A stretch of 33,750 nt of DNA. It comes from a virus. Where the stretch lies: positions 1 to 33,750 of the IMG/VR virus record IMGVR_UViG_3300042563_002531; one strand, given 5' to 3'. A program made the translations under genes and the position numbers. This document shows positions 1 to 33,750 of this stretch, piece after piece (within the stretch, counting starts at the first letter, position 1; each line of letters begins with the position of its first letter). The notes below the pieces were generated by a model. It worked only from the letters and a program-made list of their open reading frames with translations. It ran no database searches and was not told where the DNA came from.

Positions 1-976
1 CTTCACCATTATAGTGAAATTCTATATCAAATTCAGACGGCGGCACCATGAAGTAACCTCCACTACCCGATAATATTTCAGGGGCTTGATGAAATCTTAG
101 TCTTTGTATAATTGATTGAACTTCGTTTGCTTCTTTTTCGCTACGAGGATAGAACATAAATTCAAAAGCAAACTGCCTAAAATCAGGAGATGTGTATAGC
201 AATTCCAACTGAGGATTCTTGACTAATCCAAACGCTGATGCGAAAAGTGCAGTTGCGGAGCTTTCACCCAATATACCACTAGACAATTTTGCTGCGATTG
301 CTCCCAAAAATGGAGTTGCATTTTTACCCAATTTACTAGGATCAAACTCTTTTCCTGTTATTGAATCACTCAAAATTGAAACTCCAGCTGCGGCTTTGGC
401 TGCATTTTCTTTACCTAGTTCTAGTTTTGAATAGTATTGATTATCGGTAAATGCTAACGTATCGGGCATGTATAGTGCAATCGTATCCATCGTTCGTGTC
501 GTAGTCCTCAAAAACTTGGCGTCATCCAGTGTTCCAATTGCTTTATTGAATGTGGTTTGTGCTGCCTGCAGAAACCCGCCAGTAGAGCCATATCCGATCA
601 AACTCATTTCAGTGTCAGATGATTCTCCAATTGGACCTGTCGGTGCTGAAAGACCGCCAGTGAGCGATTTCAGTGCATCAATGATGGTTTTTGCACCGCC
701 GCCAATATTTACTGCTCCTGTTCGTGCGCGAAGTCCCTCACGATTTTTCTGTATTTGTGATCTACGATCAGGTGCGGCATTGACCGGATAAGCTGTTTTG
801 TCTTGAGCGTTTACATGAATCAACATGTAATGACCTTTGTCTGTGTTGCCAAGGTCGGACGGATATCTCATTAAATTTGGATTGTAATTACTCAGGCCAT
901 TAGAGAAGCCAGCAAACGATCTATTATCCGTTTGCAACTTTTTATATGCGATATCAGTTAGATTGAAAAGTGCCAT
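1..976 (-). CDS. 48: gp48-like baseplate tail-tube cap protein (3' end outside window)
   Basis: The minus-strand frame is open from an ATG at 976 to the left edge (325 codons seen), so the C-terminus is missing. The N-terminus reads MALFNLTDIAYKKLQTDNRS and continues with a PSDLGNTDKGHYMLIHVN segment typical of T4-superfamily gp48. Near the edge a FRQFAFEFMFYPRSEKEANE stretch followed by a PSEFDIEF segment is also typical. gp48 caps the baseplate and starts the tail tube together with gp54. A TATAAATA late promoter lies 24 bases upstream of the ATG, and AGGA serves as ribosome binding site. It diverges from the gp4 gene with only 30 bases between them. The family call rests on recalled sequence pattern. 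Confidence 0.8.
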   Translation of the reverse strand, partial: MALFNLTDIAYKKLQTDNRSFAGFSNGLSNYNPNLMRYPSDLGNTDKGHYMLIHVNAQDKTAYPVNAAPDRRSQIQKNREGLRARTGAVNIGGGAKTIIDALKSLTGGLSAPTGPIGESSDTEMSLIGYGSTGGFLQAAQTTFNKAIGTLDDAKFLRTTTRTMDTIALYMPDTLAFTDNQYYSKLELGKENAAKAAAGVSILSDSITGKEFDPSKLGKNATPFLGAIAAKLSSGILGESSATALFASAFGLVKNPQLELLYTSPDFRQFAFEFMFYPRSEKEANEVQSIIQRLRFHQAPEILSGSGGYFMVPPSEFDIEFHYNGE

Positions 977-999
977 GTTTATCCTATAGTTTGACTACA

Positions 1000-1007
1000 T
1001 ATTTATA
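1000..1007 (-). promoter_or_regulatory. T4-type late promoter for gp48
   Basis: The minus strand carries an exact TATAAATA, the gp55-dependent late promoter element of T4-like phages. The expected start is about 6 bases downstream, near 994, giving an 18-base leader with AGGA before the gp48 ATG. The element overlaps the start codon of the divergent gp4 gene. Confidence 0.75.
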
Positions 1008-1456
1008 TGTCCTACGGTAAGAATACTTATAAGGGTCGATTCACCCCACAGAATCCTAAAAAATACAACGGCAATTCGGAGAATATCGTTTATCGGTCTT
1101 CATGGGAACTGCGATGTATGAAATGGTTTGACGATCATCCAGATATCATTTGGTGGTCATCCGAGGAGTTGGCTATTCCATATGTGTCGCCAGTTGATGG
1201 TAGAAGACACAGGTATTTTCCAGATTTCATCATAAAGGTGCAGAGAAAAGACGGAACAGTCATGACTCATGTAATTGAGGTCAAGCCATTTGCACAAACT
1301 CAGCGCCCTGTTCAGAAAAAGAAAACCAGGCGATTTCTTCAGGAAGCAGCAACATACGCTATAAATCAAATGAAGTGGAAAGCCGCGGACGAATTCTGCC
1401 ATACACACGGATGGAAATTTCAGATACTGACGGAAAAAGAATTAGGTATTTCGTGA
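1007..1456 (+). CDS. 4: gp4-like head completion protein (nuclease fold)
   Basis: 149 aa, against about 150 aa for T4 gp4, and similar throughout: NPKKYNG, then IVYRSSWELRCMKW, WSSEELAIPYVSPVDGR, HRYFPDF and VIEVKP. The acidic residue in RSSWE, the Asp in YFPDF and the E-x-K in IEVKP fit a TnsA-like PD-(D/E)XK nuclease core. gp4 is needed to complete DNA-filled heads before tails attach. The ATG at 1007 has no visible Shine-Dalgarno sequence and sits inside the divergent late promoter of gp48, so the mRNA could be nearly leaderless. The next gene begins 11 bases after the stop. Confidence 0.85.
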   Translation: MSYGKNTYKGRFTPQNPKKYNGNSENIVYRSSWELRCMKWFDDHPDIIWWSSEELAIPYVSPVDGRRHRYFPDFIIKVQRKDGTVMTHVIEVKPFAQTQRPVQKKKTRRFLQEAATYAINQMKWKAADEFCHTHGWKFQILTEKELGIS

Positions 1457-1467
1457 ATAAATAGACC

Positions 1468-2046
1468 ATGGCATATCTACTAGACAGAATAAACGCACAA
1501 TTAGCAAAGACGGGCTACAAAGCACGATCTCAGCAAGCTAGGACTTGGTTGCAATCCAAGATTGGTGATTTGCGAGCAACACCAAATAAACTAGCGAAAT
1601 CTGCGGAAAGAAACACTCCAAAGAGTCTCGTTGGTAAACTGTACTTCTTCTACTATGATCCTAAAACGAAAGATAAGCTGCCATATTACGACAGGTTCCC
1701 CTTGGTTTTTCCAATTGAACTATACCCAGACGGTTTTCTAGGGCTGAATTTACACTACATTCACCCAAAGCAGCGTATCATTCTATTAGATAAATTGTCA
1801 GAATTGGCTACAGATAAGAGATTTGATGATAGAACGAGATTGAAATTGTCATATCAGACGCTATCATCATTCAGTCGTTTGTATGAGGCTAGCCCATGTA
1901 TCAAGCGATATCTAGGAAGTCATGTTCAAGGACAATTTGTGGAAATTCCAGCGAGTGAATGGGATATTGCTGCACTGCTCCCAGTTGAACAATTTGAAAA
2001 AGCAAATAAAAATAAAGTCTGGGCAGACTCACGAAAGAAAATGTAA
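1468..2046 (+). CDS. Conserved T4-like phage structural-region protein, unnamed
   Basis: 192 aa. The central part (VGKLYFFYYDPKTKDKLPYY, then DRFPLVFPIELYPDGFLGLN, then LHYIHPKQR) looks like a protein that recurs beside gp4 in T4-type phages of aquatic bacteria. I cannot tie it to a T4 gene: in T4 the gene after gp4 is gp53, but this sequence does not resemble gp53. There is no signal peptide or membrane segment. The last third (ASEWDIAALLPVEQF) is acidic and amphipathic. It shares its last base with the next ATG (TAATG overlap), which implies translational coupling to the tail-tube-like gene. A structural or assembly role is inferred from position only. Confidence 0.75.
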   Translation: MAYLLDRINAQLAKTGYKARSQQARTWLQSKIGDLRATPNKLAKSAERNTPKSLVGKLYFFYYDPKTKDKLPYYDRFPLVFPIELYPDGFLGLNLHYIHPKQRIILLDKLSELATDKRFDDRTRLKLSYQTLSSFSRLYEASPCIKRYLGSHVQGQFVEIPASEWDIAALLPVEQFEKANKNKVWADSRKKM

Positions 2047-2813
2047 TGTCATTTTTACCACAGTTATTCCTTTCAAACATACAGGCCAAAGATGGTCTTG
2101 CGCGACCGAACAGATTTCAGGTCATTCTTCCTATTCCTCAATATATCGGAAACTATATTGAGTCCGGCTTGATTGAACAACTATTGAATTTTCCAAACTC
2201 GGTGTTCTCTGACATTACAACCAGAGTTCAAGGCGCGTCAGACAGTCGTTCATATAATCCTACGATTTCCCGATATCTTGCACTACAGTGTGAGTCGGCC
2301 GAGCTACCGGGCAAGAGTGTGGCGACTGCTGACGTTAGTATATATGGTCCAATATTCAAAGTTCCATATCGCGCATTGTATGAGGACATCAATTTGACTT
2401 GGATATGCACAAATGAATTCTATGAAAGAAAGTTGTTTGATAAGTGGCTAGAAGCCATGGTACCGAATGACACACACAATGCACGTTTTTCACAAGGTGA
2501 AAAAACACGATTCACAACAAACATCAAGATTGTGCAGTATGACGATTTCATCAAACAGATTTATGCAGTTGAATTGATTGATGCATTTCCAGTTGCTGTG
2601 GCACCACAAACGCTGAGTTGGGGCGATGACGGCTTTCATCGCCTTTCAGTTCGTTTTGCATACACCAGCTACAAAACAATATATGAGGGTGCTTATGATT
2701 TGGCAGCAGCCACTGCTGCACTGCTAGGCTCAAGCGTCAGTGGAGTGCCTATATCCGCAGTATTAAACACACAGGTCCGTGGAACAGCGGAAGCGATAAG
2801 AAGAATTTTTTGA
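2046..2813 (+). CDS. 54: Tail-tube family protein, probable gp54-like tube initiator
   Basis: 255 aa. The middle reads ESAELPGKSVATADVSIYGP, KVPYRALYEDINLTWICTNE, FYERKLFDKWLEAMV, then IKIVQYDDFIKQIYAVELIDAFPVAV, the pattern of the tail-tube (gp19) and tube-initiator (gp54) family. At 255 aa it is longer than a gp19 tube subunit (about 163 aa in T4) and nearer to gp54 (about 320 aa), with an N-terminal extension and an Ala-rich tail. Location next to gp48 favours gp54, which sits on the baseplate centre and seeds tube growth. gp19 is the alternative. The start overlaps the previous stop. Confidence 0.65.
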   Translation: MSFLPQLFLSNIQAKDGLARPNRFQVILPIPQYIGNYIESGLIEQLLNFPNSVFSDITTRVQGASDSRSYNPTISRYLALQCESAELPGKSVATADVSIYGPIFKVPYRALYEDINLTWICTNEFYERKLFDKWLEAMVPNDTHNARFSQGEKTRFTTNIKIVQYDDFIKQIYAVELIDAFPVAVAPQTLSWGDDGFHRLSVRFAYTSYKTIYEGAYDLAAATAALLGSSVSGVPISAVLNTQVRGTAEAIRRIF

Positions 2814-2828
2814 TTATTTGGAGATACT

Positions 2829-3557
2829 ATGTTACCTAAAATTGATGTGCCGATTTATGAAATAACTTTACCACTACTACAAAAGAAAGTAAAGATTAGA
2901 CCATTTCGTGTAAAAGAAGAGAAGATTCTTCTAATGGCGATGGAATCGGAAGATGATGCTGCTGTATTGCTTGCGATCAAACAGATTGTAAACAACTGTT
3001 GTGTTGATGATATGGATGTGGATTCACTTCCTGTTTTGGATTTGGAGTACATGTTTCTGCAACTTCGTGCAAGATCAATTGGTGAAATCATTGATCTTCA
3101 GTATCGTTGTAATAACGATGTTGATAGTGAGGATGGAATTAAAAAATGTAACAACATCATCAAACTAAGTTTCAATGCGCTTGAAGTTGAGCCTCAGACT
3201 GAGGAAGGTCACAAGAAAGAGATACAGTTGACGCCAAAACTAGGCGTTGTAATGAAGTATCCTGATTTTAAGTTAGTCAACAAGTTATCCAATCTTTCCG
3301 AAACGGAGATGATTGCAAAAATGGTTACAGGATGCATAGATTACATTTTTGATAATGATTCAGTCTACTACGCAAAAGATGCATCTGAGGCTGAGCTAGT
3401 CGATTTTGTTGATAGTCTGACTAGAGAACAGTTTGCAAAAATACAAGAGTTTTTTGATACCGTACCCAAAATGAAGAAGAACTTGACATTCAAGTGCTCT
3501 AAGTGTGGTTACGAGGAAGAGTTGGTGTTGGAAGGAATACAAAGTTTTTTCGGATAA
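2829..3557 (+). CDS. 26: gp26-like baseplate hub/chaperone protein, 0-frame product
   Basis: 242 aa of the T4 gp26 baseplate family (VPIYEITLPLLQKKVKIRPF, RVKEEKILLMAMESED, then LDLEYMFLQLRARSIGE). The C-terminus carries a Cys4-like zinc ribbon, CSKCGYEE, with further Cys in YRCNN and KKCNN upstream. GGAG precedes the ATG at good distance. The gene stops 4 bases after a perfect slippery heptamer (TTTTTTC, 3545-3551) followed by a hairpin. The next frame continues without a convincing start of its own, so this is probably the short form of a frameshifted pair. It lies directly upstream of the tape measure gene, where tail assembly chaperones are normally found. Confidence 0.8.
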   Translation: MLPKIDVPIYEITLPLLQKKVKIRPFRVKEEKILLMAMESEDDAAVLLAIKQIVNNCCVDDMDVDSLPVLDLEYMFLQLRARSIGEIIDLQYRCNNDVDSEDGIKKCNNIIKLSFNALEVEPQTEEGHKKEIQLTPKLGVVMKYPDFKLVNKLSNLSETEMIAKMVTGCIDYIFDNDSVYYAKDASEAELVDFVDSLTREQFAKIQEFFDTVPKMKKNLTFKCSKCGYEEELVLEGIQSFFG

Positions 3558-3590
3558 CCTTTCGCCACGATAGTTTGGCGAATCACTATC
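3545..3590 (+). promoter_or_regulatory. Programmed -1 ribosomal frameshift signal
   Basis: T TTT TTC lies in the zero frame of the gp26-like gene (codons 240-241) and matches X XXY YYZ exactly. After a 9-base spacer comes a perfect 7-bp hairpin, 3561-3567 (TTCGCCA) with 3576-3582 (TGGCGAA), loop of 8. Six loop bases (GATAGT, 3569-3574) are complementary to 3585-3590 (ACTATC), so a pseudoknot or an alternative hairpin can form. The 2-base third loop may be too short to span the whole first stem. Confidence 0.8.
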
Positions 3591-3748
3591 AAACAAACTT
3601 TGCGTTGATGCAACACCACAAATATTCATTGGGTGACTTGGAAATGATGGTACCATGGGAAAGAACAATTTACATAACCATGCTCATGCGCCACATTGAA
3701 GAAGAGAATGAAAAAATAAAGCAACAAATGCAGAATAGAAGAAAATAA
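3551..3748 (+). CDS. -1 frame extension of gp26-like protein (tail assembly chaperone C-terminal part)
   Basis: After slippage at 3545-3551 the ribosome would read 65 more residues (RITFRHDSLANHYQTNFALM and on to KQQMQNRRK), giving a 306-aa fusion. The segment HKYSLGDLEMMVPWERTIYITMLMRHIEEENEK resembles the second part of frameshifted tail chaperones (G/GT type): short helices, then an acidic-basic helical end. The only upstream ATG in this frame (3503) lies inside the gp26-like gene with no ribosome binding site, and the next (3608) is deep inside the conserved part. This supports production by frameshifting. The stop is followed after 1 base by the tape measure ATG. Confidence 0.75.
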   Translation, partial: RITFRHDSLANHYQTNFALMQHHKYSLGDLEMMVPWERTIYITMLMRHIEEENEKIKQQMQNRRK

Positions 3749-3749
3749 A

Positions 3750-5612
3750 ATGGCAACTTTCACCGATATTTACAAACAAGAACTGAAGGGTAAGGGCGTA
3801 CTCAACTCTCTTGGAACGGCTGCACTCAAGCGCACACGCGAGAAGCTGGACATTAGAAATATGCTTTTCGGTGGAAGTGGTGCTATTGCTGCAACAGGTC
3901 AGAAGGTATTTGGTAAAGGATATCAGGCAATACAGAAGGGCGGATCCACCGGAAAAGCTGTATCAGAAAACATCGGCACACAATCTATCGCCATGGATCA
4001 GTTGTTGGTGTCTGCGCAAAAACAAGAGGCTCAGCTATCCATAATTGCTAAAAACACAATGAATAGCAATGCCATGGCCAGAGACATGAATGTGACTCGA
4101 CAGAATATCATGAAGTTGGTAACTATGGGTGGAGGAAAAGCCAGTCGTGGTGCTGATATGTTTTTCAAGGACGCGGCCGCAAGAGAATCTGCGTATGAAT
4201 CTCAATTTAAAAAAGGTAGAGAAAAACAAACAACACCAACACCAGTAGCTGAGAAAAGTAAATCTGGTGGAATGTTAGCGATGTTTGGTGGAATTGCAAC
4301 TGCGATTGTTGGAACAATTAGAAGTGCGTTAGGTGGTATACCTGATCTCCTAAAAAGCATATTCTCAGTTGATAATCTTTTGAAAGTGTTCGGAATAGCA
4401 GGAAACGTCATCAGTGGAATTGTAAAGTTGTTACCTATGTTGGTCAGCCCAGCATTTTTGGGTATCATTGCTGCGGTTGCAGGAGCAACTTGGTTGATGA
4501 AATTTATGGAGAGTAAAAATGCTGAGGCCAACACTCCAGAAAAAATCCAAGGTAGAATTGAGGACAACTCAGGAAGCAGTGGAGCAAAAGCGGCCAGCGA
4601 AAGCGCATCAAGAAAAATTGATCAGGGATTGAGGGACGCAGCTTCAGGAAACTACAGTGATGAATTTGTTCAAAGATACACAGGCGGAAAAGAACTGCCC
4701 ACCGGAGAAATTGTTGGCGGAATAAAAACGCAAAAAGAACTTCAAGATGTGATAAAAACTGCCGATGAGCAAGGCAAAAAAGAAATAACCATAGGTGGTC
4801 CAAGTGCATCAGAACAGGCTAAAGATGTGCGCCTTGGACCATCACCAACAAAAATGTCGCTTTTAGATGCCATAGCAAAAGGAGAGTCTGCCGGAGCGGG
4901 AGGATATGATGCAATGAATCAGGGCACAGTTGGACTTGCAGGTAGAGTTGTTGGATCAGGAAATTCAGAAAAAGTCATTGGTAAAAAATTGACAGATATG
5001 ACTATTGGTGAAATCATGGCCAAAGGCGCTAAGAAAACCGATAGTGCTGAAAAAAGACGAGATCAAGGTCTGATTTTTGCCGCAGGAAGATATCAGATTA
5101 TTCCCGAAACACTAAAAGGATTAGTTGACTCAGGAATAGCGTCCAAAGATGAAAAATTTAGTCCAGAAGTGCAAGACAGACTCGGCATGCAACTAATCAA
5201 ACAAACTGGAGCAACAAAATTAGCAGCAGAAGGAAAATATGATGAGGCACAAAATGCATTAGCCAAGACCTGGGCTGGAATACCATTAGCAACAGATGTT
5301 GTTGATAAGAAGGGTAATCTCAAAAAAGCAGGACAGTCATTTTATGCTGGTCCAGGTAATAAAGCACATGCTGGTTCAGGCAAAGATGTGCGTGCATCAT
5401 TGATGGCTATGAACAATAATGCTGGAGACAATTTATCACAAGGAAGCAGTGCGCTAGCCGCAGTGTCGCGTGATATGAATGTTGCTCAAGCACCGAATGT
5501 TGTAGTGAATGCGCCACAAACTACAGTTGCATCTGGCAAAGGACAATCTGCACCAGTTGCATCAGCAACAAACGTGGATGCTCTAGAGTTGTTTTTCAAA
5601 TACGCCATGTAA
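3750..5612 (+). CDS. Tail tape measure protein with C-terminal muramidase-like domain
   Basis: 620 aa, near the 590 aa of T4 gp29. The N-terminal ~170 residues are helical and Gln/Lys-rich. Residues ~175-255 hold hydrophobic membrane-active segments (MLAMFGGIATAIVGTIRSAL; AFLGIIAAVAGATWLM). From ~370 to 545 there is a lysozyme-like domain: LLDAIAKGESAGAGGYDAMN, LTDMTIGEIMAKGA, FAAGRYQIIPETLKGLV, FSPEVQDRLGMQLI, KTWAGIPL. The Glu in KGESAG is the likely acid. Tape measures set tail length and are ejected into the envelope, where such a domain would cut peptidoglycan. The protein is the last gene of the plus-strand tail block and is followed by a terminator hairpin. Confidence 0.85.
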   Translation: MATFTDIYKQELKGKGVLNSLGTAALKRTREKLDIRNMLFGGSGAIAATGQKVFGKGYQAIQKGGSTGKAVSENIGTQSIAMDQLLVSAQKQEAQLSIIAKNTMNSNAMARDMNVTRQNIMKLVTMGGGKASRGADMFFKDAAARESAYESQFKKGREKQTTPTPVAEKSKSGGMLAMFGGIATAIVGTIRSALGGIPDLLKSIFSVDNLLKVFGIAGNVISGIVKLLPMLVSPAFLGIIAAVAGATWLMKFMESKNAEANTPEKIQGRIEDNSGSSGAKAASESASRKIDQGLRDAASGNYSDEFVQRYTGGKELPTGEIVGGIKTQKELQDVIKTADEQGKKEITIGGPSASEQAKDVRLGPSPTKMSLLDAIAKGESAGAGGYDAMNQGTVGLAGRVVGSGNSEKVIGKKLTDMTIGEIMAKGAKKTDSAEKRRDQGLIFAAGRYQIIPETLKGLVDSGIASKDEKFSPEVQDRLGMQLIKQTGATKLAAEGKYDEAQNALAKTWAGIPLATDVVDKKGNLKKAGQSFYAGPGNKAHAGSGKDVRASLMAMNNNAGDNLSQGSSALAAVSRDMNVAQAPNVVVNAPQTTVASGKGQSAPVASATNVDALELFFKYAM

Positions 5613-5634
5613 AAATCCCGCACTAGGCGGGATT
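5611..5634 (-). terminator. Rho-independent terminator after gp32
   Basis: The 8-bp stem is AATCCCGC (5614-5621) with GCGGGATT (5627-5634), loop of 5. Read on the minus strand it ends in a T-run of five. It lies between the convergent tape measure and gp32 genes. It could also slow plus-strand transcription, but the T-run is on the gp32 side. Confidence 0.8.
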
Positions 5635-5646
5635 CAAACTCAGAGT

Positions 5647-6543
5647 TTAGTCAGCTTCTGCTAACGACTTGAAGTAATCCAAGTCATCGTCATCATTAGA
5701 TGATGTAGCAACAGGAGCTGGTGCACGGGCTGGTGCTACGCGAGTTGCTGTTGGTAGCTCAACGTCCTCTGCGCGGGTAGCAGGAACGATATCACCTTCA
5801 TAACCAAGAACTTTATCAAGACGAGCTTTCAATTGATCAAACGACTTGAAGTTTTTCTTCTCAACAAACTCTTTCAGTGAATGTTCTTTGTTGTAGATTG
5901 TTTCCAACTTAGCTTCATCATCAGACAACGCACCTTGTGCGGCGAATTCTGATTTGTCATAGTTGCGATAACCTTCAACGTTACGAATCTTCATCTTGAA
6001 GTTTGCACCTTCCCAGAGATCAAATGGGTTCAATGGTGTTTCGTCAGCGAATTCAGGATTCATTGCTTCAGAAATCTTATCAAAGATTTTCTTACCGAAC
6101 TTGAACAGACGAACAGTTCCATCATTCTCAGGATGTGCTGGATCGGAGACCACATAGATGTTTGCGAGATAGCTCAAACGGCGCTTTTGTTTACGAACAA
6201 TATCCTTGTTCGCTTCAACGCCAGAGTTCCACAATCCACTATTGTGCTCACAGACTGGGCACTTTTCACCAACAGTTGTTAAGCAATTGTCGATGAACCA
6301 ACCGCCAGGACCTTGAAAGCCGTGATCAAAACGGCGAACCCATGGCAGACCATCTTCACCATCAACACCAGGAGCAGGCAAGAAACGAATTGTAGCCATG
6401 CCGTTGCCGGACTTGTCTACAGTCGGTGTCCAGAATCTGGTGTCATCTTTAGACCCGGCTTCTGCTGTTTGTGTGGTGGATTCAATAGCCTTGGTGAGAG
6501 ATTCCAGGCTTGCGCGATTGCGCTTCAGATTTGCGAAAGACAT
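5647..6543 (-). CDS. 32: Single-stranded DNA-binding protein gp32
   Basis: 298 aa, close to T4 gp32 (301 aa). The basic start MSFANLKRNRAS corresponds to the LAST-type cooperativity region. The core shows GNGMATIRFLPAPG, then VRRFDHGFQGPGGWFIDNCL, CPVCEH, and RRLSYLANIYVVSDPAHPEN. Zinc ligands match T4: His74, Cys87, Cys95 and Cys98. The C-terminus is acidic (DDDDLDYFKSLAEAD), the tail that recruits replication proteins in T4. gp32 covers ssDNA at forks and during recombination. It heads a run in T4 order, with gp59 and gp33 downstream, separated here by a HAD gene. A terminator follows. Confidence 0.95.
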   Translation of the reverse strand: MSFANLKRNRASLESLTKAIESTTQTAEAGSKDDTRFWTPTVDKSGNGMATIRFLPAPGVDGEDGLPWVRRFDHGFQGPGGWFIDNCLTTVGEKCPVCEHNSGLWNSGVEANKDIVRKQKRRLSYLANIYVVSDPAHPENDGTVRLFKFGKKIFDKISEAMNPEFADETPLNPFDLWEGANFKMKIRNVEGYRNYDKSEFAAQGALSDDEAKLETIYNKEHSLKEFVEKKNFKSFDQLKARLDKVLGYEGDIVPATRAEDVELPTATRVAPARAPAPVATSSNDDDDLDYFKSLAEAD

Positions 6544-6561
6544 AGTATTTTCCTTGTATAA

Positions 6562-6589
6562 ATTGTATTACGTTGTATGTTTTTGTCCA
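6562..6589 (-). promoter_or_regulatory. Possible sigma70-type promoter for gp32
   Basis: TGGACA (6584-6589) and TACAAT (6562-6567) on the minus strand are 16 bases apart. The gp32 ATG is at 6543, preceded by AAGGAAAA. A second AT-rich block with TATAAATG and TATAAT lies at about 6597-6615 and could be an alternative middle or late promoter. Confidence 0.4.
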
Positions 6590-6615
6590 CAGTGTTCATT
6601 ATATCATTTATATAG

Positions 6616-7104
6616 TCACACTGCAATACGATTTTTGAGCATCATCAGTGTATTACCAATCTCTTTGTGAAGAATACCAACGCCACCGGCTGCATTAAAT
6701 GATTGAATAACGTCAGATGTATCGTCCACTAGGATGGTATTTGGTGTTGCATACCCAGCTTTATTCTTACGACCTGCGACTACATTTGGCTTCCACATGC
6801 CGAGTCCATGATCATTTAGCCAGACAGCTTTTTGTCTAGCAACTTCATTGTGGTTTTTTACACCACCAGAGGAAGTCAGAATCTCAATAGGCAGGCCTGT
6901 CGCTAGACATGCTTCTACCAATTCGTGTGCTCCGGGATACCAGTCAAGTGTCTCAAATTGCTTTGTTACAATGAAATCGTCCCAGTGCAAATTGAAGTCT
7001 TTCCTGTCACGCATTGAACCAGGCAGTTCATTGTACAGTTCAAAATATCTGCGTTCAAAGTTACACAGCACACCGTCCATGTCCAAGTAGATTTTTTCAA
7101 TCAT
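6616..7104 (-). CDS. HAD-family 5'-nucleotidase/phosphatase
   Basis: 162 aa. It starts MIEKIYLDMDGVLCNFERRY: Asp8 is the nucleophile and Asp10 the acid/base of the HAD DxDGV motif. EILTSSGG is motif II, a Lys follows at ARQKAVWL or RKNKAGY, and ILVDDTSDVI is the motif with the metal-binding acids. Size and sequence suit the cytosolic deoxyribonucleotidase (NT5C-like) group. A role in nucleotide supply is likely but the substrate is unknown. The gene lies between gp32 and gp59, where T4 has none, and overlaps gp59 by 4 bases. Confidence 0.85.
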   Translation of the reverse strand: MIEKIYLDMDGVLCNFERRYFELYNELPGSMRDRKDFNLHWDDFIVTKQFETLDWYPGAHELVEACLATGLPIEILTSSGGVKNHNEVARQKAVWLNDHGLGMWKPNVVAGRKNKAGYATPNTILVDDTSDVIQSFNAAGGVGILHKEIGNTLMMLKNRIAV

Positions 7105-7688
7105 TTCAATTCATCCAATGCATATATCTTATACAACTCACGATTGAATTGTATAAACCGTTCATATTTTACCAGCTTCCTGTAGACTGTGGGCCAGCGA
7201 ATGTCATCACTGATTTTGCGTTCCCACATTGGCAAGAAATTCATGAAAGAATTCAGGATGCATAGTGTCTCAATGGAAATAACTTTCTGCAATGCCATTG
7301 TCAACAGTTCAGGATATTCACCAGTTGTTTTGAGTAGGGAGTTAATATCACCAGATTCACCAATCACAGCACAATCATTTTTGAATGTGTAGCTCAGTGA
7401 TTGGATCGTAGCCATTCTCTTCATGTGAATCTCATTAGACTCATCTTCCAACAAAGTTCCAGCCCAAGCATTTTCATTGTGCATCAATACCGAAATAACA
7501 AACTGACGAAAATCGTCATGGTTGTATTTGCGAGACAACTTGTAAAAGTGAAACTTGTCTCTGCGGCGCTCAAAAGTTTCAATTGAAATGTTACACTTAC
7601 CATTGTACTTGAAATAGTCGTAACTATCGGAGGTAAAGTGCAATTTCAATACATGAAAAAGTGAGAATGCTTCGTATCCGGTCATCAT
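7101..7688 (-). CDS. 59: gp59-like DNA helicase loader
   Basis: 195 aa against 217 aa in T4. The N-terminal half matches T4 gp59: DYFKYNGKCNISIETFERRR, DKFHFYKLSRKY, then FVISVLMHNENAWAG, and later KVISIETLCILNSFMNFL. gp59 binds forked DNA and gp32 and loads the gp41 helicase. It lies downstream of gp32 as in T4 and overlaps its neighbours on both sides by 4 bases, so this is a coupled operon. The protein starts MMTGYEAF; either Met could be used. Confidence 0.88.
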   Translation of the reverse strand: MMTGYEAFSLFHVLKLHFTSDSYDYFKYNGKCNISIETFERRRDKFHFYKLSRKYNHDDFRQFVISVLMHNENAWAGTLLEDESNEIHMKRMATIQSLSYTFKNDCAVIGESGDINSLLKTTGEYPELLTMALQKVISIETLCILNSFMNFLPMWERKISDDIRWPTVYRKLVKYERFIQFNRELYKIYALDELK

Positions 7689-7906
7689 ATAGGTAGTCGT
7701 GAAGATTTGGGTATCATATTCAACTCTTCAGCAACGAGGGCTAGTTTTGCTTTTAGCTCCTTGTTGACTAGAGTTGACGCTAGTTCAATTTCCATACCAG
7801 TCATGTTACAATACTCAATGATTGCTTCCATGTAGTTATAGCTAGTTCCCTCAACAAGAGCTTCAATCTCTTGCTGGAACTTGTGCATTTCGTCTTTTGT
7901 TGGCAT
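7685..7906 (-). CDS. 33: gp33-like late transcription co-activator
   Basis: 73 aa, shorter than T4 gp33 (112 aa). YNYMEAIIEYCNMTGMEIEL aligns with the T4 SYLEATTAFLEENSIPETQF region, and the C-terminal SRLPI matches the end that binds the RNA polymerase beta flap and links to the sliding clamp. Its place between gp59 and dsbA is that of T4. The protein would allow gp55-dependent late transcription, consistent with TATAAATA promoters in this window. The stop and start codons of the neighbours overlap. Confidence 0.8.
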   Translation of the reverse strand: MPTKDEMHKFQQEIEALVEGTSYNYMEAIIEYCNMTGMEIELASTLVNKELKAKLALVAEELNMIPKSSRLPI

Positions 7907-8178
7907 TACTTGACGATGGTTTCATACAGTTGTTCAAACTGCTCATGTGTTGCGACTTCTTCATCATAGTTCTGTTTGTGATAAACTTTGACCATACGAT
8001 TGATGATGCGCTTAGGCAACTTCAAGTCTTCACACACTTTAGAAACAGCTTCTTTGATGAAGTCTTTTTCTCCGCCGATGCGAATCATGGAGTTGGAACA
8101 CTCCTGAATTGCATCTAGCAATTTCTTGCGATCAGCTTCACTGGAAATTTGATTGATTGAAAATTGTTGTACAGCCAT
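7906..8178 (-). CDS. dsbA: DsbA-like double-stranded DNA-binding protein
   Basis: 90 aa from the ATG at 8178 (MAVQQFSINQ), preceded by AAGGAG at ideal distance. A longer frame back to 8337 is possible, but would overlap the ATPase gene and lacks a ribosome binding site. The C-terminal half (KRIINRMVKVYHKQNYDEEV, then QFEQLYETIVK) matches T4 DsbA (about 89 aa), which binds late promoter regions. Gene order gp59-gp33-dsbA is as in T4. Confidence 0.85.
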   Translation of the reverse strand: MAVQQFSINQISSEADRKKLLDAIQECSNSMIRIGGEKDFIKEAVSKVCEDLKLPKRIINRMVKVYHKQNYDEEVATHEQFEQLYETIVK

Positions 8179-8188
8179 AATATACTCC

Positions 8189-9340
8189 TTAGATAAAACC
8201 CATTTTGCTACCAACCTTACGATTGGTATTGTTCTCAAGTTGCTTGTTGAAGATTTCTGCGATACTGTAAGTGCCACTTGCTTTCTTGTCGTATGTTGTG
8301 CCGAGTTTATCCGCAAGTTTTGATGCTTGCTCAACATTCAGTGGCGCAAAATTCAAAATGTCAAAACAACGACCTGGGCGAACCAGTGCAGGATCAACAT
8401 CGCGAATAGACGGCAAGTTTGTTGAGAAAATCAACTTCTTACCCTTTGTTGTCACAAGACCATCACCAACGTTCAGGAAGCGGTGCATCATGGTGTTACC
8501 ATCGCTACGCGCTTTCAAAAAGTTGTCAGAGTCTTCCAACACCATGACACCAGTTTCATCCTCAATGAATCTAGCGAACAGATAATCTTTTTCAAGAATA
8601 GCCGCATCATATGTCACGATTGCGGATGAATTGCTGTGTGCAAGCAGTCCACGAATGAATGTTGTCTTACCTGTACCTGGTGGTCCAATCAACAACAAAA
8701 TGTTTGCTTGTGATGCTAAGAAACGATCATAGTATGCCGCAAGTGTTTCTTCACCCAAGAATGGATACATTTCTTGCACAGGTAAACGCTCGGTGTTCAA
8801 TGGAACGTTTACTGAATTACCATCACTTGAATATACCCACTCAATGTATGATGTAACGATTTCAAAGTTTTGCTTCAAGAGAGTTTCAATCTCTTTATTG
8901 AAATCTGCATCACCATACATACGGGCCGTGATGGAATTTGCGCTTACATCATATCTAATGAAATTTTCATCATCGGTTATGATTAAACCATTAGTCTCAG
9001 ACAACTCAATGATGTGATCGCCGTCAAACTCAGATTCAATAAACTCCGTCCACTTGCTACGATTGCCGTGCAATTTCAAGTCGCGGTTGAATGTTGACTT
9101 GTTCTTTTCACCACGCGCAACCAGAAGTTGTGAGTATAGGTAATCGCCATAGTCGCTGGCTCCGATAAAGATTTTTTCGCTGCTCATAATATTTGAAGGT
9201 GTTTCCAGTGAATCCCAAGTCCAGCCATTGAAATGGCGCTTTTTTCTAATTCGCCGCGCTTTTGGGCGATATGTTATAGGTGGTCTTTGACCACCATCAT
9301 TTCGCAATTCATTGATTAGTTGTTGTACACTTTTGCTCAT
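8189..9340 (-). CDS. AAA+ ATPase
   Basis: 383 aa. Walker A GPPGTGKT is at residues 219-226, Walker B-like GVMVLEDSDNF near 265-275, sensor-1 region LIFSTNLPSI, and RPGRCFDI as the second region/arginine segment. This is the layout of the Bcs1/FtsH-like or proteasomal AAA group. The N-terminal ~200 residues are family-specific and basic at the start (RPKARRIRKKRHF). Similar ATPases occur in large T4-like phages and no substrate is known to me. It sits upstream of dsbA and downstream of a small membrane protein gene, overlapping the latter by 4 bases. Confidence 0.8.
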   Translation of the reverse strand: MSKSVQQLINELRNDGGQRPPITYRPKARRIRKKRHFNGWTWDSLETPSNIMSSEKIFIGASDYGDYLYSQLLVARGEKNKSTFNRDLKLHGNRSKWTEFIESEFDGDHIIELSETNGLIITDDENFIRYDVSANSITARMYGDADFNKEIETLLKQNFEIVTSYIEWVYSSDGNSVNVPLNTERLPVQEMYPFLGEETLAAYYDRFLASQANILLLIGPPGTGKTTFIRGLLAHSNSSAIVTYDAAILEKDYLFARFIEDETGVMVLEDSDNFLKARSDGNTMMHRFLNVGDGLVTTKGKKLIFSTNLPSIRDVDPALVRPGRCFDILNFAPLNVEQASKLADKLGTTYDKKASGTYSIAEIFNKQLENNTNRKVGSKMGFI

Positions 9341-9567
9341 TTTCTAACTGCGGCATACGTGATGCAAATTGCACCAGGATGAGTTTCATAAGAGCACTTC
9401 ACTGCAAGTGGATCCATTCCTTTTGTAATTGCAGCTTCAATGTTCTTGGCCATGTTGTTGCGATCATTCATATTATACACTGTGATACCTGCAATGAATG
9501 CAACACAAACAATTGCGATACAAACAACCACAGTAATAAAATCAAAATTTTTAGTTGACTCGCTCAT
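9337..9567 (-). CDS. Small single-pass membrane protein
   Basis: 76 aa. Residues ~11-31 (ITVVVCIAIVCVAFIAGITV) form one clear transmembrane helix. The rest (MAKNIEAAITKGMDPLAVKC, then SYETHPGAICITYA) contains two Cys that could pair outside. It overlaps the lysin gene upstream and the ATPase downstream by 4 bases each. The position next to a lysin suggests a lysis or envelope role, but nothing else supports that. Confidence 0.7.
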   Translation of the reverse strand: MSESTKNFDFITVVVCIAIVCVAFIAGITVYNMNDRNNMAKNIEAAITKGMDPLAVKCSYETHPGAICITYAAVRK

Positions 9568-10121
9568 ATAAACTCCTTATTTCTGTCAATATTATCTCGC
9601 TTGCTTCGGTAGAAGATGTGACGACCAATTTTGTCAATCTTCTCCAATTTCCAGCCAGGGCTTACATAGTCTGCATGGTAGTATGTTGCACCAGATGTAA
9701 CATCTTCCATACGCTCAAAGTTGATGATAACATGCATCGCCAACTCTCTAATCTCATTATACAACGGAGTAGACTTGATTGTCAACCGTCTGTCGGTAAA
9801 CTTGGAGTCACAATACCATGAGAATTGGCATGTGCCGCCAGTCTTTTGGAATACAACACCACAAATATCATTTGCATAATTACCAGATTGTACTCTGTTG
9901 ATTGTTACGAATGCCACAGCTTTTTTGCCATCATGTGGCTCATGTGCTGCCTCAAAATAAATATTTTCCGCTAAACAAGTGACTTGTCTCTGAACATCTT
10001 TTGTTAGAGAATCATAACTTGGTTTGAATGGCAGGATGCCATGAAGATCAATATTAATCAGACTGAAAAATACGATCATTGCGGAAAGTGTAATGCTAAA
10101 AAGTATTGGTTTACTTCGCAT
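9564..10121 (-). CDS. SleB-type cell wall hydrolase, possible signal-anchored endolysin
   Basis: 185 aa. The N-terminus (MRSKPILFSITLSAMIVFFS) is a basic start followed by a hydrophobic segment to about residue 25, without an obvious cleavage site, so it may act as a signal anchor. The rest is the hydrolase_2 (SleB) fold: CLAENIYFEAAHEPHDGKKA, VAFVTINRV, then CGVVFQKTGGTCQFSW, and GATYYHADYVSPGW. The Glu in YFEAA is the probable catalytic acid. SleB enzymes cut the glycan strand of peptidoglycan. A membrane-held endolysin released at lysis is inferred. Confidence 0.82.
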   Translation of the reverse strand: MRSKPILFSITLSAMIVFFSLINIDLHGILPFKPSYDSLTKDVQRQVTCLAENIYFEAAHEPHDGKKAVAFVTINRVQSGNYANDICGVVFQKTGGTCQFSWYCDSKFTDRRLTIKSTPLYNEIRELAMHVIINFERMEDVTSGATYYHADYVSPGWKLEKIDKIGRHIFYRSKRDNIDRNKEFI

Positions 10122-10140
10122 ATTTTCCTTTCTTGATGGT

Positions 10141-10175
10141 GGTAGGTTATTCTGTTACGAGGAAACCTACCGAAA
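10141..10175 (-). repeat. Second copy of the tmRNA pseudoknot sequence
   Basis: This is a near-identical copy of the 3' pseudoknot segment of the tmRNA at 10445-10481. Both contain TTTCGGTAGGTT and GTAACAGAATAACCTA on the minus strand, and differ at one internal base and at the ends. The outer pairing GGTAGGTT/AACCTACC is perfect here (8 bp) and has one G-U in the other copy. The short stem is weaker (AGG/CCT). It lies between the 73-aa gene and the lysin ATG. Confidence 0.8.
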
Positions 10176-10187
10176 CCTTCTTAATGA

Positions 10188-10409
10188 TTATTCGTTAGAA
10201 ACGAAAGCATTAAGTAATTTTGCTTTCGCAATGATATCTTGTTCTGTTGGATATGCTCCCAATTCAGGTACTGGAAGAGACTTATTAACTTCAGAATTAC
10301 GATGCCATTGTTCCATTAACATATCTTTTTTAGTAAAGAAGTCTTGCATTGCCAAGTCCTTTGCCATTTCTAAAAGATTCATACGGATTTCAAAAGGTGT
10401 TTTACTCAT
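10188..10409 (-). CDS. Small conserved phage protein, function unknown
   Basis: 73 aa: MSKTPFEIRMNLLEMAKDLA, helical, then LPVPELGAYPTEQDIIAKAK. AAGGAG precedes the ATG by 6 bases. Small proteins with an FEIRxNLLxMAKD start recur in T4-like phages, but I know no function. The gene sits between the two copies of the tmRNA pseudoknot, directly downstream of the tmRNA. Confidence 0.75.
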   Translation of the reverse strand: MSKTPFEIRMNLLEMAKDLAMQDFFTKKDMLMEQWHRNSEVNKSLPVPELGAYPTEQDIIAKAKLLNAFVSNE

Positions 10410-10439
10410 AGATTTCTCCTTGTGTGTGAGTGTGTTAAA

Positions 10440-10720
10440 ATTGATAGGTTATTCTGTTACGAGGGAACCTACCGAAACCCTAGATGGCTATCAAGCAGCC
10501 ATCAAAAAGCGACTTTCGTTTGCTTTTACTTTGATTTAGTTTTTACACCTACTCTGGTGAGTTGTCCACTTCTGTACTCTTGACCCAATCGATCCTGTGT
10601 CAGGCCCATCAAAAGCATACCTGCCGTTATATAGGCCGTATGTACTGATATGCTTTTGGTGGACCTGGCGGGCACTGCCCCCGCGTCTTGAATCCGTTTC
10701 TAGTTGCTTCATACAACCAT
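10440..10720 (-). ncRNA. ssrA: Circularly permuted (two-piece) tmRNA
   Basis: Read 5' to 3' on the minus strand: T-arm GCGGG-GGCAGTG-CCCGC (10684-10668), acceptor 3' strand CAGGTCC (10667-10661), A73 and CCA (10660-10657), a 49-base linker with a 9-bp hairpin, then acceptor 5' strand GGGCCTG (10607-10601). The acceptor pairs over 7 bp with G3-U70, the alanine identity pair. The D-region CAGGATCGATTGGGTC follows, with TTGGGTC able to pair with GATTCAA before the T-arm (helix 2). Next come an H-type pseudoknot (ACTC/GAGT with ACC/GGT), the tag reading frame, a 7-bp hairpin holding the tag stop, and a second pseudoknot (AGGG/CCCT, TAGGTT/AACCTA). The 3' half precedes the 5' half, as in two-piece tmRNAs. 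Exact mature ends are not visible. Confidence 0.93.
10491..10523 (-). other. tmRNA proteolysis tag reading frame
   Basis: After the resume Ala codon GCA the frame reads AAC GAA AGT CGC TTT TTG ATG GCT GCT TGA, giving the tag ANESRFLMAA. Ten residues, AN start, and hydrophobic-AA end are the hallmarks of SsrA degrons recognised by ClpXP. The codons after the tag centre and the stop form the hairpin GATGGCT-GCTTGAT-AGCCATC, as in other tmRNAs. Confidence 0.9.
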
Positions 10721-10727
10721 AGCATGT

Positions 10728-10756
10728 AGTATAACACTACAATTACGAAATGTCAA
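10728..10756 (-). promoter_or_regulatory. Sigma70 promoter of the tmRNA
   Basis: TTGACA (10751-10756), 17-base spacer, TATACT (10728-10733) on the minus strand. The start is expected near 10721, about 35 bases before the T-arm. This host-type promoter suggests expression from early in infection. Confidence 0.85.
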
Positions 10757-11427
10757 CCAGCTTTTCGGTAATGCTTGTCAACATATTTTTGAAGTTCAGT
10801 ATGGTATTTATCTGCACTTTCAATGAAGATTTGACCAGGACCTTCTTCGGTACCAATCAAAACGACAATCTGATCCAATGGCATGCCAGTCAACTCAGTG
10901 AACATTCTCGCGTATGCGGTACACTGCATGAAATAATTACCAATGTTGTTCTTATCTTTCTGTTTGGTTGACGATTTGAAATCAATGATGGATAACACTC
11001 CATCCCACTCAGCGATACAGTCAACACGACCAGCGAGTTTCAGATTGTCCGAGTAAAGAGCTTGCTCCAGCGCATAGATTTTGCCCATTCTGGTATCAAT
11101 GTGTGGCTTTATCTTATAAAACAACTCTTTTGTCGTTGGAAGCATACTAGCAAGTTTTATGCTAGACATTTCATTCAACAAATATTTTTCACACACGGTA
11201 TGCAGTTTTGTACCACGACTTGATGCGAGGCGAGAAACGCGATTAGCTTCCTCCGCACCAACACGTTCTCTCCACTCAAAAAATGCTTTCTTATTGTAGT
11301 CGGAGAGAACAGTTGTCACGGATGCATACTTGAATCCAGAAGGTGTGACGTAAACCCTACCTGAGTCGGTAGTCACAGCAGTCATATCAAAATCCAACTC
11401 AGGTAGTTTTACGAATTCAAACATCAA
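10753..11427 (-). CDS. PD-(D/E)XK nuclease of the RecB/Cas4/MGME1 type
   Basis: 224 aa. The N-terminal part SGFKYASVTTVLSDYNKKAF is the SVTTVL start seen in phage RecB-like nucleases. ASSRGTKLHTVCEKYL supplies the helical His segment; AGRVDCIAEWDGVLSIIDFKSS holds the Asp and D-x-K catalytic residues; and YFMQCTAYARMF is motif IV (Q-x-x-x-Y). Such single-strand exonucleases act in replication and repair. The ATG at 11427 or 11424 overlaps the PhoH stop by 4 bases. The 3' end overlaps the -35 box of the tmRNA promoter. Confidence 0.85.
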   Translation of the reverse strand: MMFEFVKLPELDFDMTAVTTDSGRVYVTPSGFKYASVTTVLSDYNKKAFFEWRERVGAEEANRVSRLASSRGTKLHTVCEKYLLNEMSSIKLASMLPTTKELFYKIKPHIDTRMGKIYALEQALYSDNLKLAGRVDCIAEWDGVLSIIDFKSSTKQKDKNNIGNYFMQCTAYARMFTELTGMPLDQIVVLIGTEEGPGQIFIESADKYHTELQKYVDKHYRKAG

Positions 11428-12173
11428 TCAATACCATCTTCATAATCAAGTTTAGCGAGAATATAATCTTTCACAAGAGAACTTCTAACAATGTCCTCAG
11501 GTGTAAATTCTATCTTAGTGAATGCTGACATACGTACAGCAATGTCAAAAAATTTCAAGATACCACTCATGTCATTTTTCTTTTTGTTCAGGTCAGTTTG
11601 GCGATAGTCACCACACCAAATAATCTTTGAGCGATAACCAACACGGGTCATAACAGTGTCAATTTCTTCAAATGTCAAGTTTTGCATTTCGTCCACGATG
11701 ATGATTGCATCATCAAAACTCATACCGCGAATAAATGACGTTGAAATGAAATCAATGTATCCTTGTTCCTCAAGGCGTTGATAAGCGTCTTTTCTTCCGA
11801 ACAGTGTATCACAAATTTGTACATACGGTTGCTGATAGATTTCCATCTTTTCCGTAACGTCACCTGGCAAGTGACCTATCTCACGACCTTGTACAGCGGA
11901 ACGCACAATGATGATTTTCTTGAATGGATTACTCTTATCCAAGACCTCTTCAAGTGCTTTATATACTGCGCAAAATGTTTTTCCAGTTCCTGCAACACCA
12001 TGCAGGGCCACAAAGTAGTCACCTCTTTTATAGGCATCAAAAAATAATTTTTGATTATCTGTTAATGGATCAAATGTTTTTAGATCATCAATTCTCACCT
12101 TGAGTGAATTTGTTGTGCGTGGCACAGTTTCTTCAAGGTTGATTTTGGTGTTTGCTGGTTTCTTGCTTGCCAT
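11424..12173 (-). CDS. phoH: PhoH-like ATPase
   Basis: 249 aa. LTDNQKLFFDAYKRGDYFVA leads to Walker A GVAGTGKT (59-66). IIIVRSAVQGREIGHLPGDV, DAIIIVDEMQNLTFEEIDTV (Walker B DE) and SKIIWCGDYRQTDL follow. These are the standard motifs of PhoH, a superfamily 1-like RNA/DNA ATPase common in marine and freshwater phages. Its role is unsettled; RNA metabolism or phosphate stress has been proposed. It lies in an operon with the RecB-like nuclease downstream. Confidence 0.92.
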   Translation of the reverse strand: MASKKPANTKINLEETVPRTTNSLKVRIDDLKTFDPLTDNQKLFFDAYKRGDYFVALHGVAGTGKTFCAVYKALEEVLDKSNPFKKIIIVRSAVQGREIGHLPGDVTEKMEIYQQPYVQICDTLFGRKDAYQRLEEQGYIDFISTSFIRGMSFDDAIIIVDEMQNLTFEEIDTVMTRVGYRSKIIWCGDYRQTDLNKKKNDMSGILKFFDIAVRMSAFTKIEFTPEDIVRSSLVKDYILAKLDYEDGID

Positions 12174-12181
12174 TGATACCC

Positions 12182-12499
12182 TTATTGTTTTACGCCAGTC
12201 ACTTTCTCCACATGCTTCTTTACAACCTGATCGCTTCTGGCTTGTTTTATGGATTTTTTTCCGTATCTGTCCGCCACCGAACTTGCTGGATGTGCTTCGG
12301 CAACTTTAGATAGGACTTCTTTGAAACCGTCTGGTACACGGTTCTGGGTGGAGGTTGATACGCCCGACACGATTGCGGGTGCGGTCAACACAGGTTGAAT
12401 CTTGGGATTGGCTTTCAGAAATTCTTCACGTTCAGATATTCTCATGAACTTTTCAAATTCTTCACCACTGTCAGTGTCTAAGAAATTATATGTAGGCAT
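12182..12499 (-). CDS. FmdB-like small protein without zinc cysteines
   Basis: 105 aa. The start MPTYNFLDTDSGEEFEKFMR matches the FmdB regulatory family (MPTYxYxCxxCGxxFE), but the two CxxC knuckles are absent. The rest is charged and helical (GFKEVLSKVAEAHP; ARSDQVVKKHVEKVTG). Cys-less versions are found in T4-like phages. Function unknown. It lies 8 bases upstream of PhoH. Confidence 0.65.
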   Translation of the reverse strand: MPTYNFLDTDSGEEFEKFMRISEREEFLKANPKIQPVLTAPAIVSGVSTSTQNRVPDGFKEVLSKVAEAHPASSVADRYGKKSIKQARSDQVVKKHVEKVTGVKQ

Positions 12500-12508
12500 C
12501 TTATATGT

Positions 12509-13045
12509 TTATATAGTCAAATACCACTCTGGGACCGGACGCTTTTTCCAGTTAGCCAGATGTGGCTTATTCTGTATGTAGTATCGGCGATAAGATGCAA
12601 TAGAATCTCCAGGCACTTTTACATCATCAGGCATTGCTGGTGTTGGCTCAGTGAATGGTTTCTGAGGAATGTTTTTGGGCAGTTTAGCTAGATGCATTTC
12701 CAGGCGAGAAGTTGCATGTGTTTTGCCATACCGATGTGTGTATTCAGTCATCAATGCTTGAAACAAACCGAATAACCAATCATAATTTTTGTCAGATTGT
12801 CTTACCCATACCGATGAGGGATGATTGATATGAGTGGCAGAATATAGGATAGAATCATCGCTGGGTAAAACATATCGAGTTTGTTTTCTACCCGCCTTAG
12901 ACTTACCAATAACAATATCACCATCAAGGACACGGTGGGCAGTAGAAAGTAGTTGAGCATATTCAAGGATCATTTTTACGGTGTGTTTGTCATTGTGCAT
13001 TTCCGCACATTTGACCACATCGTGGTGAAGGTAAAAAATATTCAT
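12509..13045 (-). CDS. Conserved phage protein, function unknown
   Basis: 178 aa. MNIFYLHHDVVKCAEMHNDK, then HTVKMILEYAQLLSTAHRVL, is a strongly conserved start in many large phages. HPSSVWVRQSDKNYDWLFGL and the C-terminal SIASYRRYYIQNKPHLANWK also look conserved and basic. His- and Asp-rich segments suggest an enzyme, but I do not recognise a catalytic motif. It ends 9 bases before the FmdB-like gene. Confidence 0.7.
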   Translation of the reverse strand: MNIFYLHHDVVKCAEMHNDKHTVKMILEYAQLLSTAHRVLDGDIVIGKSKAGRKQTRYVLPSDDSILYSATHINHPSSVWVRQSDKNYDWLFGLFQALMTEYTHRYGKTHATSRLEMHLAKLPKNIPQKPFTEPTPAMPDDVKVPGDSIASYRRYYIQNKPHLANWKKRPVPEWYLTI

Positions 13046-13047
13046 TG

Positions 13048-13383
13048 TTACACGGTTTCAGATTCAACAGAATAATCCTCTACAGTTGCGGGTTCAGCAT
13101 CCAAATCTTTCAGGGATGTAATTTGATCCGGTGTAATGCCACGATCCGTCCAGTATTGCATGACCTCAGCAGGATTCACCAACTGATAGGATACAACCTT
13201 GCGACCATCTTTTTTGACGCGGATGATAGCTTTGCTTTGAATTTTAATTTCAAGAACATAAGATGAAATTTTATAGGACAAATTTCCTAACGTTGAATTA
13301 AAATAGTCTTTGGTGATAGGTTCACCAGACATTAGAGTAACAAAAATCTTTTCCCATGCACTCAGGCGGATACGTTTAGTCAT
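13048..13383 (-). CDS. Probable winged-helix DNA-binding protein
   Basis: 111 aa. RLSAWEKIFVTLMSGEPITK, then SYVLEIKIQSKAIIRVKKDG, and RKVVSYQLVNPAEV, read as helix-turn-helix followed by a beta-wing (IIRVKKDGRKVVSYQL). The acidic C-terminus is short. Its promoter contains a perfect inverted repeat overlapping the -35 box, which fits autorepression. The DNA-binding role is inferred from the predicted fold and the promoter, not from a known homologue. Confidence 0.55.
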   Translation of the reverse strand: MTKRIRLSAWEKIFVTLMSGEPITKDYFNSTLGNLSYKISSYVLEIKIQSKAIIRVKKDGRKVVSYQLVNPAEVMQYWTDRGITPDQITSLKDLDAEPATVEDYSVESETV

Positions 13384-13410
13384 AAAACACTTTCATAATA
13401 AGATGGAACA

Positions 13411-13439
13411 AGTATAACACAAGTCGGTAGACTTGTCAA
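13411..13439 (-). promoter_or_regulatory. Sigma70 promoter with palindromic operator
   Basis: TTGACA (13434-13439), 17 bases, TATACT (13411-13416) on the minus strand. The spacer and the edge of the -35 box contain a perfect inverted repeat, ACAAGTC-GGTA-GACTTGT (13419-13436). A repressor bound there would block RNA polymerase. The first gene downstream is the winged-helix candidate. Confidence 0.75.
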
Positions 13440-13444
13440 GGTAA

Positions 13445-14194
13445 TCATGCAGCTTGCAACATGATGGTAGGATACTTAACGAAACCGCTGGTATCCTTTT
13501 TTGCTTTACCTTTAGCGTAGAGTCCAACAACAACACCACGTGGATCAAGGAAACGCAAATCTGATTCATCGCCATTGAACACTGGGCGGCCCAAGTATTG
13601 TTCAGGCATTGGCAAGGTTTTCTTTATACCGAAAACAACAGCAACATTCAAGCCTTCAGCCATTGCACGAATAACGTCCATATCGTTACCGTCAGCGGCG
13701 GAGAATGTCAATTGGTAGTTGGTAATATCTTTGACTTTACGACCCAAGATTTTCGTATAGTCGTAAAATTGGACTTCAGGAAAGGCGGCAAAAACGTTAC
13801 GGAACAATTGACCGTTACGAACAACCTCATACTTTTCAAACGACAAGTCGGAAGTACCATTCAAGCGAAACACAGGTGTCAAGCCCAGTCGGGCACTTTG
13901 CTTGATAGCCAATTCCATATCTTTGACCAGAAGTGTCATAAACTCGGTACGGTTCTCAAAGAACATACGGGTTTTACGTTTCCGAGCCTCTTGGATAACG
14001 TTAGTTGATTCACCACGCTTGAACATACCGCCGTGGCCAGCGAGATTCAAACATGCATCGGTACATCCGGCGGTGCGCTTTGGGCAGGTCTCATAGCCAG
14101 ACACATTAGCTGGAGCCAAGTGTAAGATATAAGTATTAAAACCCTGTGCCATACCTTTGAGTACTTTAGGATTACCAGTGGAGAGCAATTTCAT
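13445..14194 (-). CDS. GP88-type phage protein
   Basis: 249 aa from MKLLSTGNPKVLKG at 14194, which has GAGG 6 bases upstream; an upstream Met at 14212 lacks a site. The sequence fits the gene-product-88 family of mycobacteriophage and other phages: LAPANVSGYETCPKRTAGCT, DACLNLAGHGGMFKRGES, VIQEARKRKTRMFFENRTEF. Cys residues in ETCPKRTAGCTDAC recall a metal or cluster site. No biochemical role is known to me. The gene has its own promoter. Confidence 0.75.
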   Translation of the reverse strand: MKLLSTGNPKVLKGMAQGFNTYILHLAPANVSGYETCPKRTAGCTDACLNLAGHGGMFKRGESTNVIQEARKRKTRMFFENRTEFMTLLVKDMELAIKQSARLGLTPVFRLNGTSDLSFEKYEVVRNGQLFRNVFAAFPEVQFYDYTKILGRKVKDITNYQLTFSAADGNDMDVIRAMAEGLNVAVVFGIKKTLPMPEQYLGRPVFNGDESDLRFLDPRGVVVGLYAKGKAKKDTSGFVKYPTIMLQAA

Positions 14195-14225
14195 AATCAA
14201 CCTCTTTATCAACAGAACAGACTCT

Positions 14226-14253
14226 ATTATACCAGGTTCCCGGAAAAAGTCAA
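14226..14253 (-). promoter_or_regulatory. Sigma70 promoter of the GP88-type gene
   Basis: TTGACT (14248-14253), 16 bases, TATAAT (14226-14231), with an extended -10 TGG before the TATAAT. The sequence CCTGGTATAATAGAG is shared with the promoter at 20021-20048. Confidence 0.8.
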
Positions 14254-14295
14254 CAATTTTTTGACAAGTTGCTAAAATACAACACCCTATGGAAC

Positions 14296-14341
14296 GGCTT
14301 TGGAGAGGGTTTTACGGCTAGGGCATGCTAACCACTCAACT
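14296..14341 (-). other. tRNA-like 5' half next to a stop codon
   Basis: On the minus strand GCGCCGATAGTTGAGTGGTT, then AGCATGCC, has an acceptor-like heptamer, position-8/9 TA, and a D-arm with GG. No T-arm or matching 3' acceptor strand follows; instead CCCTA..TAGGG and a repeated AGCCGT appear. The TAG stop of the 117-aa gene lies inside it. It may be a tRNA remnant or chance. Confidence 0.35.
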
Positions 14342-14693
14342 ATCGGCGCATAAGCGCCTGGTCCTTCGCATCTTGATCTGAAAATATAGGCACAGCATTG
14401 CTTTTATGTAAGGTTCCGATGCCTTTCATAGCAGTACCAGTGTAGACCTTGCCATGGACGGGTTTCGTGCAGGCACCACCAGGAGTAACTAAAGATGGAT
14501 ACTTTGGTGTTACACGTCCAGCTGGTGTTGTCAGAGGCTCAACTGTAGTACTTTTTACTACTTTTGTTGCACCATATTTACGCCCAGATAATCCGGACAT
14601 ATTATTTACGGAATCGAGCCAAGCCTGATATTCTGCTTTTTGTTTTTGAGTTGGATTTTTCTTTTTACTCTTTTGGTGGGTGAATATCATCAT
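14340..14693 (-). CDS. Conserved phage protein, function unknown
   Basis: 117 aa. The Lys-rich start MMIFTHQKSKKKNPTQKQKA is followed by a low-complexity Thr/Pro middle. The end GTAMKGIGTLHKSNAVPIFS, then DQDAKDQALMRR, is a tail I recognise as recurrent in phage proteins of unknown role. It overlaps the previous gene by 4 bases. Confidence 0.7.
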   Translation of the reverse strand: MMIFTHQKSKKKNPTQKQKAEYQAWLDSVNNMSGLSGRKYGATKVVKSTTVEPLTTPAGRVTPKYPSLVTPGGACTKPVHGKVYTGTAMKGIGTLHKSNAVPIFSDQDAKDQALMRR

Positions 14694-14893
14694 ATGATTT
14701 TACCAATAGTTTCATAAATTATTTTGTCCAATTCAGATTGATAATCTTTACCCAATCTGCGCTTTTCATATAATTCAGTGATCAACTGATTGATATCAGA
14801 ATCCGATCTGAATAAATCACGGGCAATTGCTTCCTCGTAAATATCATCATCTGAGAAATCATTTAGTTCAACATCAATTTCAATATATGCCAT
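14690..14893 (-). CDS. Small acidic protein, function unknown
   Basis: 67 aa from the ATG at 14893 (MAYIEIDVELNDFSDDDIYE), with GGAG 7 bases upstream; a TTG two codons earlier is less likely. Very acidic N-terminal third, helical remainder. It is part of a run of small, tightly packed genes from 15828 down to 14340. Confidence 0.7.
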   Translation of the reverse strand: MAYIEIDVELNDFSDDDIYEEAIARDLFRSDSDINQLITELYEKRRLGKDYQSELDKIIYETIGKII

Positions 14894-14895
14894 AA

Positions 14896-15018
14896 TCAAT
14901 CTCCATTATCGTATTCAACTTGCCAGACTTTCCAATCTTTACGACTGATACATTCTATCGGAAGTGAGTTGTCAACACAAAACTTCCACGCATCAAGATA
15001 AAAGAAAAATTCAGCCAT
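14896..15018 (-). CDS. Very small protein (40 aa)
   Basis: MAEFFFYLDAWKFCVDNSLP, then IECISRKDWKVWQVEYDNGD. Its ATG overlaps the stop of the preceding gene (TAATG) and its stop lies 2 bases before the next ATG, which together with dense packing supports translation. Function unknown. Confidence 0.55.
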   Translation of the reverse strand: MAEFFFYLDAWKFCVDNSLPIECISRKDWKVWQVEYDNGD

Positions 15019-15215
15019 TATCGCACCAATTCAGTAACTTTTTTAGTGACAGTTTTATATTCACGAACATCCGTGATATTGTATCCATTCAACATAATAG
15101 ACTCAACGAATGCAAGCGATTCATTTTCCAACTGTTCATCCTCATTGAGCATATTACGCCACTTTTTGGACATACAATCATCAAGATAATCCACCATAAA
15201 AGAAAACTGATTCAT
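15018..15215 (-). CDS. Small protein, function unknown
   Basis: 65 aa: MNQFSFMVDYLDDCMSKKWR, acidic helix, then NGYNITDVREYKTVTKKVTE. The gene begins 2 bases after the preceding stop. No domain recognised. Confidence 0.6.
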   Translation of the reverse strand: MNQFSFMVDYLDDCMSKKWRNMLNEDEQLENESLAFVESIMLNGYNITDVREYKTVTKKVTELVR

Positions 15216-15217
15216 AA

Positions 15218-15454
15218 TTAGCCTTTCAATGTAAACTTATTCAATACCGCACTAGCTTCTGGAAATTCTTCATCATGTTGATTATATGATTCATCATATT
15301 CCATAGACTCTACCAAAATCTCAGCTTTCGCCGTTCGGAGCAATTCCATTGCATATGCAACATCATCGCCATTCATAACTTGTAAAAAATCTTTGAGTAA
15401 TTCCGGTGAAATAGTCATCAGAAAATTCAAATTATCTTTATCCCAATCGTTCAT
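15218..15454 (-). CDS. Small acidic protein, function unknown
   Basis: 78 aa: MNDWDKDNLNFLMTISPELL, helical and acidic throughout. It overlaps the SWIM-protein gene by 4 bases, so the two are coupled. No known family recognised. Confidence 0.65.
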   Translation of the reverse strand: MNDWDKDNLNFLMTISPELLKDFLQVMNGDDVAYAMELLRTAKAEILVESMEYDESYNQHDEEFPEASAVLNKFTLKG

Positions 15455-15828
15455 AATTTATCCTTTATAGATTGAATATGCTTACACTTTGCGGCAAATT
15501 TGAAGCCGACACATGTGCATGAATATTGATCCGCACTTTTTGTTACGGTGTATTTGTCGCCTTTACTACCAACAACATTATAAACATTGACGGTATCCAC
15601 TTTACCACTGATAATCTTTACATCAGTAACCCAGGACACAGGAATAATCTTGACAGGATATTCTTTGTCTGTAGTTTCAAGTGAGAATGAATCCGCTTTA
15701 ACCCACTTTTGACTCTTCACCACTTTGCCAGTAAGTGTTACCAACTTATATGGCTTTTCGGCAAAATAATAAATGTCACGATAACGGACGGTGACAACGA
15801 CTTGAGAATTTATTGCAGGAATGTTCAT
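15451..15828 (-). CDS. SWIM zinc-finger protein
   Basis: 125 aa. The C-terminus YSCTCVGFKFAAKCKHIQSI has the CxCx(n)CxH SWIM signature, a zinc module for nucleic acid or protein contacts. The N-terminal ~75 residues look like a small beta-barrel (VVVTVRYRDIYYFA; YKLVTLTGKVVKSQKW). The gene is first in a promoter-driven run of small genes. Partner and role unknown. Confidence 0.75.
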   Translation of the reverse strand: MNIPAINSQVVVTVRYRDIYYFAEKPYKLVTLTGKVVKSQKWVKADSFSLETTDKEYPVKIIPVSWVTDVKIISGKVDTVNVYNVVGSKGDKYTVTKSADQYSCTCVGFKFAAKCKHIQSIKDKL

Positions 15829-15836
15829 AAGTGTTT

Positions 15837-15864
15837 ATTATAACACAATGAACGTTCCTGTCAA
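15837..15864 (-). promoter_or_regulatory. Sigma70 promoter of the small-gene operon
   Basis: TTGACA (15859-15864), 16 bases, TATAAT (15837-15842) on the minus strand. An 11-base palindrome CAAGTGACTTG (15862-15872) overlaps the -35 box. It resembles the half-site of the operator at 13419-13436. Confidence 0.8.
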
Positions 15865-15887
15865 GTGACTTGTTGTATTTTTACAAC

Positions 15888-16055
15888 TCAGTCACGCAAA
15901 AATTGTCGGTTGTCAGTCTCGCGGATATCTTCCTCAAAGTCCTGCATTCTTAGGCGCTCCAGCAGTTTTTTGAGTTCCACAACATCACCTTTGTCGTGTG
16001 ATATCCTGGATTCGATTTCAACGATCTGTCTTTGTATTTCTTGGCGAATAGACAT
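15888..16055 (-). CDS. Small coiled-coil protein (55 aa)
   Basis: MSIRQEIQRQIVEIESRISH, then DKGDVVELKKLLERLRMQDF, with heptad-like spacing. GAGG lies 9 bases before the ATG at 16055; in-frame ATGs at 16061 and 16064 are closer to it. The start overlaps the previous gene in another frame by 38 bases. Function unknown. Confidence 0.6.
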   Translation of the reverse strand: MSIRQEIQRQIVEIESRISHDKGDVVELKKLLERLRMQDFEEDIRETDNRQFLRD

Positions 16056-16197
16056 CTTCATCATCCTCTTTCATCAATCGGTAGAATGACCGATCATGGT
16101 GTTTTTGTTTGTTGGGCTGTTGCTGTTCCCGATTACTCTCATTATGTTTACGAAATTTAGTTTTTGCAACACGTTCTACTTTGATAGCACCGATCAT
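16018..16197 (-). CDS. Small basic/Gln-rich protein (59 aa)
   Basis: MIGAIKVERVAKTKFRKHNE, then SNREQQQPNKQKHHDRSFYR, ending acidic (MKEDDEDVYSPRNTKTDR). GGAGG lies about 15 bases upstream, which is far. Likely disordered, perhaps nucleic acid binding. Overlaps the following small gene. Confidence 0.5.
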   Translation of the reverse strand: MIGAIKVERVAKTKFRKHNESNREQQQPNKQKHHDRSFYRLMKEDDEDVYSPRNTKTDR

Positions 16198-16219
16198 ATC
16201 TTGTTTTAGTTAACCTCCA

Positions 16220-16852
16220 TTAGAGAATGTGATCCGCAATTTGTAATTTTACCAATTCATCTGCACTCATCCAAACGTCACTTGGCGATAACAGTTTGGT
16301 TTTTACTTCACGGGCTGAAAGATCGGACGCATCCTGCAAAATGTTTAGCATTCGCTTGTTGGTCAACTCAGCTTCTTTTGTGAATGATTTCAAATCGTGA
16401 TGTTTACCCTCATATGTGTCTGAGTATTGGTGACACATGATACCACAATTTTTAGTGATGTATCTTTGACCCTTTGTGCCGGATGCAAAGATAAGGAATC
16501 CAGCGGACATGATAGCGCCGATTCCGATTGTTTGAATTGGATTTGGACTCAGCCTCATCACATCAATTAGTGCAAGGGCTTGATACAAATCACCGCCAAT
16601 TGAATTCACATATAGTCTCAGAACAGTTTCTGGAGATGTTGTTCCATTCTGATAGATGATCCATTGGATTGCATTGAGGATATTGTCTTCCTCAATATCA
16701 CCAGATAGAAAATGAATGTGATTGTCCAAAAATTCATTTTCTATCCTGTCTTGAACACCGAATAGCAAGTCGCTACCTATTGGTTCAAGTTTTCGTTTCG
16801 TGTTTCTCTGCATCAGCTTTTTCTGATTGTTCTGAATCTGGAAGTTCATCAT
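16220..16852 (-). CDS. clpP: ClpP-like serine protease
   Basis: 210 aa. Catalytic residues are in ClpP positions: Ser116 in GAIMSAGF, His141 in CHQYS, Asp192 in SPSDVW. LYVNSIGGDLYQALALIDVM provides the oxyanion glycine pair and the helix that follows. Phage ClpP-like enzymes are used as prohead proteases in many phages, or could act as general proteases; the gene is far from head genes here. No Clp ATPase of the usual type is visible in the window. The start overlaps a small gene by 68 bases, so a later Met (residue 14) is possible. Confidence 0.85.
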   Translation of the reverse strand: MMNFQIQNNQKKLMQRNTKRKLEPIGSDLLFGVQDRIENEFLDNHIHFLSGDIEEDNILNAIQWIIYQNGTTSPETVLRLYVNSIGGDLYQALALIDVMRLSPNPIQTIGIGAIMSAGFLIFASGTKGQRYITKNCGIMCHQYSDTYEGKHHDLKSFTKEAELTNKRMLNILQDASDLSAREVKTKLLSPSDVWMSADELVKLQIADHIL

Positions 16853-16952
16853 CTTTCAAATCTCTACAAAAAATAGCATCCCAGCGACTATCATATTCCG
16901 CCTGAGAAACACTATATGGTCTTGGCTTACTGCCTTTTCCACCGTCTGACAT
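16785..16952 (-). CDS. Small conserved phage protein (55 aa)
   Basis: MSDGGKGSKPRPYSVSQAEY, then DSRWDAIFCRDL, then an acidic tail. A RPxSVSxxEYxxRWDxIF segment recurs in tiny proteins of T4-like phages. GGAG is 5 bases before the ATG, which overlaps the stop of the gene before it. Function unknown. Confidence 0.7.
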   Translation of the reverse strand: MSDGGKGSKPRPYSVSQAEYDSRWDAIFCRDLKDDELPDSEQSEKADAEKHETKT

Positions 16953-17387
16953 TTAATCTCCAATCTCAACACCAGGAAACGCTTCCTTGACCAACTTTGC
17001 AGTTAGAAATGGAACACGCAAATCTTTTTTGATACAACGAACCAATAAATCAGCTTCATCTTTATGGAGGGCTTCCAACAAAGAAATCAACAAACTTTTT
17101 TGTTTTTCTGAGCTTAGGCCGAGTGCCCGGCGAGGATGATCCTTAATGAAACGGTAAAGTTTTGACACCTCATTATGCAAATACAGAATGTTTAGTCCTG
17201 CAGGATCAACCGATGGGCGATACTCAGGAATATCAACATCAAATGACACATTCGGATCAAGCGCAATGCACAAAAAGCCAACAAAATTCTTGTCGGCATG
17301 TTTCTGTAAAACTGCAATGCGCGAGGCCTTATTCTCTTGTTTCTCAAAGAGTTCAATTACCTCATGGTACATTAAATTGGATTTCAT
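16953..17387 (-). CDS. Conserved T4-like phage protein, function unknown
   Basis: 144 aa from MKSNLMYHEVIELFEKQENK, with AAGGA 4 bases upstream; a start at 17408 would overlap the RNase H stop. Helical: VLQKHADKNFVGFLCIALDP, LYLHNEVSKLYRFIKDHPRR, LLEALHKDEADLLVRCIKKD. The last pattern (EADLLxxxxxKD) recurs in T4-type phages next to replication genes. A role in replication or loading is only a guess. Confidence 0.7.
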   Translation of the reverse strand: MKSNLMYHEVIELFEKQENKASRIAVLQKHADKNFVGFLCIALDPNVSFDVDIPEYRPSVDPAGLNILYLHNEVSKLYRFIKDHPRRALGLSSEKQKSLLISLLEALHKDEADLLVRCIKKDLRVPFLTAKLVKEAFPGVEIGD

Positions 17388-17394
17388 ATTTTCC

Positions 17395-18234
17395 TTAAAA
17401 TTCATCAATTATCTCAAGTAAATTCTTGAGTCTATTTGCGATCATGTAATTCATAAATTGCTGCCGAGTAGCAGGCTTTGTATCACTATATGTAGTCAAA
17501 ATAGAATTTTGAATATTTTCTGGAATAAAAGACAAGTCAATCAGTGTTTGATTTCGGTGCCAGTTTCGTGCCAAAGACTCCGGCATAGTGCCACGTGCTT
17601 TTTCAATAACATCATTCATGACTTTCTCAGTGATAGCTTTTTGGCGAATGCCATCAGCGAGGCAGTTGTCGGCCGACATGACATTGGGAATGCCGTCGCC
17701 ACTATCGCCACGAATGATCAATTCTGTCAACTGGCTGGCGGCATCAGTTGTAGTAATGAATTTCTTCATTGTGGGTGAATACTGTTTGACGTTTGGATTA
17801 GTTTGAAGCTGGACAAAATCTTTGTCACTTGATAGAATCAAGACTTTTTCAGTCTGTGCCATTTTCTGTGTGAGTACACCGATAACGTCATCAGCTTCGG
17901 CACCATCAACATCAAGCACACGGTATGGCGCATGTTGTTTCAATTCTTCACGTACATTTTTCATGCACTCAAAAATGGCAGGCCAATCATGACCAGATGA
18001 ATCACGATTTTTCTTGCGGTTAGCTTTGTATAGTGGAAAGTAATCACGGCGCCAGTATCGCTTGTTATCACATGCAATAACAACTTCGCCATATTCACGA
18101 AACTTTCGGACGTTAGCACGGATGGTATTCAATACCATGTGACGCACAAGTGACTCTTCTACAGCAGTCTTTGAGGAACCAATCTGTTCCATCAAGTTGG
18201 CGATAATCACCTGGTTGAAATCAAAAATGAGCAT
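17395..18234 (-). CDS. rnh: RNase H / FEN-family 5'-3' nuclease (T4 rnh type)
   Basis: 279 aa (T4 RNase H is 305 aa). MLIFDFNQVIIANLM gives the first Asp, ACDNKRYWRRDYFPLYKANR is the FEN signature, DVDGAEADDVIGVL and ILSSDKDFVQL carry further metal ligands, and IRGDSGDGIPN is the helix-hairpin-helix/metal region. The enzyme removes RNA primers from Okazaki fragments together with gp32. In T4, rnh follows dsbA; here it is displaced by about 9 kb. It overlaps the previous gene by one base. Confidence 0.9.
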   Translation of the reverse strand: MLIFDFNQVIIANLMEQIGSSKTAVEESLVRHMVLNTIRANVRKFREYGEVVIACDNKRYWRRDYFPLYKANRKKNRDSSGHDWPAIFECMKNVREELKQHAPYRVLDVDGAEADDVIGVLTQKMAQTEKVLILSSDKDFVQLQTNPNVKQYSPTMKKFITTTDAASQLTELIIRGDSGDGIPNVMSADNCLADGIRQKAITEKVMNDVIEKARGTMPESLARNWHRNQTLIDLSFIPENIQNSILTTYSDTKPATRQQFMNYMIANRLKNLLEIIDEF

Positions 18235-19283
18235 TATAATACCTTGAGTAGGATCGTATCTTTATTGATACGACCTGTTAGTGGAGTCTCAGCAGTAGTG
18301 AGTGCTGGAAGAATGTTTCGCAATGCTATCTTACCAGATTTCATCACATTTGTCAATACATCTTTTGGTTTTCTTAGAGTTCGTGCCACAGATTTACCTT
18401 CATTGAAGTTGGTAAGTGTTGAGCCATTCACACCAAAACCGCCGGCATCCTCGGCGTGGTAAACACCAAGTTTTTTATTCTTTGTGTTGTATACCCACAA
18501 CTGTGTTGAACCAATAATCTGTTTTGCAGGAATAGATTCCAATTTGAGTTCATCAAATTTATCAAGGTACTGCATTTTGGAAACCAACTGATCTGGGCTT
18601 TTCTTCTTACGTGCGCGAGGCTTACGGCTTTCCTTTGCTTCACCAGCAATCTTCAATGCATCCATGATAATTTGATCATAGTATGCGATCACTTTTTTAA
18701 GTTGTGGTTTTGTGAAGTTGGAATAACCTTCTTTGACTTGGCTGTCTGTACTGGTCAATACACTATCAAATTCAATCCGGCGCTTTCGGAATATCTCAAC
18801 CAAACGATGTGCATGAACACCCTTAGCTGTGTCTCTCATTACAGCCAGTGGTGATTTTTGTGTCTTATAACCGCTTACAATATATTCATCCACCGCACCG
18901 TCAAGTTCGCCAGCAATCTCAGCAACTTTCTCCCGCAGGCGATCCTGGATTGAAAATGTGGGTGTCGCAGGTGCAACAGAATCAATGACGACCACTTTTT
19001 CTATGGTAAGAATCTGCGGAAGATTTACTCGCAGTGTTTTATTTCCCGACTCACCAACATCATTGCCGTTAGTTGCAAGGCGGCACAACCAACCCATAGT
19101 CAGATAGCTTTTTGATGTATCAAGGCGACCAGTCAGTTTGTGGCGCTTGATATATTCCTCAACAAAACGTTGAGCATCTTTATTTTCAAAATTTTGGTGA
19201 TACCAATTTAGTGCATTCGCCATGTCCAACTTAGACATTGGACCAACAAATTTAGGTTCTTCAATTTTTGGAAGCCGAGCCAT
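18234..19283 (-). CDS. Conserved phage protein, function unknown
   Basis: 349 aa. The basic linker KESRKPRARKKKSPDQLVSK near residues 213-235 separates a helical N-terminal part (LDMANALNWYHQNFENKDAQ; YIVSGYKTQKSPLAVMRDTA) from a C-terminal beta-rich part (QLWVYNTKNKKLGVYHAEDA; NEGKSVARTLRKPKDVL). The latter resembles a small module seen in other T4-like phage proteins. The stop overlaps the RNase H ATG. No enzyme motif recognised. Confidence 0.65.
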   Translation of the reverse strand: MARLPKIEEPKFVGPMSKLDMANALNWYHQNFENKDAQRFVEEYIKRHKLTGRLDTSKSYLTMGWLCRLATNGNDVGESGNKTLRVNLPQILTIEKVVVIDSVAPATPTFSIQDRLREKVAEIAGELDGAVDEYIVSGYKTQKSPLAVMRDTAKGVHAHRLVEIFRKRRIEFDSVLTSTDSQVKEGYSNFTKPQLKKVIAYYDQIIMDALKIAGEAKESRKPRARKKKSPDQLVSKMQYLDKFDELKLESIPAKQIIGSTQLWVYNTKNKKLGVYHAEDAGGFGVNGSTLTNFNEGKSVARTLRKPKDVLTNVMKSGKIALRNILPALTTAETPLTGRINKDTILLKVL

Positions 19284-19554
19284 TTTTCAAATCCTCAAAT
19301 GTGTAAAAACGATAATCCGTAAGAACACGGATACCATCAGGCATTTCATTATATGCTTTTGCGACGGTTCTGGCAACAGTCAGAGCTTCGCGTTCAGTCA
19401 TTACAGCCGAGGCACCGAAGCAGGAAACAAAATTAACGCGATGAATATATTTGCGCATGTCAGGCATAAAACCATCAAATAGCGAATCATAATCGTCCGA
19501 TGAAGCAACTCGTGCTCCATCGCTAGTAAGTAAAATATAAACGCCCTGAGGCAT
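19261..19554 (-). CDS. Small protein, function unknown
   Basis: 97 aa: MPQGVYILLTSDGARVASSD, then MTEREALTVARTVAKAYNEM, and IRVLTDYRFYTFEDL. Mixed alpha/beta, no motif recognised. It overlaps the downstream gene by 23 bases. Confidence 0.55.
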   Translation of the reverse strand: MPQGVYILLTSDGARVASSDDYDSLFDGFMPDMRKYIHRVNFVSCFGASAVMTEREALTVARTVAKAYNEMPDGIRVLTDYRFYTFEDLKNGSASKN

Positions 19555-19577
19555 AATCAGTCCAATTCATTATTATA

Positions 19578-19988
19578 TTATGAGACAACAAAAGGCTTAT
19601 CGTAAGTACCGATATTGATATGAGCATAGTATGCAGTATCAAAATAATCTGACTGAGAATCTGAATTATCGTAATAGTCAGCGGAATACATAGCTTTTAC
19701 AATTTTAGACATTAGTTCCAGAGCCTTGCCAGAATAATGTTCTTTGAACCAATATGGATTAACTTGATCATATCCATATGTATTCGGTTTAAATCCCTTT
19801 GCAACTTGATAAAAGTCTTTACCGCAAGTCTCGTTGGAGTTTGCAATAAAATCAACAGGAGCGGACTTGATGGTACAAGTAATGGACAAGTTGGAGCACT
19901 TTAGGGTGTACTTTACGCCAGTACCTTTCAGTGCCAAATCCAGATTTGCTTTGATCTTAGCCTTGCGTTCTTGGTTCATGTAAGCCAT
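19578..19988 (-). CDS. Phage protein resembling LPD29-type domain
   Basis: 136 aa: MAYMNQERKAKIKANLDLAL, KGTGVKYTLKCSNLSITCTI, then YYDNSDSQSDYFDTAYYAHI. The start and the NLSITCTIKSAPVDFI strand fit a domain found across phages and plasmids (large polyvalent protein domain 29, from memory). Function unknown. It has its own promoter. Confidence 0.6.
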   Translation of the reverse strand: MAYMNQERKAKIKANLDLALKGTGVKYTLKCSNLSITCTIKSAPVDFIANSNETCGKDFYQVAKGFKPNTYGYDQVNPYWFKEHYSGKALELMSKIVKAMYSADYYDNSDSQSDYFDTAYYAHINIGTYDKPFVVS

Positions 19989-20020
19989 TTTTCAGTCCTT
20001 TTCTATCAATCTATGGCTCT

Positions 20021-20048
20021 ATTATACCAGGATGTGGTGGAATGTCAA
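20021..20048 (-). promoter_or_regulatory. Sigma70 promoter of the 19578-19988 gene
   Basis: TTGACA (20043-20048), 16 bases, TATAAT (20021-20026), with extended -10 TGG. It is nearly identical around the -10 to the promoter at 14226-14253. Confidence 0.82.
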
Positions 20049-20092
20049 TATACAACTTTAGTTCTCACAATTTTTAGTCAAGTATTGTTACC

Positions 20093-20100
20093 GATAAATA
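20093..20100 (+). promoter_or_regulatory. Possible late promoter for the plus-strand membrane genes
   Basis: GATAAATA differs from the T4 late consensus TATAAATA at the first base. It lies 23 bases before the ATG at 20124, and AAAGGAA follows as ribosome binding site. Confidence 0.45.
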
Positions 20101-20123
20101 GGTAAAATGACAAAGGAACGGAC

Positions 20124-20402
20124 ATGGACTTTTTTAGATTAGTTGCGGAGCTAGGGTTTCCTATCGCGGCAGCACTTGCTGGCGGATACTTTATTTTTCT
20201 AACTTTGAAGTTTATTCTAGCAGGAGTTATGGGTTCTGTACAGGGTTTGGCTGGTATAATTACAGCACTGGATAACCGTGTGAAGACTATGAATCATGAT
20301 GTTATCCGTATTGATACCGTCGTGTCAAATGCGCTTGGATTGAAGCCTGACGTAAATAGAATTGCCAGGGCTGATGGTAAAAATGATGCAAGGAGAGACT
20401 AA
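20124..20402 (+). CDS. Holin-like membrane protein, paralogue 1
   Basis: 92 aa. MDFFRLVAELGFPIAAALAG, then GYFIFLTLKFILAGVM, is one hydrophobic segment, followed by a helix with LDNRVKTMNHDVIRIDTVVS and a basic end. The same plan (ExGFPIxAAxGxGYxIF, then DxDxIRxxxxVxxxL) is seen in the gene at 20559, so the two are related. Small one-helix proteins of this type may be holins or spanin-like partners; not proven. Confidence 0.65.
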   Translation: MDFFRLVAELGFPIAAALAGGYFIFLTLKFILAGVMGSVQGLAGIITALDNRVKTMNHDVIRIDTVVSNALGLKPDVNRIARADGKNDARRD

Positions 20403-20584
20403 TGTTATTCGCAGACTATTTTTTTGAAACACTACCTGACGGTTCAATCCTGATGGACAAAGAGCTTACGGCAAAAAGTTTACAGGTTGCAACCGGCGAT
20501 CAGTTTACTGTACATGTCAGCTTTGATGGCAGAATTCTTCTGCAAAAGGTTGTAAAAGATGGATGTAGTAGAACTGATCAATAA
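20402..20584 (+). CDS. Small protein, function unknown
   Basis: 60 aa: MLFADYFFETLPDGSILMDK, then VATGDQFTVHVSFDGRILLQ. Likely beta-rich. It overlaps both flanking membrane genes (1 and 26 bases), so it belongs to the same operon. Confidence 0.55.
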   Translation: MLFADYFFETLPDGSILMDKELTAKSLQVATGDQFTVHVSFDGRILLQKVVKDGCSRTDQ

Positions 20585-20927
20585 GTATGGATTTCCCATC
20601 GTAGCTGCCGGCGGCATGGGTTACATGATATTTTTTGTTTGGACATGGGCGACCAAAGAAGTCAAGCCTGTGTTGAGTAATGCAAACACGGTTCTAATCG
20701 CACTGATTGATCGTATTCGTATGTTAGATAATGATTTGATTCGCCTGAATCAAAAGGTTGATGTTGTTCTTCACTTACGCGGCAAAACAATTGAATATGA
20801 ACGTGTGATTGCTGAGGAAGAAATCAACAAGAAAATTATGGAAAAAGAAGTCAAGAAAACGATCACAGCGTCAGCAAAGGGTATTGACCAAGATGATGCC
20901 AAAACAGCATCTGCTGGTGAGGGCTGA
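20559..20927 (+). CDS. Holin-like membrane protein, paralogue 2
   Basis: 122 aa. MDVVELINKYGFPIVAAGGM, then GYMIFFVWTWA, is the membrane segment; LIALIDRIRMLDNDLIRLNQ matches the helix of the first paralogue. The long charged end (EEEINKKIMEKEVKKTITAS) is a probable coiled coil. It ends at the base before the convergent cyclase gene. Confidence 0.65.
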   Translation: MDVVELINKYGFPIVAAGGMGYMIFFVWTWATKEVKPVLSNANTVLIALIDRIRMLDNDLIRLNQKVDVVLHLRGKTIEYERVIAEEEINKKIMEKEVKKTITASAKGIDQDDAKTASAGEG

Positions 20928-22928
20928 TCACTTGCTTGTTGCTCTAAATGTTCCGTCCCAGTTTGCGGGCTTACCTTCTTGTAATCTCTCAAACATTGCG
21001 TCATAGTACGGAATCATTTCTGGACTTGCATTTTTGCAATAGTAAATTGATCTAATTGCATCATCCCAATTTCCAGCATAGTATCTCTCTAAGAATTCTC
21101 GGTGGAGTTCTGTTTCTGTTGCGAGGGTGAAGATTTTGACACCCTCCTTCTTGCCCTTAACCGCAATACAATCCAATTCAAAAATACTGTAAGTGTCGGA
21201 TACTTGATTTGCAGTTTGAGGACCAAGAACGATACGCACGCCATAAGGCTTTGACTGACCTTCAAGCCTAGCTGCGAGATTGACATGATCACCAAGACAA
21301 GTATAGTCAAAACGCTGGTCACTACCCATATTACCAACAACAACAACTCCAGTATTAATACCGAGACCCATGCCAAAAGCTGGAACACCTTCAGCGACAA
21401 CTTCTTTATTGAATGCATCTAAACTATCCATCATTTCTAGTGCAGTCTTCACCGCCATCTTAGCGTGATTCGGTTCATCAACTGGTGCGTTCCAAAACGC
21501 CATTTGAGCATCACCAATATACTTATCAAGTGTGCCATTGTTCTCTATAATTTGTTTCGTCATAGCCGTCATGTAACGGTTCATGATCTTTGTCAATCCT
21601 TGAACGTCTTTACCGTAGTGCTCAGATATCGCAGTGAATCCTCGCACATCGGTGAACATTATTGAAAGTTCTCTTGATTCGCCACCAAGTTGTAGTAGTT
21701 CAGGATTTCGTTGGAGCTTTTCAACCAAAGCTGGTGAAAGGTAGGTTCCGAATTGCTTTTTGATTTGTAATTTTTGGCGTAGTTCAACCAAGAATTTGAC
21801 AACGTAGCCGTGGAAAGAGACAAGGGTAACGGTAAGTATCGGCCACACAGCATCAACCAAATGGCCTGATCGTAAAAATAACTCATGGCTTGTGTAGTAT
21901 GCTGCAACGGCGAATAAGACTGCGAATATGTATCCATGTGTGAACCTAGTGAGTGCTAGTGTAATCAAACACACCAACACGATTGAAATCAATTCTGCAC
22001 CAGTTGCCCAATCTGGTCGCGATATGTTTGTTCCGCTTGCTACCGTGTCGAGGACAGAGGCTTGCAGGTGATGTGGGTAGACTTCACCTCTTGCTGTTGC
22101 AACTGGATTGTTGAGTCCTCTGGCGGATAGTCCAACGATGACAATTTTACCACCGAAGTCTTTTGGCAAATTAGCCAAGGAATATTCAGGCGCTCGGGAT
22201 GACCAATCCACCCAGACTCTACTGTAACTGTCTGTTGTGATTTTTCCAAACTGTGGAATTCTAACAGCTTCAATTGCTCCGTCGTTGATCTTGACTTGAA
22301 AGGAAGGATCACCTGCTGCGACTCGCAGGGTTTCAAGTGAGATACTTGGATATAGTTGCCCACCGATGTTGATGAGCATTGGGACTCTTCGGACAACGCC
22401 GTCAAGTTCAGGAATAGTGTTGACAATACCAATACCAGCAGCGTTTTCATTGATAACCTTTACGTTAGATAAAATGGAATCATACTTGATTCCGGGATCA
22501 CCTTCACCGATGATTGAAACGCCAGGTCTAAATGCATTGTTCTTTACCGTTGCGTCATCGGTTGCTGTATGTGGAAATACAACAGGATATTCTTTTAGAA
22601 CAGGAAGTAATTTATTGTCTTCACCAAACCTATCACGATCAGGCATGAAGATATTAAGAACAACCAACCCAGCACCACGCCTATAAAGATCAGCGACAAT
22701 GGATGCATATTGTCCGCGAGGGAACGGGAACTGACCTTGCTGTCGAATAGTTTCGTCATCTATGTTTACCACAGCGACTTGTTCAGACTCTGTGCTCTCT
22801 TTTGATGTTATAAGTTGGTCAAAATAACGCAACCTTGTGGATTCAACAAATGCAGGATCAGCAATTCTAACACCAATCAACAATATAAGTGTTATGATGG
22901 CTAGCCATGGCGATAGTAATCTCTTCAT
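20928..22928 (-). CDS. CHASE2-domain class III adenylate cyclase
   Basis: 666 aa. One N-terminal membrane helix (~5-22), an extracytoplasmic CHASE2 sensor (~30-300: VVNIDDETIRQQGQFPFPRG; VYPHHLQASVLDTV), three membrane helices (~311-375), then a class III cyclase (~420-600). Metal-binding Asp427 (FTDVRGFT) and Asp473 (KYIGDAQMAFWNAP), Lys469 at the purine-specifying position, and Asn550/Arg554 (GDHVNLAARLEG) are all present. The enzyme should be active and Lys469 favours ATP over GTP. It is the last gene of the curli-like operon and overlaps the FecR gene by 4 bases. A phage-encoded nucleotide cyclase of this architecture is very unusual. Confidence 0.93.
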   Translation of the reverse strand: MKRLLSPWLAIITLILLIGVRIADPAFVESTRLRYFDQLITSKESTESEQVAVVNIDDETIRQQGQFPFPRGQYASIVADLYRRGAGLVVLNIFMPDRDRFGEDNKLLPVLKEYPVVFPHTATDDATVKNNAFRPGVSIIGEGDPGIKYDSILSNVKVINENAAGIGIVNTIPELDGVVRRVPMLINIGGQLYPSISLETLRVAAGDPSFQVKINDGAIEAVRIPQFGKITTDSYSRVWVDWSSRAPEYSLANLPKDFGGKIVIVGLSARGLNNPVATARGEVYPHHLQASVLDTVASGTNISRPDWATGAELISIVLVCLITLALTRFTHGYIFAVLFAVAAYYTSHELFLRSGHLVDAVWPILTVTLVSFHGYVVKFLVELRQKLQIKKQFGTYLSPALVEKLQRNPELLQLGGESRELSIMFTDVRGFTAISEHYGKDVQGLTKIMNRYMTAMTKQIIENNGTLDKYIGDAQMAFWNAPVDEPNHAKMAVKTALEMMDSLDAFNKEVVAEGVPAFGMGLGINTGVVVVGNMGSDQRFDYTCLGDHVNLAARLEGQSKPYGVRIVLGPQTANQVSDTYSIFELDCIAVKGKKEGVKIFTLATETELHREFLERYYAGNWDDAIRSIYYCKNASPEMIPYYDAMFERLQEGKPANWDGTFRATSK

Positions 22929-23953
22929 TTTGAAACCTGTTTTATATAAATCTTGTTGGTCACATCGTCTTGATTTTTGACAGTAACTGTGGCACGATCT
23001 TGTATCAAGATGATTTCATAACCACGTTCTTTATTTATCAGTATTGTTGCAGCTTGAGTTATCTGCCTATCAATCTGCCATTTATCACCTTTGTCAATAA
23101 CATACACTTGTGTAAAAGCATTGAAACCAACTTTGAAGGTGTTCATCAATAAAAAGTCCAATTCATTAGTCAAGTAATCAGAATCAAGAGCATTGATGTT
23201 CAATTCATTGAACGATAGATCATCTTTCCAAACAGGAACATCAAGTGCATTACGATCAAGTTCAACAAATGCCAGAGGATCATTTGCTGTTAGATTTTCA
23301 TCAATTAACTGGCGAATGATTTCTTTTGGTGGGCTCACGATCAACATATTGTCTATCGCAGACTCGGTCAACTTCAGCAACACAGGTTTCATAGGTTTTA
23401 CCTCAGACACGGAAACATGTGTTGCTTGAAATGCTTGCGTAAGTACAACCGATCCCATCGCGCTACTCACTTCAATCTCTCCAATAGAACCGTCAGCGTT
23501 GGGTAAAAGAATTACCATAGATTGACCAATTTCGTCCACGGTCATAGTAAACGCCGTACCACGAACCGCGACTGTAGCTGTCGGTGTTTTTATATTAACG
23601 TTTTTATTATTCTCTTTCGCTATGCCACCAGATGCATAACGCACTGTGCCCAAAGCTACGCGCATGGCCAGCTTGCCTGTACCTTTGGATTTTGGATCAT
23701 ACACAAAATCATCTATGACCAAACGTGAGTGTTCAGTCACCCGGACTTTAGTGTCGTCTTCAAACGTAATTCCTATTACACCTCTAGCAGTTTGAATACT
23801 GTCCATAGCCTCAACGCCAACATTCATTTTGGCGTCTACTTTTGATTTGCTACGGACAATTTCTGCGCTACCTTTCTCCTCAGTAACTTTGCCGATTGAT
23901 GCGTATGAATTAGTGCTGAATAATAGTATGAGTAGTGCCAGAACCCGTAACAT
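22925..23953 (-). CDS. Secreted FecR-domain protein
   Basis: 342 aa. Signal peptide MLRVLALLILLFSTNSYASI with probable cleavage after YAS. FecR domain: GSAEIVRSKSKVDAKMNVGV, TFEDDTKVRVTEHSRLVIDD, KTPTATVAVRGTAFTMTVDE. The C-terminal ~170 residues are acidic and of unknown fold. FecR proteins beside CHASE2 cyclases are a recurrent pair in proteobacteria, where the periplasmic FecR domain may pass a signal to the sensor. The start lies 44 bases inside the curlin gene. Confidence 0.85.
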   Translation of the reverse strand: MLRVLALLILLFSTNSYASIGKVTEEKGSAEIVRSKSKVDAKMNVGVEAMDSIQTARGVIGITFEDDTKVRVTEHSRLVIDDFVYDPKSKGTGKLAMRVALGTVRYASGGIAKENNKNVNIKTPTATVAVRGTAFTMTVDEIGQSMVILLPNADGSIGEIEVSSAMGSVVLTQAFQATHVSVSEVKPMKPVLLKLTESAIDNMLIVSPPKEIIRQLIDENLTANDPLAFVELDRNALDVPVWKDDLSFNELNINALDSDYLTNELDFLLMNTFKVGFNAFTQVYVIDKGDKWQIDRQITQAATILINKERGYEIILIQDRATVTVKNQDDVTNKIYIKQVSK

Positions 23954-24617
23954 TTAGCGTCACTATGTTAGGTGTTGTTGTTCCATTCTGAGTGATTGAA
24001 ACTACGTTTTGTGAGCCAATGATTGTGCTGGTTATCTTATGTCCTACTGTCGTTGATGTTCCGTTCGCGCCGGATTGTGTTGTAGTGTATGTGTTTGAAT
24101 CGCCAGTAATTGTTATGTTATTTTCAACATACTTACTATTGATTGTGCTGGTGATTGCGTTACTGTTACCTACAGCAAGTAAATTGTAATTGTAGTTTCC
24201 AGCATTTGCAGTTGAGCCGAATGTCCAATTCGTGGTGTTGTTATCACCAGTCAATGTGAGATTCATTGATCCTGCGTTTGTGCCGAAGATACCCATCGTC
24301 ATTGTTGTGCTGTTTGTGCTTCCGGTTTGTATAATGTTTGCAGTTGAGTCACCACCGATGAAGTTGCCTACGATGATGTTGTTCATACCGTCCTGAACAA
24401 TTGTTAAGTCCATAGCGTTTCCGTCTATGATAAACGCAGGTGTGACAAGATCGGCTCGATCACCGACTTTGTTTCCTGAGCCTGTTTGTGTAATGCTGAC
24501 TGTAGAATTGTCCGCATTCGTCTGATCAATATACACTGAGTTGTCACCACTTGATTGTGCAAAAATGTTGGTGACGAATAATAAAGACATGATACCTAAA
24601 AGTATTGTCTTTTTCAT
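23910..24617 (-). CDS. Curlin-repeat (CsgA/CsgB-like) secreted amyloid subunit
   Basis: 235 aa from MKKTILLGIMSLLFVTNIFA at 24617, with GGAG 10 bases upstream; a longer frame from 24656 would spoil the signal peptide. After cleavage (FAQ) the protein is Asn/Gln/Ser/Thr/Gly-rich with curlin-like strands: NSVYIDQTNADNSTVSITQT, DLTIVQDGMNNIIVG, NNITITGDSNTYTTTQSG, NVVSITQNG. Such repeats stack into beta-solenoid amyloid on the cell surface. The repeat count is irregular, more so than in E. coli CsgA. The N-rich composition is unlike every neighbour gene. Confidence 0.85.
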   Translation of the reverse strand: MKKTILLGIMSLLFVTNIFAQSSGDNSVYIDQTNADNSTVSITQTGSGNKVGDRADLVTPAFIIDGNAMDLTIVQDGMNNIIVGNFIGGDSTANIIQTGSTNSTTMTMGIFGTNAGSMNLTLTGDNNTTNWTFGSTANAGNYNYNLLAVGNSNAITSTINSKYVENNITITGDSNTYTTTQSGANGTSTTVGHKITSTIIGSQNVVSITQNGTTTPNIVTLNVTGSGTTHTIIQH

Positions 24618-24622
24618 TGGAT

Positions 24623-25420
24623 TTATTCTCCTAATTGTAGTTGTTTGAATTGCCAAAGTCCTTTTCGCTGTCCCTGATATACCAGTTCTTCAACAGCCAA
24701 ATCTATTGCTGCTTTTACTGCATATATTCCAGGTTCAGTGGATGTGCTACCTATCTCACCCTCAAAAGAGGTTCTTCCTTGGTCATAAAATTTGAATGTC
24801 GATAATGACGTTGCAACACTCAAAATTGTTTTCTGTGTGTTGACTGTCAATATGACTTCACCTGTTTGTACGTTCACTGCTCTAAGTGAGACTGTGACCA
24901 TATCTTCCTGATACTGTGTCATAGGTCCTACGCCCAAATATCTAACACCAAATCCACCTGTCCGCTTGTTCGTATCATACGAAACAATTGATCCTTCAAT
25001 AATCATACCTGCATACAAAATAGGACGAAGTATGTTTGGTTCCCTAGCTTCATCTCTCGCACTGCGAATTAGTTGACGCTCTTTCAGTAAGTTATCTAAA
25101 CCTACTCGCTCAACAATTCTAAACCATTTGCCGTCACCAACATCAGATAGTGCTTTCAACAATAAAGACTCCGCACCCTGTGTTACTGCGGAAGAAAGTT
25201 TAGCGATTATTGCACTGTCCTTTCTCTGTCCAGTCTTATCAGTGAATGCATACACAGCAACCACGATAGGTTGACCAGTTTCAGGTTCAGGAAAAGGAAC
25301 CTTAAATTTAGTTGGTGCCACCTGTTCAGCTTCTTTAGGTTCAAACTGAATTGGCCATGCCGCGCAGCCAGTCAATGCAAGCACCATAAAAGCTGCTAAT
25401 ATAATTTTTATAAGTGTCAT
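24623..25420 (-). CDS. csgG: CsgG-like outer-membrane curli secretion channel
   Basis: 265 aa (E. coli CsgG 277 aa). Lipoprotein signal with lipobox LTGC, Cys19 lipidated. The body matches CsgG: IVVAVYAFTDKTGQRKDS, GAESLLLKALSDVGDGKWFR, IVERVGLDNLLKERQLIRSA, GFGVRYLGVGPMTQYQEDMV, TVSLRAVNVQTGEVILTVNT. CsgG forms a nine-fold pore for unfolded curli subunits. It shares one base with the csgF stop and lies 5 bases before the curlin ATG. Confidence 0.93.
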   Translation of the reverse strand: MTLIKIILAAFMVLALTGCAAWPIQFEPKEAEQVAPTKFKVPFPEPETGQPIVVAVYAFTDKTGQRKDSAIIAKLSSAVTQGAESLLLKALSDVGDGKWFRIVERVGLDNLLKERQLIRSARDEAREPNILRPILYAGMIIEGSIVSYDTNKRTGGFGVRYLGVGPMTQYQEDMVTVSLRAVNVQTGEVILTVNTQKTILSVATSLSTFKFYDQGRTSFEGEIGSTSTEPGIYAVKAAIDLAVEELVYQGQRKGLWQFKQLQLGE

Positions 25421-25860
25421 TAGAATTTGAATTGGCCAACTGGAATTATAATCTCAGTCACAGAACCGTCCGAAGAGGTTACCATCAAATTTATGTCACT
25501 ATCAGTTTTGAAATATTTTATTGTGTTGTCACCCACGGTGACTTGCCCAGAACTTTGTGGATTTTCACCAAAAAGATTATTCACCAACTGTGATGATAGT
25601 TGAGCATACACTCGACTTTCAAAATTGTTTAGAAATTTCTGGAGATTTGTGTTCTTGGCTTCTGCGGCCGCGTCTTTTGCGGCCTGCAATTTTGTAGATT
25701 CTGCGGCATCTCGGCGTGTTCGCTCAGTATTTTCTATAGTCTGAACATGGGAAGAATAACCGATACCAGTAAATGCGGGAGATTTGAACTGGAAAGCCAA
25801 TTGTGCATGTGTGGAAATGACCACCATGCACAGAAATAGGGAAATTATTACACTCTTCAT
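25420..25860 (-). CDS. csgF: CsgF-like curli assembly factor
   Basis: 146 aa (E. coli CsgF 138 aa). Signal peptide MKSVIISLFLCMVVISTHAQ. The mature start LAFQFKSPAFTGIGYSS matches the CsgF segment that plugs the CsgG pore. LQKFLNNFESRVYAQLSSQL and the C-terminal beta strands (DGSVTEIIIPVGQF) are also typical. It is the first gene of the operon. CATAAATA just upstream puts a late start at or near the A of the ATG, and no ribosome binding site is seen. No csgE is visible in the window. Confidence 0.9.
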   Translation of the reverse strand: MKSVIISLFLCMVVISTHAQLAFQFKSPAFTGIGYSSHVQTIENTERTRRDAAESTKLQAAKDAAAEAKNTNLQKFLNNFESRVYAQLSSQLVNNLFGENPQSSGQVTVGDNTIKYFKTDSDINLMVTSSDGSVTEIIIPVGQFKF

Positions 25861-25865
25861 TTTGG

Positions 25866-25873
25866 TATTTATG
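25866..25873 (-). promoter_or_regulatory. Possible late promoter for the curli operon
   Basis: CATAAATA on the minus strand (one mismatch to TATAAATA). By T4 spacing, transcription would start at about 25860, the A of the csgF ATG, giving a leaderless message. Confidence 0.45.
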
Positions 25874-25891
25874 CAAAATGAACGTGATGAT

Positions 25892-25966
25892 TGGTCCGGC
25901 GTAGAGGAATCGAACCTCTATTGAGTGCTTAGAAGGCACCTGTATTATCCATTATACTAACGCCAG
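25892..25966 (-). tRNA. tRNA-Arg(TCT)
   Basis: Acceptor CTGGCGT/ACGCCGG, A73, encoded CCA. Anticodon loop CTTCTAA. T-arm GAGGTTCGATTCCTC. Reads AGA. Confidence 0.92.
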
Positions 25967-26050
25967 CCATTTTGAAACACACTAACGGACATAGCCTGTT
26001 GGATGCGGCCTGCCTAACTGAACCAACTTCAGCAATGTATTTCAAAATGG
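25967..26050 (-). ncRNA. F1: structured RNA with long terminal helix
   Basis: The ends pair over 15 bp (25967-25981 with 26036-26050; CCATTTTGAAA and TACA side). One pair is U-G only on the minus-strand RNA and would be a C-A mismatch on the other strand, which fixes the direction. The interior can form CTGAA-GTTGG-TTCAG. It lies between the Ro-like gene and tRNA-Arg and resembles F2-F4 in its CCAT..ATGG ends. Confidence 0.6.
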
Positions 26051-26068
26051 AGACTCGTTTGAGTCTCC
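26049..26068 (-). terminator. Hairpin after the Ro-like gene
   Basis: GGAGACTC/GAGTCTCC, perfect 8 bp with a 4-base loop, 11 bases past the stop. Only a short T-run (ATTTTG) follows, so it may be a weak terminator or a 3'-end stabiliser. Confidence 0.55.
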
Positions 26069-26079
26069 CGCAATATTTA

Positions 26080-27519
26080 TTACAATACTGCGTATCGGTC
26101 GCTCAGGATGGTTTTCAACATCACAGACTCTGGTGTAAAGTCTTCCAGATCACCTGCAAGCAATGGCTTGACAACTGCTGGAGAGAAACCAGACACAAGT
26201 GCGGTACCACTCTTGTCAAACTTCACTGGCGAGTTGCCATATGAAGCATTCAAGTTCCAGAACACAACCTTTGGCAAGGTGTATCCTGCGGCTTCGTACT
26301 TTCGTGCGATCATTTGGATAGCAGAATCATCGTGATTAACACATTGATTGAACTGCATATCTGACAGAATCAATACCATTTCTGGCATTTCATTCTGTGG
26401 AACACCGGCACCTACTGCGGTAGCAAGGATTTTTGCAAATGCCTTGTTCAAGTCGGTGCTCATTTGCCAGGTAGACTTGATCATTTGATCAATCTTTTGG
26501 TTTATGTTACCTTTCAGGTGCAACAACTCAGGGTTAGATGAGAAGGTCAAGAATGTATCCTTGAACTTACCAGTGTTCTTGTCTGCAAGATACAATCCCA
26601 AAGAGACTGCAACTTCCATACATGACAACTTGCTGTTTGAACCGTGTCCACCAGCTGGGGTTGACATAGAACCAGAAACGTCCACCAGAGGTAGGATGTT
26701 TCCATCGCCAACGTAGTTTGGCAGTGCTTCCCATTGCTTTTGGATCAAGTCCAATTCAGTCTTGTCAAACTTCACTCCGTAGGAGTTGATACGACCCTTC
26801 AACACATCATATGGATACACAGCGCCAGCGTTGACTTTTACTTCAACGGTGCGATCTTTTGGATCCTTCATCAACTCAGCAACATACTTACCATATTCTG
26901 GTGTGTTACGGTTGAATGCTTTCTTGTATCGTGCTGATGCAACTGATGGTACGTGTGAGAAGTTGATGGAAGCCCATTCCTTAGCACACATTTGAGTTTC
27001 AACAACTTTAGTCATTTCAACCAAAGACTTACGGTAAAACTTAGGTGACATGCCGAAGAACTTACGAACTTCAACAGCGATTGGACCTTGACGAGGTGTC
27101 CACTTTGCAGCCAAACCATTCTTGGCGCGCAATGCATCGCCCAGCATAGTGTAAGCAGCTTCCTTCATCTCTTTGGTATCAAAGATGAAGATATCGTCCC
27201 AACGTCCCAATTCGGGGACTTTGTGTAACAAAGCCTTAGCAGCCACAGTGTCATTCTTTTCCAGATACTTTAGAATATCACGGAACAATTGACGTTCACC
27301 TGCACCACCACGTGCATCACGCGACCATGCGGCCACGCGAAGTGCTAATTCTTTGTTCTCGGCGAATGCAGCCACGAATGTTGGAATAACATCCTTGCCG
27401 CGGCTTGCACCGATGTTGTAAAACATATCAACCACAGCGTTTGCGGTTGACTTACGTGCCTTCATACCATTTGTGGTACGGGCTTCCTGATTCTTCACAG
27501 CTTCTACGAAAGTTGACAT
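26080..27519 (-). CDS. Ro60-like TROVE/DUF2828-type vWA protein
   Basis: 479 aa. N-terminal TTNGMKARKSTANAVVDMFY, then IGASRG, and the HEAT-like LRVAAWSRDARGGAGERQLF resemble the TROVE/DUF2828 ring of Ro60 and Rsr. From ~272 a vWA domain follows, with complete MIDAS: D280-x-S282-x-S284 (DVSGSM), Thr355 (STDLNKAF) and Asp387 (ILSDMQF). Ro proteins are doughnut-shaped RNA chaperones that bind Y RNAs outside and misfolded RNA ends in the pore. Directly upstream on the same strand lie E1-E3, two of which look like tRNA-mimicking Y RNAs. The family assignment (TROVE against the DUF2828 branch) is from recalled pattern. Confidence 0.82.
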   Translation of the reverse strand: MSTFVEAVKNQEARTTNGMKARKSTANAVVDMFYNIGASRGKDVIPTFVAAFAENKELALRVAAWSRDARGGAGERQLFRDILKYLEKNDTVAAKALLHKVPELGRWDDIFIFDTKEMKEAAYTMLGDALRAKNGLAAKWTPRQGPIAVEVRKFFGMSPKFYRKSLVEMTKVVETQMCAKEWASINFSHVPSVASARYKKAFNRNTPEYGKYVAELMKDPKDRTVEVKVNAGAVYPYDVLKGRINSYGVKFDKTELDLIQKQWEALPNYVGDGNILPLVDVSGSMSTPAGGHGSNSKLSCMEVAVSLGLYLADKNTGKFKDTFLTFSSNPELLHLKGNINQKIDQMIKSTWQMSTDLNKAFAKILATAVGAGVPQNEMPEMVLILSDMQFNQCVNHDDSAIQMIARKYEAAGYTLPKVVFWNLNASYGNSPVKFDKSGTALVSGFSPAVVKPLLAGDLEDFTPESVMLKTILSDRYAVL

Positions 27520-27542
27520 AATAATTTCCTTTCAAAGTCAAC

Positions 27543-27662
27543 AGGTTAAACTTTTTTGCGAAAGACTGTCTTACCATTAGACGAATCACCCCAGGGTGAT
27601 CATGGAATCGAACCATGATTATTCTAGTTATTGTTGCAATAAATTGTTGCGGAACTTAACCT
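27543..27662 (-). ncRNA. E1: Y-RNA-like element with permuted tRNA body
   Basis: Closing helix AGGTTAA/TTAACCT (27656-27662 with 27543-27549), then GTTCCGCAA. Inside, in order: T-arm CATGG-TTCGATT-CCATG (27601-27617), acceptor-like ATCACCC-TG-GGGTGAT (27585-27600, 7 bp closed by two bases), D-arm GTCTAATGGTAAGAC (27568-27582), then CGCAAAAAA before the closing strand. The order is 3' half then 5' half and the acceptor is closed, so it cannot be charged. This is the plan of YrlA Y RNAs. It ends 24 bases before the Ro-like ATG. Confidence 0.75.
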
Positions 27663-27671
27663 AAAAATAAC

Positions 27672-27773
27672 AGAGTAGTTTGATTGCCCCACGGCACATC
27701 ACCAGATTGCCTTTCGGCTGGTTGGTAATGCTGGAATCGAACCAGCTAGTTTTTGTTTTGCTGAACCTACTCT
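27672..27773 (-). ncRNA. E2: Y-RNA-like element with permuted tRNA body
   Basis: Closing helix AGAGTAG/CTACTCT, then GTTCAGCAA. Inside: T-arm GCTGG-TTCGATT-CCAGC (27730-27746), acceptor ATTACCA/TGGTGAT (27723-27729 with 27698-27704, 7 bp, one G-U), joined by ACCA and a GCC-GAAA-GGC hairpin (27709-27718), then D-arm-like GCC..GGC and AATCAAA. The ACCA after the acceptor 3' strand looks like a relic of position 73 plus CCA. The GNRA loop closing the acceptor end recalls YrlA RNAs. Confidence 0.77.
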
Positions 27774-27791
27774 AAAACTTTCAAATACAAC

Positions 27792-27954
27792 AGGATAGTT
27801 TTCTTCTTTTTGTTTACAGTGAGAACACGAAACTCACCTCGTCCGATTGTGTTGGTGATAACAACCTTCAAAGCCCATACAGGCTCCAGTTATTATCCAC
27901 GCCCAGACCAACAGTTACGGCTTTCACCGTTAGTTTGATTGCAGAACCTATCCT
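27792..27954 (-). ncRNA. E3: larger member of the same RNA family, no tRNA parts
   Basis: Closing helix AGGATAG/CTATCCT, then GTTCTGCAA. The 140-base insert folds into ACGG-TGAAAG-CCGT, a long arm TGTTGGT/ACCAACA enclosing GATAATAAC/GTTGTTATC (one G-U) and AGCC/GGCT, and GTGAG/CTCAC. No T-loop or anticodon loop is visible. It is the first RNA after the promoter at 27980-28008. Confidence 0.68.
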
Positions 27955-27979
27955 AAAACTTTTCTCAATTCATAGATGA

Positions 27980-28008
27980 ATTATATCACTAAAAATCTGT
28001 AGAGTCAA
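27980..28008 (-). promoter_or_regulatory. Sigma70 promoter of the E3-E2-E1-Ro unit
   Basis: TTGACT (28003-28008), 17 bases, TATAAT (27980-27985) on the minus strand. The start is expected near 27973, about 20 bases before E3. No other promoter is obvious before the Ro-like gene. Confidence 0.82.
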
Positions 28009-28035
28009 TATCTTGTTTGCATGTTTACCAAATTC

Positions 28036-28110
28036 TGGTGTCTCCAACAGGAATCGAACCTGTATCCGGGACTTAGGAGGTCCCTATTCTGTCCATTGAA
28101 CTATAGAGAC
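28036..28110 (-). tRNA. tRNA-Arg(CCT)
   Basis: Acceptor GTCTCTA/TGGAGAC, A73, encoded CCA. Anticodon arm GGGAC-CTCCTAA-GTCCC. Reads AGG. Confidence 0.92.
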
Positions 28111-28117
28111 ATTGATG

Positions 28118-28194
28118 TGGTACCCTCGGTCAGATTTGAACTGACACTGAATGGATTTTGAATCCATCGCCTCTACCAATTGGGCTACGGGGGC
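28118..28194 (-). tRNA. tRNA-Leu(CAA) with short variable loop
   Basis: Anticodon arm ATGGA-TTCAAAA-TCCAT, T-arm GTCAG-TTCAAAT-CTGAC. Acceptor GCCCCCG/CGAGGGT has a C-A mismatch and a terminal G-U. The variable loop has 5 bases, whereas bacterial tRNA-Leu normally has a long arm. Confidence 0.85.
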
Positions 28195-28197
28195 ATA

Positions 28198-28273
28198 TGG
28201 TGCGGATACTGGGATTCGAACCCAGACTTGAGGAATTTTAAGTTCCTTGCCTCTACCTTTGCGCTATATCCGC
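28198..28273 (-). tRNA. tRNA-Leu(TAA) with short variable loop
   Basis: Acceptor GCGGATA/TATCCGC, A73, CCA encoded. Anticodon arm AGGAA-CTTAAAA-TTCCT, variable loop CAAGT, T-arm CTGGG-TTCGAAT-CCCAG. Again no long variable arm. Confidence 0.9.
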
Positions 28274-28280
28274 AGAATCG

Positions 28281-28355
28281 TGGTGGGTCGTCAGAGAATC
28301 GAACTCTGTTCTTCCGGTTAAGAGCCGGTTACTTCACCAACTAAGTTTACAACCC
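28281..28355 (-). tRNA. tRNA-Lys(CTT)
   Basis: Acceptor GGGTTGT/ACGACCC, A73, CCA. Anticodon loop CTCTTAA between CCGG and CCGG (outer pair A-A mismatch). Reads AAG. Confidence 0.88.
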
Positions 28356-28445
28356 ATTGAAAAACACACTCTTGAACATTCCTTCAACGGTTAGTCGCTG
28401 TCTCCCTTACTACTCGGGCGGATATGTGAATGTGTTTATCAATGG
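28354..28445 (-). ncRNA. F2: structured intergenic RNA between tRNA-Phe and tRNA-Lys
   Basis: CCATTGA/TCAATGG plus, past a T-T mismatch, AAACACA/TGTGTTT. The helix includes the CCA end of tRNA-Phe and the first two bases of tRNA-Lys. About 55 bases lie inside, with no tRNA features. It probably guides or blocks tRNA end processing, or is a small RNA. Confidence 0.55.
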
Positions 28446-28518
28446 TGCCGATACCAAGAGTTGAACTTGGGACACATAGATTTTCAGTCTACTGCTCTAC
28501 CACCTGAGCTATATCGGC
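28443..28518 (-). tRNA. tRNA-Phe(GAA)
   Basis: Acceptor GCCGATA/TATCGGC, A73, CCA. Anticodon loop CTGAAAA. Confidence 0.93.
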
Positions 28519-28522
28519 ATAA

Positions 28523-28596
28523 TGGTGCTCTCACCGAGAATCAAACTCAGGTCTCGCCCGTACCAAGGGCGTGTACTATCACTGTACTATGGGAGC
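28523..28596 (-). tRNA. tRNA-Thr(GGT)
   Basis: Anticodon arm CGCCC-TTGGTAC-GGGCG. Acceptor GCTCCCA/TGAGAGC has one C-A mismatch. T-loop TTTGATT. Confidence 0.88.
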
Positions 28597-28600
28597 GAAT

Positions 28601-28674
28601 TGGTACCTCGTTGGAGAATCGAACTCCCATATCCACCGTGTAAAGATGGCGTTCTACCATTAAACTACCGAGGC
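28601..28674 (-). tRNA. tRNA-Val(TAC)
   Basis: Anticodon arm CCATC-TTTACAC-GGTGG, T-loop TTCGATT, CCA encoded. The TAA stop of the HNH gene lies in its D-arm (28660-28662). Confidence 0.9.
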
Positions 28675-29106
28675 ATTTTTTCGTTTCTTCCACGCAGCTT
28701 TTAGCCTTTCACTCTGCGCTTTTCTGTATTCCTCACTTGAATGATTTTTTGAATTTACATTACCTCTCATGGCGGCTGATGTTTTATCTCGCATTTCCTG
28801 CGACTCATATTTAATCTTTATTGCGTTTGAAATTTTTTCACGGTGTTCATCCGATTTACAAATTCCTTTATTACCTTTGCCGCCAATGGAGGCGCCAATA
28901 GATTGCAACTTCAAAATCAGTTCTTCTTTTCCTATAGAACCGGATAACCCCAACCATGCTATTCTGTCTTCTTCTCTGCCATAAGTCTCATAGAGAATTT
29001 TATGCGCTTCAGCATGTTCTTCGATAGTTAACCGCACAAGATTATTTGGGTCATCTGTGCCGCCGGCATGTCTTGGTAAAATGTGATGGGTGTGATATAT
29101 TGTCAT
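28660..29106 (-). CDS. HNH homing endonuclease with NUMOD-type repeats
   Basis: 148 aa. The HNH core is at the very start: THHILPRHAGGTDDPNNLVR, then LTIEEHAEAHKILYE. The C-terminal half has NUMOD3-like DNA-binding repeats (SDEHREKISNAIKIKYESQE; SEEYRKAQSERLKAAWKKRK). AGGAGGA precedes the ATG. The frame runs 15 bases into tRNA-Val and takes its stop there. Directly upstream lies an orphan tRNA 5' half. Free-standing homing enzymes of this kind spread among phage tRNA and intergenic sites. Confidence 0.85.
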   Translation of the reverse strand: MTIYHTHHILPRHAGGTDDPNNLVRLTIEEHAEAHKILYETYGREEDRIAWLGLSGSIGKEELILKLQSIGASIGGKGNKGICKSDEHREKISNAIKIKYESQEMRDKTSAAMRGNVNSKNHSSEEYRKAQSERLKAAWKKRKNASVV

Positions 29107-29127
29107 AGTTCCTCCTACACATATTTA

Positions 29128-29154
29128 GCATTTTCTACCGCTGAGTTAGTGGGC
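29128..29154 (-). pseudogene. Orphan tRNA 5' half
   Basis: GCCCACTAACTCAGCGGTAG on the minus strand has a 7-base acceptor strand, linker and D-arm with the GG of the D-loop, then breaks off. No partner 3' half (AGTGGGC with T-arm) is found before the HNH gene or after it. It was probably cut off by insertion of the HNH gene. Confidence 0.6.
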
Positions 29155-29164
29155 ATTATATAAC

Positions 29165-29262
29165 AGGATAGTTGTTTTGCAGAGGGAATTGAACCCTCAA
29201 GTTTTGATTAAAAGTCAAATTGGTCACCATGACCGTGCGTTATTTTTTGCTGTAACTATCCT
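29165..29262 (-). ncRNA. E4: family member with Lys anticodon arm and T-arm
   Basis: Closing helix AGGATAG/CTATCCT, then TTACAGCAA. Inside: hairpin GGTCA-TGG-TGACC, anticodon arm TTTGA-CTTTTAA-TCAAA (TTT, Lys), ACTT, T-arm GAGGG-TTCAATT-CCCTC, then GCAAAACAA. There is no tRNA acceptor (only GCA/TGC) and no normal D-arm. A true tRNA-Lys(TTT) exists at 31773-31849. Confidence 0.7.
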
Positions 29263-29268
29263 AAAACT

Positions 29269-29343
29269 TGGGGAGATGTACGGGAATTGAACCCGTGATA
29301 GCGGAATCACAACCCGCGGTTTTACCACTAAACTAACATCTCC
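29269..29343 (-). tRNA. tRNA-His(GTG)
   Basis: Encoded G-1, acceptor GAGATGT/ACATCTC, C73, CCA: the His identity G-1/C73. Anticodon arm GCGGG-TTGTGAT-TCCGC. Confidence 0.92.
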
Positions 29344-29348
29344 ATAAC

Positions 29349-29422
29349 TGGTGCGGGGTAAGAGAATCGAACTCTTGTCTTAACGTTGGCAACGTTAGGT
29401 CCTACCATTAAACGAACCACGC
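29349..29422 (-). tRNA. tRNA-Gly(GCC)
   Basis: Anticodon arm TAACG-TTGCCAA-CGTTA. Acceptor GCGTGGT/ACCCCGC has a T-C mismatch. CCA encoded. Confidence 0.9.
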
Positions 29423-29429
29423 ATAAATC

Positions 29430-29503
29430 TGGAGCGGGGTGCGAGAATCGAACTCGCAACTCTTACTTGGAAGGAAAGTGTTTTACCACTAAACTAACCC
29501 CGC
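29430..29503 (-). tRNA. tRNA-Gly(TCC)
   Basis: Acceptor GCGGGGT/ACCCCGC, T73 as usual for Gly. Anticodon loop CTTCCAA with one T-T mismatch in the stem. T-arm GCGAG-TTCGATT-CTCGC. Confidence 0.9.
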
Positions 29504-29542
29504 AAAATCCCATTTGACGATATGGGCATCGGGGTCCGGCGT

Positions 29543-30013
29543 CTAAGCCGCTAAACTTTTTAGTCTATCGGCCGCGTATGATGCGGCGAATGCGTTTGGC
29601 TTGACCAATGGTACAACGTTACACATACCCTTTATGTAACCGACAGCTTCATTTACTACGATGCTTGAATTATGCATCAAATTTGGATTTATGTCAAGAT
29701 GCACTTCAATGTCGTTAGGAATTATTTCCGCTAATTGTAGATACATTTCCGCAACCTTGTAAACTTCATTCATCAACCGCATACGTGGTTTGTCGCGCTT
29801 GACTTCATAATCGCGTTCGCGGGTAACTTGACCAAAGATTTTACAGCCATGTTTGCCATCGATGTGTACAACAATAGCAATGATGTAATCGGCATGCCAA
29901 ACACCATTTACCTTAACCTTTTCAGAGTCACAGCCCAGATAAATTTTGGTCTCTGGACCACAACTTTCTATGTATGCTTTAACTATATTCAAGTCAATTT
30001 TATCATTGTACAT
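29543..30013 (-). CDS. YkuK/DUF458-type RNase H-like protein
   Basis: 156 aa. KIYLGCDSEKVKVNGVWHAD, YIIAIVVHIDGKHGCKIFGQ, MRLMNEVYKVAEMY, VHLDINPNLMHNSS, and KPNAFAASYAADRLK fit the DUF458 (RNaseH-like) family with acidic residues in CDS and LDIN. AAAGGGG precedes the ATG. The family's biochemical role is unknown. Its placement inside the tRNA array, as with the other ORFs there, hints at an RNA-linked task, but this is inference. Confidence 0.8.
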   Translation of the reverse strand: MYNDKIDLNIVKAYIESCGPETKIYLGCDSEKVKVNGVWHADYIIAIVVHIDGKHGCKIFGQVTRERDYEVKRDKPRMRLMNEVYKVAEMYLQLAEIIPNDIEVHLDINPNLMHNSSIVVNEAVGYIKGMCNVVPLVKPNAFAASYAADRLKSLAA

Positions 30014-30034
30014 AACGTACCCCTTTTAAATAAC

Positions 30035-30111
30035 TGGCGACCCGGGAAGGATTCGAACCCTCAACACGCGGATTTGGAATCCGCCGTTCTGCCAATTGGA
30101 ACTACCGAGCC
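30035..30111 (-). tRNA. tRNA-Trp(CCA)
   Basis: Anticodon arm GCGGA-TTCCAAA-TCCGC, G73 (Trp identity), acceptor GGCTCGG/CCGGGTC. Confidence 0.92.
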
Positions 30112-30120
30112 ATAAACAAC

Positions 30121-30173
30121 AGAATCCGCTTTTTTTCATTAACAGTGAAATTTTTAATTGCTGAATGGATTCT
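30121..30173 (-). ncRNA. E5: family member with Asn-type anticodon arm only
   Basis: Closing helix AGAATCC/GGATTCT, then ATTCAGCAA, A-rich linker, anticodon arm TTTCA-CTGTTAA-TGAAA (GTT), then an A-run and GC before the closing strand. 53 bases: an anticodon arm on a 7-bp stem with neither D- nor T-arm. The loop is identical to that of the real tRNA-Asn at 30943-31018. Confidence 0.7.
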
Positions 30174-30179
30174 AAAACT

Positions 30180-30253
30180 TGGTACTCCCACCGAGAATTG
30201 AACTCAGAATAAAGGCTTATCAAGCCTCCGTTATACCATTTAACTACAGGAGT
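30180..30253 (-). tRNA. tRNA-Ile(GAT)
   Basis: Anticodon arm GAGGC-TTGATAA-GCCTT, acceptor ACTCCTG/TGGGAGT, A73, CCA. Confidence 0.9.
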
Positions 30254-30259
30254 AAATTT

Positions 30260-30337
30260 TGGTGCGTCCTGAGAGATTTGAACTCCCAACCTCACGGGTT
30301 CGTAGCCCGGTGCTCTATCCAGTTGAACTAAGGACGC
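30260..30337 (-). tRNA. tRNA-Arg(ACG)
   Basis: Acceptor GCGTCCT/AGGACGC, anticodon loop CTACGAA between CGGG and CCCG. A34 would need deamination to inosine to read CGN broadly. Confidence 0.9.
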
Positions 30338-30340
30338 AAT

Positions 30341-30415
30341 TGGTGGTGATAGTTGGTATCGATCCAACCTCCTCGCCTTATGAGGGCGGTGCGCATCCGT
30401 CTACGCCATATCACC
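30341..30415 (-). tRNA. tRNA-Met/Ile2 (CAT)
   Basis: Acceptor GGTGATA/TATCACC (G1-C72, so not an initiator), anticodon loop CTCATAA. The T-loop is ATCGATA rather than TTCGATT. CAT could be elongator Met or, with lysidine, Ile reading AUA. Confidence 0.85.
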
Positions 30416-30420
30416 GAAAA

Positions 30421-30491
30421 TGGTTGCGGGTGTAGGATTCGAACCTACTAGGTAGAGCTTATGAGACTTACCGATACCCTGAATACCCGCA
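30421..30491 (-). tRNA. Short tRNA with CAT anticodon, reduced D-region
   Basis: Acceptor TGCGGGT/ACCCGCA and T-arm GTAGG-TTCGAAT-CCTAC are normal, CCA encoded. Only 36 bases lie between position 7 and the T-arm, and the anticodon stem around CTCATAA pairs poorly; GGTA..TACC pairing outside it is an alternative. It may be a degenerate Met or Ile tRNA or a non-canonical fold. Confidence 0.7.
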
Positions 30492-30499
30492 ATAAAAAC

Positions 30500-30573
30500 T
30501 GGTCTCCGATGCAAGAATCGAACTTGCGCTTCATGGTCCCAAACCACGGGTGATGCCATTTCACTAATCGGAG
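30500..30573 (-). tRNA. tRNA-Pro(TGG)
   Basis: Acceptor CTCCGAT/ATCGGAG, anticodon arm CGTGG-TTTGGGA-CCATG, A73, CCA. Confidence 0.92.
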
Positions 30574-30580
30574 AAAAACT

Positions 30581-30655
30581 TGGTGCTCTCGCACAGAATC
30601 GAACTGTGTTCTCAGGCTTACAAGACCCGTGCATCGCCAGCAATGCTTCAAGAGC
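30581..30655 (-). tRNA. tRNA-Thr(TGT)
   Basis: Acceptor GCTCTTG/CGAGAGC, anticodon loop CTTGTAA, T-arm CACAG-TTCGATT-CTGTG. Confidence 0.92.
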
Positions 30656-30661
30656 TAAATT

Positions 30662-30736
30662 TGGTGGACCGTAGGAGAATCGAACTCCTGCCCGAGGCTT
30701 GCAAAGCCACTGTGCTACCATTATCACTAACAGCCC
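30662..30736 (-). tRNA. tRNA-Ala(TGC)
   Basis: Acceptor GGGCTGT/ACGGTCC with G3-U70, the Ala identity pair. Anticodon loop TTTGCAA. Confidence 0.93.
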
Positions 30737-30790
30737 AAATTTGGTTGACTGATTACTTATCTCATTGTACGCCACCAGTCACGGCGATAT

Positions 30791-30867
30791 TGGTGCCCTC
30801 CCTCGGATTCGAACCGAGACTTTACGGCTTCTAAGACCGTCCTCTCTACCAATTGGAGTAGGAGGGC
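30791..30867 (-). tRNA. tRNA-Leu(TAG) with short variable loop
   Basis: Acceptor GCCCTCC/GGAGGGC, anticodon arm ACGGT-CTTAGAA-GCCGT, variable loop AAAGT (5 bases), T-arm CTCGG-TTCGAAT-CCGAG. This is the third Leu-anticodon tRNA here without a long arm. Confidence 0.9.
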
Positions 30868-30877
30868 AATATACAAC

Positions 30878-30937
30878 AGAATCGTTTTTGCGTTTTCAAT
30901 TACAAGTTGAATGCTTTTTGTTTGCTGAACCGATTCT
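30878..30937 (-). ncRNA. E6: family member with Thr-type anticodon arm only
   Basis: Closing helix AGAATCG/CGATTCT, then GTTCAGCAA, linker, anticodon arm TTCAA-CTTGTAA-TTGAA (TGT), then CGCAAAAA. 60 bases. The loop is identical to that of tRNA-Thr(TGT) at 30581-30655. The last two pairs of the closing helix covary with E5. Confidence 0.7.
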
Positions 30938-30942
30938 AAATT

Positions 30943-31018
30943 TGGCTCCCCAGGGTGGGATCGAACCACCGACACCTTGATTAACAGTCAAGTGCAACTA
31001 CCGCTGTGCTACTGAGGA
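30943..31018 (-). tRNA. tRNA-Asn(GTT)
   Basis: Acceptor TCCTCAG/CTGGGGA, G73, anticodon arm CTTGA-CTGTTAA-TCAAG, T-arm GGTGG-TTCGATC-CCACC. Confidence 0.92.
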
Positions 31019-31028
31019 ATAAAATAAC

Positions 31029-31090
31029 AGGATGATTTTTGTCGCTAGACAACCAAAAAGTTTAGCTAATGTATTTGCTGTACTCATCCT
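31029..31090 (-). ncRNA. E7: family member with plain hairpin insert
   Basis: Closing helix AGGATGA/TCATCCT, then GTACAGCAA. The insert pairs as GCTA/TAGC with an inner AAC/GTT and a bulge; no clear anticodon loop (TTTTTG loop). CGACAAAAA precedes the 3' strand. Confidence 0.6.
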
Positions 31091-31096
31091 AAAACT

Positions 31097-31171
31097 TGGC
31101 GATGCGTGGGGGAATCGAACCCCCGTAAGCGGATAGACAATCCGCAGTAATAACCTCTATACGAACGCACC
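31097..31171 (-). tRNA. tRNA-Asp(GTC)
   Basis: Acceptor GGTGCGT/ACGCATC, G73, anticodon arm GCGGA-TTGTCTA-TCCGC. Confidence 0.92.
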
Positions 31172-31179
31172 ATAAAAAC

Positions 31180-31298
31180 TTTTGGCATTACGAACTTTAG
31201 CCGTACCTCTTACGTGGTGTACCGATTAGACCAACTGGAGTTGATCCGAAAGAAACGCTTGACCCTCTTGTCAAGATTGTATCACTACTCACGTAGCG
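31180..31298 (-). ncRNA. Unassigned structured RNA between tRNA-Tyr and tRNA-Asp
   Basis: About 120 bases with no open frame of note. Pairings seen on the minus strand: TACGTG with CACGTA at the ends of a long bulged arm, TTGAC-AAGAGG-GTCAA, CAACT-CC-AGTTG, and GGC..GCC. It lacks the closing motif of E1-E7 and lacks a usable tRNA cloverleaf. Confidence 0.4.
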
Positions 31299-31301
31299 AA
31301 T

Positions 31302-31383
31302 TGGTGGAGTGGGTAGGGATCGAACCTACTTGCCGAAGCCACGGGGTTACAGCCCGCTGCCCTACCGTTAGAGCATCCACTCC
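31302..31383 (-). tRNA. tRNA-Tyr(GTA)
   Basis: Acceptor GGAGTGG/CCACTCC, anticodon loop CTGTAAC, a class II variable arm GGCTTCGGCAA, T-arm GTAGG-TTCGATC-CCTAC. Confidence 0.93.
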
Positions 31384-31391
31384 AAAAACTT

Positions 31392-31727
31392 TTATCCTCT
31401 AATGACGATATGCTCTTCGGCGTGACAATTCAGGCACAACAATGAACATTTGTCAATCTCCTCAAATACTTCTGCTTCGGGTTTTTTTCTAGCCTCATTT
31501 GTTGCTATTCCGAATTCTTTCTCGTTTGGATTATTATGATGGAAACACAACGCCTCAACGTGCTTATCATAGCCACATTTCTCACATTTGCCACCTTTGT
31601 AATCCACAAATTTTTGTTTTCTGCGTTTCAACCATTCTGTTTGTGTCCATTTGTTTTTACATTTTGTGCCACAATACTGTGATGTTTCTGTCGCTTCTTT
31701 TTCACACAAGTGATATTTACATTTCAT
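31392..31727 (-). CDS. HNH endonuclease with zinc fingers
   Basis: 111 aa. The N-terminus has a Cys-rich finger (CKYHLCEKEATETSQYCGTK). The HNH core is YKGGKCEKCGYDK, then LCFHHNNPNEKEFGI, and LLCLNCHAEEH, with the structural zinc cysteines C-x2-C and C-x2-C. A TATAAATA late promoter and AAGGAG lie upstream. It sits between tRNA-Lys and tRNA-Tyr without breaking either and is probably a free-standing homing enzyme. Confidence 0.88.
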   Translation of the reverse strand: MKCKYHLCEKEATETSQYCGTKCKNKWTQTEWLKRRKQKFVDYKGGKCEKCGYDKHVEALCFHHNNPNEKEFGIATNEARKKPEAEVFEEIDKCSLLCLNCHAEEHIVIRG

Positions 31728-31747
31728 ACAATCTCCTTAAGATTATA

Positions 31748-31755
31748 TATTTATA
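31748..31755 (-). promoter_or_regulatory. T4-type late promoter of the HNH gene
   Basis: Exact TATAAATA on the minus strand, 20 bases before the ATG at 31727, with AAGGAG between. Confidence 0.75.
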
Positions 31756-31772
31756 TAATCACTTGTCTCAAC

Positions 31773-31849
31773 TGGTGGGTCTGGTGAGATTCGAACTCAC
31801 GGTCTTACACGTTAAAAGCGTGATGTTTTAGCCGCTAAACTACAAACCC
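31773..31849 (-). tRNA. tRNA-Lys(TTT)
   Basis: Acceptor GGGTTTG/CAGACCC, anticodon arm TCACG-CTTTTAA-CGTGT, T-arm GTGAG-TTCGAAT-CTCAC. Confidence 0.92.
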
Positions 31850-31859
31850 AAAATCTAAA

Positions 31860-31935
<76 letters not shown>

Positions 31936-31938
31936 AAG

Positions 31939-32058
31939 GTACCATATAAAAACATACTACGTATCTTAGAAGTGTTCAGTGGATATCTCCACCGTCTTTC
32001 TCCCCAAATAGATAGACCGCGAATCTATCCCAACCTGGAGTATGTTTTTATATGGTAC
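31939..32058 (-). ncRNA. F3: structured intergenic RNA with 20-bp terminal helix
   Basis: 31939-31958 is perfectly complementary to 32039-32058. The helix takes in the CCA, A73 and two acceptor bases of tRNA-Glu, so helix and mature tRNA exclude each other. Inside: GATAGA-TTCGCGG-TCTATC (7-base loop) and GTGGA-GATA-TCCAC. Confidence 0.62.
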
Positions 32059-32127
32059 TGGGTACGGGAATCGAACCCGTCTTAGTAGGTTGAAAACCTA
32101 CTGTCCTAACCGATAGACGAACCCAGT
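32053..32127 (-). tRNA. tRNA-Glu(TTC)
   Basis: Acceptor ACTGGGT/ACCCAGT, A73, CCA, anticodon arm GTAGG-TTTTCAA-CCTAC, T-arm ACGGG-TTCGATT-CCCGT. First tRNA after the promoter at 32191-32218. Confidence 0.92.
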
Positions 32128-32133
32128 ATATTA

Positions 32134-32159
32134 GACTCTACAAATTTTTAAGGAACATT
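32134..32159 (-). promoter_or_regulatory. boxA-like leader of the second tRNA unit
   Basis: GTTCCTTAAAAATTTGTAGA on the minus strand, between the promoter and tRNA-Glu. It matches the leader at 33492-33517 over 20 bases but one, and resembles rRNA-operon boxA (CTTTAACAATTT). Confidence 0.55.
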
Positions 32160-32190
32160 TTATTGAGTTACTATCAACTCAACAACATCA

Positions 32191-32218
32191 ATTATATCAG
32201 GATCAGAGAACTTGTCAA
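32191..32218 (-). promoter_or_regulatory. Sigma70 promoter of the second tRNA unit
   Basis: TTGACA (32213-32218), 16 bases, TATAAT (32191-32196), with TGA extension. The start is near 32184, followed by hairpin GAGTT/AACTC and the boxA-like leader. Confidence 0.82.
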
Positions 32219-32253
32219 CAACTATTTTCAACTCGTTGTCAAAAAACAACATC

Positions 32254-32331
32254 TGGAATAGCGGGTGAGATTTGAACTCACGGTTTTACGGATTTGCAAT
32301 CCGTTGCATTGGGCCACTCTGCCACCGCTAC
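32254..32331 (-). tRNA. tRNA-Cys(GCA)
   Basis: Acceptor GTAGCGG/CCGCTAT, T73 (Cys identity), anticodon arm ACGGA-TTGCAAA-TCCGT. Confidence 0.92.
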
Positions 32332-32332
32332 A

Positions 32333-32509
32333 CTAATTTTTCTTTCGTGAAATCCAACCATCATAGTTTGGATCCTTCACTTCATCAACACCGAACTTGC
32401 CAACAATCTCAAATTCAGGACCTTTGATTGTCACAAACTCTCCAAGCATTATAGCATATGCCATCGCTTTGTCAAGTGTCTCAAAACTTTTTTCTTCTAC
32501 ATTGTACAT
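32333..32509 (-). CDS. Small protein (58 aa), function unknown
   Basis: MYNVEEKSFETLDKAMAYAI, then MLGEFVTIKGPEFEIVGKFG, ending DPNYDGWISRKKN. AAAGG lies 6 bases before the ATG. The stop is one base from the 5' end of tRNA-Cys. It looks like the small alpha/beta proteins scattered in T4-type genomes. Confidence 0.68.
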   Translation of the reverse strand: MYNVEEKSFETLDKAMAYAIMLGEFVTIKGPEFEIVGKFGVDEVKDPNYDGWISRKKN

Positions 32510-32518
32510 AATAACCTT

Positions 32519-32610
32519 TGGTACCAGCGGAGGGGATTGAACCCTCTCAAGAACGCTAATCTGGCGCTAAAAGGTCTATAAGGCCTCTCCGACTACCAAG
32601 TCTCGCTGGC
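32519..32610 (-). tRNA. Class II tRNA, anticodon unclear
   Basis: Acceptor GCCAGCG/CGCTGGT, A73, CCA, T-arm GAGGG-TTCAATC-CCCTC, variable arm AGCGC/GCGTT. The anticodon stem AGAGG/CCTTT leaves a 9-base loop CCTTATAGA; a C-A pair would make it 7 bases with TAT (Ile). A73 and the acceptor suit Leu, but no Leu anticodon is centred. Confidence 0.7.
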
Positions 32611-32616
32611 ATTGTT

Positions 32617-32706
32617 TGGCGGAGAACTAGGGAGTCGAACCCTATGACCTGCTTTCACAAGTCTATTGATTAGCAATCAACTGCATTACCGTCCTGCCCG
32701 TTCTCC
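32617..32706 (-). tRNA. tRNA-Ser(GCT)
   Basis: Acceptor GGAGAAC/GTTCTCC type with G73, anticodon loop TTGCTAA, long variable arm (GACTTGTGAAAGCAGGTC). The last 21 bases of the phosphoesterase gene overlap its 5' end. Confidence 0.92.
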
Positions 32707-33231
32707 GAACCTTTTCTTCACCACTTCATATGCGATAGGTCGGAAATCAGTTTGCTCAACACAAACACATTCATACCAAGGATCAACTTGAGTTGTCTTT
32801 TTATCGCCATGCATCTTCATCACTTTATTAGAGTGGAGATGACCGTGGATGTTTCCCGCAAACCGACCCTTTGAGTCTGAATGGACAGGAATGTGGCTGA
32901 AAATAAAATTGTCCATCACATGATAACCACGAATATCTCTAAAGTGTGCAGTGTAATCTCCGAGTTTGAAGATATCATGGTTGCCTTTGATAAGAACTTT
33001 ATCACCGTTCAGTCGGGAAAGAATTCCCATTGCTTTGCGGTTGATAACAACATCACCGAGGTGATATATCTTATCAGTTGGACGAACAGTTTCATTCCAT
33101 CGCTTGACCATTTCCTCATCCATTTCAGTAGGATCAGTCCATGGTCTCAGCTTTGTGCCATCACCACGCAGGAACTCACAAATACCTGCATGACCGAAGT
33201 GTGTATCACTTACGAGAAAAATATCAGCCAT
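32686..33231 (-). CDS. Calcineurin-like metallophosphoesterase
   Basis: 181 aa. Metal-binding motifs in order: VSDTHFGH (D-x-H), IYHLGDVV (GD), LIKGNHD (GNHD), FIFSHIPVHS (H) and GNIHGHLHS (GHxH). This is the small phage/bacterial MPE type related to YfcE. The substrate is unknown; a cyclic-nucleotide phosphodiesterase would be worth testing, given the cyclase elsewhere in the window. The end of the frame (FGERAGR, stop) is encoded by the 5' part of tRNA-Ser(GCT). Confidence 0.88.
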   Translation of the reverse strand: MADIFLVSDTHFGHAGICEFLRGDGTKLRPWTDPTEMDEEMVKRWNETVRPTDKIYHLGDVVINRKAMGILSRLNGDKVLIKGNHDIFKLGDYTAHFRDIRGYHVMDNFIFSHIPVHSDSKGRFAGNIHGHLHSNKVMKMHGDKKTTQVDPWYECVCVEQTDFRPIAYEVVKKRFGERAGR

Positions 33232-33246
33232 TTGTAACTCCTAAAT

Positions 33247-33338
33247 TGGCGGAGAGCAGAGGAGTCGAACCCCATCCCATTTCTGAGAACCCAGTTTTCA
33301 AGGCTGGTCGCAGGACCAACCCCGCTGCATTACTCTCC
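33247..33338 (-). tRNA. tRNA-Ser(TGA)
   Basis: Acceptor GGAGAGT/GCTCTCC, G73, anticodon loop CTTGAAA, long variable arm, T-loop TTCGACT. Confidence 0.92.
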
Positions 33339-33345
33339 AAATAAA

Positions 33346-33413
33346 CCATATTGAAATACACACAACCACCCTAGATCCAGCTAGGCGACATGGATGTATG
33401 CACTTCAATATGG
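33346..33413 (-). ncRNA. F4: structured intergenic RNA between tRNA-Gln and tRNA-Ser
   Basis: CCATATTGAA (33346-33355) pairs with TTCAATATGG (33404-33413), with ATACA/TGTAT inside and hairpin CCTAG-CTGGAT-CTAGG. The helix uses the CCA of tRNA-Gln, as F2 and F3 do for their upstream tRNAs. Confidence 0.58.
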
Positions 33414-33484
33414 CACCCGAGGTAGGAATCGAACCTACAATAACAGAGTCAAAGTCTGGTGTGTTGCCACTACACTACTCGGGA
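33411..33484 (-). tRNA. tRNA-Gln(TTG)
   Basis: Acceptor TCCCGAG/CTCGGGT with an open first pair as in Gln tRNAs, G73, anticodon loop CTTTGAC, T-loop TTCGATT. Confidence 0.9.
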
Positions 33485-33491
33485 ATAAATA

Positions 33492-33517
33492 TTGCTCTAC
33501 AAATTTTTAAAGAACTT
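33492..33517 (-). promoter_or_regulatory. boxA-like leader of the first tRNA unit
   Basis: TTCTTTAAAAATTTGTAGAG on the minus strand, between the promoter and tRNA-Gln. It is nearly identical to the leader at 32134-32159. Confidence 0.55.
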
Positions 33518-33519
33518 TT

Positions 33520-33548
33520 ATTATATCAAAGGTCGATGCCTTTGTCAA
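33520..33548 (-). promoter_or_regulatory. Sigma70 promoter of the first tRNA unit
   Basis: TTGACA (33543-33548), 17 bases, TATAAT (33520-33525), with TGA extension. Confidence 0.85.
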
Positions 33549-33586
33549 ATCTTTTTTTCTGATATGTTGTAAACAAACAACACATA

Positions 33587-33622
33587 AGAAAAAACCCTTA
33601 GACTTTTTAGGTTCTAAGGGTT
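33587..33622 (-). terminator. Rho-independent terminator of the upstream gene
   Basis: AACCCTTAGA/TCTAAGGGTT, 10 bp with a 10-base loop, followed by six T on the minus strand. It separates the gene at the right edge from the tRNA promoter. Confidence 0.88.
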
Positions 33623-33643
33623 CTGAATACTTGCTAGTTACTA

Positions 33644-33750
33644 TTATGTGTAACCGCCACCTTCAATAACCCTCTTACCTCTAACCGCATCAAATCCTGA
33701 ATTCTCCAGGCAATAGCCGGCTAGCCACGAACTAATTCGTGTCGGTTGTT
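33644..33750 (-). CDS. C-terminal end of an unidentified gene
   Basis: 34 codons to TAA at 33644-33646: QPTRISSWLAGYCLENSGFD, then AVRGKRVIEGGGYT. The frame is open to the window edge. A terminator follows 22 bases after the stop. Too little is present to name it. Confidence 0.6.
   Translation of the reverse strand, partial: QPTRISSWLAGYCLENSGFDAVRGKRVIEGGGYT

Follow-up and report, generated by a model that had tools for sequence, protein, structure and literature searches.

A probable −1 programmed frameshift yielding short and long tail assembly chaperones in an uncultured T4-like phage

In the window, that is the whole analysed stretch of 33,750 nucleotides of the IMG/VR record IMGVR_UViG_3300042563_002531, a gp26-like gene and the reading frame that follows it very probably form a single −1 programmed frameshift locus encoding a short and a long tail assembly chaperone, in a G/GT-like arrangement, within a T4-like (Kyanoviridae-type) phage. 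This extends the known chaperone frameshift of T4-like phages to an uncultured aquatic lineage and provides a clear hypothesis for its stimulation, namely an upstream Shine-Dalgarno-like element in place of a hairpin.

The locus lies on the plus strand. The gp26-like gene (2829..3557), encoding the 242-aa putative short chaperone (TAC-N), matched PF12322 T4_baseplate (2e-61) and phrog_150 (1e-67), which places the zero frame in the T4 gp26 family, and it is adjoined upstream by a gene for a gp19-like tail tube protein (2046..2813; phrog_45, 3e-31). The zero frame ends with AGT TTT TTC GGA TAA, such that the slippery heptamer T TTT TTC (3545..3551) stands in X XXY YYZ phase two codons ahead of the stop codon TAA (3555..3557), which is located 3 nt past it. 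The −1 frame is open from position 3551 for 65 codons, up to a TAA at 3746-3748, and the ATG of the next ORF is at 3750. The predicted frameshift product (TAC-NC, 2829..3748) would be 241 + 65 = 306 aa long with the junction ...IQSFF|RITF..., and the corresponding predicted peptides would be the junction peptide CGYEEELVLEGIQSFFR for the long form versus CGYEEELVLEGIQSFFG for the short form. An earlier note on this DNA had described the in-frame heptamer just before the gp26-like stop, the 65 codons ending at the next ORF and the 306-aa fusion, and both the direct reading of the sequence and the arithmetic agreed with it. The next ORF (3750..5612; 620 aa) bears a lytic-type domain (phrog_90, 3e-22 at 356-567) and is presumed, from its position and weak homology, to encode the tape measure protein; it is placed as the annotated tape measure genes are in phiM12 and HTVC008M. 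The position of the short gp26-like ORF (2829-3557) upstream of this large ORF (3750-5612) fits a chaperone-type placement.

The heptamer is not rare in itself. TTTTTTC occurs 16 times on both strands of the AT-rich window, versus 18 for a reversed-pattern control, and we thus dropped rarity as evidence; the weight must consequently rest on the context and on the relatives. We gathered 76 distinct contexts comprising the window, IMG/VR relatives and named phages, and in 72 of them the gp26 gene closed with TTTTTTC or TTTTTTT in phase, the stop being exactly 3 nt past the heptamer in 68 of these 72 slippery contexts (59 contexts combined TTTTTTC with a stop exactly 3 nt on). The heptamer was also in phase in all members (60/60) of a second set drawn with the gp26 of cyanophage ACG-2014j and of KVP40, which possibly overlaps the first set in part; KVP40 gp26, used as a probe of viral contigs, matched only itself and one close relative. 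The conservation of the heptamer that the earlier note proposed to check was thus borne out. The cultured phages Melnitz-3 (Methylophilales) and HTVC008M (Pelagibacter), both sharing the CHASE2-cyclase gene of the window, have AGT TTT TTT TAA at this place. The codons of the heptamer are constrained beyond the need of the protein: the first Phe codon was TTT in 72/72 contexts versus 66% elsewhere in the gene, the codon preceding the Phe pair ended in T in 72/72, and where it encoded Ser it was AGT or TCT in 47/47 versus 51% elsewhere, these counts overstating significance to the extent that the relatives are not independent. Together with the evidence that the −1 frame is coding, described below, the position, phase and conservation of the heptamer are far beyond chance.

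The −1 extension (3551..3748, 65 codons and the stop) corresponds to a gp51-like C-terminal domain (TAC-C), matching phrog_634 “baseplate hub assembly catalyst” (gp51) with an E-value of 9e-26 and also the far C-terminus of phrog_150 (2e-5). Comparison with relatives gave pN/pS values of 0.11-0.24 in the −1 frame of the extension versus about 0.9 or above in the other frames; the extension evolves as a protein in the −1 frame only. The −1 peptide is conserved right from the codon that follows the slip, R[IVL].

The relationship with T4 proteins is consistent with this layout. T4 gp26 is the PF12322 domain without the tail, and residues 1-201 of T4 gp51 are the same domain followed by a tail, its last 48 or so residues corresponding to the −1 tail of the window. 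Both T4 and Aeromonas 25 gp51 are in-frame fusions of the PF12322 domain and the tail, and the profile of the frameshift product aligned with them right across the junction. T4 gp26 and gp51 have been listed as hub assembly chaperones, gp51 being needed yet missing from the completed particle (PMC3004832). Sullivan et al. (PMC3037559) remarked that gp51 of cyanophages reaches only some 20% of its length in T4, as would be expected if the tail comes from a frameshift. AlphaFold gave a confident model of the short form (pLDDT 88.5), whose highest-probability PDB match was the HK97 tail assembly chaperone 2ob9, with a probability of 0.60 and a non-significant E-value of 0.83; a sequence search against solved structures returned no match.

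The −1 tail could alternatively be a separate small gene (gp51) with its own start, whose translation either initiates internally or restarts where the stop overlaps. Separate gp51 genes are indeed annotated in GenBank for S-PM2, P-SSM2, KVP40, HTVC008M, Melnitz-3 and Mosig; the −1 frame of the window contains a GTG (3503) and a TTG (3575), and S-PM2, P-SSM2 and KVP40 have an ATG right after the stop that could possibly start the tail. Against this, the earlier note had pointed to the lack of a good start in the −1 frame, and no ATG, GTG or TTG was present before the conserved domain in 22 of the 66 testable relatives (no ATG in 48/66), with none in Ishigurovirus before codon 31 of 57. No Shine-Dalgarno sequence was found ahead of either TTG 3575 or ATG 3608 in the window, and the annotated ATG of Melnitz-3 and HTVC008M intrudes into the domain. 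An independent start would also leave unexplained why the heptamer is in phase and why its codons are constrained, and we consider it highly unlikely; neither of the two outcomes that the earlier note had named as refuting its reading, a heptamer that is not conserved or an independent start of the downstream frame, was borne out. Many marine phages have small genes annotated as “gp51, baseplate hub assembly catalyst” that are probably the frameshifted tail of gp26 rather than separate genes. The published “gp51” of Melnitz-3 (461-604), HTVC008M (467-604) and P-HM2 (2283-2375; all positions in the retrieved sequences) starts at an internal ATG, clipping the conserved tail, and such genes are probably misannotated frameshift extensions.

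The frame could also be shifted by RNA polymerase slipping on the T run, instead of the ribosome. The run is T-rich and reaches 7 to 8 T in some relatives, but in the window it is short, six T followed by a C, and it is always in the X XXY YYZ phase, which the polymerase would not require, while the upstream Shine-Dalgarno-like element implicates the ribosome; polymerase slippage thus appears extremely unlikely. Finally, one gene might have been split by a sequencing or assembly error, or might be decaying, the source being a viral contig from a collection mostly built from metagenomes. The same stop and frame relation was however found in independent contigs and in the finished isolates S-PM2, KVP40 and DLP6, which already refute this explanation and leave it a negligible probability. 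Ribosomal frameshifting is therefore the reading that we retain.

What stimulates the putative slippage is suggested by the region upstream of the heptamer, where a conserved feature had escaped the earlier note. The window has a Shine-Dalgarno-like GGAAGGA (3530..3536) about 8-9 nt before the heptamer, and its relatives have in common a GGAGGG or GAAGGA whose centre lies 11-12 nt ahead of theirs. Over 72 contexts the mean anti-Shine-Dalgarno duplex energy reached −6.6 kcal/mol at −12/−11 versus −0.9 for the background. The codon usage points in the same direction: Gly was encoded by GGA at the element in 48/71 cases (68%) versus 124/474 (26%) elsewhere, and Glu by GAG in 44% versus 19% elsewhere. 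These biases support the view that the element is kept at synonymous positions, and we infer that it probably stimulates slippage.

The earlier note had instead emphasized downstream structures. We recovered all of them in the window: a 9-nt spacer (3552-3560), a 7-bp hairpin (3561..3582) formed by TTCGCCA (3561-3567) with TGGCGAA (3576-3582), and a loop sequence GATAGT (3569-3574) complementary to ACTATC (3585-3590). With a z of −2.85, this hairpin is more stable than its composition would predict, but it is private to the window: neither a consensus fold nor covariation was detected in 37 relatives, and the median z of the downstream structure was 0.27 over 72 contexts. The hairpin or pseudoknot is therefore ruled out as a conserved signal, and the conservation of the stem that the earlier note proposed to look for failed to appear. 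In addition, the pseudoknot as drawn leaves 2 nt (3583-3584) to bridge the 7-bp stem, and such a span is sterically doubtful. Strong hairpins occur near the site in some other lineages (S-PM2, P-SSM2). The hairpin of the window and its loop complement would thus be at most a lineage-private helper. In Pelagibacter phage Mosig (2994-3028 of the retrieved sequence), the heptamer is kept and the zero-frame stop is shifted to 24 nt downstream, so the nearby stop is not essential.

Ackermannviridae (Vi01, Ds16CZ, VP-1) and Vibrio phage K355 were exceptions, being devoid of an X XXY YYZ heptamer with the tail still in the −1 frame. Vi01-type phages exhibited at the end of gp26 an invariant ATT TTC AT[TC] TAA preceded by GA[AG] (GAA ATT TTC ATT TAA in Salmonella phage Vi01), and their tail had no ATG, GTG or TTG before about codon 11, well inside the domain; this suggests that they may recode at a non-canonical site. 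The gp51-like tail of Vi01 is unannotated (3715-3910 of the retrieved sequence). Limestonevirus, VP-1 and K355 have a TAATG overlap instead. Across these T4-like phages, we tentatively propose, with slightly less than even confidence, that the conserved Shine-Dalgarno-like element and the stop at 3 nt are the main drivers of the chaperone frameshift, that hairpins are a lineage-private tuning that comes and goes, that Ackermannviridae recode at the non-canonical A ATT TTC, and that T4 swapped the frameshift for gene duplication.

The site, its phase and conservation, the coding of the −1 frame and the homology to gp26 and gp51 were observed directly; the occurrence of slippage, its rate, its stimulator and the chaperone action of the products are inferred, and the mechanism would operate as follows. 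Most ribosomes would terminate at 3555, producing the 242-aa gp26-like short form, and a minority would pause while their tRNAs occupy TTT and TTC (3546-3551), slip one base back (onto TTT, TTT) and append 65 residues to give the 306-aa long form. Slippage would probably be stimulated by GGAAGGA, through pairing to 16S rRNA, and by the stop close by, with perhaps some contribution of the local hairpin. If the two forms act as lambda G and GT do, the short one would coat the tape measure protein, and tail tube subunits would be recruited by the long one.

The lambda slippery sequence, G GGA AAG, is unlike that of the window. The lambda G/GT system, like other siphophage and myophage chaperones (Xu, Hendrix and Duda, 2004), shares with the window the production of a short and a −1-extended form from one gene located beside the tape measure gene, but it belongs to another sequence family, that of the window being the zinc-ribbon-like gp26, PF12322. 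The chaperone of Pseudomonas phage Adele, of Vandenendeviridae and Andersonviridae (PMC12846349), likewise deduced from comparative genomics, also combines a −1 frameshift and a T-rich site; it differs by its GTTTTT motif and by the phage lineage. The window further shares its type of heptamer and its upstream Shine-Dalgarno-like element with Escherichia coli dnaX. The dnaX gene has an XXXYYYZ heptamer preceded, at a distance of about 10 nt, by a Shine-Dalgarno-like element; its shift makes a shorter product and involves a downstream stimulatory hairpin, whereas the hairpin of the window is unconserved.

The closest system is that of the T4-like phages themselves. Vladimirov, Gautam and Davidson, in 2022 (Virology 566:9-15), reportedly assigned the chaperone role in T4-like phages to gp26/gp51, which are produced by a frameshift in some groups and from separate genes in T4, and are said to name T4 genes 26 and 51. 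Both PRFect (PMC10885494) and the phage Adele paper (PMC12846349) cite this work. The gp26-type short form, the gp51-type tail and, in some groups, the poly-T −1 slippery site are shared with the window, the difference being that T4 makes its short and long forms from two genes (26 and 51) whereas the window has one gene and a frameshift. The earlier note's proposal of a G/GT-like chaperone arrangement on a gp26-type protein was thus strengthened by the gp51-like tail and its in-frame counterpart in T4 gp51; such an arrangement had already appeared in print for T4-like phages in 2022. The T4-like chaperone frameshift is already described, and the window is a well-supported new example of a kind of system that is not new.

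Several other genes were observed on the minus strand of the window. The region 20928-25860 encodes a CHASE2 adenylate/guanylate cyclase, a FecR-domain protein and further ORFs, which resemble the curli/CsgG/FecR/cyclase cassette of Melnitz-3 (Methylophilales) and HTVC008M (Pelagibacter). An ORF at 26080-27519 would encode a putative DUF2828/DUF7788 vWA (Ro60-like, TROVE-type) RNA-binding protein (phrog_850), and a ClpP-like protease or head-maturation-protease-like ORF is located at 16220-16852, distant from the other head genes of the window.
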